Source: Bradyrhizobium iriomotense (lineage in GTDB: Bacteria > Pseudomonadota > Alphaproteobacteria > Rhizobiales > Xanthobacteraceae). From it: 64,000 bases of DNA. Shown one piece after another: positions 1 to 64,000 of the stretch. The stretch is from the NCBI RefSeq assembly GCF_018130765.1, contig NZ_JAFCJZ010000004.1, positions 310,001-374,000 on the forward strand. The letters run 5' to 3'. Position 1 is the stretch's first letter, and the number at the start of each line of letters is the position of its first letter. The notes under the pieces were generated by a model. The model did no database searches and was not told the DNA's origin. It saw nothing but the letters and a program-made list of their open reading frames with translations. A program made the translations under genes and the position numbers.

Positions 1-8960: not shown

Positions 8961-9287
8961 CTACCGCCGCGCCACCAGCACGCCGACGAGGAACGCCAGC
9001 ATCAGCGACGGCAGCGGCGCCTCGCGCACCATGCCGCGCACGATGTCCGTCCAGTGCTGCTCCGGGACGAGCCTTGGCGACCTGACTTCGGGCATCGGCG
9101 GGATGTCCCAGTGTGCTGCGAGTTCGGCGATCTCGCTTTGCGCGAGCTGCACGCCGTCGCGGACGCGGAAGATGGCGGCCTCCGATCGCTCGCGCGGGCC
9201 GAGCGCCATCAGCGTCGCGATTGCCGTGCGCAACGTCATCTCGCCGAAACCTTGCAGCCTGACCGATTCCTCGGGGTCGGACGTCAT
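8961..9287 (-). CDS. Small hypothetical protein with C-terminal membrane anchor
   Basis: The 108-residue product is acidic and soluble-looking except for a C-terminal hydrophobic stretch (LPSLMLAFLVGVLVARR) that would anchor it in the inner membrane. The start is supported by TGAGGAATGTCCC directly before the ATG. It lies 10 bases behind the 37-residue ORF at 9298-9411 on the same strand, so the two likely form an operon. I do not recognise a family. Confidence 0.6.
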   Translation of the reverse strand: MTSDPEESVRLQGFGEMTLRTAIATLMALGPRERSEAAIFRVRDGVQLAQSEIAELAAHWDIPPMPEVRSPRLVPEQHWTDIVRGMVREAPLPSLMLAFLVGVLVARR

Positions 9288-9297
9288 GGGACATTCC

Positions 9298-9411
9298 TCA
9301 CGGCGCGAAGTGGCGCGCGATGGTGAAGGCCGCCGCAGCGCACAGGACCAGCGTTGATACGGCGCCGGCCACGCCGCGCGCGAGATGGGCCCGTGTCAGG
9401 TGCCTGGTCAT
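9298..9411 (-). CDS. Tiny 37-residue single-span membrane protein
   Basis: The frame encodes a basic N-terminus (MTRHLTRAHLARG) followed by one hydrophobic segment (AGAVSTLVLCAAAAFTIA). Its stop codon forms part of the ribosome site of the 108-residue gene downstream, suggesting coupling. A GGAAC-N17-ATT motif (one mismatch from the EcfG consensus) ends about 26 bases before the start, at 9437-9461. The evidence is layout and hydrophobicity only. Confidence 0.45.
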   Translation of the reverse strand: MTRHLTRAHLARGVAGAVSTLVLCAAAAFTIARHFAP

Positions 9412-9488
9412 GATCTTGCTCCATGCTCAGCATGGAAATGACGGCGAGCAAGGTTGGTTCCTGCGCGACGCGCGAATCGGTCGGCCGG

Positions 9489-9713
9489 CTACTTCCGCAG
9501 CAGTTCGCTCAACGCCGCCGTCGCCTCGGCGCAGCGGATGTCGTCGATCTCGCGCGACAGGCTGAGCGCGCTCGATCTCAGCTCTTCGAGCTTCCAATTC
9601 TCCGGATTCTGGTTTTCGAGCTGGCTGAGACGCTTGTTCAGGTCGTCCAGCCTGGATTGGAGCTGCCCGATGCTGGCGGCCCCATTCACTTTCCAAACGC
9701 GTTGTGCGCGCAT
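9489..9713 (-). CDS. 74-residue coiled-coil protein of unknown function
   Basis: The protein has a leucine-rich heptad region (IGQLQSRLDDLNKRLSQLENQ) followed by an amphipathic C-terminus (SREIDDIRCAEATAALSELL). The ATG at 9713 is preceded by AGGGGAA at good spacing. A much longer frame runs upstream of this start but it is only the shadow of the hydrolase gene on the other strand. A degenerate copy of the C-terminal part lies at 4690-4824. Confidence 0.55.
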   Translation of the reverse strand: MRAQRVWKVNGAASIGQLQSRLDDLNKRLSQLENQNPENWKLEELRSSALSLSREIDDIRCAEATAALSELLRK

Positions 9714-9947
9714 CGTTATTCCCCTGATAGTCTCACGGCGTTGTGAGAGCGGTTCGTGGCCGCAATGGGAGTTTCTTTTGTCCGGCTTCAGACTGTTGGG
9801 AACCGTTGCAGATTGGCAACGGAAGTTCCTCGATTGCTCGCGCAGGCCGGCTTGCTCTTGCGCAGCGCGCGTCATAGGCGCGGAATCTGCATGTGCGCGA
9901 TCGCGACGGCGCGGGTAGCGCACGTCCAAAAAGCGAAGGACAGACGC

Positions 9948-10901
9948 GTGACGAGATTTGTGAATGTGGCGGCCGGCCAGCTTGGCCCGATTGCGCGGCG
10001 TGAGACCAGGACCGAGGTCGTGGCGCGCTTGACGGCGTTGATGCGCCAGGCGAAGGCCAACGGCTGCGACCTGATCGTCTATCCCGAGCTCGCGCTGACC
10101 ACCTTCTTTCCGCGCTGGTATTTCGAGGATCAGGCCGAGATCGACAGCTTTTTCGAGCGCGAGATGCCGGGGCCGGAGACGCGAGCCCTGTTCGATCTCG
10201 CCCGCGAGCTCGGCATCGGATTTCACCTCGGCTATGCCGAGCTGACGGTCGAGGCCGGCGACGTCAGGCGCTACAATACCTCCATTCTCGTCGACAAGAG
10301 CGGTGCGATCGTTGCGAAGTACCGCAAGGTCCATCTGCCCGGCCATGCCGAGCACGAGCCGTGGCGCAAATTCCAGCATCTGGAGAAGCGCTATTTCGAG
10401 CCCGGCAGCGGCTTTGGCGTCGTCGAAGCGTTCGGCGGTATGATGGGAATGGCGATCTGCAATGACCGCCGCTGGAGCGAGACCTATCGCGTGATGGGCC
10501 TGCAGGGCGTCGAGATGGTGATGATCGGCTACAACACGCCGGTGCACAATCCGCCCGCGCCGGAGCATGACGACCTCTCGTTGTTCCACAATCACCTGGT
10601 GATGCAGGCCGGCGCCTATCAGAACGGCACCTTCGTGGTCGGCGTCGCCAAGGCCGGCGTCGAGGAGGGTGTCGACCATATCGGCGGCAGCTGCATCATC
10701 GCGCCCTCCGGCGAGATCATCGCGCGATGCACGACCAAGGGCGACGAGCTCGCGCTCGCCCGCTGCGATCTCGACCTCTGCAACTCCTACAAGCGCACGA
10801 CATTCAATTTCGACGTTCACCGCCAGCCGCGGGCCTATGGGATGATCGTGGAGCGGAAGGGCGTGGCGACGATGGCGGATGGGTCGGCGGTGAAGAGGTG
10901 A
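9948..10901 (+). CDS. N-carbamoyl-D-amino acid hydrolase (nitrilase superfamily)
   Basis: This is a 317-residue carbon-nitrogen hydrolase. The nitrilase catalytic triad is visible: Glu in YPELALT, Lys in YRKVHLPG and Cys in AICNDRRW. The closest family is the N-carbamoyl-D-amino acid amidohydrolases, which release D-amino acid, CO2 and ammonia; the FFPRWYF and PWRKFQHLEKRYFEPG segments are typical of it. I chose GTG at 9948 because AAGGA stands 6 bases upstream and homologues start at this point (TRFVNVAAGQLGPI). The open frame reaches further upstream without a start signal. It appears to be a single-gene unit, with no hydantoinase next to it. Confidence 0.85.
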   Translation: MTRFVNVAAGQLGPIARRETRTEVVARLTALMRQAKANGCDLIVYPELALTTFFPRWYFEDQAEIDSFFEREMPGPETRALFDLARELGIGFHLGYAELTVEAGDVRRYNTSILVDKSGAIVAKYRKVHLPGHAEHEPWRKFQHLEKRYFEPGSGFGVVEAFGGMMGMAICNDRRWSETYRVMGLQGVEMVMIGYNTPVHNPPAPEHDDLSLFHNHLVMQAGAYQNGTFVVGVAKAGVEEGVDHIGGSCIIAPSGEIIARCTTKGDELALARCDLDLCNSYKRTTFNFDVHRQPRAYGMIVERKGVATMADGSAVKR

Positions 10902-10908
10902 GGCTCTT

Positions 10909-10985
10909 GTAGCCCGGGTGAGCGCAGCGACACCCGGGAATCAACTCGCAAAGATCCCGGATGCCGCTACGCTCATCCGGGCTAC
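10909..10985. repeat. Palindromic intergenic repeat (GTAGCCCGG type)
   Basis: The left arm starts GTAGCCCGGGTGAGCGCAGC and the right arm ends GCTCATCCGGGCTAC, forming a long imperfect hairpin of 77 bases. This motif resembles REP-like elements scattered in Bradyrhizobium and Rhodopseudomonas genomes (recognition from memory). Confidence 0.65.
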
Positions 10986-11059
10986 GGGACCGGGTGTGTC
11001 GCCGCCTGTCAACCCGCTGCTGCGAAAATATTCCGCTTTACCGAAATTCGGATTTGTCG

Positions 11060-11577
11060 TACGTATCGCCCGTCCCGGCTCATCCTTGAGGGGCGATCAT
11101 GTGGTCGTCATTTTCGCGAGTCGGGCTTGCGGTGGACGCGGCAGCGTCGGCACGAAAGGTTAAGGGCAGGGCGGGTAGTCCCTGTGAGCTCGTAACCACG
11201 TGCAGACGAGCGGCGCTGAAAGTTCGTCTCGCCAACATTTTTCCCGCGATGTCGACAGCGCGGGAAAACCCTGTGGCGGCCGGCGGATACGCGTACGGCA
11301 AAACCGTGTGGTCCTGGCCGTCGTTGCTACGGTCAAGCCTTTCGCGAAGATGCGCGCGAGCCCAACCGGGCAGACGGCATCGTCAATTCGCGAGGTGAGG
11401 GAGGCCAGAAGGAATTCGGCTCCCGGGAGAGCACGGCATAAGCCGTCCGACCATCGCGCAGGGAAGGCCGAGTGTTAGGCTTCACCTGTATGCTGCTGTG
11501 CGGTTCTTTTGCGCTATATCTTCGCGCAGTGGACCGCGGGTGCCAGGTCAGCACCCGGCCTTCCCTGCGCCCTCTTG
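11060..11577 (-). repeat. Probable multicopy non-coding repeat, about 0.5 kb
   Basis: This gene-free stretch has stops in the plausible frames and no ribosome sites, yet it matches my memory of a roughly 500-base element seen many times in Bradyrhizobium genomes. Its marks are GACCACATGATCGCCCC at one end and a duplicated GGCCTTCCCTGCGC near 11468 and 11568. Short frames inside it are often mis-annotated as genes. Copy number cannot be checked here. Confidence 0.4.
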
Positions 11578-11692
11578 GATCGAGAGGGTGGAGAGATCAA
11601 GCAAAGCTCGGGCGAGATGAGCCGCGAGAAGGCGAAGGCGTGTCTGTAAGTTGAAATGCAAGCCGAAAGAGCGCGCTGTTGCTTCATACTCC

Positions 11693-11772
11693 GTCATTGC
11701 GAGCGCAGCGAAGCAATCCAGAGCCTTTCCGCGGAGGGATTCTGGATTGCTTCGCTGTGCTCGCAATGATGA
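11693..11772. repeat. Palindromic repeat (CATTGCGAGCGCAGCGAAGC type)
   Basis: The arms are GTCATTGCGAGC...GAAGCAATCC at the left and GGATTGCTTCGC...GCTCGCAATGA at the right, making an 80-base hairpin. It is a REP-like element in front of a second palindromic element. Confidence 0.65.
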
Positions 11773-11799
11773 CTTGGAAAGAGCGTGCGCCACACTCCG

Positions 11800-11944
11800 C
11801 TCTCGTGCCCCGGACGCAGCGCAGCGTCTCTTCGACGATGCGCTGCAGAGCCGGGGCCCACATTTCCAAGGGCGCTCGCGCAGTCTGGGTCCCGGCTCGG
11901 CGCCGCAACGCTTGCGCATTGCTGCTTGTCCGGGACACGAGAGG
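11800..11944. repeat. Palindromic repeat (CTCTCGTGCCCCGGAC type)
   Basis: CTCTCGTGCCCCGGAC at 11800-11815 pairs with GTCCGGGACACGAGAG at 11929-11944. Inner GC-rich segments pair further. It fills the space before the tetR gene and carries no gene. Confidence 0.6.
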
Positions 11945-11977
11945 GGCCGGACCCACAATCACAACCACGTGTCTTTA

Positions 11978-11999
11978 TTCGGGAACGATCATTCCCTAT
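11978..11999. promoter_or_regulatory. Operator of the TetR regulator (tetR copy)
   Basis: The palindrome GGGAACGATCATTCCC (11981-11996) lies 12 bases before the tetR start. The same 20-base sequence TAGGGAATGATCGTTCCCGA recurs in opposite orientation before the MFS gene. Position suggests autorepression. Confidence 0.75.
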
Positions 12000-12008
12000 T
12001 ATCCCGCA

Positions 12009-12629
12009 ATGCAAAAAGCCGCCCGCCGATCGCAAGCTGTCGCCCGTCCGCCCGGTCGTCCCCGGGAGTTCGACATGGACACCGCGCTTGACCGCGCCCT
12101 TCGGGTGTTTCGCGAGCGCGGCTATCACGCGACCTCGATCGGGGATCTCACTGCCGCGATGCGGCTTGCCACCGGCAGCGTCTACAAGGCGTTTGCCGAC
12201 AAGCATGCCGTATTCCTCGCCGCCTTCGAGCGCTACGCCGGCTTGCGCCAGGAGCAGACCCGCAGCGCCGCGGCGCGCGGGGAGAATGGCCGCGAGCGGC
12301 TGCGCCACGTGCTCTTATCCTATGTCGAACATTCCCAGGGCATCGAGGGACGGCGCGGCTGCCTTGTGGTCGGCAGCGCCGTTGAATTGTCGGCGGTCGA
12401 TCCCGTGATCCGTGCGCGTGTCGACGCGCAGCTCAAGACCAATGAAGACTTCATCGCCGGCCTCATTCGCGAGGGCCAGGCCGACGGCTCGATTCCGGGC
12501 CATGTCGATGCCGACGACACCGCGCGGCTGATGATCTGCATCACGCAGGGCATGCGCGTCGTCGGCAAGGCGCGCCTCCCGCTCGACGGGGCCCGCCTCG
12601 TCGGCGTCGCGATGAAGCTGCTCGCCTGA
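12009..12629 (+). CDS. TetR-family transcriptional repressor
   Basis: The 206-residue product has an N-terminal TetR helix-turn-helix (residues about 15-65, FDMDTALDRALRVFRERGYHAT and TGSVYKAFADKHAVF) and an alpha-helical ligand domain. The ATG at 12009 is taken because the helix-turn-helix follows directly; the frame continues upstream into repeat DNA. It is followed at 53 bases by an MFS exporter gene. Matching 16-bp operators precede both genes, so it most likely represses itself and the transporter until a ligand binds. The ligand is unknown. Confidence 0.85.
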   Translation: MQKAARRSQAVARPPGRPREFDMDTALDRALRVFRERGYHATSIGDLTAAMRLATGSVYKAFADKHAVFLAAFERYAGLRQEQTRSAAARGENGRERLRHVLLSYVEHSQGIEGRRGCLVVGSAVELSAVDPVIRARVDAQLKTNEDFIAGLIREGQADGSIPGHVDADDTARLMICITQGMRVVGKARLPLDGARLVGVAMKLLA

Positions 12630-12641
12630 ATTTATGTCCTA

Positions 12642-12664
12642 TTAGGGAATGATCGTTCCCGATA
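12642..12664. promoter_or_regulatory. Operator of the TetR regulator (MFS copy)
   Basis: GGGAATGATCGTTCCC at 12645-12660 is the same palindrome found before tetR, in inverse orientation. It sits 22 bases before the MFS start, where a bound repressor would block transcription. Confidence 0.75.
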
Positions 12665-12681
12665 TATCGGAGACTGCGTAA

Positions 12682-13875
12682 ATGACCATGAATGCCACGA
12701 TCGAGACCGCACCCGAGCCGGATGCGGTGTCGCAGCGCCTGACCTTCGTGCTTGCCGCGGCCTGTGGCATGGTCGCCGCCAACCTCTATTACGCGCAGCC
12801 GCTGATCGCCCCGATCAGCGCCGCGCTCGGCCTCTCGCATGCGGCGGCGGGGCTGATCGTGACCATGACCCAGATCGGCTATGGCGTGGGGCTGCTCTTC
12901 ATCGTGCCGCTCGGCGACCTCGTCGAGAACCGCGCGCTGATCTGCTCCGTCATCACGCTCGGCGCCGCCGCACTGCTCGCTGCCGCCTTCGCCACCCATG
13001 CGCTGCCGTTCCTGGTGGCCGCGCTGTTCATCGGCCTCGGCTCGGTCGCGGTGCAGATCATCATCCCCTATGCCGCACATCTGGCGCCCGAGGCGATCCG
13101 CGGCCGCGTCGTCGGCAACGTCTCGACCGGCCTGATGCTCGGCATCATGCTGGCGCGCCCGGTGTCGAGCTTCGTCACCGCGGCCTCATCGTGGCACGCG
13201 GTGTTCTTCGCCTCCGCCGCGCTGATGGTCGTGCTCGCGGCCGCGCTCTGGATGTCGCTGCCGAAGCGCAAGCCCGTCGCGCGCATGCACTACGGGACGC
13301 TGCTGCTGTCGATGCCGCATCTGGCGCTGACCACGCCGCTGCTCCGGCGCCGCGCGCTCTACCAGGCGAGCCTGTTCAGTTGCTTCACCCTGTTCTGGAC
13401 GGTGGCGCCGCTCCAGCTCGCCGCCGCGTTCGGCTTCTCCCAGCGCGGCATCGCGCTGTTCGCCTTGGCTGGCGTCGCCGGCGTGTTTGCAGCCCCGATC
13501 GCGGGCCGGCTCGCCGATCGCGGCCATAGCCGTATCGCGACGCTGGTTGCCATGCTGCTCGCGGCTGCGGGCTTCCTTGCGACCTATCTCGGCGCACCCG
13601 GTTCGATGCTGAACCTCGCCTGTCTGGTCGTGGCCGCCATTGCCATCGATATCGGTGTGCAGGGCAACGTCGTGCTCGGCTTCCGCGCCATCTTTGCGCT
13701 CGGGCATGAGCATCGCAGCCGCCTCAACGGCCTCTATATGGCGACATTCTTCGCGGCCGGCGCCGCCGGCTCCGCGATCGGCGCCTGGGCCTTCGCGCAA
13801 GGCGGCTGGACGCTGGCCTCGGCCATTGGCCTCGCTCTGCTCGTCGCGGGCCTGCTCTATGCGGCCACTGAATAG
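12682..13875 (+). CDS. MFS transporter, probable drug/metabolite exporter
   Basis: The 397-residue protein has about 12 membrane segments. The first loop shows GMVAANLYYAQPLIAPISAALG and the motif-A region GVGLLFIVPLGDLVENRALI, a pattern of DHA-type proton-driven exporters. ATG at 12682 is preceded by GGAGA; an in-frame ATG lies two codons later. It is under the TetR operator and is presumably the regulated resistance or efflux gene. Substrate unknown. Confidence 0.8.
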   Translation: MTMNATIETAPEPDAVSQRLTFVLAAACGMVAANLYYAQPLIAPISAALGLSHAAAGLIVTMTQIGYGVGLLFIVPLGDLVENRALICSVITLGAAALLAAAFATHALPFLVAALFIGLGSVAVQIIIPYAAHLAPEAIRGRVVGNVSTGLMLGIMLARPVSSFVTAASSWHAVFFASAALMVVLAAALWMSLPKRKPVARMHYGTLLLSMPHLALTTPLLRRRALYQASLFSCFTLFWTVAPLQLAAAFGFSQRGIALFALAGVAGVFAAPIAGRLADRGHSRIATLVAMLLAAAGFLATYLGAPGSMLNLACLVVAAIAIDIGVQGNVVLGFRAIFALGHEHRSRLNGLYMATFFAAGAAGSAIGAWAFAQGGWTLASAIGLALLVAGLLYAATE

Positions 13876-14044
13876 TTACCGGGACTGCTCATTGTGCAAT
13901 GCGCGCGTTTACCAAGCCGCGGACGAGAAGCCATCCGGTGCCTGACGAATCCTTCTGTGCCGCAATTTCCATCTCGCGGTTCGGTTGCAGTTGTAGTACT
14001 TTCGTCGCAATCGGACCTGGTTAACGGGCGGCAGGGGGAGGCTG

Positions 14045-14464
14045 ATGAGGCGTGCGGGGCTGTTTGGCGTACCGCGGGTACGGCCATGGTCGTGGCAGGC
14101 GTTTCTGCTGGGACTCGTCATCGTCGCAGTATCGGCCCTGCTTCAGGGCATCTGCGTCGCGCTCGGCGCAAAGCTTTATTTCGCGGCGTTCGTGCCCAGC
14201 CTGTTCGTGCTCGCGCTCGTCGCCGGCGTGCCTGCGGCGACATTCGCCGCGCTGCTCACCGTTCCGCTGGTGTGGTGGGCGTTCATACCGCCGTTCTTCG
14301 AGTTCACCCCGCTGACCAGCGCAAACGCGGATTCCATCAACCTGTTCTGCCTGCTCGCTGTGCTCCTGATCGGCCTTGCCGATCTCTGCCGCGAGACGAT
14401 GGCCATCATCAGCCGCGGCGGGCTCAAGCCTTCGGGCAAGAGCGCGGCAACGAATTCGCAATAA
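14045..14464 (+). CDS. DUF4118-like membrane protein
   Basis: The 139-residue protein has three to four hydrophobic segments (FLLGLVIVAVSALLQGICVAL, FAAFVPSLFVLALVAG, FAALLTVPLVWWAF, LFCLLAVLLIGLADL). The layout resembles the DUF4118 membrane module found in KdpD-type and related sensor kinases, but here it stands alone without a kinase domain. A strong site (GGGGGAGG) precedes the ATG. Function unknown. Confidence 0.6.
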   Translation: MRRAGLFGVPRVRPWSWQAFLLGLVIVAVSALLQGICVALGAKLYFAAFVPSLFVLALVAGVPAATFAALLTVPLVWWAFIPPFFEFTPLTSANADSINLFCLLAVLLIGLADLCRETMAIISRGGLKPSGKSAATNSQ

Positions 14465-14602
14465 ATCGGCGTTGCGCGGGCGTGCGCGTTGCGCACGCGC
14501 AACAGTCCGGCAACCATGCGCGAGCTTGCCGCGCGCCGCTAACTTTTCGAAAAAGATTTGGCCGCAATTTCTCTCCCGGGAATGACGAGGGAGTTTTCGG
14601 AC

Positions 14603-14812
14603 ATGAACGGCCAGATCAACGGACACGCCATCTTGGAGAACGTGCGCCGCTATCGCGGCATCGCATCGCTCTATCGCCAGACCGCTGCATTCCGCCCGGG
14701 CCAGAGCTGGTCGCTGCTGGAGCAGGCGAGGGAGTGGGAAGCGCGGGCGCTGTCGGAGCTCGAAGCCTATTTCGCTGGGCGCATCGACTACGCCGCTCCG
14801 CTCGCGGCCTGA
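14603..14812 (+). CDS. 69-residue small protein, paralogue of the gene at 27191
   Basis: The core ILENVRRYRGIASLYRQTAAFRPGQSW aligns with MENVRRYRALASLCRQQAAYRPLQNW at 27191, and both continue with a helical stretch ending in an ALxEVEL-like block. The predicted protein is all-helical and soluble. I chose ATG 14603 because GAGGGAG precedes it and the family core starts soon after; ATG 14582 in the same frame would add 7 residues. Function unknown. Confidence 0.6.
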   Translation: MNGQINGHAILENVRRYRGIASLYRQTAAFRPGQSWSLLEQAREWEARALSELEAYFAGRIDYAAPLAA

Positions 14813-14950
14813 TTGTTGACCGCGCAGGGCGGGGCGCGATCCGCCCGGCCGGGGGCGGGCGACCCGGGGCGACTACGGAATTGTCTCGATGCCCGCTTGT
14901 GCTAGCAACATCCCGATCGAGATCTCCTTTACGGAGGCCGGGGGCGAGCG

Positions 14951-15043
14951 ATGACCACCTTCAACCGCATCTTCACCACAGAGCGCCTGCTGCAGATCAT
15001 CGTCATTCTGGCGGCGACGATCGCGATGAAGCTGATGGCGTAG
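14951..15043 (+). CDS. Tiny 30-residue membrane peptide
   Basis: The frame MTTFNRIFTTERLLQIIVIL continues with a hydrophobic AATIAMKLMA end, giving a single membrane span. GGAGG lies 13 bases before the ATG, with a purine-rich stretch closer in. It ends 11 bases before the cbbR stop on the other strand. Supported only by ribosome site and hydrophobicity. Confidence 0.4.
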   Translation: MTTFNRIFTTERLLQIIVILAATIAMKLMA

Positions 15044-15054
15044 GCGTCCGCGGG

Positions 15055-16032
15055 CTATTGCCCGCTGAGCTCGGGCACGACGGGCAGATAGTTCGCCCCC
15101 TCCGAACCAAGAAAATCGAACATCGCCTGCGCCGGCGGCAGCAGCACCTTGTCGCTGCGGCGGATCACATACCACTGGCGGACGATCGGCAGGCCGGCGA
15201 CATCGAGCACGATGAGCCGGCCCTCGGTGAGCTCATGCGCGACCGTGTGGGCCGAGATGAAGGCGATGCCGAGCCCGGCGATCACCGCCTGCTTGATGGT
15301 CTCGTTGCTGCTCATCTCCATGCCGATGATCGGCTCGAGGTCCGACTTCTGGAACATGCCCTCCATCAGCGTCCGCGTGCCCGAGCCGGGCTCGCGGGTG
15401 AGGAAGGTCTCGTGCACGAGATCGGTCAGGCTGAGACCGGAATCCTTCTCCAGCCAGTGCCCCTTGCGCGCGACGATCACGTGCGGATTGCGTCCGAGCT
15501 GACGGACGTCGACGCTGACGTCGGCCGGTGGCCGACCCATCACCGCGAAATCGAGGTCGTAGCCGTGCATGGCTTCGCGGATCTCCTCGCGATTGCCGAT
15601 GGTGAGCTTGATCTCGATCTTGGGATGCCGCTTCGAGAACGCCGCGATCGCATGCGGCACGAAATATTTCGCGGTCGAGACCGCGCCGAGCTGCACCGTG
15701 CCGCCGGTCCGCCCCGCCAGCAGGTCGAGCGCGCCCTGGCAATCCATGATCGCGGCTTCGACCCGCTCGGCCAGCGCCAGCACCTCCTTGCCCGCCTCCG
15801 TCAGCAGCATGCCGTCGCCGGTCCGCTGCACCAGCGGCAGGCCGGCGAGGTCCTGAAGCTGCCGGAGCTGCTGGGTCACGGCCGGCTGCGTCAGCCCGAG
15901 ATGGCCGGAGGCCGCGGTCACGCTGCCCTTGGCCGAGAGCGCCGCGAGCGAGCGCAGCTGCCGGATCGTCAGATGCCGGAGCTGGGCCGCCGCATGGCCG
16001 GGGCCATTATAAGAAAATTCTTTGGCGCTCAT
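15055..16032 (-). CDS. cbbR: LysR-type regulator of the Calvin cycle operon
   Basis: The 325-residue protein has an N-terminal winged helix-turn-helix (residues about 20-80, TIRQLRSLAALSAKGSVTAA and TQPAVTQQLRQLQ) and a LysR effector-binding domain (VQLGAVSTAKYFVPHAIAAF, QAVIAGLGIAFISAHTVAHE). It is divergent from cbbF with 90 bases between, the standard position of CbbR. CbbR senses metabolites such as RuBP, ATP or NADPH in other bacteria and activates the cbb operon. Ligand here is not shown by the sequence. Confidence 0.92.
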   Translation of the reverse strand: MSAKEFSYNGPGHAAAQLRHLTIRQLRSLAALSAKGSVTAASGHLGLTQPAVTQQLRQLQDLAGLPLVQRTGDGMLLTEAGKEVLALAERVEAAIMDCQGALDLLAGRTGGTVQLGAVSTAKYFVPHAIAAFSKRHPKIEIKLTIGNREEIREAMHGYDLDFAVMGRPPADVSVDVRQLGRNPHVIVARKGHWLEKDSGLSLTDLVHETFLTREPGSGTRTLMEGMFQKSDLEPIIGMEMSSNETIKQAVIAGLGIAFISAHTVAHELTEGRLIVLDVAGLPIVRQWYVIRRSDKVLLPPAQAMFDFLGSEGANYLPVVPELSGQ

Positions 16033-16057
16033 TATGATTAGAAATTTTCCTTATTAA
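16007..16057. promoter_or_regulatory. Putative CbbR-binding region between cbbR and cbbF
   Basis: An AT-rich imperfect inverted repeat (TTATAAGAAAATTC at 16007-16020 against GAAATTTTCCTTATTAA at 16041-16057) spans the cbbR start. It stands out in GC-rich surroundings and contains LysR-type T-N11-A motifs. LysR regulators typically bind such sites and repress their own gene while activating the divergent operon. Confidence 0.5.
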
Positions 16058-16122
16058 GCCGCCCCTGTCAATCTCCTGATGCCGGGACTGACCGCACCGA
16101 CCTCCAGCGGGGAGGGCAATGG

Positions 16123-17190
16123 ATGCGGCGCCGGCCCAGGGGATGGACGCAGATGACTGGGCAATTCAGGCTGGACGATCACCTTCAACGGTATTCAGAG
16201 ACCGCACCCCACGCGCTGGCGGTGGCGGCCGCAGTCGATGCCATCGCGGCCGCGGCGATCGAGATCGCCGACCTCATCGCCAGCGGCGATCTCGCCGACG
16301 CCTCGGGCCTGACGACGGGCCGCAACAGCGACGGCGATGTCCAGCGCGATCTCGACGTGCAGGCCGATGCGATCCTGCGCCGCTGCCTCGGCAAGCTGCC
16401 GGTCGCGGCACTGGCGTCGGAGGAGATGCGCGAGCCGCAGATCGGCGACCGTGAGGGACGCATCTGCATCGCGATCGATCCGCTCGACGGCTCCTCCAAC
16501 ATCGACATCAACATGACCGTCGGCACGATCTTCTCGATCCTGCCCGCGCCCGACGACCTGTCGCTCGCCTTCCATCAGCGCGGCTCGGCGCAGCTCGCGG
16601 CGGGCTTCGTCACCTACGGGCCCCAGACCTCGCTGGTGCTGACGCTCGGCGACGGCGTCGACATCTTCACGCTCGACCGCAACGCCGGCTGCTTCCGCCT
16701 CGCGCGCAGCGCCGTGCAGATCTCCGAGGCCTGCGAGGAGTTCGCGATCAATGCATCGAACCGCCGGCACTGGGACCCGCCGGTGCGCGCCTTCATCGAC
16801 GAATGCCTTGCCGGCGTCGAGGGGCCCGCCAACCACAATTTCAACATGCGCTGGATCGGCTCGCTGGTCGCGGAAGCCTATCGCATCCTCACCCGCGGCG
16901 GCGTGTTCCTCTATCCCTCGGACGCGCGGCCCGGCTACGGTGACGGCCGCCTGCGCCTCACCTACGAGGCGCACCCGATGGCGATGATCATCGAGCAGGC
17001 CGGCGGCTCGGCCACGACCGGGCGCGAGCGCATCCTCGACCTGTCCGCGCAAAGCCTGCACCAGCGCGTGCCGCTGATCATGGGCTCGAGCAACGAGGTG
17101 CGGCGCGTCGAGGAGCTGCATTGCGATCCGCTGCTGGTTGCCAGCGTGTCGGCGCCGCTGTTCGCGCGGCGCGGATTCTTCCGACTCTGA
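16123..17190 (+). CDS. cbbF: Fructose-1,6-bisphosphatase class I
   Basis: The enzyme dephosphorylates fructose-1,6-bisphosphate (and probably sedoheptulose-1,7-bisphosphate) in RuBP regeneration. Class I marks are the metal site [27 protein letters not shown], the substrate segment [20 protein letters not shown] and [15 protein letters not shown]. The start at 16123 has GGAGGG 6 bases upstream; ATG 16153 ([11 protein letters not shown]) fits the usual N-terminus better and is a real alternative, making 345 residues. First gene of the cbb operon, 13 bases before cbbP. Confidence 0.93.
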
Positions 17191-17203
17191 GCGAGGTGAA
17201 CGC

Positions 17204-18079
17204 ATGTCCAGGAAGCACCCGATCATCTCGATCACCGGCTCCTCCGGCGCCGGCACCACCTCGGTCAAGAAGACGTTCGAGCAGATATTTTTCCGCGAGA
17301 AGGTCAACGCCGCCTACATCGAAGGCGACGCCTTCCATCGCTATGACCGCGCCGAGATGCGCACGCAGATGGCGAAGGAAGCCGAGCGCGGCAACAAGCA
17401 CTTCAGTCATTTCAGCCCCGAGACCAACCTGTTCGAGGAGCTGGAGCGCGCCTTCCGCGACTATGGCGAGACCGGCACGGCGGTGACGCGGCACTACGTC
17501 CATGACGCCGAGGAATCCGCGCTGCATGGTGCGGCGCCCGGCACCTTCACCGAGTGGAAGCGGCTGCCGGAGAACTCCGACCTGCTGTTCTACGAGGGCC
17601 TGCACGGCGCGGTCGTCACCGACAAGGTCAATGTCGCGCGCTATGCCGATCTCAAGATCGGCGTCGTGCCCGTCATCAATCTCGAATGGATCCAGAAGCT
17701 GCATCGCGACCGCAGCGCGCGCGGCTATTCGACCGAGGCCGTCACCGACACCATCCTGCGGCGGATGCCCGATTACATCCACTACATCTGCCCGCAATTC
17801 ACCGAGACCGACATCAACTTCCAGCGCGTGCCGACGGTGGACACCTCCAATCCGTTCATCGCGCGCTGGATCCCGACGCCGGACGAATCGATGGTCGTGA
17901 TCCGCTTCAAGAACCCGCGCGGCATCGACTTCCCCTATCTGCTGTCGATGCTGCCGCAGAGCTGGATGTCGCGCGCGAATTCGATCGTGTGTCCCGGTGC
18001 GAAGCTTGATCTGGCGATGCAGCTGATCCTGACACCGCTGATCATGCAGCTGATCGAGCGCAAGCGCAGCCTGAAGTGA
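17204..18079 (+). CDS. cbbP: Phosphoribulokinase, bacterial class I
   Basis: The enzyme phosphorylates ribulose-5-phosphate to RuBP, the RuBisCO substrate. At 291 residues it has the length of the octameric proteobacterial type. The P-loop [14 protein letters not shown] is at residues 12-25, followed by [11 protein letters not shown] (catalytic Asp region) and [13 protein letters not shown]. Homologues of this class are activated by NADH. It lies 13 bases behind cbbF and 19 before cbbT. Confidence 0.95.
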
Positions 18080-18098
18080 ACAGGGAGAGAAGAATCCA

Positions 18099-20117
18099 AT
18101 GAACATCTCCGTCCACGCCGAAGCCGACCTCACGGCGGTCACGCACAACGATCTCGCCAATGCCGTCCGCTTCCTCGCGGTCGATGCCATCGAGACCTCG
18201 CAGTCCGGACACCCCGGCCTGCCCATGGGCATGGCCGATGTCGCAACCGTGCTGTTCTCGCGCTTCCTGAAATTCGACTCGGCTCATCCCAACTGGCCGG
18301 ACCGCGACCGCTTCGTGCTGTCGGCGGGCCACGGCTCGATGCTGCTCTATGCGCTGCTGCACCTCACCGGCGGCGATGTCAGCCTCGACGACATCAAGGC
18401 GTTCCGGCAGTGGGGTTCGAAGACGCCGGGGCACCCCGAATATGGTCACACGCCGGGCGTCGAGACCACGACGGGACCGCTGGGGCAGGGGATTGCCACT
18501 GCGGTCGGCATGGCGCTCGCCGAGCGCATGGCCAATGCGCGGCATGGCGATGGCCTCGTCGATCACTTCACCTATGTCATCGCCGGTGACGGCTGCCTGA
18601 TGGAGGGCCTCAGCCAGGAGGCGATCTCGCTTGCCGGCCATCTCGGGCTCGGCCGGCTGATCGTGCTGTTCGATGACAACGGCATCTCCATCGACGGTCC
18701 GACCTCGCTTGCAACGTCGGACGACCAGCTCGCGCGTTTCGCGGCTTCCGGCTGGTCGGTGCGCCGCGTCGACGGGCACGATCCCGAAGCCGTTGCACAG
18801 GCGATCGCGGAGGAGCGCGAGACCGCAAAGCCGTCGCTGATCGCCTGCCGCACCATCATCGGCTATGGCGCGCCTGATCGGCAGGGCACCGAGAAGGCGC
18901 ATGGCGCACCGCTCGGCACCGAACAGACGGCGGCGGCGCGCCGGACGCTCGGCTGGGACTATCAGCCCTTCGTGGTGCCTGTCACGATCCAGAAGGCGTG
19001 GCGGATGATCGGGCAGCGCGGGCAGGTCGATCGTCTCGCATGGCTTGATCGCTACGAAGACGCGACACCGGAGCAGCGCGACCTGTTCGTCGAGGGTAAG
19101 GCCGTCGCTCTGCCGGCCGCCTATGCGCTGGCCGCCGCGAAATTGCGCGAGCGCTTCGCCAGTGAGCGGCCGAAGCTCGCGACGCGGCAGGCCTCGCAAC
19201 AGGTGCTCGACGGCATCGCCGGGACGATTCCCGGCCTGGTCGGCGGCTCGGCGGACCTCACCCATTCGAACCTGACTCACGCCAAGGCGCAGGCGCCGGT
19301 CAAGAGCGGTGCGTTCGCCGGTGACTACATCCATTACGGCATTCGCGAGCACGGCATGGCGGCCGCGATGAACGGCCTCGCGCTGCATGGCGGCTTCATC
19401 CCGTATGGCGGCACGTTCCTCGCGTTCTCCGACTACAGCCGGCCCGCCATCCGTCTTGCGGCCTTGATGCGGCTGCGCGTCATCCATGTGATGACGCACG
19501 ACTCCATCGGTCTCGGCGAGGACGGTCCGACGCACCAGCCGGTCGAGCATCTAGCGGCGCTGCGCGTCATTCCCAACCTGCTGGTGTTCCGCCCCGCCGA
19601 CGCAGTGGAAACACTGGAAGCCTGGGATTGCGCGCTCGAAGCGGAGGATCGCCCCTCGGTGCTGTGCCTGTCGCGGCAGGCGCTGCCGACCTTCCGCAGC
19701 GATGCCCGCGGCAGGAACCGCGTTGCACGCGGCGCCTATCTCGTCGTCTCGCCGGATAGCGGCCGCGACGTGACGCTCATCGCAACCGGCTCGGAAGTGT
19801 CGATTGCACTGGAAGCCGCGCGCCTGCTCGCGACCGAGCACATTCGTGCGGCTGTGGTCTCCGCACCGTGCTTCGCGCTGTTCGAGGAGCAGCCGGACGA
19901 TTACCGCGCCTCCGTGCTCGGCACCGCGCCGCGCGTCGGCATCGAGGCGGCCGTGCAGGGCGACTGGTCGCGCTGGATCGGCACCGACGGTGAATTCGTC
20001 GGCATGCGCGGTTTTGGCGCCTCGGCGCCGGCGCCGGTGCTGTACCGCGAATTCGGCATCACACCGCAAAGCATTGCGGAAGCGGCCCGCCGGGCGATTG
20101 CCCGCAAGAGCCAATAA
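18099..20117 (+). CDS. cbbT: Transketolase
   Basis: The 672-residue thiamine-diphosphate enzyme moves two-carbon units between sugar phosphates in the regeneration phase. Visible marks are [21 protein letters not shown], the ThDP motif [13 protein letters not shown] ending in NGISIDG, the Glu of [18 protein letters not shown], and the central [27 protein letters not shown] site precedes the ATG. The stop codon overlaps the ribosome site of cbbA. Confidence 0.95.
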
Positions 20118-20129
20118 GGAGGACGACCC

Positions 20130-21215
20130 TTGGCACGTATCACCCTTCGCCAACTGCTCGATCACGCCGCAAGCCACGGTTACGCCGTGCCGGCGTTCAA
20201 CATCAACAACATGGAGCAGGGCATCGCGATCATGCAGGCGGCGGCCGAGGTCGACGCGCCTGTCATCATCCAGGCCTCGCGCGGCGCGCGCAGCTATGCC
20301 GGCGATCTCATGCTCTCGCACATGATCGACGCGCTGGAGCGAACCTATCCGGACATTCCGCTCTGCATGCATCAGGACCACGGCAATGACGAAGCGACCT
20401 GCGCCTCCGCCATCGCCCATGGTTTCACCTCGGTGATGATGGACGGCTCGCTCAAGGCCGACGCCAAGACCGCCGCCGATTATGACTACAATGTCGCGAT
20501 CACGCGCCGCGTTGTCGATCTCGCCCATTGGGTCGGCGCATCCGTCGAAGGTGAGCTCGGTGTGCTCGGCTCCCTGGAGCATGGCGGTGGCGAACAGGAG
20601 GATGGTCATGGCGTCGAGGGCAAGGTCAGCCACGACCAGCTGCTGACCGATCCCGACCAGGCCGTCGATTTCGTCCGCGCCACGAAAGTCGATGCGCTGG
20701 CGATCGCGATGGGCACCTCGCATGGCGCCTACAAGTTCAGCCGCAAGCCTGACGGCGACATCCTGGCGATGCGGGTGGTCGAGGAGATCCATCGCCGGCT
20801 GCCGAATACGCATCTCGTCATGCACGGTTCCTCCTCGGTGCCGCAGCCGCTTCAGGACATGTTCAACCAGTTCGGCGGCGAGATGCCGCAGACCTGGGGT
20901 GTGCCGGTCGAAGAAATTGTCCGGGGCATCAAGAGTGGGGTGCGCAAGGTCAATATCGACACCGACTGCCGTCTCGCGATGACCGCCGTGTTCCGGAAAG
21001 TGGCGGCGCAGGCACGCTCCGAGTTCGATCCGCGCAAATTCCTCAAGCCCGCGATGGACGCGATGCGAGAGCTTTGCCGCGAGCGGTTCGAGCAGTTCGG
21101 TACCGCCGGCCATGCCAGCAAGATCAAGGTGGTCCCGATGAGCGAGATGGCGCGGCGCTATCGCGCCGGCGAGCTCGATCCGCGCATCGATGCCCGCGAG
21201 TCCGTGGCGGCCTAG
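20130..21215 (+). CDS. cbbA: Fructose-bisphosphate aldolase class II, TTG start
   Basis: The 361-residue zinc-dependent aldolase condenses dihydroxyacetone phosphate with glyceraldehyde-3-phosphate (and erythrose-4-phosphate). Metal and substrate residues lie in [58 protein letters not shown] and [11 protein letters not shown]. The start codon is TTG, fixed by a strong AAGGAGG 7 bases upstream that overlaps the cbbT stop. Homologues begin with the same [14 protein letters not shown]. Confidence 0.95.
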
Positions 21216-22715
<1,500 letters not shown>

Positions 22716-22726
22716 GGAGAGTCAAC

Positions 22727-23134
22727 ATGAAGATAACCCAGGGCTGCTTCTCGTATCTGCCCGATCTGACGGACGACCAGATCACCAAGCAGGTGCAGTA
22801 TTGCCTCGCCAATGGCTGGGCGGTGAACATCGAATTCACCGACGACCCGCATCCCCGCAACACCTATTGGGAGATGTGGGGCCTGCCGATGTTCGACCTC
22901 CAGGACGCCGCCGGCGTGATGATGGAGCTCGCCGAATGCCGCCGGGTGTACGGCGACCGCTACATCCGCATCAGCGGCTTCGATTCCAGTCATGGCTGGG
23001 AGTCGGTGCGGATCTCCTTCCTCGTCAACCGGCCGCCGCAGGAAGCGGAATTCGAGCTGGTGCGGCAGGAAGCGGCCGGACGCGCGGTCCGCTACACCAC
23101 GGTGCGAAAGCCGGCCGCGCACGCCGCTCAATAG
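22727..23134 (+). CDS. cbbS: RuBisCO small subunit, form IC
   Basis: The 135-residue subunit caps the L8 core. It starts MKITQGCFSYLPDLTDDQI and carries the usual NTYWEMWGLPMFD block. The C-terminal extension after residue 105 (QEAEFELVRQEAAGRAVRYT) is the beta-hairpin characteristic of red-type small subunits. GAGGAGAG lies before the ATG, 11 bases after cbbL. Confidence 0.96.
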   Translation: MKITQGCFSYLPDLTDDQITKQVQYCLANGWAVNIEFTDDPHPRNTYWEMWGLPMFDLQDAAGVMMELAECRRVYGDRYIRISGFDSSHGWESVRISFLVNRPPQEAEFELVRQEAAGRAVRYTTVRKPAAHAAQ

Positions 23135-23230
23135 CCATTCTCCCTCCGCGCGGAGCTCTCCCTGCTCCGTATCCTTGGCGGACCACTGCTTCGCCGCTCC
23201 CCGCGGCGAAGCTCTTTCTTCGAGGTGCCG

Positions 23231-24166
23231 ATGCTCGATGTCCCCCATGCCACGACGACCGAACGGAGCGAGACCCAATTCGATCTCCGCAAGGAGGCTG
23301 AAGCGGCCGGGATCACCGATACGCTGCAACAACTCGACCAGGAGCTGATCGGGCTCAAACCGGTGAAGAATCGCGTGCGCCAGATCGCCTCGCTGCTGCT
23401 GATCGAGCGCATCCGGCAGCGCGCAGGTCTTGCCGCCGCGCCACCGACGCTGCACATGTCGTTCACGGGAAACCCCGGGACCGGGAAGACTACCGTAGCG
23501 CTCCGCATGGCCAAGATTCTGCACGGGCTCGGGTTCGTGCGGCGCGGGCAGGTGATCTCGGTGACGCGCGACGATCTCGTTGGCCAGTATATTGGCCACA
23601 CCGCGCCGAAGACGAAGGAGATCCTGAAGAAGGCGATGGGCGGCGTGCTGTTCATCGACGAGGCCTATTATCTGCATCGTCCCGACAACGAGCGCGACTA
23701 CGGCCAGGAATCGATCGAGATCCTGCTCCAGGTGATGGAAAACCAGCGCGAGGACCTCGTCGTGATCCTCGCCGGCTATGGCGAACGGATGACGAGCTTC
23801 TTCGCCTCCAATCCCGGCTTCCGCTCGCGCATCGCGCACCACATCGAATTTCCTGATTATGCAGAGGCCGAGCTGCTCGTCATTGCCGAGCTGATGCTGA
23901 AGGAGCGCGGCTATCGATTCTCGGCAGCGGCACGCGAGGCGTTCGAGAAATACATCGCCTTGCGCCGGACCCAGCCGTTCTTCTCCAACGCCCGCTCGAT
24001 CCGCAACGCGGTGGATCGCATCCGTCTGCGGCAGGCCGATCGCCTGGTGTCCGATCTCAACCGGATGCTCGATGTCGCCGACCTCGAAACCATCGATCCG
24101 GCGGATGTCCTTGCAAGCCGCGTCTTTAGCGGTGGTCCGGTTACGGAAAGGAGCCTGAAGGCATGA
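23231..24166 (+). CDS. cbbX: Red-type RuBisCO activase CbbX
   Basis: This AAA+ ATPase pulls the C-terminus of red-type CbbL to release inhibitory sugar phosphates. Walker A is [15 protein letters not shown], the pore loop YIGHTAPKT, Walker [13 protein letters not shown], and sensor/arginine finger [11 protein letters not shown]. At 311 residues it has the standard length. ATG 23231 has GAGG 5 bases upstream; an in-frame GTG two codons earlier is possible. It overlaps cbbE by 4 bases. Confidence 0.95.
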
Positions 24167-24900
24167 CCAGCGAGATCCTTATTGCGCCCTCGATCCTGGC
24201 CGCAGACTTCGCGCGTCTCGGCGAGGAGATCGCGGCCATCGATGCGGCCGGCGCCGACTGGATCCATTGCGACGTGATGGACGGACATTTCGTCCCGAAC
24301 ATCAGCTTTGGTGCCGACGTCATCAAGGCGATCCGGCCGGTGACGAAGAAGGTCTTCGACGTGCATCTGATGATCGCGCCGGTCGATCCCTATCTCGAGG
24401 CGTTCGCGAAGGCCGGGGCGGATGTCATCACAGTCCATGCCGAGGCGGGCGCTCATCTCGACCGCTCGCTCCAGGCGATCCGCGCGCTCGGCAAGAAGGC
24501 CGGCGTCAGCCTCTGCCCCTCGACACCCGAGAGCACGATCGAATATGTGCTCGATCGTCTCGATCTCGTGCTGGTGATGACGGTCAATCCGGGTTTCGGC
24601 GGCCAGGCCTTCCTCGAATCTCAGCTCGAAAAGATCCGGCGCATTCGAGGCATGATCGGCGACCGGCCGATCCGGCTCGAGGTCGATGGCGGCATTACGC
24701 GAGACAATGCGGCAGCGGTTGCCGCCGCCGGCGTCGATACGCTGGTGGCGGGCTCCGCCGTCTTTCGCGGCAAGAGCAGTGCCGACTATGCCGCCAATAT
24801 CGCTGCCATTCGCATCGCCGCCGAAGCCGGCCGGGTTCCCAAGCTGCAACATAGTTCCGCGCAGCCGATGCGCGTGGGCGAAGGAGGTCGCGTCCGGTAG
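24163..24900 (+). CDS. cbbE: Ribulose-phosphate 3-epimerase
   Basis: The TIM-barrel epimerase turns xylulose-5-phosphate into ribulose-5-phosphate for CbbP. Motifs are [35 protein letters not shown] (metal ligands), [16 protein letters not shown] and [11 protein letters not shown] (catalytic Asp). The 245 residues include a C-terminal tail of about 15 beyond the usual end. It is the last cbb gene, coupled to cbbX by the ATGA overlap. Confidence 0.95.
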
Positions 24901-25171
24901 ACTACGGGAGGCACAAGCATCGAAAGCTTCGCCGTTCCGGTTGTCCCAAGGCGTGGCACTTTGCTCCGGGCTTCTACGGGGATGCTGGACAAAACCGATT
25001 GGCTCTTTCAGGTCGGGGTAACCAACGTGCCTGAGGCGAAAATTCGATTAACGCCCGAGCAACGCTAAGCGTCGCAAGCTGCCGCCTAGAAATGCGAGAG
25101 TGCGCGGGGATGTGGATCGAGGACATTCGCAAACATGGGGCCTGCGCGCAGCGCGGAGCGACGGCGTGAGC

Positions 25172-25395
25172 ATGCATCGCCTGTTCGCCGAGCAGCTTCG
25201 CTGCGCCACAGACGCAAGCGGACGAGTCGACGTGGTCAAGCTCGGCGAGCTCGTCAGCGCGGCCTATGCGGCAAGCGAGCGCGACCGCCAGCGAATGGTC
25301 GACGCACGCGCGCACACGCACAATGAGGTCGAGCAAGATCTGCTGCGGACCCAGGAGTTCCTCGATACTATCGTCGAAAACATCCCGATCGCGTG
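25172..25395 (+). pseudogene. N-terminal part of the GGDEF/EAL protein, cut off by a frameshift
   Basis: This frame encodes a helical N-terminus (MHRLFAEQLRCATDASGRVD onward) and the first PAS strand, ending DLLRTQEFLDTIVENIPIA. The expected continuation (VFAKCAKDSRYILLNRAGE) is in the next frame, entered by re-reading the G at 25393. A single-base deletion, real or a sequencing error, therefore separates it from the catalytic part at 25393-27021. GTG 25166 is an alternative start. Confidence 0.7.
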
Positions 25396-27021
25396 TTCGC
25401 GAAATGCGCGAAGGATTCGCGCTACATCCTGCTCAACCGCGCCGGCGAGAGCTATTATGGCATGCCGCGCGAACAGATGCTCGGCCGGACACCCGACGAG
25501 ATCTTTCCGGCCGACGTCGCCCGCATCGTCAACGAGCAGGATCGTCGAGTCGTTGCCAGCGGCCTGCCGATGTTCCTCGAGGAGCACCTGCTCGAAATAG
25601 GCGTCAAGGGTCACGACCGCGTCGTCAATTCACGTAAAATGCTGATCACGAATGGCGCCGGCGATCCGCAATATCTGGTTGGCGTGATCGAGGACGTCAC
25701 CGAGCGCGTCACCACCCGGGAACGCATCAGCCATCTCGCATATCACGACGCGCTGACCGACCTGCCGAACCGCAGCGCCTTCAACGCGGCGCTGGACGAA
25801 CGGCTGGAGCGGGCGCAGGAGGCCTCGACCAGTTTTGCGGTGCTCAGCCTCGATCTCGACCGCTTCAAGGAGGTCAACGACGTCTTCGGACACCCGGTCG
25901 GGGACATGCTGATGCGGGCGGCGTCCGATCGTCTTGCCGCGGAAGCCGATGGCGCCTTCGTCGCCCGCATCGGCGGCGACGAGTTCATGATCCTGATGCC
26001 GGACAACGTCCGCCGTGAGGACGTGCTGACGCTCGCCGAGCGGCTGGTGGAGGTGATCGGCAAGGAACTCGAGATCGACGACTATCTCTCCCATGTGGGC
26101 GTCAGCGTCGGCGTCGCCGTCTATCCCGATGACGGCGTGGATGCCGCGACACTGCTGGCCAATGCCGATTCCGCGCTCTATCGCGCCAAGCGCGTGGGGC
26201 GGGGCAGGGTTTGCTTCTTCGAATCCGAGATGGACCAGGAACTGCGCGACCGCAGGCTGTTGCAGCACGATCTGCGGCAGGCGCTGGAGCAGAACCAGTT
26301 CCTGGTCTACTTCCAGCCGCAGGCGCGGATGGAGGGCGAGGTCATCGGCTTCGAGGCGCTGCTGCGCTGGAATCACCCGACGCGGGGCTTCGTGCCGCCG
26401 GACGAGTTCATTCCTCTTGCCGAGGAGAACGGGCTGATCGTCGAGATCGGCGAATGGGTGCTGCGCGAGGCCTGCCGCGAGGCGGCGTCCTGGCCGCGGC
26501 CGTTACAGGTTGCGGTCAATTTGTCGCCGGTCCAGTTCCAGGCCGGTGACCTCGAACGCTCGATCGACCAGATCCTGCTGGAGACGGGGCTTTCACCGAC
26601 GCGGCTCGAGGTCGAGATCACCGAGGGCGTACTGATCGGAGATTTCACCCGCGCGCTCAACCTGCTGCGGCGGCTGAAGGCGCTCGGCATCCGTATCGCG
26701 ATGGACGATTTCGGCACCGGGTACTCCTCGCTGTCCTATCTGCAGTCGTTTCCGTTCGACAAGATCAAGATCGACCGCAGCTTCATCTCCAATCTCGAGG
26801 CGACGCCGCAATCGGCAGAGATCGTCCGCGCGGTCCTGAGCCTTGCGCATGCGCTGAAGATTCCGGTCGTCGCCGAAGGGGTGGAGACGGAAGCGCAGCG
26901 TGCATTCCTGGCGCGCGAGGCCTGCGAGGAGATGCAGGGCTACCTCGTCGGCCGGCCCGAGCTGATCGAGCGCTATCTCGACCTGGTGGGCGTGACCGTG
27001 GAGCGCCGCCTCTATGCCTAG
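25393..27021 (+). CDS. PAS-GGDEF-EAL cyclic-di-GMP protein (separated from its N-terminus)
   Basis: The 542-residue frame holds most of a PAS domain (KDSRYILLNRAGESYYGMPR to YLVGVIEDVTERVT), a GGDEF domain with intact RIGGDEFMIL near residue 193, and an EAL domain with GFEALLRW, DDFGTGYSSL and VVAEGVET. Both active-site signatures are intact, so the protein could make and degrade c-di-GMP. The apparent start (GTG 25393) lies inside the PAS domain and has no ribosome site; the true N-terminus is in another frame at 25172-25395. If the frameshift is genuine, expression depends on internal initiation. Confidence 0.8.
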   Translation: MFAKCAKDSRYILLNRAGESYYGMPREQMLGRTPDEIFPADVARIVNEQDRRVVASGLPMFLEEHLLEIGVKGHDRVVNSRKMLITNGAGDPQYLVGVIEDVTERVTTRERISHLAYHDALTDLPNRSAFNAALDERLERAQEASTSFAVLSLDLDRFKEVNDVFGHPVGDMLMRAASDRLAAEADGAFVARIGGDEFMILMPDNVRREDVLTLAERLVEVIGKELEIDDYLSHVGVSVGVAVYPDDGVDAATLLANADSALYRAKRVGRGRVCFFESEMDQELRDRRLLQHDLRQALEQNQFLVYFQPQARMEGEVIGFEALLRWNHPTRGFVPPDEFIPLAEENGLIVEIGEWVLREACREAASWPRPLQVAVNLSPVQFQAGDLERSIDQILLETGLSPTRLEVEITEGVLIGDFTRALNLLRRLKALGIRIAMDDFGTGYSSLSYLQSFPFDKIKIDRSFISNLEATPQSAEIVRAVLSLAHALKIPVVAEGVETEAQRAFLAREACEEMQGYLVGRPELIERYLDLVGVTVERRLYA

Positions 27022-27190
27022 CGCATGGGACGGGAGTTCCACGCCGACGTTTGGAACTAAAATTCTTACCCGAGCTTCTCGAAATTAACTGAGTTCAGGC
27101 GCGTTGTGCACGCAGCAAATGTTTTGCATAAACGCCATCGGCCTGACGTAAATTAGGGCAATAAGCCCAGTGAATGCGAGGGAGGGTCTC

Positions 27191-27403
27191 ATGGAGAACG
27201 TACGTCGCTACCGGGCGCTGGCGTCCCTCTGTCGTCAGCAGGCCGCCTACAGGCCGCTTCAAAACTGGGAGCTGCTCGGTCAGGCCGAACATTTCGAACA
27301 TCTCGCGGAAGTCGAGCTCAAGGCGCATTTCGACGCGTGCAATGCGCAACGCGACGAGGACGCCATTGTCGCCAAAGCATGGGAGACCCCCGCCGCGGCG
27401 TGA
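27191..27403 (+). CDS. 70-residue small protein, paralogue of the gene at 14603
   Basis: It starts MENVRRYRALASLCRQQAAY and is clearly related to the protein at 14603-14812 over about 45 residues. A strong AGGGAGGG precedes the ATG by 4 bases. The longer in-frame start (GTG 27170) is less likely. All-helical, soluble, function unknown. Confidence 0.65.
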   Translation: MENVRRYRALASLCRQQAAYRPLQNWELLGQAEHFEHLAEVELKAHFDACNAQRDEDAIVAKAWETPAAA

Positions 27404-27422
27404 GAGCGTTGGGCCGCCTTCG

Positions 27423-28259
27423 CTAATGCGACATCAGCGTCGGGATCGTCATGGCCTCCAGCATGGCGCGGGTAACGCCACCGAGAAAGCGTTCCTGTAA
27501 TCGCGAATGGCCGTAGCCGCCCATGACCAGGAGGTCGAGGTTCTCGTCGGCCGCCAGCGACAGGATGGTCGGCTGAATGTCGGATCGGGCGGCTGACAGG
27601 CCGACGGTGCGGGTCGACAGGCCCCGCCGGCCGAGATGCCTTGCCAGATTGCTTGCCGATACTTCGCCCGGGACCGCGTCGGCCTCGTTGATCGTGATGA
27701 TCACGATCCCTTCGGCGCGCGCCAGGAATGGCGCTGCGTCGCGCATCGCGCGGGCGGCGACGCGGCTGCCGTCCCAGCAGATGCCGATCCGCCTCGCCTT
27801 GAAGGCGCCACGGAAGGTGTACGGCAGGAACAGTACCGGGCCGCCGGCCTGGAACAGGATTTCGCCGGGCACGTCGTTGTCGAATGAACCCTGCGCCGGA
27901 TCGGGCTGGAGCACGATGCTGAGATCGTGCAGCCGCGCCATCGCGCCGAGCGAGCCGGCTGCATCGGCAGGGATCGCGCCGAGCGGGTGACAGGTGTAGG
28001 AAATGCTGGCGTTCGCCGCTTCGCTTTTGAACACCTCGAGCGCAGCCTCGGCCCGTTCCACCGCGCGCTCGCGTTCCAGCTCGAATACGGCCGCCATGGC
28101 GGCACCGCCGTCCATGACGTAGGCTGCGCTGCTCGCGACATAGCCGACCGCGACCGCGTCGAGATGGGCGTTGAGATGCGCCGCGAGCGAGATCGAGCCG
28201 TCGATCACGGCACGCATCGGCCGCTCGGTCGGGATGTGGACGAGAATGTCTTTGTACAT
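27423..28259 (-). CDS. Universal stress protein with two UspA domains
   Basis: The 278-residue protein carries two UspA-like domains. The first begins MYKDILVHIPTERPMRAV, and the second has RRIGICWDGSRVAARAMRDA and the nucleotide-binding-like end LVMGGYGHSRLQERFLGGVTR. The start is fixed by GGAGG 7 bases before ATG 28259. A FixK/FNR-type box is centred 67 bases upstream, so low-oxygen control is likely, as for many USP genes in rhizobia. It ends close to the small gene at 27191-27403, convergent with it. Confidence 0.85.
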   Translation of the reverse strand: MYKDILVHIPTERPMRAVIDGSISLAAHLNAHLDAVAVGYVASSAAYVMDGGAAMAAVFELERERAVERAEAALEVFKSEAANASISYTCHPLGAIPADAAGSLGAMARLHDLSIVLQPDPAQGSFDNDVPGEILFQAGGPVLFLPYTFRGAFKARRIGICWDGSRVAARAMRDAAPFLARAEGIVIITINEADAVPGEVSASNLARHLGRRGLSTRTVGLSAARSDIQPTILSLAADENLDLLVMGGYGHSRLQERFLGGVTRAMLEAMTIPTLMSH

Positions 28260-28319
28260 GGCGCGCCTCCGATCGACATCGTTGATAGAAGCAGTCTTCC
28301 ACTGCGCCGAGGGGCAGCC

Positions 28320-28333
28320 TTGAGCTGCATCAA
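28320..28333 (-). promoter_or_regulatory. FixK/FNR-type box upstream of the universal stress protein
   Basis: TTGATGCAGCTCAA (minus strand) fits the TTGA-N6-TCAA consensus exactly. Its centre is 67 bases before the start codon, which would leave a leader of about 27 bases if the site is at -40.5. Confidence 0.6.
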
Positions 28334-28466
28334 ATGTGCAGCCCCGATCTTGGACGGCCGGCCGCAGCACCTTTGCCAAGATTTAATCGCGTGGACGGAA
28401 CGCCGTAAGGTAGCGACGGCCATGTTGGGTGCAAGGCGACACCTGACCCAACATGGACATTTCGAC

Positions 28467-30014
28467 ATGAACGATCGCGTCAATTCCGACACTACCACGT
28501 CCCGGAAGATCCTGAGGCCGCGCCGGCTTGCGCTGCTCGGCACCGTGGCCGCGCTTGGCGTGGCCGTGCTGGCCGGCTCTCCCGGCTCCTCGCAGTTCGG
28601 CATGACCTCCTTCGTCACGCCCGCGCAGGCCGCGGAAACCGCCGCCACGCCGCCGGGCTTCGCCGACCTCGTCGCCAAGGTCAAGCCCGCCGTGATCTCG
28701 GTGCGGGTCAAGATCGACCGCGACAACGACAAGAATGCGATGCTGCAACAGAACCGGATGGATTCGGACGAGGACTCGCCGTTCGACCAGTTCTCGCGGC
28801 AGTTCGGCTTCCGCGGCCCGGGCGGCATGAACGGCATGCCGCGCCAGCGTCACCAGATGGTCACCGGCGAAGGCTCCGGCTTCTTCATCTCCGCCGACGG
28901 TTACGCCGTGACCAACAACCACGTCGTCGATCACGCCGAGTCCGTGCAAGTCACCATGGACGACGGCACGACCTACACCGCGAAGGTGGTCGGCACCGAT
29001 CCGAAGACCGATCTCGCGCTGATCAAGGTCGACGGCAAGAAGGACTTTCCCTTCGTCAAATTCGCCGACCAGAAGCCGCGGATCGGCGACTGGGTGGTGG
29101 CGGTCGGCAATCCCTTCGGCCTCGGCGGCACCGTGACCGCCGGCATCGTCTCGGCCAGCGGCCGCGACATCGGCAACGGGCCCTACGACGATTTCATCCA
29201 GATCGATGCGCCCATCAACAAGGGCAATTCCGGCGGCCCGGCCTTCGACATGAACGGCAACGTGATCGGCGTGAACACGGCGATCTTCTCGCCGTCGGGC
29301 GGCTCGGTCGGCATCGGCTTCGACATCCCGGCGACGACCGCAAAGCTCGTGGTCGCGCAGTTAAAGGACAAGGGTGCCGTGACCCGCGGTTGGCTCGGTG
29401 TGCAGGTGCAGCCGGTGACCGCCGACATCGCCGATAGTCTCGGCCTGAAGGAGGCGCGCGGCGCGATCGTCGATAATCCGCAGGACGGCAGCCCGGCGGC
29501 GAAGGCCGGCATCGAGGCGGGTGACGTCATCACCGCCGTCAACGGCACCGCGATCAAGGACTCCCGCGATCTTGCCCGCACCATCGCGACGCTGGCACCG
29601 GGCACGTCCGTGAAGCTCGATGTCTTCCACAAGGGCGGAAGCAAGACGTTGACGCTCACACTCGGCGAGCTGCCGAACGAGCGGCAGGCGCAGGGCAACG
29701 GTAAAGCCGATGAGGGCAAAGTGCAGCCGGACAAGGGCACACCGCGGCTCGGGCTTAGCCTCGCGCCGGCCGGCGAGGTGCAGGGCGCCGGCCAGAAGGG
29801 CGTCGTCGTCACCGAGGTCGATCCGCAAGGGCCGGCAGCGCAGCGCGGCATCCAGACCGGCGACGTCATCCTCAATGTCGGCGGCAAGCCCGTCGCCAAT
29901 GTCGGCGATGTCCGCGCCGAATTGGCGCAGGCGAAATCGTCCGGCAAGAACAGCGTGCTGCTTCAGGTCAAGGGCGCGGAGGCGACCCGGTTCGTCGCGG
30001 TGCCGCTCGCGTAA
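28467..30014 (+). CDS. degP: DegP/HtrA-type periplasmic serine protease
   Basis: The 515-residue protein has an N-terminal signal region (LRPRRLALLGTVAALGVAVL up to AQAAE), a trypsin-like domain with the triad His in TNNHVVD, Asp in KTDLALI and Ser in GNSGGPAF, and two PDZ domains (about residues 300-385 and 420-510). DegP proteins degrade or refold misfolded envelope proteins. ATG 28467 is chosen because the signal sequence starts there; the frame upstream belongs to the opposite strand. A strong terminator follows at 30039. Confidence 0.92.
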   Translation: MNDRVNSDTTTSRKILRPRRLALLGTVAALGVAVLAGSPGSSQFGMTSFVTPAQAAETAATPPGFADLVAKVKPAVISVRVKIDRDNDKNAMLQQNRMDSDEDSPFDQFSRQFGFRGPGGMNGMPRQRHQMVTGEGSGFFISADGYAVTNNHVVDHAESVQVTMDDGTTYTAKVVGTDPKTDLALIKVDGKKDFPFVKFADQKPRIGDWVVAVGNPFGLGGTVTAGIVSASGRDIGNGPYDDFIQIDAPINKGNSGGPAFDMNGNVIGVNTAIFSPSGGSVGIGFDIPATTAKLVVAQLKDKGAVTRGWLGVQVQPVTADIADSLGLKEARGAIVDNPQDGSPAAKAGIEAGDVITAVNGTAIKDSRDLARTIATLAPGTSVKLDVFHKGGSKTLTLTLGELPNERQAQGNGKADEGKVQPDKGTPRLGLSLAPAGEVQGAGQKGVVVTEVDPQGPAAQRGIQTGDVILNVGGKPVANVGDVRAELAQAKSSGKNSVLLQVKGAEATRFVAVPLA

Positions 30015-30038
30015 GTCCCTCGCTTTGAACGGCAATTC

Positions 30039-30067
30039 AAAAAGGCGGCCCGCGGGCCGCCTTTTTT
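30039..30067 (+). terminator. Rho-independent terminator after degP
   Basis: An almost perfect palindrome (AAAAAGGCGGCCCG with its complement) ends in six T residues, 25 bases after the degP stop. It could work in both directions. Confidence 0.85.
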
Positions 30068-30253
30068 CGTGCCGGCGTGAAGATACCCACAGGCCGACGA
30101 TAACATTCTCGTTAACGGCAGCATTGATGACGGGTTAGTCCGAAAAAGCCGCGTTCGCTCGTCAGACTTGAGTCCATATTACCCGCAGGGGTGGAACTCC
30201 GAACGTCCGGCTGCCTTGGAACCGGCCGGTGTTCGCATTTGATCGGTGCCGAC

Positions 30254-30616
30254 ATGGATCGATTGAAGCTCTCGCTGAGACGTGCGCTGCTCGTGGCGCC
30301 GCTCGTGCTCTCGGCCGGAAGCGCCCTCGGGCGCGACGACGGCCGCTACGCGGATTCACCGCTCAAGCCCTGGTTCGACAGTCTGCGCAGCCATCTCGGC
30401 CCGTGCTGCTCGGATGCCGATGGATTTGCCGTCTCGGATCCCGATTGGGAATCGCACGACGGTCATTATCGCGTGCGTCTCGACGGTCAATGGGTGGATG
30501 TGCCGGATGAAGCCGTCATCACCGAACCGAACCGGGCGGGGCGCACCATGGTCTGGCCGGTGAAGACGGCGTTCGGGATTTCGATCCGGTGCTTCATGCC
30601 GGGCAGCATGATCTGA
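30254..30616 (+). CDS. Small secreted hypothetical protein
   Basis: The 120-residue product starts with a signal peptide (MDRLKLSLRRALLVAPLVLS, cleavage near SALG). The mature part has a cysteine pair in GPCCSDADGF, a single later Cys (IRCFMPGSM), and conserved-looking blocks WVDVPDEAVI and GRTMVWPVKT. I do not know its function. An in-frame start at 30191 has no ribosome site and would bury the signal peptide. Confidence 0.65.
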   Translation: MDRLKLSLRRALLVAPLVLSAGSALGRDDGRYADSPLKPWFDSLRSHLGPCCSDADGFAVSDPDWESHDGHYRVRLDGQWVDVPDEAVITEPNRAGRTMVWPVKTAFGISIRCFMPGSMI

Positions 30617-30629
30617 CGGGGTGTCAGCG

Positions 30630-30893
30630 TCACCGCTTGCTGGATTTGCGCTTCGACGATTTTTTTGCCGCTCTCTTGGCCGCCTTCCGCTTTGAGGCTT
30701 TCTTCGGCACCTTCTTGCCCTTCGCGCGCGCCTCCGACAGGGCGATCGCGATGGCCTGCTTGCGGCTCTTCACGCGCCCACCACGACCGCCGGGGCCACT
30801 TCTTGCGGTGCCCTTCTTATAACGTCGCATCTCGCGCTCGACATCGCTGCCGACGCTGCGCGAATAGCGGCGCTTTGTTGCCTTGCGTGCCAT
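30630..30893 (-). CDS. Lys/Arg-rich small protein, DUF6496-like, histone-H1-like tail
   Basis: The 87-residue protein starts MARKATKRRYSRSVGSDVER, has a central RGGRVKSRKQAIAIALSEAR block like DUF6496 proteins, and ends in a run of KKASKRKAAKRAAKKSSKR. Such tails bind nucleic acid. ATG 30893 has AAGGGAGAG upstream. It has an exact EcfG-type promoter at 30921-30945, implying stress or stationary-phase induction. Confidence 0.75.
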   Translation of the reverse strand: MARKATKRRYSRSVGSDVEREMRRYKKGTARSGPGGRGGRVKSRKQAIAIALSEARAKGKKVPKKASKRKAAKRAAKKSSKRKSSKR

Positions 30894-30920
30894 CAACTCT
30901 CTCCCTTGGCTCAGGGAAAG

Positions 30921-30945
30921 AACCTTACTGCGGACTCAACGTTCC
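30921..30945 (-). promoter_or_regulatory. EcfG-type promoter of the DUF6496 gene
   Basis: On the minus strand GGAAC is followed after exactly 17 bases by GTTCTT, matching the GGAAC-N16/17-GTT signature of the alphaproteobacterial general stress sigma factor. The predicted start leaves a leader of about 20 bases. Confidence 0.75.
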
Positions 30946-30961
30946 AGCCGCGCGGCGGGTC

Positions 30962-31156
30962 TCAGAACGAGTTCGCCAGCTCGATCTCGGCTTCCAGCAC
31001 CTGGATGCGGCGCGCGGCTTCGCTGAAGGATAGAGCCCGATCGTATTGCGCGGGCTGATAGGCCTCCTCGCTCAGCCGCTTCAACTTCAGGCCTTGCGCC
31101 CGCGTCATCTGCTCGCTGAGGAAAACCCGGGCGTCGTATTTACCTTGAACCTGCAT
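30962..31156 (-). CDS. DUF3072-like small protein
   Basis: The 64-residue sequence has MTRAQGLKLKRLSEEAYQ followed by SFSEAARRIQVLEAEIE, the layout of DUF3072 (a short domain of two helices with conserved MT-Q and LSEEA motifs). Function unknown. It is divergent from the coding region at 31218. Confidence 0.65.
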   Translation of the reverse strand: MQVQGKYDARVFLSEQMTRAQGLKLKRLSEEAYQPAQYDRALSFSEAARRIQVLEAEIELANSF

Positions 31157-31217
31157 CTGGCCGCTCCATTCTGAATTCGTGACTTGACTATATGTTCTTA
31201 TTTTGTTCTAACAAGCC

Positions 31218-31493
31218 ATGGACAACAGAATTAATGAAATTAGACGTAAAATCAGTGCCTTGAGGCTTAAGATGGCCGACGTCGAGGCATCTGTGCGCGA
31301 CCTCGTCAACCGCGATCGCGATTGCACGGAAGAGGCTCTGGCGCAGATGGATCTGCGCCAGAGAGTCAATTTGCTGATCGGCGAATGGAAGGCGGCCGGC
31401 GGTGGCGATGTCCTGCCGGATGTCCGCGATCGTGTACGACTTCGTCTGCTGAAGAAAGCCGCAGATCCCGTGCGGACGATCGCGCACCGCTGA
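31218..31493 (+). CDS. Helical small protein of unknown function
   Basis: The 91-residue product starts MDNRINEIRRKISALRLKMA and is predicted to be largely coiled coil. No ribosome site is seen, but TTGACT at 31185 and TCTAAC 17 bases later could be a housekeeping promoter with a very short leader. It is followed at 18 bases by another small helical gene and may form an operon with it. Confidence 0.5.
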   Translation: MDNRINEIRRKISALRLKMADVEASVRDLVNRDRDCTEEALAQMDLRQRVNLLIGEWKAAGGGDVLPDVRDRVRLRLLKKAADPVRTIAHR

Positions 31494-31511
31494 AAGCTTT
31501 GGGAGCGCGTC

Positions 31512-31691
31512 ATGGAGGAAGACCCGGACACGTACCGGATCCTGAGACTGCGCGCCGAGATTCTCGAACTGGGCTCCGCGATCCGGCAATTGCAGCGGGA
31601 GGGGCTCGACGACGCCGCGGCCCAGCTCCTGATTGCGCGCAAGCGGGCGCAGCTCGACCATCTCGTGAAGATGAATTCTGCGAGCTGCTGA
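31512..31691 (+). CDS. 59-residue helical protein
   Basis: The frame MEEDPDTYRILRLRAEILEL continues as a coiled-coil-like helix and ends KMNSASC. GGAGCG lies 6 bases before the ATG. It shares the amphipathic-helix style of the gene upstream, and both may act as a pair. No family recognised. Confidence 0.5.
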   Translation: MEEDPDTYRILRLRAEILELGSAIRQLQREGLDDAAAQLLIARKRAQLDHLVKMNSASC

Positions 31692-31721
31692 CTGAACGTC
31701 GCCGATATGCAGCGTGACTAA

Positions 31722-31769
31722 AGCATGATCCGGAAAGTGCGAAGCGGTTTTCCGAAAAGATCATGCTCA
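31722..31769. repeat. AGCATGATC palindromic repeat, copy 1
   Basis: AGCATGATCCGGAAAGTG at the left pairs with TTTTCCGAAAAGATCATGCT at the right. Related copies lie at 42304-42373 and 52784-52830 in this window. Confidence 0.75.
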
Positions 31770-31779
31770 AACAATAACC

Positions 31780-31820
31780 TAAAGCGCGATGGCGATTCAT
31801 CCTGATCCCATCGCGCTTTA
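31780..31820. repeat. TAAAGCGCGATGG inverted repeat
   Basis: TAAAGCGCGATGG and CCATCGCGCTTTA form a 13-bp stem with a 15-base loop, adjoining the AGCATGATC repeat. It could act as a bidirectional hairpin terminator, though no T-run follows. Confidence 0.5.
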
Positions 31821-31862
31821 GCGCGTGCGATGTGGCGTCGGAGGGATCGCATCGAATGCCAA

Positions 31863-31893
31863 AGCGAGAAGGCCCCGCACTTGCGGGACCTTC
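31863..31893 (-). terminator. Hairpin terminator after the small secreted protein at 31910
   Basis: On the minus strand GAAGGTCCCGCA and TGCGGGGCCTTC form a 12-bp stem with one mismatch, followed by TCTCGCTTT. It begins 17 bases after the stop codon. Confidence 0.6.
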
Positions 31894-31909
31894 GATGAGC
31901 AGCCGAGCC

Positions 31910-32137
31910 TTACTTGGCGGTGCTTGTGCCCTTGGTCATCGTGCCGCCCTGATCGGAGCCAGGGCCGGAGCCGCCCTGGCCGGAGGCATCGGGACTCTTG
32001 GTTTTCGTGTTGGCGCCGGTCGTCTGCGAGGTCGAGGATTCATGTTTCGCCTTGTGCGATTTGGCCTGTGCGGCAAACGGGGCAGCGGCGAGGCCGGTTG
32101 CCACCATCATGGCGAGAGCGAGCTTGGTTGTCTTCAT
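31910..32137 (-). CDS. Small secreted Ser/Thr/Gly-rich protein
   Basis: The 75-residue product has a signal peptide (MKTTKLALAMMVATGLAAAP, cleavage AQA-K) and a low-complexity hydrophilic mature part (KSHKAKHESSTSQTTGANTK, then Gly/Ser-rich). It has its own EcfG-type promoter at 32176-32200 and a terminator at 31863, so it is a single stress-induced unit. Likely periplasmic; function unknown. Confidence 0.7.
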   Translation of the reverse strand: MKTTKLALAMMVATGLAAAPFAAQAKSHKAKHESSTSQTTGANTKTKSPDASGQGGSGPGSDQGGTMTKGTSTAK

Positions 32138-32175
32138 GCGCGGGAACTCCCTGGGTTAAATTGACGCAGGCAGCC

Positions 32176-32200
32176 AACTGCCGTTCGTCGCAGGAGTTCC
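32176..32200 (-). promoter_or_regulatory. EcfG-type promoter of the gene at 31910-32137
   Basis: GGAAC and GTT on the minus strand are separated by exactly 17 bases. The predicted transcript start lies about 30 bases before the ATG. Confidence 0.72.
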
Positions 32201-32231
32201 CGACAAAGTAATCCGCGCGTTTCACGCCGCT

Positions 32232-32501
32232 TCAAAATTCCTTGTCCTCGTCGATGATGAACACGACGCCGGTGAGCGTCGCGCCGATCGCGAACGTCGT
32301 CACCAATGTGAGGGCGAAGACCAGAATCGCTTGGCTTCCGCCGTGATTGAGCAGATTGGCGACCGCCGGATTGGACAGGGTGAGCGCGAGGCCGAATGCG
32401 AGCCCGAGTGCTGCGCCCATCATCGCATGCGTCACGAGCTTGATGACGCCAGTGGGAGAGATCAGGCTCGGTGGCTTCTTGGGTGTCTTGTTCGCACGCA
32501 T
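32232..32501 (-). CDS. Two-span small membrane protein
   Basis: The 89-residue product has a basic start (MRANKTPKKPPSLISPTGVI) and two membrane segments (MMGAALGLAFGLALTLS and AILVFALTLVTTFAIGATL) with a short acidic tail (IIDEDKEF). I chose ATG 32501 because an exact EcfG-type promoter ends just upstream; the frame upstream of it would overlap the promoter. Function unknown. Confidence 0.65.
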   Translation of the reverse strand: MRANKTPKKPPSLISPTGVIKLVTHAMMGAALGLAFGLALTLSNPAVANLLNHGGSQAILVFALTLVTTFAIGATLTGVVFIIDEDKEF

Positions 32502-32526
32502 GGAACCGACCCTCGATTGCACATGC

Positions 32527-32551
32527 AACGCGCGCAATGATCGCGGGTTCC
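32527..32551 (-). promoter_or_regulatory. EcfG-type promoter of the gene at 32232-32501
   Basis: GGAAC-N17-GTTGC on the minus strand, with a predicted leader of about 18 bases. Confidence 0.75.
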
Positions 32552-32641
32552 ATTTGCATGAAGGAATTGTCATCGGCCGCTTCATCCGGCGTTCATGCCG
32601 GGCTTGCGAGGATGAAGGCCATCAACACGGGAACCTTCACC

Positions 32642-32863
32642 ATGGGTAAGGTCGTCTATCTCTATCGCTCGCTGGCCTATCGGAATGCGGCTGCGGACAT
32701 GTTGCGCAAGGCGCGCAAGCTGCCGCACGGCGCGGAGCGAAGCGCCGCCCGCCGCTATGCGAAGGCGCTGCGCGATCTCGCACAAACGGAAGCCTGGCTC
32801 GAAGGGCGCGTCGCCGTCGAACCCCGGTCGATCCTGCGCACGAAAGTCGCCGCGTCCGGTTAA
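32642..32863 (+). CDS. 73-residue basic helical protein
   Basis: It starts MGKVVYLYRSLAYRNAAADM and is Arg/Ala-rich and helical (KARKLPHGAERSAARRYAKA). The stop codon overlaps the stop of the kinase gene on the other strand, so the two genes are tail to tail. In-frame ATG 32612 is a less likely start. No family recognised. Confidence 0.5.
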   Translation: MGKVVYLYRSLAYRNAAADMLRKARKLPHGAERSAARRYAKALRDLAQTEAWLEGRVAVEPRSILRTKVAASG

Positions 32864-34350
32864 CCCGACGCGCGCTGCAGCTCGGGAGAGGTGTCGGCGT
32901 CGAACTTGCCCTGCGCTGCGGAGGCAGGGGTCTTGCGGGTCAGCGGCACGTCCAGGCGGCACAACAGTCCCTCGGCCCGCCAATCGAATTGCGCCCGTCC
33001 GCCGAGCTGGGACTCGACGCTCGCAAGCAGGCTTCGGGTACCGAAACCGCGAGACTTCGGCGTCCTCACGAGCGGACCGCCGGATTCCTCCCAGGTCAGG
33101 GCGAGGTGGTCTTCCTCGACCTGCCAGCCGATCAAGAGTCGGCCCGATCGCGTCGAGAGCGCGCCATATTTTGCGGAGTTGGTGAAAAGCTCGTGCAGCG
33201 CCAGCGCCAGCGTCTGGGCGGTTGTCGGCAGCAACTGAACCTCCGGGCCCGCGAGCTTGATCTGGTCGCCGAGCGAATAGGGTGCAAGCTCCTCGTCGAT
33301 CAGCTTGGAAAGCTCGGCGCCCTGCCAGCTCGACAGCGACAGGATCGTGTGCACGCGCGCCAGCGCATTGATGCGCCCCTCGACGGCGTTGACATAGGCC
33401 TTGACCTCGTCGGCACGGGTGAGACGCACGATCGATTGCGCCAGCGCCAGCGCATTCTTGGCGCGATGATCGACTTCCCGCGCCAGCAGGTTTTGCCGCT
33501 CCTCGGCGCGCTTGCGCTCGGTAATGTCAACGGTGACGCCGCTCACGCGCACCACGCGGCCGGCCTGGTCCACCGTCGCGGCCGCTGTGCCGACGCACCA
33601 GCGCACCTCACCGTCGGGCCGCCTGACTCGAAATTCCCCTTCATAGGCGCGTGCCCCGCCATTGAACGCGGCAATCGCCTCGCCGAACCGGTCGACGTCA
33701 TCGGGGTGCAGCAGCGCCTGGATGTTCGCCGAGGTGACGTTGAAGGTCTCCGGCGTCACGCCGAAGATGCGGTACTGGCCTTCGTCCCACATCCAGTCGC
33801 CATTGATCCAGTCCCAGTCCCAGGATCCCATCTTGCCGGCGGCAATCGCCATGCTGCGGCGCTGCTCGCTCTCGCGCAGCTTGGCGGTGGAGTTCTCCAG
33901 TTCCGCCGTGCGGGCGCGGACCCGGTCCTCGAGTTCCTGGTTCAGCCGTTCGAGCTCGCGGGTCTTGCGATAGAGCTCGGAAAACACCTTGATCTTGGCG
34001 CGCAGCACCTCCGGCACCACGGGCACCGGCACGTAGTCGACCGCGCCCATCTCGTAGCCGCGCAACCGGTCGATGTCGCTCACTTGAATGGCCGAGATGA
34101 AGATCATCGCGGTCTTCTGGAAGCGCGGATGTTCCCGGATCATCGCCGCCAGCTCGAAGCCGTCGAGCTCGGGCATGCAGACGTCGACCAGGATCACCGC
34201 GATCTCGGTCTTGAGCAGCACCTCCAGCGCCTCGCGCCCCGACGAGGCGATCACGAGGTTCTCGCCGAGATCCTTCAGGATCACCTCGTAGGCGAGCAGC
34301 TTGGCCGGCTGGTCATCGACGAGGAGGATATTGACCTTTTCGTGGTCCAT
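32860..34350 (-). CDS. REC-PAS-HWE hybrid histidine kinase
   Basis: The 496-residue cytoplasmic protein has an N-terminal receiver domain (VNILLVDDQPAKLLAYE, phospho-Asp in ILVDVCMPELDG, residues 1-125), a coiled coil, a PAS domain (about 165-285, ending VSGVTVDITERKRAEERQ) and an HWE-type kinase domain with His295 in EVDHRAKNALALAQS and ALHELFTNSAKYGAL. HWE/HisKA2 kinases commonly feed PhyR or single-domain regulators. ATG 34350 is 13 bases behind the poly-HAMP kinase, so the two form an operon and the receiver may accept phosphate from it. Confidence 0.88.
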   Translation of the reverse strand: MDHEKVNILLVDDQPAKLLAYEVILKDLGENLVIASSGREALEVLLKTEIAVILVDVCMPELDGFELAAMIREHPRFQKTAMIFISAIQVSDIDRLRGYEMGAVDYVPVPVVPEVLRAKIKVFSELYRKTRELERLNQELEDRVRARTAELENSTAKLRESEQRRSMAIAAGKMGSWDWDWINGDWMWDEGQYRIFGVTPETFNVTSANIQALLHPDDVDRFGEAIAAFNGGARAYEGEFRVRRPDGEVRWCVGTAAATVDQAGRVVRVSGVTVDITERKRAEERQNLLAREVDHRAKNALALAQSIVRLTRADEVKAYVNAVEGRINALARVHTILSLSSWQGAELSKLIDEELAPYSLGDQIKLAGPEVQLLPTTAQTLALALHELFTNSAKYGALSTRSGRLLIGWQVEEDHLALTWEESGGPLVRTPKSRGFGTRSLLASVESQLGGRAQFDWRAEGLLCRLDVPLTRKTPASAAQGKFDADTSPELQRASG

Positions 34351-34363
34351 TCGCGGATCCAGC

Positions 34364-40660
<6,297 letters not shown>

Positions 40661-40968
40661 ACTTGATTCCCCCGCAGGCGCTGGCCGAATCTAAGGCGAG
40701 ACGCAATTGATCAAAATAGAGCGTCAGCCAAATTCGAAATCAAGCGCCAAGGTTGCGGCGCGAGGAAATGGAACCTGCTTTGCTCAGCCCGGTTAAAGCA
40801 ACGGTGAAGGCTGCCGATGGTTCCATGGGGTTTCAGAAAGATTTTGGGCACCGGCTTTCGACCATTTCGATGCTCGCGGACCTACGGTTCTCAGGAAGGG
40901 CCAATGGGTCCGGCGGCAGCGGCACGTCGATCTCGGGCGGCAAGGACGTCAACGGGGATGCGGGGCGG
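40661..40968. other. Gap without a recognised gene
   Basis: These 308 bases hold the leader of the giant kinase gene and the region after the DUF4142 gene. I see no convincing frame, ribosome site, terminator or repeat apart from the GGGGGAA site just before the kinase start. Confidence 0.5.
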
Positions 40969-41478
40969 CTACTTGTCCGCCATGGTGCGCTCGGCGTCCT
41001 TGACCTGCGAGCGGAGCGTCGGCAGCTGTTCGCGCGCGAACGCTGCAAGCGCCGCATTGTCGGGGGCTTTCAGATAGTGTTCGAGCAGGGCGATGGTGGA
41101 CTCATATTCGGGGATCTGCGCGGCATAGAAAGTCCGGACGTAAGCCGGTCCGTCCGAGCTGTCGGGCTCGGCGAGACCCGCACTCGCCGCCGTCTTGCCG
41201 ATGCGCGGCTCGGCGCCGATCGCCTCCTGAATATCCTTCAGGGTCTTGTCGCGTTTCGCAGCTTCTTCGGCACGCAAGGCGGCAAGGTTTTTCACCTCCG
41301 CATTGCCCTTCAGATCGGTGCTCTCCAGAAGGCCGTGCTGGAAGCGGCTGAACGCGTAGAGGCCGCTGATGACGTCGATGGCCGTCGGCGCGCGGTTATC
41401 AGGTCTTTGCTCGCCGGTGCTGTCGCCCAGCGCTGCGCTGCCAATGAACACCAGGATGATCGCGACAAGAACTCGCAT
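40969..41478 (-). CDS. DUF4142-type secreted protein
   Basis: The 169-residue product has a signal peptide (MRVLVAIILVFIGSAALGDS) and a four-helix ferritin-like DUF4142 layout: FSRFQHGLLESTDLKGNAEV, KNLAALRAEEAAKRDKTLKD, and ATIALLEHYLKAPDNAALAA-like helices. Such proteins are periplasmic and stress-linked in other rhizobia. An imperfect GGAAC-N17-ATT lies upstream but would leave no leader, so I do not call it a promoter. Confidence 0.7.
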   Translation of the reverse strand: MRVLVAIILVFIGSAALGDSTGEQRPDNRAPTAIDVISGLYAFSRFQHGLLESTDLKGNAEVKNLAALRAEEAAKRDKTLKDIQEAIGAEPRIGKTAASAGLAEPDSSDGPAYVRTFYAAQIPEYESTIALLEHYLKAPDNAALAAFAREQLPTLRSQVKDAERTMADK

Positions 41479-41572
41479 TGATGACAATGACCGATGTCGT
41501 GCGAAGTTCCCGCCCGTTAAGATCCGGCAAGGACGGTTGCGATGCAGGAGTTCCGTCCCCACGTCTTCCCCC

Positions 41573-41767
41573 ATGAAACAGTCCGACATTTTCAGGGATA
41601 ACGCCGAGAACTGCCTGCAGCTCGCCGAGCGCGCGGAAGGGCAACCCTCCTACAGGCGCTATTCGCGCATGGCGGATGCCTGGACGGCGCTCGCGAGGGA
41701 GCAGGACTGGCTCGATGGCGAAGTCCCGCCCGTGACGGTCGGCATCCCCCAAGACCGGGAGGCATAG
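41573..41767 (+). CDS. 64-residue helical protein
   Basis: It starts MKQSDIFRDNAENCLQLAER and contains PSYRRYSRMADAWTALAREQ, a pattern loosely like the small paralogues at 14603 and 27191 (Arg/Tyr-rich first helix, then a leucine/alanine helix). Soluble; function unknown. No clear ribosome site is seen. Confidence 0.55.
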   Translation: MKQSDIFRDNAENCLQLAERAEGQPSYRRYSRMADAWTALAREQDWLDGEVPPVTVGIPQDREA

Positions 41768-41885
41768 GCGGCTCTCGTCTTCGTGAATCCGCGTGTGAGG
41801 CGACGCACGGAACGCTTGCGGCCAATCCAGGATCATCCGGGAACAGTCGATCGCGTGGATTTTGATTCCAGAAGGAGTTTTTGCA

Positions 41886-42017
41886 ATGGCTCCACGTCTT
41901 GCCCTTCTTTCACTCATTCTCGCCTTTGGCATCTCGGTCGCGTTCGCGACGGTGACGACGGTACGGCAGGTGCATCTCGAGAAGGCGTCGGCTGCGGTTC
42001 ATGCCGCGCATGGCTAG
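41886..42017 (+). CDS. 43-residue single-span peptide
   Basis: The frame MAPRLALLSLILAFGISVAF continues VTTVRQVHLEKASAAVHAAHG and has one hydrophobic segment. AGAAGGAG stands at good spacing before the ATG, which is the main support. Too short for a family assignment. Confidence 0.5.
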   Translation: MAPRLALLSLILAFGISVAFATVTTVRQVHLEKASAAVHAAHG

Positions 42018-42034
42018 CGTTGCCGCTCGCATCC

Positions 42035-42059
42035 GGAACATTCGGCGCTGACATGCGTA
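42035..42059 (+). promoter_or_regulatory. Possible EcfG-type promoter (one mismatch)
   Basis: GGAAC is followed after 17 bases by GTA instead of GTT. The leader to ATG 42098 would be about 31 bases, the same geometry as the exact sites nearby. Confidence 0.5.
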
Positions 42060-42097
42060 GCCGCTTCGATACATCGAGAGAGAAGCGAGAGCATAAC

Positions 42098-42304
42098 ATG
42101 GCCCATTCCGACCACGGCATCGTCAAGGACAAGCGCGCGGAGGAGCAGCCGCGCGACAAGCAGCGCGCTCAGACAGTGCACAAGGCGAACCCGAAGGGCT
42201 CACCGTCGCGTGAGGCGACGCGCGATCCTGACCTTACCGATAAGAACAAGACGCCGGGCTCCGGCGTGATGCCGGACGATTCCGGTGACGCGCCAACCGG
42301 GTAG
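42098..42304 (+). CDS. Hydrophilic 68-residue protein, probably disordered
   Basis: The product is rich in Lys, Asp, Pro and Gly (MAHSDHGIVKDKRAEEQPRD, then TDKNKTPGSGVMPDDSGDAP) and has no hydrophobic core. Hydrophilic proteins of this kind often accompany stress responses. AGAGAGAAGCGAG precedes the ATG, and a near-consensus EcfG promoter lies upstream. An AGCATGATC repeat begins at its stop codon. Confidence 0.6.
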   Translation: MAHSDHGIVKDKRAEEQPRDKQRAQTVHKANPKGSPSREATRDPDLTDKNKTPGSGVMPDDSGDAPTG

Positions 42305-42373
42305 AGCATGATCTGGACCCGGAGGGCCGCGTTAGCGCAAAGCGTGAAGCGGTCTTCCGGAAGGATCATGCTC
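42304..42373. repeat. AGCATGATC palindromic repeat, copy 2 (with insertion)
   Basis: AGCATGATC at the left and GATCATGCT at the right frame the same core (GTGAAGCGGTCTTCCGGAA) as the other copies, with about 20 extra bases between. Confidence 0.7.
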
Positions 42374-42424
42374 AAACGCTAGAGGGTTCTCGCAGGGAAC
42401 GAATCCGCGCGCGAAGAGTCGACG

Positions 42425-42467
42425 GATTGCTTCCGGTTGGCATGCCCCCGGTGCACCGGAAGCAATC
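42425..42467. terminator. Strong hairpin downstream of the RHH gene
   Basis: GATTGCTTCCGGT (42425-42437) and ACCGGAAGCAATC (42455-42467) form a perfect 13-bp stem with a 17-base loop, lying 62 bases past the stop of the minus-strand gene. No T-run follows, so termination is only suggested. Confidence 0.4.
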
Positions 42468-42528
42468 TCCAAGGACGGCCCTGGCACCCACCGTGCCGGG
42501 GTCGTTTGCTTGTGACGAGAGCTTTGGA

Positions 42529-42777
42529 TCAGTCCTCGCTGCCGTTATCGGGATCCGACGACGTGTGTCCCTCGGGACCGCGGCCGAACACGCCGAAGTC
42601 GCTTGACTTGACCCCGGCCTTTGCATCGACGCCCGCTGCCGTCAGCCCGAACTTGAGCAGTTCGCGCACCGCCGCTGCGCGGGTCGGCATGCGGTGCTTG
42701 AACCGGAAATCATCAACCGCGGCCAGCTCGTCGGGTGAGAGCATGACCTGAAGGCGCTCTGCGCGAAGGTCATTCAT
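42529..42777 (-). CDS. Ribbon-helix-helix-like DNA-binding protein
   Basis: The 82-residue product has RLQVMLSPDELAAVDDFRFK followed by MPTRAAAVRELLKFGLTAAG, the strand-helix-helix layout of RHH/CopG-type regulators. No toxin gene adjoins, so it is not an obvious toxin-antitoxin partner. It has an exact EcfG-type promoter at 42817-42841 and is therefore probably stress-induced. The C-terminal tail is hydrophilic and acidic. Confidence 0.7.
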   Translation of the reverse strand: MNDLRAERLQVMLSPDELAAVDDFRFKHRMPTRAAAVRELLKFGLTAAGVDAKAGVKSSDFGVFGRGPEGHTSSDPDNGSED

Positions 42778-42816
42778 GGTTGATCACGCAAAATGAGTAA
42801 GTTTAGTAGTCTGCTC

Positions 42817-42841
42817 AACCAACGAACTTGGCGGGAGTTCC
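42817..42841 (-). promoter_or_regulatory. EcfG-type promoter of the RHH gene
   Basis: GGAAC-N17-GTTGAG on the minus strand; leader of about 32 bases to ATG 42777. Confidence 0.75.
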
Positions 42842-42949
42842 ACAAGAATCGGCGAAAACGCCAAGTGAGTAGAAACATCAAGTAAAATCAATAAGTTATA
42901 TTGAAACGAGTCTCGTGCTGGCGCATTCTCCTGCAAAGGGAGATTGGCC

Positions 42950-43282
42950 ATGACGGATGAGGTCAGGTTACCCCGCAAGCTTTCCGACGAGCCAGAAGCA
43001 CCCAAGCCGGTGCGGCCGAGTCACCAGAAGGTCATCGATCAAGTCGAGCGCTGGGCCAACAGCCGGGCCTGCAACCTCCGAGGACGGACGATGCGAAGGC
43101 AGTCTGAACCCCACACATTCGAACAACGTCTCGACGCGCAGAGGCTGCGGCTCGAGCACGAGCTTGCAAGTCTGCCGCTCGGCATTCAGCGGGATTCCGT
43201 TGCCGCACGCATCGAACAGCTTCATGCCGCCGCGGAGATGTTTGAATTCCTGAAACTGCGGGGCGCTCCGGCACCGCGCTGA
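42950..43282 (+). CDS. 110-residue helical protein overlapping an antisense gene
   Basis: The product starts MTDEVRLPRKLSDEPEAPKP, with a basic proline-rich N-terminus and a helical remainder (QRLDAQRLRLEHELASLPLG, VAARIEQLHAAAEMFEFLKL). GGGAG precedes the ATG at 7 bases. Its whole length except the first 18 bases is antisense to the C-terminal end of the DUF3147-like gene. Protein-like composition and the ribosome site favour it. Function unknown. Confidence 0.5.
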   Translation: MTDEVRLPRKLSDEPEAPKPVRPSHQKVIDQVERWANSRACNLRGRTMRRQSEPHTFEQRLDAQRLRLEHELASLPLGIQRDSVAARIEQLHAAAEMFEFLKLRGAPAPR

Positions 43283-43738
43283 TCGCGACCAGGATCCGGA
43301 CGACCGATGAGGCGAGACGGTGCGAAATTTCCGTCTCATCCACCACGCCGAGACTGAAACCACGGCCCAGGCGAAGATGGCGGAGATGAAGGCCGCGACG
43401 CTGCTCACGGGGACCGTGACGTAGAAGACGGCAGCGAACGCAGCAAGACCAATGCTTCCCAAGGTGGCGCCGGCGGCGTCGAGCGCTGCGGCCTCCTGCC
43501 CACGCCGGCGGCCGTCGAGGCCCGCCTTCTCCTTGGCCCGGCGCTCATGACTTTCGATCAGCGTTGCGCTGGCGCAGAAGATGGCGGGAAGGGCAAGGAA
43601 GAGCCCGCCTATGGAGGTGCCGAAGCTCGCACCCATCATGCCTGCCGGCACTGTCGCCACTCCGCCGAGCACGAAGCGAATAGCATATTCGTACCAGCGC
43701 GTTTGCTTCAACGCCGATGGGGACAGCTTGACCAGCAT
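42968..43738 (-). CDS. DUF3147-like membrane protein with unusual C-terminal extension
   Basis: The first 150 residues have four hydrophobic segments (YEYAIRFVLGGVATVPAGMM, GGLFLALPAIFCASATLI, LGSIGLAAFAAVFYVTVP, FISAIFAWAVVSVSAWW) and relate to the upstream gene product. After WWMRRKFR the frame continues for about 100 hydrophilic residues that look unlike the family and are antisense to the gene at 42950-43282. A lost stop or a frameshift near 43300 may have extended it. The start overlaps the upstream stop (TGATG), giving translational coupling. Confidence 0.55.
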   Translation of the reverse strand: MLVKLSPSALKQTRWYEYAIRFVLGGVATVPAGMMGASFGTSIGGLFLALPAIFCASATLIESHERRAKEKAGLDGRRRGQEAAALDAAGATLGSIGLAAFAAVFYVTVPVSSVAAFISAIFAWAVVSVSAWWMRRKFRTVSPHRSSGSWSRSARCRSAPQFQEFKHLRGGMKLFDACGNGIPLNAERQTCKLVLEPQPLRVETLFECVGFRLPSHRPSSEVAGPAVGPALDLIDDLLVTRPHRLGCFWLVGKLAG

Positions 43739-44085
43739 CAGGCGGCACCTCCGAAGCTCGCGAGCAGACCAAAGGCGACGACCAGCCATACAGCGAAGGC
43801 GAGAGTGGTGGCGGGCAGCGCGGCAAAACGAAAACGCATCAGCAGATGGCACACGGCGACGCTGTAGCAGGCAAGCGCGATCGCGCCATAGATCATGGTC
43901 CAGCTTTCGGCTGCGGCGTAAGCTCTGCCATGCTGCACGATCGCGATTGCCAGCGTGGCGAGCGCGATCGAGGGTGCGGCGCCGAGTAGGCCGGAAAAAC
44001 TCTTTGGCCGCAGCATGTCGCCAAGGATCGCGAAAGCTGAGACGATCACCCCGCCGGCGATGAAGCGCACGACATATTCGGTCAT
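43738..44085 (-). CDS. DUF3147-like membrane protein
   Basis: The 115-residue protein starts MTEYVVRFIAGGVIVSAFAI and has four membrane segments (ending LAFAVWLVVAFGLLASFGG). It resembles the next gene product, so the two are probably subunits of one membrane complex. It overlaps the PAP2 gene by 4 bases and its follower by one. Function unknown. Confidence 0.65.
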   Translation of the reverse strand: MTEYVVRFIAGGVIVSAFAILGDMLRPKSFSGLLGAAPSIALATLAIAIVQHGRAYAAAESWTMIYGAIALACYSVAVCHLLMRFRFAALPATTLAFAVWLVVAFGLLASFGGAA

Positions 44086-44657
44086 GGCCGCACCCGCCTG
44101 CGGTGCTGGCGCCTCGCCAATGTGAGCGGCCTGAGCAGTCGTTCGACGGCAACACCGAGCGAGAACCCGGCTACCACATCGCTCGCCCAGTGCGCCAGCA
44201 GCACGACGCGCGTCAGCGAAAGCGCAACCGTGATGACGCGTACCGTGCGGCGCGGACCCGCCGGCAGCAGTCCTGCGGCCGAGGCGAGCGCACCCATGTG
44301 CATGGCGTGGCCGGAGGGGAAGGCATCGCGCGCTCGCCCGGAGAAGGGAACGCCGTTCCGATGACCGCGAACGGTCATGCGGTCAGGTCTCGTCTGGTCG
44401 AACACGGACTTCAGCGCGTGCGGAATCATGGCAGTCACCAACGTCACTGCCAGAATGTGATTGGCGGCAGGGCGTGCTTCCGGACGGTGCAATTGGGCGT
44501 AGAGCCATCCTGCAGCGGCAAGCGCCAGAAGCACATGCTCGTCGGCCGCCCAGGTCAGCGTCTGCGCTGTCTGCTCCAGCCCTGAATTGGTGTGGTCGGC
44601 GATCTCATTCGCGATCACCGTGTCGATCCGAGTGGGTTTGACTGTTACGACTGCCAT
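44082..44657 (-). CDS. PAP2-family membrane phosphatase
   Basis: The 191-residue integral membrane protein carries the lipid-phosphatase signature: KSVFDQTRP (motif 1), FPSGHAMHMG (motif 2) and LTRVVLLAHWASDV (motif 3, with the catalytic His). PAP2 enzymes remove phosphate from lipids such as phosphatidate or undecaprenyl diphosphate. ATG 44657 is chosen because the conserved region starts soon after; the frame upstream lies in remnant DNA. It heads a three-gene operon with two DUF3147-like proteins. Confidence 0.82.
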   Translation of the reverse strand: MAVVTVKPTRIDTVIANEIADHTNSGLEQTAQTLTWAADEHVLLALAAAGWLYAQLHRPEARPAANHILAVTLVTAMIPHALKSVFDQTRPDRMTVRGHRNGVPFSGRARDAFPSGHAMHMGALASAAGLLPAGPRRTVRVITVALSLTRVVLLAHWASDVVAGFSLGVAVERLLRPLTLARRQHRRRVRP

Positions 44658-44728
44658 CGGTCCGCGGCTGGTGCAATGTCTCCCGTGACGTTCTTGTAAG
44701 GCTTGGGAGACGATGATCGTTCCTGCGG

Positions 44729-44830
44729 CTACGGCTGTCCGGATCCGCCTGCAGCGCCATACACCTGACCGGTCGCGTAGCTCGCATCGGCCGCGGCAAG
44801 CTGCACGTAGACCCTGCACGGCTTGCTCGA
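44729..44830 (-). pseudogene. C-terminal remnant of a short-chain dehydrogenase
   Basis: A minus-strand frame reads VYVQLAAADASYATGQVYGA and GGSGQP before a stop at 44729. This is the typical C-terminus of SDR enzymes (Y-x-LA-x-ASY-TGQV). No SDR body lies upstream, where the next gene begins at 44889, so only the tail of a deleted gene remains. Confidence 0.6.
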
Positions 44831-44888
44831 CCAGCTTCCTCGCCGCGCACATTTGCGCCGATCAACACGGGATTGGGGACCGAGGTTC

Positions 44889-45116
44889 CTAATCGGTCGG
44901 ATTGCGGCCGGTGCGCGGGTTGATCGGATCGGTCGGCTTGCGCCGCAGCCTTTCCGGCAGGAACGGCTCGCCTGGTGCGGCCGACGGCTCTGCGCGAACG
45001 TCCGCATGGCGCTGCGCGCGCTCGTGCGGCGTCCTGTTGTCGTTGAAGTGCTGCTTCACATCGACGCCGTCGACGGGATCATTGACGCCATGCTGGATGT
45101 CGCGGAAGTCGCTCAT
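44889..45116 (-). CDS. 75-residue hydrophilic protein
   Basis: It starts MSDFRDIQHGVNDPVDGVDV and is charged and proline-rich (PFLPERLRRKPTDPINPRTG), likely disordered. GAGGT lies before ATG 45116. An exact EcfG-type promoter at 45156-45180 drives it, divergent from that of the PRC-barrel gene. Confidence 0.65.
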   Translation of the reverse strand: MSDFRDIQHGVNDPVDGVDVKQHFNDNRTPHERAQRHADVRAEPSAAPGEPFLPERLRRKPTDPINPRTGRNPTD

Positions 45117-45155
45117 GGTCCACCTCACTCCCGGTTTCCTGGTGGGCACATTGAG

Positions 45156-45180
45156 AACGGCGCGTTCTCTGTGATGTTCC
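45156..45180 (-). promoter_or_regulatory. EcfG-type promoter of the 75-residue protein gene
   Basis: GGAAC-N17-GTTCTC on the minus strand; leader of about 32 bases. Confidence 0.78.
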
Positions 45181-45212
45181 TGCTTGGCCGCGAGATGCCG
45201 CACCCGCACGCT

Positions 45213-45237
45213 GGAACGATCACCATCAGAGCTGGTT
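45213..45237 (+). promoter_or_regulatory. EcfG-type promoter of the PRC-barrel gene
   Basis: GGAAC-N17-GTTGG on the plus strand; leader of about 24 bases to ATG 45269. It is back to back with the minus-strand site. Confidence 0.78.
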
Positions 45238-45268
45238 GGCCCACACATCGGCTGAGTGGAGAATTACA

Positions 45269-45643
45269 ATGCTGAATCAAGGCGAACTGGACCGCAGCGA
45301 GATGGGCCGGTTGATCGGCAGCGACAAGGTCGAGGGAACATCGGTCTACGGTGCAGACCGCAACAAGATCGGCTCGATCGAACGCGTGATGATCGACAAG
45401 GTCAGCGGCAGGGTGTCCTACGCCGTGCTCGGTTTCGGCGGATTCCTGGGCCTCGGTAATGATCACTACCCCTTGCCTTGGCAGTCGCTGAAATACGACA
45501 CCGAGCTCGGCGGCTATGTCACCGGCATCACGACCAAGGAACTGGAAGGCGCGCCGAAATACGGCGCGAAAAGCGATTGGAACTGGAGCGATGACGCCGC
45601 CGTTCGGGGCATCAACTCGTACTACGGTGTTCCGTTCGCGTAA
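45269..45643 (+). CDS. PRC-barrel domain protein
   Basis: The 124-residue protein contains one PRC-barrel domain (RLIGSDKVEGTSVYGADRNK, IGSIERVMIDKVSGRVSYAV, PLPWQSLKYD). It has no signal peptide, so it is probably cytoplasmic. PRC-barrel proteins of this size are common members of the rhizobial general stress regulon, in agreement with the EcfG-type promoter. GGAGAA lies before the ATG. It is followed at 23 bases by a small hydrophilic gene. Confidence 0.82.
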   Translation: MLNQGELDRSEMGRLIGSDKVEGTSVYGADRNKIGSIERVMIDKVSGRVSYAVLGFGGFLGLGNDHYPLPWQSLKYDTELGGYVTGITTKELEGAPKYGAKSDWNWSDDAAVRGINSYYGVPFA

Positions 45644-45666
45644 GGCGCTTCACGGAAGGATATCCG

Positions 45667-45828
45667 ATGAGCAAGGAACGGCCCAACGACGATCCCCGGC
45701 AGCAGAATGACTGGGGATCTCATGCCCAGATGGACAAGCCCTGGAAGGGCAATCCGGAGAAGGAGCAGGGATCGGACAACAAGGTGAAACCCGATCTCGA
45801 GAAATGGCACGAGACCAAGACGCACTGA
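45667..45828 (+). CDS. 53-residue hydrophilic stress-type protein
   Basis: The product (MSKERPNDDPRQQNDWGSHA onward) is charged and without a hydrophobic core. GGAAGGA precedes the ATG. It follows the PRC-barrel gene in the same operon and ends at a good terminator, so it shares that promoter. Function unknown. Confidence 0.6.
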   Translation: MSKERPNDDPRQQNDWGSHAQMDKPWKGNPEKEQGSDNKVKPDLEKWHETKTH

Positions 45829-45860
45829 GCGAAGTGCGTCGCGGCAGGATGATCGAGGCG

Positions 45861-45893
45861 AGCGCGGCACGGTAAGTGCCGCGCTTGCTTTTT
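45861..45893 (+). terminator. Rho-independent terminator after the PRC-barrel operon
   Basis: AGCGCGGCAC and GTGCCGCGCT form a 10-bp perfect stem with a 5-base loop, followed by TGCTTTTT. Confidence 0.8.
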
Positions 45894-45937
45894 GACCGTT
45901 GCAATCACGAATGGCGGTGGGGCATTGAGCTCCCGCT

Positions 45938-46066
45938 GTCGTCCTGGCGAAAGCCAGGACCCATACCGCGGAATCTATCGATTGCGTGTGGTCGTCGTAC
46001 CGAACTCCAAGTCTTCGCCAAACGTCTCCCTGGGGTAATGGGTCCTGTCTTTTCGCCAGGACGACA
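45938..46066. repeat. Palindromic repeat (TGTCGTCCTGGCGAAA type)
   Basis: TGTCGTCCTGGCGAAA at the left pairs with TTTCGCCAGGACGACA at the right of a 129-base element. Its right end lies 8 bases before the hxlR stop. Confidence 0.6.
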
Positions 46067-46073
46067 TTTGAGC

Positions 46074-46538
46074 TCACCCCACCGCTTCTTCCCGCCCCGG
46101 GCCCGCATGCACATGCACCTGCTTGGCATGCAGTACCTCGCCGCATTCCGAGCACACCATCACGGGATCGAAGAGCTTGCCGCAATTCCTGTGCTCATGC
46201 AGCAGCGGACGGCCGCGCTCGTCGCCCATGTGCGTGTCGCCCCAATGCACCATGGCCATGATGATCGGGTAGAGGTCGAGGCCTTTCTGGGTGAGGATGT
46301 ATTCGTAGCGCTTGGGCGCCTCGGAATAGGGGACGCGGCGCAGGATGCCGAAGCGGACCAGCTTCTTCAGCCGCTCCGAGAGCAGGTGTCGTGTGATCTG
46401 GAGCGAGGACTGAAACGCCTCGAACCGGCGCACGCGCAAAAAGCATTCGCGCAGGATCAGCAGCGTCCAGCGATCGCCGACCACGGCGACGGTGCGGGAA
46501 AGCGAGCAGGGCTCCTCATCCAGCGTGTCCCACTTCAT
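46074..46538 (-). CDS. HxlR-family transcriptional regulator
   Basis: The 154-residue protein has the HxlR winged helix (CSLSRTVAVVGDRWTLLILR, ITRHLLSERLKKLVRFGILR) and a C-terminal part with a Cys pair in VMVCSECGEVLHA. HxlR regulators often control divergent oxidoreductase genes in response to electrophiles or redox change. It is divergent from an SDR gene over 160 bases containing two candidate operators. Confidence 0.85.
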   Translation of the reverse strand: MKWDTLDEEPCSLSRTVAVVGDRWTLLILRECFLRVRRFEAFQSSLQITRHLLSERLKKLVRFGILRRVPYSEAPKRYEYILTQKGLDLYPIIMAMVHWGDTHMGDERGRPLLHEHRNCGKLFDPVMVCSECGEVLHAKQVHVHAGPGREEAVG

Positions 46539-46564
46539 GATCCGTCTCCGGCGCAGTGCTAGTC

Positions 46565-46656
46565 AGTCAGAAAAAGGAACTGACTTGAACGATCAACACA
46601 ATTTCCCGCTAAGCCTAGCATCTGTCCCGGAAGTTTGACAGTTCTATTTTAGAACT
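46565..46656. promoter_or_regulatory. Candidate HxlR operators between hxlR and the SDR gene
   Basis: Two inverted repeats lie in the divergent gap: AGTCAG-N9-CTGACT at 46565-46585 and AGTTCTA-TTT-TAGAACT at 46640-46656. The second is AT-rich and 43 bases before the SDR start, a likely control site for that promoter. Confidence 0.5.
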
Positions 46657-46698
46657 ATAGCCTTCCGCTCAACCACATGCTCAGCGGAGGAGGCGACC

Positions 46699-47436
46699 TT
46701 GCCCAAGCGAAACGCCACAGCAGCCGTCATCGGGGCCGGCGATTTCATCGGCTCCGAGATCGCCAAGAAGTTCGCCGCGGAAGGATTTTCGATCTTCGCC
46801 GGCCGCCGCAACGGCGACAAGCTGGCGCCGCTGGTGAAGGACATCGAGACCTCCGGCGGCGAGATCCACGCGCGCTCGCTCGATGCGCGTAAGGAGGACG
46901 AGGTCATCTCGTTCCTCAACGATGCCGACAAGCATGCGCCGCTCGAGGTCTGCATCTTCAACGTCGGTGCCAACGTCAATTTCCCGATCCTCGACACAAC
47001 CGAACGCGTGTTCCGGAAAGTGTGGGAGATGGCTTGCTATTCCGGCTTCCTCGCGGGCCGTGAGGCGGCGCGGCTGATGCTGCCGCGCGGCGGCGGCAAC
47101 ATCTTCTTCACCGGTGCGACCGCGTCCTTGCGCGGCGGCAGCGGCTTTGCCGCCTTCGCCAGCGCCAAGTTCGGCCTGCGCGCGGTGGCGCAGGCGATGG
47201 CGCGCGAGCTCGGGCCGAAGAACATCCACGTCGCCCATCTCATCATCGATTCCGGCGTCGACACCGAATGGGTGCGCCAGCGCCGGCTCGAAGCGCTCGG
47301 GCCGAACGCGCTCGACAATCCCGACCTCCTGATGCCGCCGTCGTCGGTGGCGGACGCCTATTGGCAGCTCTACCAGCAGCCCAAGAACGCCTGGACCTTC
47401 GAGATGGAGATCAGGCCGTTCGGAGAGAAGTGGTGA
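46699..47436 (+). CDS. SDR-family protein with Phe at the catalytic Tyr position, TTG start
   Basis: The 245-residue protein has the SDR cofactor motif GAGDFIGSEIAKKF and FAGRRNGDKL. At the active site the usual Tyr-x3-Lys reads FASAK, with Phe in place of Tyr, so classic dehydrogenase chemistry is doubtful. The later AQAMARELGPKNIHVAHLII is family-typical. TTG 46699 is set by GGAGGAGG 6 bases before. It is divergent from hxlR and 62 bases upstream of the nitronate monooxygenase gene. Confidence 0.8.
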   Translation: MPKRNATAAVIGAGDFIGSEIAKKFAAEGFSIFAGRRNGDKLAPLVKDIETSGGEIHARSLDARKEDEVISFLNDADKHAPLEVCIFNVGANVNFPILDTTERVFRKVWEMACYSGFLAGREAARLMLPRGGGNIFFTGATASLRGGSGFAAFASAKFGLRAVAQAMARELGPKNIHVAHLIIDSGVDTEWVRQRRLEALGPNALDNPDLLMPPSSVADAYWQLYQQPKNAWTFEMEIRPFGEKW

Positions 47437-47498
47437 CCGCGGCGCAAGACTGCGGTTAGACTGATTCCATACAAACCAAAATCCGGGAGGCGACTTAC

Positions 47499-48500
47499 GT
47501 GAAGACTGCGATCACCGAACTGTTCGGCATAGAGCACCCCATCATCCAGGGCGGCATGCATTTCGTCGGCTTTGCCGATCTGGCCGCCGCGGTCTCCAAT
47601 GCCGGCGGGCTCGGCATCATCACGGGTCTCACGCAGAAGACACCGGAATTGCTCGCCAAGGAGATCGCGCGCTGCCGCGATATGACCGACAAGCCGTTCG
47701 GCGTAAATCTTACCTTTCTGCCGACCTTCTCCGCGCCGCCTTATCCGGAATACATCGCCGCGATCGTTGAGGGCGGCATCAAGGCGGTTGAGACCGCGGG
47801 CCGCAGCCCGGAAGCCTACATGCCGGCGCTGAAGGCCGCCGGCATCAAGGTGATCCACAAATGCACCTCGGTCCGCCACTCACTGAAGGCCGAACGCATC
47901 GGTTGTGACGCCGTCAGCGTCGACGGCTTCGAGTGCGGCGGCCATCCCGGTGAGGACGACATTCCGAACATGATCTTGCTGCCGCGTGCGGCCGAGGAGT
48001 TGAAGATTCCGTTCGTCGCCTCCGGCGGCATGGCCGACGGGCGCAGCCTCGTCGCGGCGCTGTCGCTGGGCGCGGCCGGCATGAACATGGGCACGCGCTT
48101 CATCGCGACCAAGGAAGCCCCGGTGCATGACAACGTGAAGAACGCGCTTGTTGCGGCCACCGAGCTCGACACCCGGCTCATCATGCGCGCCCTGCGCAAC
48201 ACTGAACGTGTGCTGAAGAATGCCAATGTCGATCGCCTGATCGAGATCGAGCGCGAGAAGGGCGCCAAGCTCACCATCGACGACATTCACGACCAGGTCG
48301 CGGGCGTCTATCCCAGGATCATGCTGGAGGGGCAGATGGACGCGGGTGCCTGGAGCTGCGGCATGGTCGCCGGCCTCATCCGCGACATCCCCTCCTGCAA
48401 GGAACTCATCGATCGCATCATGAACGAGGCGGAAACCATCATCCGCGGCCGCCTGATCGGGTTCCTGGATGGGACGGGGGCGACGCGAAAGGTCGCCTGA
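47499..48500 (+). CDS. Nitronate monooxygenase (2-nitropropane dioxygenase family)
   Basis: The 333-residue FMN-binding TIM-barrel enzyme oxidises alkyl nitronates. Motifs are HPIIQGGMHFVGFADLAAAV, VSNAGGLGIITG, GFECGGHPGEDDIPNMILLP (with the His of class I enzymes) and GMADGRSLVAALSLGAAGMN. The start is GTG 47499 with GGGAGG 7 bases upstream. It probably shares the HxlR-controlled unit with the SDR gene. Confidence 0.87.
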   Translation: MKTAITELFGIEHPIIQGGMHFVGFADLAAAVSNAGGLGIITGLTQKTPELLAKEIARCRDMTDKPFGVNLTFLPTFSAPPYPEYIAAIVEGGIKAVETAGRSPEAYMPALKAAGIKVIHKCTSVRHSLKAERIGCDAVSVDGFECGGHPGEDDIPNMILLPRAAEELKIPFVASGGMADGRSLVAALSLGAAGMNMGTRFIATKEAPVHDNVKNALVAATELDTRLIMRALRNTERVLKNANVDRLIEIEREKGAKLTIDDIHDQVAGVYPRIMLEGQMDAGAWSCGMVAGLIRDIPSCKELIDRIMNEAETIIRGRLIGFLDGTGATRKVA

Positions 48501-48608
48501 CACCCGTCAACTTCTTAACCACGGCGGCAACCGGCCGCTGGAATTCCGCGCGATGCCTCCTAAATAGGGATAAATTACGCCCTAAATAATCCATTTCAGG
48601 AGGCGTCC

Positions 48609-49028
48609 GTGGTCCTGAAAAGCGTTCCTTTTGCCGTTGCCGTAGCCCTCGCCGTTGCGTGGGGCGGTATCGCGCGTGCTGACGACTACAAGCCTGACGA
48701 ATATCTCGGTCTCGATCTCTCCAAGGCAGTGCTGTCGCCGAAGCGGCTCGGACCCGAGACGCGCTTCGCGCCGGTCGCGCTCGAGGCGAAGGGCGGCAAC
48801 GACGCGCAGGCGCGGGTCGAGCCGATGGATGTGCCGAAGAGGGTCGCAGCTGAACGCGTGCACGTGCCCGAGCCGAAGGTCGCGCATGCCAGGAGCACGC
48901 AGCCGCGCGGCGCCGCCCGCGCCAAGCTCGCGCATCGCCGCGGCAATCCGCTCGACGCCCAGGCAATGGACACTCGTATCCAGACCTGGCCGTGCCGCAG
49001 CGGCGGCATCTGCAACTGGAAGCGGTAG
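48609..49028 (+). CDS. Secreted basic protein of unknown function
   Basis: The 139-residue product has a signal peptide (MVLKSVPFAVAVALAVAWGG, cleavage ARA-DD) and an Ala/Arg/Pro-rich mature part with VEPMDVPKRVAAERVHVPEP and a C-terminal TWPCRSGGICNWKR. The start is GTG 48609 with AGGAGG 7 bases upstream. No family recognised. Confidence 0.65.
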   Translation: MVLKSVPFAVAVALAVAWGGIARADDYKPDEYLGLDLSKAVLSPKRLGPETRFAPVALEAKGGNDAQARVEPMDVPKRVAAERVHVPEPKVAHARSTQPRGAARAKLAHRRGNPLDAQAMDTRIQTWPCRSGGICNWKR

Positions 49029-49039
49029 TCGCAGCGCTC

Positions 49040-49212
49040 CCTTCGCCTCTCCCCGCTTGCGGGGAGAGGCCGGAATCTGCGCGGAGCGCAGATTCCGGGT
49101 GAGGGGGACTCTCCGTGATTCCAGCTCTTACCTTCTTCGAGGAGACTCCCCCTCACCCCAACCCTCTCAGCGTGAGCGAAGCTCGTCGCGGCCCCGCAAG
49201 CGGGGCGAGGGG
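49040..49212. repeat. Palindromic intergenic repeat (CTCTCCCCGCTTGCGGGGAGAG type)
   Basis: The left half holds CTCCCCGCTTGCGGGGAG and GGGTGAGGGGGACTC; the right half holds GACTCCCCCTCACCC and a CCCCGCAAGCGGGG hairpin. The whole 173-base element folds on itself. Confidence 0.65.
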
Positions 49213-49359
49213 GCGGACGTTCTCTGCGGTACCATCTCGTTTGCAATTAACTGCCGTCATCCCCGCGTCGTAAAACCGTAGGCGCGGAGTCAAGAAACCG
49301 TAAGCTGGGAGTCAAGGAGCGCAGGCACCTTCCGTCGCGATTCGACGAAGGTCTCCTGA

Positions 49360-50934
49360 ATGGCAACGCTCCGCGCCCCGCGCGCATGGACCCGGCGACA
49401 ATTCCTGGTCCGCTCGACTTCAAGCCTCGCCGTCGCCTCGCTCGGCACGCTCGCAACGCCCCGCATCAGCCGCGCCGCCGACCGCCCCCGGATCGCGGGC
49501 GGCATCCAGTCCGGCGACGTCTCGGATGGCTCTGCCGTGATCTGGGGGCGCGCGGACCGGGCCGCACGGATGCAGGTGGAGTGCTCGACCACAGAGAGCT
49601 TCAAGGCCATCATCGCGTCGGCTTCGCGTGACGCGCTGCCCGATGCCGACTTCACCGCAAAACTGCTGCTGAACGACCTGCCGCCGGGGCAGGACATCTT
49701 CTATCGCGTCCGCTTTGACGACGTCGCGACCGGCATCACCGGCGAAAGCCGCGTCGGCCATTTCCGCACCGCGCCGGCCTCAGGCCGGTCGATCTCGTTC
49801 CTGTGGTCCGGCGACACCGCGGGGCAGGGCTGGGGCATCGACATCGCGCGCGGGGGCTATCGCAGCTACCGCACCATGCTCGACAACCGCCCCGATTTCT
49901 TCATCCACTCCGGCGATCACATCTACGCCGATTGCACGATTCCTACCGAGCAGAAGCTGCCGAACGGCGCAACCTGGCGCAATATCGTCACTGAGGAAAA
50001 AGCCGAGGTCGCGCACACGCTGGCGCAGTTTCGCGGCAACTACAAATACAACCATCTGGACGAGCACTTTCGCGCCTTCCACGCCGAGGTGCCGATGTTC
50101 GCGCAATGGGACGACCACGAGGTCACCAACGACTGGTCGCCGGCCGGCAGCTATGACGATGCGGGTTTCGAGGACGACGGGACCTCGCGACTGGTCGCAC
50201 GCGCCCGCCGCGCCTTCTTCGACTTCATGCCGATCCGCGACATCGGCGCGCGGCAGGGCCGGGTCTATCGCAAGATCGCCTACGGCCCGCTGCTCGACGT
50301 CTTCATGATCGACATGCGCAGCTATCGCGACGACAGCTGGAACAAGGGCAACGATCACCGAGGCTGGATTCTCGGCGCCGAGCAGCTCGCCTGGCTGAAG
50401 CGCGAGCTTGCTGCCTCACGCGCGACCTGGAAGGTGATCGCGGCCGATCTGCCGATCGGTCTGGTCAGCCTCGACGCGGTCGCGCTCGGCAATGGCGCAC
50501 CCGACCGGCGCGAGCACGAGATCGCCGATCTGCTCTCCTCCATCAAGCGCACGGGTGTGCGCAACATCGTCTGGCTCACCGCCGACATGCACTACACCGC
50601 CGCGCATTATTACGATCCGAACAAGGCGCAATTCCAGGACTTCGAGCCGTTCTGGGAATTCGTCTCCGGTCCGCTGCATGCCGGCAGCTGGGGACCGGGA
50701 GAGCTCGACAATACGTTTGGTCCGGTCGCGATGTACCAGAACGGCTGTAGCGCGGCGCAGGGCGAGAATCTCGCTCCTTGCTTCGGCCTGCAGTTCTTCG
50801 GCCGTGTCGACATCGACGGCGCGAGTGGCGTCATGACCGTGACCCTGAAGGATGTCGATAACCGCGATCTCTGGTCGGTCGACATCGAGCCGCAGCCGCA
50901 GCCGCGCCCGGCCGTGGTGGCGCAGCATTCCTAA
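49360..50934 (+). CDS. phoD: PhoD-type alkaline phosphatase
   Basis: The 524-residue enzyme starts with a twin-arginine signal (TRRQFLVRSTSSLAVASLG), so it is exported folded. PhoD metal-site motifs are WSGDTAGQG, HSGDHIYADCTI, MFAQWDDHEVTNDWS and LTADMHYTAAHYYDP. PhoD hydrolyses phosphomonoesters and diesters and needs Ca and Fe in known examples. Pho-box control is likely, but I did not identify a clear PhoB site. It ends 4 bases inside the convergent small gene. Confidence 0.9.
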   Translation: MATLRAPRAWTRRQFLVRSTSSLAVASLGTLATPRISRAADRPRIAGGIQSGDVSDGSAVIWGRADRAARMQVECSTTESFKAIIASASRDALPDADFTAKLLLNDLPPGQDIFYRVRFDDVATGITGESRVGHFRTAPASGRSISFLWSGDTAGQGWGIDIARGGYRSYRTMLDNRPDFFIHSGDHIYADCTIPTEQKLPNGATWRNIVTEEKAEVAHTLAQFRGNYKYNHLDEHFRAFHAEVPMFAQWDDHEVTNDWSPAGSYDDAGFEDDGTSRLVARARRAFFDFMPIRDIGARQGRVYRKIAYGPLLDVFMIDMRSYRDDSWNKGNDHRGWILGAEQLAWLKRELAASRATWKVIAADLPIGLVSLDAVALGNGAPDRREHEIADLLSSIKRTGVRNIVWLTADMHYTAAHYYDPNKAQFQDFEPFWEFVSGPLHAGSWGPGELDNTFGPVAMYQNGCSAAQGENLAPCFGLQFFGRVDIDGASGVMTVTLKDVDNRDLWSVDIEPQPQPRPAVVAQHS

Positions 50935-51152
50935 GGCGCACGAAGGCCGATGCCGCCGCGCACCGGCCGGGTCACGGGTCGCGGGGTCTCCGCGCGTGCG
51001 TTCATCCAGTCCGGAGCGCGCGGCGCGGTGGTCTGCCGGACGAAAAATTCGCCCTGCTTGGGCGAGCCCATATAGGCAAAGCCGTCGGCATGCGCCGGAG
51101 CGGCGCCGGCAACGGCAGCCGCCAAAATGGCCATCGTCAAAAGCGTCTTCAT
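50931..51152 (-). CDS. Small secreted hypothetical protein
   Basis: The 73-residue product has a signal peptide (MKTLLTMAILAAAVAGAAPA, cleavage AHA-DG) and a mature part with GFAYMGSPKQGEFFVRQT and a proline/arginine-rich end. GGAGA stands 5 bases before ATG 51152. Its stop overlaps phoD by 4 bases, tail to tail. Confidence 0.6.
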   Translation of the reverse strand: MKTLLTMAILAAAVAGAAPAHADGFAYMGSPKQGEFFVRQTTAPRAPDWMNARAETPRPVTRPVRGGIGLRAP

Positions 51153-51409
51153 GATCGTCTCCATCTTGTGTGCGGCCGGAATGACCGCGATGGTGAGATG
51201 CTGACAGGAGAGGGAGCCGATCTGAAATGCCGTTTGGCTGTCGCGGCGATACCCGCCGGCTATCTTGCTGACCTGATCTTGATTTGGCCCTGCTCCGGCG
51301 GCGCGCTATAATGTCCGCTCCTGCCATCTCTTTTCCATCACTGAAGAGTCTGCTCACGCGGCATCGCTGCGCGCATTCGGCGGGCTGAAATACGTCAGGA
51401 GCCTGTTTC

Positions 51410-52228
51410 ATGGATCATCTGAAGACACAGGGCATCAGCATGCCCAAGCTCGGCCTCGGCACCTTCCGCATGCAGGGCGATGCCTGCCGGGCGGCGGTCG
51501 AGAGCGCGCTCGCGATCGGCTACCGCCACATCGACACCGCCGAGATGTACGCCAACGAAGAGCCGATCGGCGCCGCGCTTGCCGCAGCCCGCCTGCCGCG
51601 CGGCGAGTTGCACGTCACGACGAAGGTCTGGCACGAGAACCTCGCCCCCGATGCAATCCGCCGTGCCTTCGATGCCAGCCTGACGAAGCTGCGGCTCGAT
51701 CATGTCGATCTCTATCTCGTGCACTGGCCGTCGAAGTCCGCGAACTGGGGCGCGGTGTTCGAGACGTTGATGAAGCTGAAGGAAGAGGGGCGCACGCGGG
51801 CCATCGGCGTTGCCAACTTCACTACCGCACTGCTCAAGATCGCGGTCGAGGACATCAAGGCGCCGATCGCCTGCAACCAGATCGAATATCACGCGATGCT
51901 CGATCAATCGAAGGTGCTGGCCTATCTCAAGCCTAAGTCGATCCCGCTGGTCGCCTATTGCCCGCTGGCGCAGGGGCGTATCGCGTCGGATCCCGTGCTG
52001 GGCGAGATCGGCACCAAACACAATGCGACCGCCGCGCAAGTCGCGCTGAAATGGCTGCTCGACCAGGACGGCGTCGCCGCGATTCCGAAGGCTTCGCGCC
52101 GCGAGAGCCAGCAGGCCAATCTCGATGCGCTGAAGATCACGCTCGACGAGGCCGACCGCAAGAAAATCGCGGCGCTGCCGAAGGACAGGCGCTGCGTCAA
52201 TCCGGGCTTCGCGCCGGCGTGGGATTAG
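51410..52228 (+). CDS. Aldo/keto reductase
   Basis: The 272-residue TIM-barrel NADPH reductase has the catalytic tetrad: Asp in RHIDTAEMYANE, Tyr in the same block, Lys in TTKVWHENL, and His in LVHWPS. The closest group is the 2,5-diketo-D-gluconate/methylglyoxal reductase type (AKR5-like). IPKASRRESQQANLDAL near the C-terminus is the NADPH phosphate-binding part. AGGAG precedes the ATG. Substrate unknown. Confidence 0.88.
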   Translation: MDHLKTQGISMPKLGLGTFRMQGDACRAAVESALAIGYRHIDTAEMYANEEPIGAALAAARLPRGELHVTTKVWHENLAPDAIRRAFDASLTKLRLDHVDLYLVHWPSKSANWGAVFETLMKLKEEGRTRAIGVANFTTALLKIAVEDIKAPIACNQIEYHAMLDQSKVLAYLKPKSIPLVAYCPLAQGRIASDPVLGEIGTKHNATAAQVALKWLLDQDGVAAIPKASRRESQQANLDALKITLDEADRKKIAALPKDRRCVNPGFAPAWD

Positions 52229-52248
52229 TCGGCCGAGGCAGCCGTTGT

Positions 52249-52410
52249 TTACCCTCTCCCCTTGTGGGAGAGGGTGGCTCGCCGCGAAGCGGCGAGACGG
52301 GTGAGGGGTTCTATCCGCGCTCGAATCTCTTGCGTTGGAGTTCGCCGAAGCAACCCCTCATCCGGCGCTTCGCGCCACCTTCTCCCACAAGGGGAGAAGG
52401 AAGAAGCACG
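52249..52410. repeat. Palindromic repeat (CCCTCTCCCCTTGTGGGAGA type)
   Basis: CTCCCCTTGTGGGAGAGGGTGG at the left pairs with CCACCTTCTCCCACAAGGGG at the right. The two ends enclose GGGTGAGGGGTT and AACCCCTCATCC, which also pair. Confidence 0.65.
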
Positions 52411-52414
52411 CAAA

Positions 52415-52440
52415 GAAATGGCCCCGCGAGGGGCCATTTC
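52415..52440 (-). terminator. Terminator of the His-rich protein gene
   Basis: GAAATGGCCCC and GGGGCCATTTC form an 11-bp perfect stem with a 4-base loop, 17 bases after the stop, followed on the minus strand by TTTG. Confidence 0.72.
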
Positions 52441-52457
52441 CACGTTTGCGTTGCGCA

Positions 52458-52688
52458 TTAGTCCCAGTGGTGATGGCGATGGCTGCGCTTGATCACCACG
52501 ACCCTGTCGTCATGATGACGCCAGCCACGATGCCAGCCGTGGTCACGATGCATGCCGTATTCGGCATGCGCAGCGTACGGGCCGTGATCGTGACCACGCT
52601 TGATCACTACCGTCTCCGCACTCGCCAGCGTCGGCGCTGCGATCGCGAGCGCGCCAAGAGCGGCAACCACATAACCAAGCTTCTTCAT
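52458..52688 (-). CDS. Secreted His-rich small protein
   Basis: The 76-residue product has a signal peptide (MKKLGYVVAALGALAIAAPT, cleavage ASA-ET) and a His/Arg/Trp-rich mature part (GMHRDHGWHRGWRHHDDR, ending HRHHHWD) that could bind metal ions. ATG 52688 has GGAGGA upstream. An exact EcfG-type promoter lies at 52719-52743 and a terminator at 52415. Confidence 0.72.
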   Translation of the reverse strand: MKKLGYVVAALGALAIAAPTLASAETVVIKRGHDHGPYAAHAEYGMHRDHGWHRGWRHHDDRVVVIKRSHRHHHWD

Positions 52689-52718
52689 GCTGTCCTCCTC
52701 CAATCGAATGCCAATCTA

Positions 52719-52743
52719 AACCGCGCATTCGTACGAACGTTCC
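52719..52743 (-). promoter_or_regulatory. EcfG-type promoter of the His-rich protein gene
   Basis: GGAAC-N17-GTTTAG on the minus strand, the best match to the consensus in this window; leader of about 23 bases. Confidence 0.8.
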
Positions 52744-52783
52744 GGAGGAATTGCAGGAGAATTCTGAACGGATGTTCAGACAG

Positions 52784-52830
52784 AGCATGATCCGGAAAAG
52801 TGTGGAGCGGTTTTCCGAAAGATCATGCGC
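52784..52830. repeat. AGCATGATC palindromic repeat, copy 3
   Basis: AGCATGATCCGGAAAAGTGT at the left pairs with TTTTCCGAAAGATCATGCGC at the right; same element as at 31722 and 42304. Confidence 0.75.
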
Positions 52831-52841
52831 AAATGGAATGC

Positions 52842-53294
52842 TTAATCGCAGCGCTGCTGCGCGGGCGTTGGCGCACCGGTGGCGACGTATTTGCCGTCCC
52901 TGATCGTGTACTCGCCGCGCTCGCTGCGATTGTAGATCGCGCGCAGGCTGCCGTCCTTCGCCAGCAGCAGTCCGAACTCGCGAGCCTGATGCAGCGAGGG
53001 GAAGTACACCATCACATTGAGCAGGCCCTCGGCGTTGACCGTGGCGGACACGACCTCGTTCTCGTCCTTGGCGTCGCCGAAATTGCGCCGGTACATCACC
53101 CGGCCGTCCTTCCGGATCTCATAGGTCAGGAGCGCCCCCTTGTCGCGGTCTGGCCGGGCCGCGCAATCGACCGCCCATGAGCCGAGCAGGCCCCATTGCT
53201 CGACCGTCGCCGCAAGCGTCTCCGCGCGCGCTAGAGGTATGAAGGCAACCCACAGCAATGCCGCCGTGGTCCAGCGGCTCAAACAACGCGTCAT
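52842..53294 (-). CDS. Secreted hypothetical protein, about 150 residues
   Basis: It has a signal peptide (MTRCLSRWTTAALLWVAFIP, cleavage ARA-ET). The mature part contains WGLLGSWAVDCAARPDRDKG, a pattern of small periplasmic proteins that begin GTWAxDC, and ends TPAQQRCD; the two Cys may form a disulphide. Function unknown. Confidence 0.65.
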   Translation of the reverse strand: MTRCLSRWTTAALLWVAFIPLARAETLAATVEQWGLLGSWAVDCAARPDRDKGALLTYEIRKDGRVMYRRNFGDAKDENEVVSATVNAEGLLNVMVYFPSLHQAREFGLLLAKDGSLRAIYNRSERGEYTIRDGKYVATGAPTPAQQRCD

Positions 53295-53418
53295 GTCCCG
53301 AAAAGCCCCGCCTCGAAGAATTCCAAAGTTTAGCATCCCCGGCGCGGCCGTCCACGCCGGCTGCCGATCGCGCGCGAATTTGATCCGCGTCAATGAGGCC
53401 GGCCGCAGCGGGGGTAGG

Positions 53419-53724
53419 ATGGCAGCTCCGAAGGCGAACGTGGATACACCAATGCTGAATCAAGTCATGGATTTTGCGGGCGAAGTGCTGCCGGGGAGCT
53501 GCGCCGTGCCGCCCTATTCGGAGACCGCGTTTCTGGCCGAGCTGGGCGACCGCCTGAGGTCCTCGCGCACCCGCTGCGACCTGTCACGCCGGGAGCTTGC
53601 CCGCCGCTCGGGGATTTCCGAGCGCTACATCGCCCAGATCGAGGCCGGCAAGGGCAACGTCTCGATCGTCCTGCTGCTGCGGCTGGCCTCGGCGATCCAC
53701 GGCAGCCAGCCACAGGCGGCCTGA
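53419..53724 (+). CDS. XRE-family helix-turn-helix regulator (BzdR/BoxR-like N-terminus only)
   Basis: The 101-residue protein has an XRE helix-turn-helix (LGDRLRSSRTRCDLSRRELA, SGISERYIAQIEAGKGNVSI) that resembles the DNA-binding part of benzoyl-CoA pathway regulators of the BzdR/BoxR type. Those proteins carry a shikimate-kinase-like effector domain after it, which is absent here. It lies 19 bases upstream of an HpaD-like dioxygenase gene, so it may regulate aromatic degradation. Confidence 0.7.
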   Translation: MAAPKANVDTPMLNQVMDFAGEVLPGSCAVPPYSETAFLAELGDRLRSSRTRCDLSRRELARRSGISERYIAQIEAGKGNVSIVLLLRLASAIHGSQPQAA

Positions 53725-53743
53725 CGTTTCGGGGGTGGCCGCC

Positions 53744-54599
53744 ATGGGGCAGCTCGTACTCGCGGCCAAGGTCACCCACGTTCCATCATTGATGCTGTCG
53801 GAGCAGCCCGGCAGCCCGCTTCGTGTCGCGCGCCAGGCCGCCGTCGAGTCCCTGCGCGAGCTTGGGCGGCGGGCGAGCGAGCGCGGCGTCACCAGCTTCG
53901 TGGTGTTCGATACCCACTGGCTCTCGAATTTCGGCTATCACATCAACGCCAATGCGCGGCATCGCGGCTCGTTCACCAGCCACGAGGCACCGCAGATGAT
54001 TCAGGATCTGCGCTACGATCTGCCCGGCGATACCGGGCTCGCCGAAGCCATTGCGGGCAGGGCCGAAGATGCCGGTCTGAACGTCATCGCCCACCAGGTG
54101 GCGAGCCTCGGGCTCGAATACGGCACCATCGTCCCGATGCACTACATGAACCCGGACGGTTTTGCGAAGGTCGTCTCGGTCGCCTCGCCGCTGTTCACCT
54201 CGTTCGAGGAGAGCCGGGTTCTCGGTGAAGCGACCCGCCGGGCCATCGACGAATCCGGCGAACGGGTCGCGATCCTCGCCAGCGGCTCGCTCTCGCATCG
54301 GCTCTGGCCAAACAAGAAGCTCGGCCCGGAAGCGTGGACGTCGGTCGCCAGCGAGTTCAACCGCCAGGTCGATTTGCGCGTGCTCGAGCTTTGGCAGAGC
54401 CGCCGCTACCGCGAATTTCTCGACATGCTTCCCGACTACGCCATCAAGTGCAATGGCGAGGGCGGGATGGCGGACACCATCATGCTGTTTGCTGCGCTCG
54501 GCTTGGTCCGACTACCGCGGGGCCGCCGAGCAGCTCTGCGACTATTTTCCGTCCTCGGGCAGCGGCCAGGTCAACGTGGAATTCCACGTCGACGGATGA
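53744..54599 (+). pseudogene. HpaD-like 3,4-dihydroxyphenylacetate 2,3-dioxygenase with a +1 frameshift
   Basis: The first 253 residues follow class III extradiol dioxygenases of the HpaD/HpcB type: KVTHVPSLMLSEQPGSPLR, VVFDTHWLSNFGYHIN, LEYGTIVPMHYM, ILASGSLSHRLW and NGEGGMADTIMLF. After AALG (54502) the frame goes astray, while the expected end (WSDYRGAAEQLCDYFPSSGS, then GQVNVEFHVDG) is in the next frame and stops at 54599. One extra T at about 54503 explains it. The enzyme would cleave homoprotocatechuate. Catalytic residues are upstream of the break, but the C-terminus is needed for folding in relatives. Confidence 0.78.
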
Positions 54600-54609
54600 G
54601 TCATCGGCC

Positions 54610-55842
54610 TCAGGCCCGCTTCTCCACATTGGCGCTGCGGGCCGGCACGCCGAACTCCTTGCGGCAGACCTCGGCCAGCACGGCGACGCCTTCGCGGATC
54701 TGCTGATGCGTGGGGCTTGCAAAGCACAGCCGCAGGTGCGAGCTCGAATGGCTCTTGTTGGTCGACCATTCCGGCCCCGGATTGATCGAGACGCCGGCGG
54801 CCAGCGCAGCCTGATAGAGTTTGAGCGTATCGACCTGCTCGGGCAGTTTGACCCAGAGGAAGATGCCGCCCTTGGGCTCCTCGAACTCGGCCGCCGTGCC
54901 GAACTGCTCGTTGAGGGCCTCCATCAGCGTGTCGAGCTTGGTGCGCAGCGCCTTCGTCAAGGCCGGCACGTGGGTCGAGAAATGCGGCTTGCAATAGGCC
55001 GCCAGCACCATCTGCTCCAGCGCGCCGGAGCCGGCATCCGTCTTCAGCGACAGCATCCGCGACATCACATCCCAGGGCGCGACAATGAAGCCGACGCGCA
55101 GCGCCGGCGCGATCGATTTCGAGAACGAGCCGATATGGATCACGCCGCCGTTCGGGCTCATCGCGTGGATCGCCGGCGGCCGCTGGCCCGACCAGACCAG
55201 GTCGGCATAGCAATCGTCCTCGAAGATCGGCACGCCGTATTCGGTTGCGAGCCGCACCAGCTCAGTGCGGCGGCTCTCCGGCATGATGCTGCCGGTCGGG
55301 TTCTGCACCGTCGGGATGGTGTAGATGTATTTCGGGCGGATGCCGCGGCTCTTCAGATCGGCCAGCGTCGAGGCCAGCGCGTCCATGCGCATGCCGTCCT
55401 TGTCGAGAGGGATGCCCACCACATTGACCCCGAGCCGGGCTAGGCGGGTCAATGAGCCCTGATAGCTGTCCTGCTCGAAGATCACGGTGTCGCCGCGCGT
55501 CAGCAGCGTGTTGTTGACGAGGTCGAGCGCCTGCAGTGATCCCGAGACGATCAGGAGATCGTCGACGGTGCAGTTGATGCCGGCATCGCGCTTCAGTTTT
55601 GTCACCAGGAATTCGCGCAGCGGCAGATAGCCCTGCGGCCCGTGCGCCAGACCGTAAGTGGCGAGCGAGCGGCCCTCGCGCCGCAGCACCGTGTTGGTCG
55701 CTTCGATCAGCTCGTCGAGCGGGACCTGCTCGGAATCATTGTTGCCGCCGACAAAGCTGTATTTGGCAAGGCCCGTCCAGCGCGCAGTCGGGGCCGGCAG
55801 CCCTGCAGGAAACAGGGGAGCGAAATCGAAGCTGGACGTCAT
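54610..55842 (-). CDS. PLP-dependent aminotransferase, fold type I (2-aminoadipate/aromatic type)
   Basis: The 410-residue enzyme belongs to the MocR/LysN-like class of fold-I transaminases. Visible are the cofactor Asp in VPIFEDDCYADL, Lys in GSFSKSIAPALRVGF and NPTGSIMPESRR. Relatives act on 2-aminoadipate, aromatic or branched amino acids. No DNA-binding domain is present. It is tail to tail with the dioxygenase gene, 10 bases apart. Confidence 0.85.
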   Translation of the reverse strand: MTSSFDFAPLFPAGLPAPTARWTGLAKYSFVGGNNDSEQVPLDELIEATNTVLRREGRSLATYGLAHGPQGYLPLREFLVTKLKRDAGINCTVDDLLIVSGSLQALDLVNNTLLTRGDTVIFEQDSYQGSLTRLARLGVNVVGIPLDKDGMRMDALASTLADLKSRGIRPKYIYTIPTVQNPTGSIMPESRRTELVRLATEYGVPIFEDDCYADLVWSGQRPPAIHAMSPNGGVIHIGSFSKSIAPALRVGFIVAPWDVMSRMLSLKTDAGSGALEQMVLAAYCKPHFSTHVPALTKALRTKLDTLMEALNEQFGTAAEFEEPKGGIFLWVKLPEQVDTLKLYQAALAAGVSINPGPEWSTNKSHSSSHLRLCFASPTHQQIREGVAVLAEVCRKEFGVPARSANVEKRA

Positions 55843-55929
55843 GGGAGCGTTCCTCGTCTTGTTTTTGTTGAGCCGGCTGGCATTGCGCCCGCGGCCTTAC
55901 GTCTTGCCGACCGTCCGGGGCGGACGGTC

Positions 55930-56457
55930 TTATTTCTTTCCGACCGTCCTGGTCGGGCGTCCCTGGCTGATGAAAGCGTAATGCGCATTGGCGACGCCGC
56001 CAACCATCAAGGCCTCGACCACCGGCTCGGAGATCTCGCTTGTCGAGGCCCAGTCGACGATGAAATTGGCGCCTGTCCCGCCGCGCACGTCGTCGGTCGG
56101 AATGAAGATCGAGACGGTGGCGAGGGGCCTCAAGGCCACCGGCGCCTTCAGATAGCTCTCGACCTGCTTGCCTGCGGTGTCGAAATAGGCGATGCGTTTG
56201 AGCACCAGTGCTTGCGTCTCGGAGGCGTTGTGGACGCTCAATGTCACCGAGAAATCGACGCGCAGCTTGCCCTGGCTCATCGCAACGCTGGAATAGGCCG
56301 GCACGTAGAACCCTCCGGAGACGGCGAGTTCCTCTTTCGGCAGCGCGGTGAGCGAATCGGCAAAAGTCTGCTCGATATTGACCTTGGATTGCGCTGCGGC
56401 CGACAAGGCGGACGCGAATGGACCCAGCAGGGCTATCAACCAGAGCACGAACCGCAT
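55930..56457 (-). CDS. DUF3124 secreted protein
   Basis: The 175-residue product has a signal peptide (MRFVLWLIALLGPFASALSA) and a DUF3124 domain with GFYVPAYSSVAMSQGKLRVD, LSVHNASETQALVLKRIAYF and TDDVRGGTGANFIVDW. It is probably periplasmic; function unknown. It is divergent from the antiporter gene, 67 bases apart, and could share regulation with it. Confidence 0.75.
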   Translation of the reverse strand: MRFVLWLIALLGPFASALSAAAQSKVNIEQTFADSLTALPKEELAVSGGFYVPAYSSVAMSQGKLRVDFSVTLSVHNASETQALVLKRIAYFDTAGKQVESYLKAPVALRPLATVSIFIPTDDVRGGTGANFIVDWASTSEISEPVVEALMVGGVANAHYAFISQGRPTRTVGKK

Positions 56458-56524
56458 GTGACGAATTGCTCGCTTGCCGCGCCGCAACCCGCCACTAGGG
56501 TGCGGCAAAACGGACCAATTTGGC

Positions 56525-58255
56525 ATGCATGAGCTCATTCGCGACATCACTCTCTGTATCCTGTTTGCCTGGGTGCTGGGCCTCCTGGCCCACTTCTCCC
56601 GGCAACCGCTGATCCTGGCCTACCTTATCGCCGGCTTCTGCATAGGTCCATTCGGTGCCGGCTGGGTCAAGTCGCAGGACTCGATCAGCGTCATCTCCGA
56701 GCTCGGCCTGATCTTCATGCTGTTCATGATCGGGCTCGAAATCGACCTGAAGAAGATCGTGCGGGCGGGAAGGGTGATCCTGTTTGCAGCGGGCGGCCAG
56801 CTCCTCGGCGGCTGCCTGCTCGGCGTGGCGTTCTTCGTCGGCATCGGCCTGTCGCTCGGTGGCGGGCATTTCGACGCGGTCTATCTCTGCGTCGCCTGCG
56901 CGCTGTCGAGCACCGTCATCATCGTCAAGGTGCTCTACGAGAAGCGCGAGCTCGACACGCTGCCGGGCCGCATCACGCTCGGCGTCCTGGTGCTGCAGGA
57001 CATCTTCGCCATCCTGTTCCTGGCGGTGCAGCCGAGCCTTGCCAATCTGGAAGTCACCGTCATCCTGCTCTCGATCGGCCGTGTCGCGGTGCTGGTCGCC
57101 GCCGCGCTGCTGGTCAGCCGCTACGTGCTGCCGCGCCTGTTCCACCAGATCGCCCGTCGTCCCGAGCTGATCCTGCTCGGTGCGCTCGCCTGGTGCTTCC
57201 TCGTCGCCGAGACGGCCGAGCGGCTCTCGCTGTCGCGCGAGATGGGCGCCCTGATTGCCGGCGTCTCGCTCTCGACCTTCCCTTACGCGCTCGACGTCAC
57301 CGCCAAGGTCACCACGCTGCGGGACTTCTTCATCACGCTGTTCTTCGTTGCGCTCGGCATGACCATTCCCGTGCCAGGCCTCTCCGTGATCGGGCTTGCC
57401 GTGATGATCGCGGCGTTCACGGTGGTGAGCCGGCTCGTCACCACCTTCACGCCGCTCTACCTGATGAAGCAGGGGCTGCGCGCCAGCCTGTTGCCGGCTC
57501 TCAACCTCGCGCAGATCTCCGAGTTCTCGCTTGTTGTGATCCAGACCGGCGTCAACGACCATCACATCGCAGCCGAGACGGCGAATGCCGCCTCCTTCGC
57601 TTTCGTGGTGCTGGCGGTGCTCTCAACCTTCGCGATGAGCCGCAGCGACGAGATCACCCGCTGGGCGATCGGTCCGTTGAAGCGGATCGGCCTGCGCGAT
57701 CTCGACCACGGCAACGGCCATGCCGAGGAGAGCCACGAGGGCGGCCATGGCGAGGCCCGCCGCATCGTCATCCTCGGCTTTTTCCGTGCGGCGAGCGCGC
57801 TGCTGGCCGAGATCGAACGGCAGGCCCCGGTGCTGCTCGAGCAGATCACGGTGATCGATTTCAACCCCAATGTGTACCAGACGCTGTTGTCGCGCGGTCT
57901 GCACGTCATCTATGGCGACATCAGCAGCGCCGACACGCTGCTCCATGCCGGTGTCGGCAAGTCCGAGATGATCATCCTCAGCGTGCCGGACGCGCTTCTG
58001 AAGGGCGCCAGCAACGAGAAGCTGGTCCGTCACGTCCGCACCCTCAATCCGACCGCCTTGATCGTTGCCACGGCCGATCTTTTGTCGGATGTGGGCGAGC
58101 TCTATGCGGCTGGCGCCAGCTACGTCACGGTGACCCGGCTCAGCGATGCTCATGAGCTGTTTACCGTGATCGAAGCCGCCCAGGCCGGCCTGCTCGCGGA
58201 CAAGCGTGCCGAGCTCGATCTGCGGCTCGGCGAGCGGCGCGAGGTGTTGCCCTGA
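56525..58255 (+). CDS. CPA2-type cation:proton antiporter (KefB-like)
   Basis: The 576-residue protein has an N-terminal Na/H exchanger domain with about 12 spans (LILAYLIAGFCIGPFGAGWV, MLFMIGLEIDLKKIVRAGR, LGVLVLQDIFAILFLAVQ, MGALIAGVSLSTFPYALD) and a C-terminal TrkA-N domain (residues about 415-545, starting RRIVILGFFRAASALLAEIE). The first loop lacks the usual glycine motif, so NAD binding may be altered. It may extrude K+ or Na+ in exchange for protons. No KefF/KefG partner adjoins. Confidence 0.87.
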   Translation: MHELIRDITLCILFAWVLGLLAHFSRQPLILAYLIAGFCIGPFGAGWVKSQDSISVISELGLIFMLFMIGLEIDLKKIVRAGRVILFAAGGQLLGGCLLGVAFFVGIGLSLGGGHFDAVYLCVACALSSTVIIVKVLYEKRELDTLPGRITLGVLVLQDIFAILFLAVQPSLANLEVTVILLSIGRVAVLVAAALLVSRYVLPRLFHQIARRPELILLGALAWCFLVAETAERLSLSREMGALIAGVSLSTFPYALDVTAKVTTLRDFFITLFFVALGMTIPVPGLSVIGLAVMIAAFTVVSRLVTTFTPLYLMKQGLRASLLPALNLAQISEFSLVVIQTGVNDHHIAAETANAASFAFVVLAVLSTFAMSRSDEITRWAIGPLKRIGLRDLDHGNGHAEESHEGGHGEARRIVILGFFRAASALLAEIERQAPVLLEQITVIDFNPNVYQTLLSRGLHVIYGDISSADTLLHAGVGKSEMIILSVPDALLKGASNEKLVRHVRTLNPTALIVATADLLSDVGELYAAGASYVTVTRLSDAHELFTVIEAAQAGLLADKRAELDLRLGERREVLP

Positions 58256-58444
58256 CGGCGGTTTGCCGTCTTCCGTCCGGGCTCTGCGCACCTATATCCC
58301 TGGTATCTTCGGTGCAAGCCTGAGGCCCGCGGGCCGGCCCGCCATCAGGCATATGCGGTTGCGTTCAGGACACTAGCGCTTGGAGCCAAGTCCGGCTAAG
58401 GCGTCCGGCAAGCCTCCGGCCCCATAACCGATAGAGATTGGGAA

Positions 58445-59521
58445 ATGCCCGATACCGTCCAGGAAGTCTTGCAGGCCTTTGCCAGGGGCGAACTCGTCGT
58501 CGTCACCGACGACGAGGATCGCGAGGGCGAGGGCGATCTGATCGTCGCCGCCTCGCTCTGCACCGCCGAGAAGATGGCCTTCATCATCCGCCACACCTCC
58601 GGCATCGTCTGCGCCCCCGTCACCACCGAGGACGCCCGCCGCCTGCGGCTCGATCCGATGGTCGCCCACAACGATTCCGCGCACACCACCGCATTTACGG
58701 TCTCGGTCGACTACAAGCCCGACGGCGGCACCGGCATCTCGGCCGAGGAGCGTGCCTCGTGCTGCCGGGCGCTCGCCAATCCCAATGTCGGCGCCAACGA
58801 CTTCGCCCGGCCGGGCCACATCTTCCCGCTGATCGCCAAGGATGGCGGCGTGCTGCTGCGCTCGGGCCATACCGAGGCCGCCGTCGACCTCTGCAAGCTG
58901 TCCGGCCTGCCGCCGGTCGGCGTCATCAGCGAGCTGATGAACGACGATGGCAGCGTGATGAAGGGCGAGCAGGTCGCGCAGTTCGCTGCCAGGCACAAGC
59001 TCAAGCACGTCACCATCGCGGACATGATCGCCTACCGCCAGGCGCGCGAGAAGCTGATCGAGCGGGTCTCGACCTTCGTCACCGAAAGCCCGATCGGACC
59101 CTTGCAGGGCTATGCCTACCGCTCGCCGTTCGATTCCATCGCCCACGTCGCCTTCGTCTATAACGGCGTCGGCGACGGCAAGAACGTGCTGACGCGCTTC
59201 CACAAGCCGAACATCGTCAAGGACACCTTCACCGGCCACAAGCGCATGGCGATCGTGCTCGAGCATTTCAAGAAAACCGGCCGTGGCGTGCTGGTCTATC
59301 TGCGCGACGGTGCGGCCGGTGTGCCCGTATCGCCGCTGGAGGACGAGACCTCGACCGAGGCCGACCGCAACCGCCAGTGGCGCGAGATCGGCGTCGGCGC
59401 GCAGATCCTGCGCGATCTCGGCGTCACCTCGATCCGGCACCTCACATCCTCGGTGCATGACTATAAGGGCCTGTCGGGCTTCGGCATCGAGATCGTCGCC
59501 AACGAGCAGCTCGAAACCTGA
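58445..59521 (+). CDS. ribB: 3,4-dihydroxy-2-butanone-4-phosphate synthase with degenerate RibA-like domain
   Basis: Residues 1-205 form the RibB domain of riboflavin synthesis: VVTDDEDREGEGDLIVAA, RHTSGIVCAPVT, RPGHIFPLIAKDGGVLLRSG and GHTEAAVDL. It converts ribulose-5-phosphate to dihydroxybutanone phosphate and formate. The C-terminal 150 residues resemble GTP cyclohydrolase II, but the zinc-binding Cys residues are missing (LTRFHKPNIVKDTFTGHKRM), so that activity is absent. ATG 58445 has GGGAA upstream. No FMN riboswitch was recognised in the leader. Confidence 0.88.
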   Translation: MPDTVQEVLQAFARGELVVVTDDEDREGEGDLIVAASLCTAEKMAFIIRHTSGIVCAPVTTEDARRLRLDPMVAHNDSAHTTAFTVSVDYKPDGGTGISAEERASCCRALANPNVGANDFARPGHIFPLIAKDGGVLLRSGHTEAAVDLCKLSGLPPVGVISELMNDDGSVMKGEQVAQFAARHKLKHVTIADMIAYRQAREKLIERVSTFVTESPIGPLQGYAYRSPFDSIAHVAFVYNGVGDGKNVLTRFHKPNIVKDTFTGHKRMAIVLEHFKKTGRGVLVYLRDGAAGVPVSPLEDETSTEADRNRQWREIGVGAQILRDLGVTSIRHLTSSVHDYKGLSGFGIEIVANEQLET

Positions 59522-59653
59522 CCACGTCGTTTCCGGGCTCGCGCCGTTGCGCGCCCCGGAATGACCGAAACCAGGATGCATTTGCACTTGTTGCCGCGGC
59601 GCTTTAATTTGTCGGGCAATTTCTAGACGGAACCAGACGCGAAAGGACGTTTC

Positions 59654-60868
<1,215 letters not shown>

Positions 60869-60929
60869 GCCACGTATTCCGTGGCCGTTGTCTTGCTCAG
60901 CTGTCATCGCCCGCCTTGTGCGCAATTGC

Positions 60930-61022
60930 GCACTGGGGCGGGTGATCCAGTATCCCAGAGACCTCGCCTTCGCCACGGGCGCCGCGGCGTACTGGATACC
61001 CCGCCTTCGCGGGGTATGACGG
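60930..61022. repeat. Palindromic intergenic repeat
   Basis: GGCGGGTGATCCAGTATCCC at the left pairs loosely with TACTGGATACCCCGCCTTCG at the right, in a 93-base element ending GGGGTATGACGGCG. Confidence 0.55.
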
Positions 61023-61055
61023 CGAGGATTGGGGCAGCAGTGCACAGGAAGTCCG

Positions 61056-61973
61056 ATGTCCGATAACGACGACGTCCCGTTCAACCGCAATTTTCCGCTT
61101 CAGCCCGGAATCGTCGAGGAAATCCGGCCCGGCGTGCGGCGCGTGCTCTGTAACAATCCGAGCCCCTTCACCTTCTCCGGCACGGTCAGCTACATCGTCG
61201 GCACCGGCAACGTCGCGATCATCGATCCCGGTCCGGATGATGCGGCGCATGCAGCAGCGCTGCTCGAGGCGGTGCGCGGCGAGACGGTGACGCATATCTT
61301 CGTCACCCACACCCACCGTGACCATTCGCCGAACACCGCGCGGATCAAGCAGGCGACCGGCGCGCCGGTTTACGCCGAGGGCCCGCACCGCGCCTCACGC
61401 CCGCGCTTCGAGAGCGAGAAGCACAATCCGGAATCCGGCGTCGATCGCGATTTCGCACCCGATATCAGGATCGCCCATGGCGACGTCGTCGAGGGGGCCG
61501 GCTGGCGCCTCGAGGCGGTGGCGACGCCCGGCCACACCGCCAACCACCTCGCCTTCGCCTGGGCCGAGCGGAAATTCAATTTCGTCGGCGACCACGTGAT
61601 GGGCTGGTCGACCTCGATCGTGGCGCCGCCCGACGGCTCGATGATCGACTACATGGACTCGCTCGACCGTCTCGCCGCGCGCGAGGAGGATCTCTATTTC
61701 TCCGGCCACGGCCCCGAGATCCCGGATGGCCCGCGCTTCGTGCGTTTCCTGATCCGTCACCGCAAGGCCCGCGAGGCCTCGATCCTGCACCGCCTTGCCA
61801 AGGGCGAGGCCGACATCCCGACCATGGTGCGCGCGATCTATATCGGCATCGATCCGAGGCTGACGACGGCTGCGGGCTATTCCGTGCTGGCGCATCTGGA
61901 AGACCTCGTCGCGCGCGGCGTGGTCGCGACCGATGGCGATCCCGTGATCGGCGGGACGTACCGGATGGCCTAG
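61056..61973 (+). CDS. Metallo-beta-lactamase fold hydrolase, LACTB2-like
   Basis: The 305-residue protein has the MBL zinc motif THTHRDHSPN, later ligands in TPGHTANHLAFA, GDHVMGWS and YFSGHGPEI, and a C-terminal winged helix (HRLAKGEADIPTMVRAIYIG, YSVLAHLEDLVARGVV) as in LACTB2-type nucleases/hydrolases. ATG 61056 has AGGAAG upstream. Substrate unknown; thioesterase or RNase activity is possible. Confidence 0.82.
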   Translation: MSDNDDVPFNRNFPLQPGIVEEIRPGVRRVLCNNPSPFTFSGTVSYIVGTGNVAIIDPGPDDAAHAAALLEAVRGETVTHIFVTHTHRDHSPNTARIKQATGAPVYAEGPHRASRPRFESEKHNPESGVDRDFAPDIRIAHGDVVEGAGWRLEAVATPGHTANHLAFAWAERKFNFVGDHVMGWSTSIVAPPDGSMIDYMDSLDRLAAREEDLYFSGHGPEIPDGPRFVRFLIRHRKAREASILHRLAKGEADIPTMVRAIYIGIDPRLTTAAGYSVLAHLEDLVARGVVATDGDPVIGGTYRMA

Positions 61974-61977
61974 CGCG

Positions 61978-62102
61978 TCATTCCGGGGCGCGCGCTAGCG
62001 CGAACCCGGAATCCATCGGGCCGCGGCGTTGGTGGAAGAATGGATTCTCAGATGCGCAATTGCGCATCATAGTTCGATGCTGCGCATCGCCCCGGAATGA
62101 CA
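61978..62102. repeat. Palindromic repeat (GTCATTCCGGGGCGC type)
   Basis: CGTCATTCCGGGGCGCGCGC at the left pairs with CGCCCCGGAATGACAC at the right. Related sequence occurs at 59530-59565 and 63063-63150. Confidence 0.65.
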
Positions 62103-62109
62103 CCAGGGG

Positions 62110-62964
62110 CTATTTCTTCACCGTCTTCGCCGGTGCCTTGGGTGGCGCCACCGGAGTCTTCTTCACCGGTTTCAGCGCATCGGCGTCCGCAGCGGTGTTG
62201 AGATCCTCGATGAATTTCTTCACGCGTGCGGCGTTGCTGCCGAGATCGCTGTCGAAATAGCGCGAGGCGGAGCGGATATCGACACGGGAATCCTCGCCGT
62301 CGGGCACGACCCTGATGGAAATGTCCTCGCGCAAGCCCATGATCGGCGTGCGGGCCACCGCCTCGATGCGGCCGATGCGGCGCGGCGGCTGCGGCGCGCG
62401 CTCGTCGATGACGAGCCATTTGCGCTTGTTAACCAGCTGGAGCGCGATCGCATAGGCGCGATCGACCGGGATCTCGAGCTCGATCGGTTCGATATCGGGG
62501 TAAAAATGGCGCTGCTGCTCGGCCGAGTAGAGGCCGGCATAGACCGCCGTATTGGCGCCGTCGCCGGTGCGCAGACGCGCCAATGCGTCGAAGCGGGGCG
62601 GGTCGATCGGGTCGGTGGTGACGTCGTGGATCGCCGGCAGCTTGCGGTATTGCAGGGCGAGATAGGCGGGGTAGGCGAGGATGGCGCCGTCGATGAGGAA
62701 CGCGAGCAGGATGCGCGCCATTCCGCGCGAGCCGTTCTGCCAGATCGCAGCGAAGCCCGCGAGCCCGAACAGGATCGAGAGCCCGGCGATCGCGAGGCCC
62801 CCGAAGAAGGTGACGAGCGCCGGCTTCGGCTCCAGGAAGCCGAAGCGGACGATGAGGATCGACACCAATACGGCCACCACCGCGAACACGGCGAGATTGC
62901 GCGCCCAGTTGGCGAGGCTGGACACGGGCTCCGTCTGGTAGGGAGCGGAAAACCTGCGGGCCAT
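62110..62964 (-). CDS. DUF1499 membrane-anchored protein
   Basis: The 284-residue protein has three N-terminal membrane segments (FAVVAVLVSILIVRF, LVTFFGGLAIAGLSILFGLA, ILLAFLIDGAILAYPAYLAL), then a DUF1499 domain (HFYPDIEPIELEIPVDRAYA, ARTPIMGLREDISIRVVPDG, DIRSASRYFDSDLGSNAARV). The Lys/Pro/Ala-rich tail ends TPVAPPKAPAKTVKK. Function unknown. Confidence 0.78.
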   Translation of the reverse strand: MARRFSAPYQTEPVSSLANWARNLAVFAVVAVLVSILIVRFGFLEPKPALVTFFGGLAIAGLSILFGLAGFAAIWQNGSRGMARILLAFLIDGAILAYPAYLALQYRKLPAIHDVTTDPIDPPRFDALARLRTGDGANTAVYAGLYSAEQQRHFYPDIEPIELEIPVDRAYAIALQLVNKRKWLVIDERAPQPPRRIGRIEAVARTPIMGLREDISIRVVPDGEDSRVDIRSASRYFDSDLGSNAARVKKFIEDLNTAADADALKPVKKTPVAPPKAPAKTVKK

Positions 62965-63062
62965 CGGGTGAAGCTCTGCCGGGGTCTTGGTGCCGGCCGA
63001 TCTGGCGCGACGATGGGCCGTTGAGACCACGGCCCGGGAGCAAATTCAAGGGTTCCTGGTCA

Positions 63063-63150
63063 TCACTGCCCCTCATTCCGGGGCGCCCAAAGGGCGAACC
63101 CGGAATCTCGAGATTCCGGGTCTGGTCCTTCGGACCATCCCGGAATGACG
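63063..63150. repeat. Palindromic repeat (CATTCCGGGGCGCCC type)
   Basis: CTCATTCCGGGGCGCCCAAA pairs with CATCCCGGAATGACGG around an inner AATCTCGAGATT palindrome. Same family as 61978-62102. Confidence 0.65.
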
Positions 63151-63169
63151 GTGCATGGTGCTTGCCCGG

Positions 63170-64000
63170 CTACGCCGCCGCGTTCGGGAAGCGGTAATCC
63201 TTGAACTGGTCGCGCAGCGCCGTCTTCAGGATCTTGCCGGTGGCCGTGTGCGGGATGCCTTCGACGAAGGCGACGTCGTCGGGCATCCACCATTTGGCGA
63301 TCTTGCCGTCCATGTATTTCAGGATGTCCTCGCGGCTCGCCTGCTGGCCCTGCTTGAGCTGCACGATCAGGAGCGGCCGCTCGTCCCATTTGGGGTGGAA
63401 CACGCCGATCACGGCGGCTTCCGCCACGGCCGGATGGCCGATCGCGAGGTTTTCGAGGTCGATGGAGGAGATCCACTCGCCGCCGGACTTGATCACGTCC
63501 TTGGAGCGGTCGGTGATCCGCATGTAGCCGGCCTCGTCGATGGTCGAGACGTCGCCGGTGTCGAAGAAGCCTTCCTCGTCGAGGATGTTGGCGTCGAGGC
63601 GGTAATAGGCCTTGGCGACCGCGGGCCCGGAGACCTTGAGCCGGCCGAAGGTCTTGCCGTCCCAGGGCAGCTCCTTGCCGGCATCGTCGGTGATCTTCAT
63701 CTGCACCGCGAAGGGGGCATAGCCCTGCATCTGCAGGACGTCGAGCTTGGCGTCGCCGGTTGCGTTCTGGAACGGCGGCTTCAGCGCCGCGACGCTGCCG
63801 ATCGGGCTCATCTCGGTCATGCCCCAGGCATGGCGCACGTTCGAGCCCATGTCGAGGAAGGCCTTGATCATCGAGCGCGGCATCGCCGAGCCGCCGCAGA
63901 TCACCATCTTCAGGTCCGGCAGCTTCAGATTATTGGCGGCCATGTGCTGGAGCAGCATCAGCCACACCGTGGGCACGCCGGCAGTGTGCGTCACCTTCTC
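63170..64000 (-). CDS. Acyl-CoA synthetase (AMP-binding), N-terminus beyond the window
   Basis: The visible 276 residues are the C-terminal half of a fatty acid-CoA ligase of the adenylate-forming family. Motifs are VICGGSAMPRSM, the A5-like HAWGMTEMSP, EGFFDTGDVSTID (A7), ITDRSKDVIKSGGEWIS (A8, linker) and HTATGKILKTALRDQF (A10 catalytic Lys). SGGEWISSIDLE places it among medium/long-chain ligases. The gene starts outside the window, so length is unknown. Confidence 0.88.
   Translation of the reverse strand, partial: EKVTHTAGVPTVWLMLLQHMAANNLKLPDLKMVICGGSAMPRSMIKAFLDMGSNVRHAWGMTEMSPIGSVAALKPPFQNATGDAKLDVLQMQGYAPFAVQMKITDDAGKELPWDGKTFGRLKVSGPAVAKAYYRLDANILDEEGFFDTGDVSTIDEAGYMRITDRSKDVIKSGGEWISSIDLENLAIGHPAVAEAAVIGVFHPKWDERPLLIVQLKQGQQASREDILKYMDGKIAKWWMPDDVAFVEGIPHTATGKILKTALRDQFKDYRFPNAAA

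Follow-up and report, generated by a model that had tools for sequence, protein, structure and literature searches.

The window analysed here, a stretch of 64,000 nucleotides from Bradyrhizobium iriomotense, contains a regulator gene of the TetR family (12009..12629, plus strand; 206 aa), here called tetR, and, 52 nt behind it, the gene of a transporter of the MFS type (12682..13875, plus strand; 397 aa). The regulator combines a TetR_N domain (PF00440, 40.1 bits against a cut-off of 24) with a TetR_C_13 domain (PF16925, 49.8 bits against a cut-off of 27) and carries two conserved cysteines at residues 118 and 177. The MFS protein matches MFS_1 (PF07690) with 126 bits, falls short of the cut-off in each of the 12 NCBIfam models listed, and finds no solved relative at E 0.001; it is likely an exporter. 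In the wider surroundings, an inverted repeat at 11692-11775 (cattgcgagcgcagcgaagcaatcc ... ggattgcttcgctgtgctcgcaatg) resembles, by eye, a dispersed hairpin element, a small ORF at 14045-14464 holds a lone DUF4118-like stretch (27.5 bits, Pfam cut-off 28.4), and divergent genes for a LysR-type regulator and a fructose-1,6-bisphosphatase occupy 15055-17190, a pair that resembles the start of a Calvin-cycle cluster. Rfam gave no match at 10800-14600.

The sequence-only reading had claimed that a 20-base repeat precedes tetR and, reversed, the MFS gene, and a motif search of the whole window found both exact copies: TAGGGAATGATCGTTCCCGA stands at 11979-11998 on the minus strand (putative operator 1, core 11981-11996) and at 12643-12662 on the plus strand, between the tetR stop and the MFS start (putative operator 2, core 12645-12660). 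As both genes lie on the plus strand, each site directly precedes its own gene. Apart from these two sites, the window holds no match to TAGGGAATGATCGTTCCCGA with up to three mismatches, and 100 dinucleotide shuffles of the window gave a mean of 0.01 matches, with none yielding two. The inverted repeat around tetR extends to 23 nt at 96% identity. The 16-bp palindrome that had been claimed within both copies is present as the core GGGAATGATCGTTCCC, but it is not perfect: seven of its eight pairs form, positions 6 and 11 being unpaired.

The search for the palindrome elsewhere in the genome, which the same reading had proposed, was run over 8.38 Mb in 56 contigs. At up to three mismatches, the consensus TAGGRAAYGATCRTTYCCTA fits both sites, with one mismatch each, and one further place with three (L116); by eye, another TetR-like ORF begins there, and its recognition helix is not the same. 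With the consensus scan returning only the two sites and this one place, the regulon appears local, although weaker sites would escape such a scan. GGAAYGATCRTTCC occurs at both sites and at one third place (L001), which follows the end of a VWA-like ORF and precedes a metallo-beta-lactamase-like ORF (ORFs identified by eye). We rejected a wider regulon by way of this place, which lies within an inverted repeat rich in GC and lacks the TA letters at its flanks. The third genome copy of GGAACGATCGTTCC, at L001:1501-1514, lies in a GC-rich inverted repeat upstream of the metallo-beta-lactamase-like ORF. A literature search found no published match to the operator letters.

How well is this arrangement conserved? 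When 195 Bradyrhizobium genomes were searched at the protein level, 141 gave a match to the regulator at E 1e-30. Taking as orthologs the matches of at least 77% identity, 83 of the 195 genomes have one, the window's own included, and the other 112 do not; the Bradyrhizobium relatives in this main block are 77-94% identical to the window regulator. In all 83 orthologous loci the same MFS gene lies directly downstream of tetR, and each of the two genes is preceded by a degenerate version of the palindrome. Scored against the 12 fixed letters of GGAANGATCNTTCC in 70-nt stretches, the tetR site deviates at 0-3 positions in all 83 orthologs and the MFS site does so in 78, with 4-5 in the remaining five; three or fewer mismatches were reached in 37 of 1660 (upstream) and 43 of 1660 (downstream) mononucleotide shuffles of the same stretches, and in 2 of 665 70-nt windows of tetR coding sequence. 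The orthologs being related by descent, their loci do not amount to 83 independent tests. The two sites of one locus are letter-for-letter identical in only 2 of the 83. The palindrome is thus the conserved feature and the exact identity of the copies is incidental, so that the call of two operators, strongly supported by the presence of both sites in every locus, survives, whereas the exact 20-base match on which it had been based had to be rejected as a signal.

In both sites, the arm facing tetR fits the half-site TAGGRAAYGA better than the other arm does, with mean mismatches of 0.17 vs 1.61 at site 1 and 0.47 vs 0.93 at site 2, an asymmetry that we take to reflect promoter overlap. Two orthologs, L069 and L070, have a further, incomplete half-site (CCTAATGGCCATTCCCT) in the tetR-MFS gap, downstream of operator 2. 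In a second collection (L131-L199), all 69 loci had the MFS gene, and on either side the best stretch carried at most four mismatches; this adds little, as many of its genomes recur from the first set and the stretches scanned, which were not shuffled, were longer. Outside the genus, eight loci from the same family all have the MFS gene, with a site of at most three mismatches upstream in five and downstream in five, and no clear downstream site was seen in the loci of Neorhizobium and Rhizobium that have an MFS gene next to the regulator. A contig labelled Frankia sp. RB7 (L186) carries a tetR 86% identical to that of the window, together with the MFS gene; the record is probably mislabelled or mixed.

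In a predicted tetR promoter, operator 1 takes up the 17-bp spacer. The promoter's -35 hexamer (11974..11979, plus strand) is TTTATT, as in 62 of the 83 orthologs, with TTGATT in 16 and other letters in 5; its -10 hexamer (11997..12002, plus strand) is TATTAT, kept in 68 and replaced in 15. Throughout the orthologs the order is CAC-N6-GTG, two bases, TTKATT, operator, TATTAT, six bases and ATG, within an ungapped conserved block that reaches from about -55 to the tetR ATG, so that the place of operator 1 relative to the ATG is constant; the stretch from -75 to -56 is barely conserved. The -35 hexamer fits TTGACA poorly, and a strict sigma-70 promoter scan of 11600-14100 returned no match, so that it leaves the tetR promoter unreported. 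Shine-Dalgarno-like words precede tetR in 0 of 83 orthologs, against 83 of 83 for the MFS gene (GGAG, AGGA or GAGG before its ATG; GGAG at 12669..12672, plus strand, in the window). Judging from this geometry, we would expect the tetR transcript to start at the A of the ATG (12009) and to be leaderless. A later start at 12075, after GGGAG, is disfavoured: the GRPR stretch upstream of it is kept in all groups compared and in CifR and is hence probably translated, and 12009 is the sole in-frame ATG, GTG or TTG between the operator and this stretch.

Operator 2 lies 13 bp past the tetR stop and 19 bp ahead of the MFS ATG; across the 83 orthologs, 18 to 73 nt separate the end of the 14-bp core from the start codon of the MFS gene. 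Just before it stands a conserved TTGTCA-like block (12631-12642; TATGTC in the window) and just after it a conserved A/T-rich TATATC-like block, flanking the site as the elements of a promoter might. However, these blocks are 21 nt apart, an odd spacing for a promoter, and no hexamer pair with a normal spacer around operator 2 is conserved among the 83 orthologs, so that blocking of read-through may be what operator 2 does. With 52 nt, the intergenic gap is short, the Shine-Dalgarno sequence of the MFS gene sits approximately where a transcript from an operator-2 promoter would begin, and fusions of the gaps in the R. sphaeroides acuR operon had no detectable activity in the portion of the study at hand (PMC3017554). 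These observations favour a single tetR-MFS transcript, with operator 2 lacking a promoter of its own and TetR acting there as a roadblock or at a secondary site; given the conserved flanking blocks, we regard this as rather unlikely, if well short of implausible. A loop between the two sites is conceivable but gains no support.

Does the encoded regulator itself bind these sites? Its relatives fall into four groups by identity to the window regulator: A (77-100%, 83 proteins), B (59-64%, 7, with an MFS gene), C (50-55%, 8) and D (40-44%, 12 fetched among many listed). The gene behind the regulator is a relative of the Burkholderia protein Cfl2, the name given to structure 7jqz (PMC8244358), in 8 of 8 loci of group C, and an EamA transporter in all 12 fetched loci of group D. 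Palindromes near these regulators were sought by symmetry alone in the 151 rows that remained after removal of identical flank pairs; a stretch was counted only if 8 or more of its 10 pairs were symmetric, and base 4 was read from the centre in both arms. With Thr55 and Lys60 in the regulator, base 4 is A/A in 89 of 89 counted sites; it is C/C in 8 of 9 with Arg55/Ala60, G/G in 7 of 11 with Glu55/Lys60, A/A in 5 of 8 with Ser55/Lys60 and A/A in 1 of 2 with Ala55/Lys60, counts that are inflated by near-identical relatives and in which residues 55 and 60 co-vary in group D. Among the exceptions, L128 combines Glu55 with A in both sites, and two Glu55 sites have unlike arms; some symmetric stretches are plainly not operators, such as a GC-rich one in L098. 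Thus, base 4 of each half-site tends to follow residue 55 of the recognition helix.

An operator change that tracks the helix of the linked regulator would be hard to explain unless that regulator binds the sites, and palindromes of the same build stand beside relatives with quite different neighbours (8 of 8 in group C, 12 of 12 fetched in group D). Both points make it very improbable that the repeats are bound by another protein and not by the TetR encoded between them. What speaks for another binder is a second conserved dyad, CAC-N6-GTG (11960..11971, plus strand; element 11955-11973), which lies upstream of the tetR promoter and abuts its -35 hexamer. The dyad is exact in 71 of 83 orthologs and keeps at least five of its six letters in 78; six of the seven group B loci have it too, in roughly the same position. 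One further protein, or more, may therefore act at the locus; we know of no binder of this element. Its sequence in the window, TCACAACCACGTGTC, is found exactly once in the genome, and near-copies, at 8 places vs 10 for the reversed control, are not enriched. Binding of the linked regulator to both sites is, by this indirect evidence, strongly supported. That tetR and its repeats form a small mobile cassette is practically out of the question, for all that a gene between 23-nt inverted repeats of 96% identity has such a look: in all 83 orthologs they hold a constant position next to one and the same MFS gene, the palindrome persists although the two copies are mostly not alike, and the genome holds no further near-consensus copies, the one three-mismatch place excepted.

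Beyond this locus, one chassis, a palindrome in the promoter spacer of a leaderless tetR, may have been re-used within a single repressor lineage for MFS, Cif-like hydrolase and EamA targets, with residue 55, alone or together with residue 60, setting base 4 (Thr or Ser for A, Glu for G, Arg for C). We advance this tentatively, as a proposal somewhat short of an even chance. If true, it would constitute a small, readable recognition code that separates paralogs within one genome. Literature searches on TetR operator coevolution and on leaderless TetR regulators gave no match. The natural variants would allow the match of repressor and operator to be probed in steps of a single residue and a single base.

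What could the regulator sense? Its best solved relative is CifR (E 2e-21 over aligned residues 15-200, with the cysteine of GCLVV aligned); NemR is a weak match (E 8.5e-4), and with 36 bits against 247 the regulator misses the AcuR equivalog cut-off. The best reading is a regulator near CifR and AcuR. Cys118 is present in 110 of 110 compared proteins and Cys177 in 109 of 110; two deposited CifR sequences differ at the position that aligns with Cys118, one having Cys and the other Ser. CifR and the expression of cfl2 are tied to epoxides (PMC8244358, in the part that treats them), AcuR is described as responding to acrylate (PMC3017554), NemR is tied to thiol-reactive compounds and AltR, by way of one cysteine, to thiosulfinates (PMC13178969), and DitR, by way of two cysteines, to diamide (PMC9342713), each as far as the respective account goes. 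In view of the conserved cysteines and of these inducers, an electrophile is our best guess, one that we would put at slightly below even. The lead towards epoxides in particular is weakened by the very low epoxide hydrolase activity given for Cfl2 in the same account (PMC8244358).

Taken together, the same switch before both genes, kept in relatives, very probably marks a self-regulating detoxification unit. In the mechanism that we infer, from binding and the leaderless start to inducer and export, a TetR dimer on operator 1, inside the -35/-10 spacer of its own promoter, would shut tetR, and a dimer on operator 2, just before the MFS gene, would shut the latter. The tetR mRNA, beginning at its own ATG, would keep repressor synthesis low, and the MFS gene would be translated from a normal Shine-Dalgarno sequence. 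A small compound, by our best guess an electrophile sensed by Cys118 (possibly with Cys177), would release the repressor, upon which the transporter, a putative exporter, would be made. We hold such a local, self-regulating repressor-transporter unit of Bradyrhizobium to be highly probable. For nitrogen-fixing soil bacteria, it provides a clearly delimited regulator that has two putative operators and a single target next to it.

As a kind, a TetR-MFS pair under its own control is ordinary and belongs to a familiar type of detoxification unit; the more unusual feature, and a testable one, is the pairing of residue 55 with base 4 across the lineage. The layout of the tetR promoter is likewise a known one, being shared by AcuR of Rhodobacter sphaeroides (acuR-acuI-dddL), a TetR-family autorepressor whose gene is first in line and whose promoter has the hexamers TTGATT and TATTAT, an inverted-repeat operator over the promoter that was proven by mutation, a leaderless AUG start mapped by 5' RACE (here predicted from promoter geometry) and downstream genes with their own Shine-Dalgarno sequences, as set out in the relevant portion of PMC3017554, which names the tetR of Tn1721 as an earlier leaderless case. 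The AcuR operator differs (TAATAGAC-n6-GTCTATTA), as do the downstream genes, acuI and dddL, and that portion describes a single operator and no internal promoter activity. The cif operon of Pseudomonas aeruginosa, controlled by CifR, also includes an MFS gene, and cfl2R of Burkholderia cenocepacia is, by description, codirectional with its target (both in the pertinent part of PMC8244358). However, cifR is divergent from its own operon, which according to that part also carries morB and cif, and, in contrast to both systems, no epoxide hydrolase adjoins the window regulator, its neighbour being the MFS gene. DitR of Stenotrophomonas maltophilia (DitR-MfsBC) is, by description, a TetR-type repressor of MFS genes with one box between -35 and -10 and two cysteines needed for release by diamide, whereas its box is CATAC-n5-GTATG and three boxes lie at one promoter (PMC9342713, so far as its text on DitR extends). 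Finally, NemR and AltR each repress their own gene, have an inverted repeat as operator and rely on a single key cysteine, AltR differing in its operator and its targets, as the corresponding passages of PMC13178969 have it.
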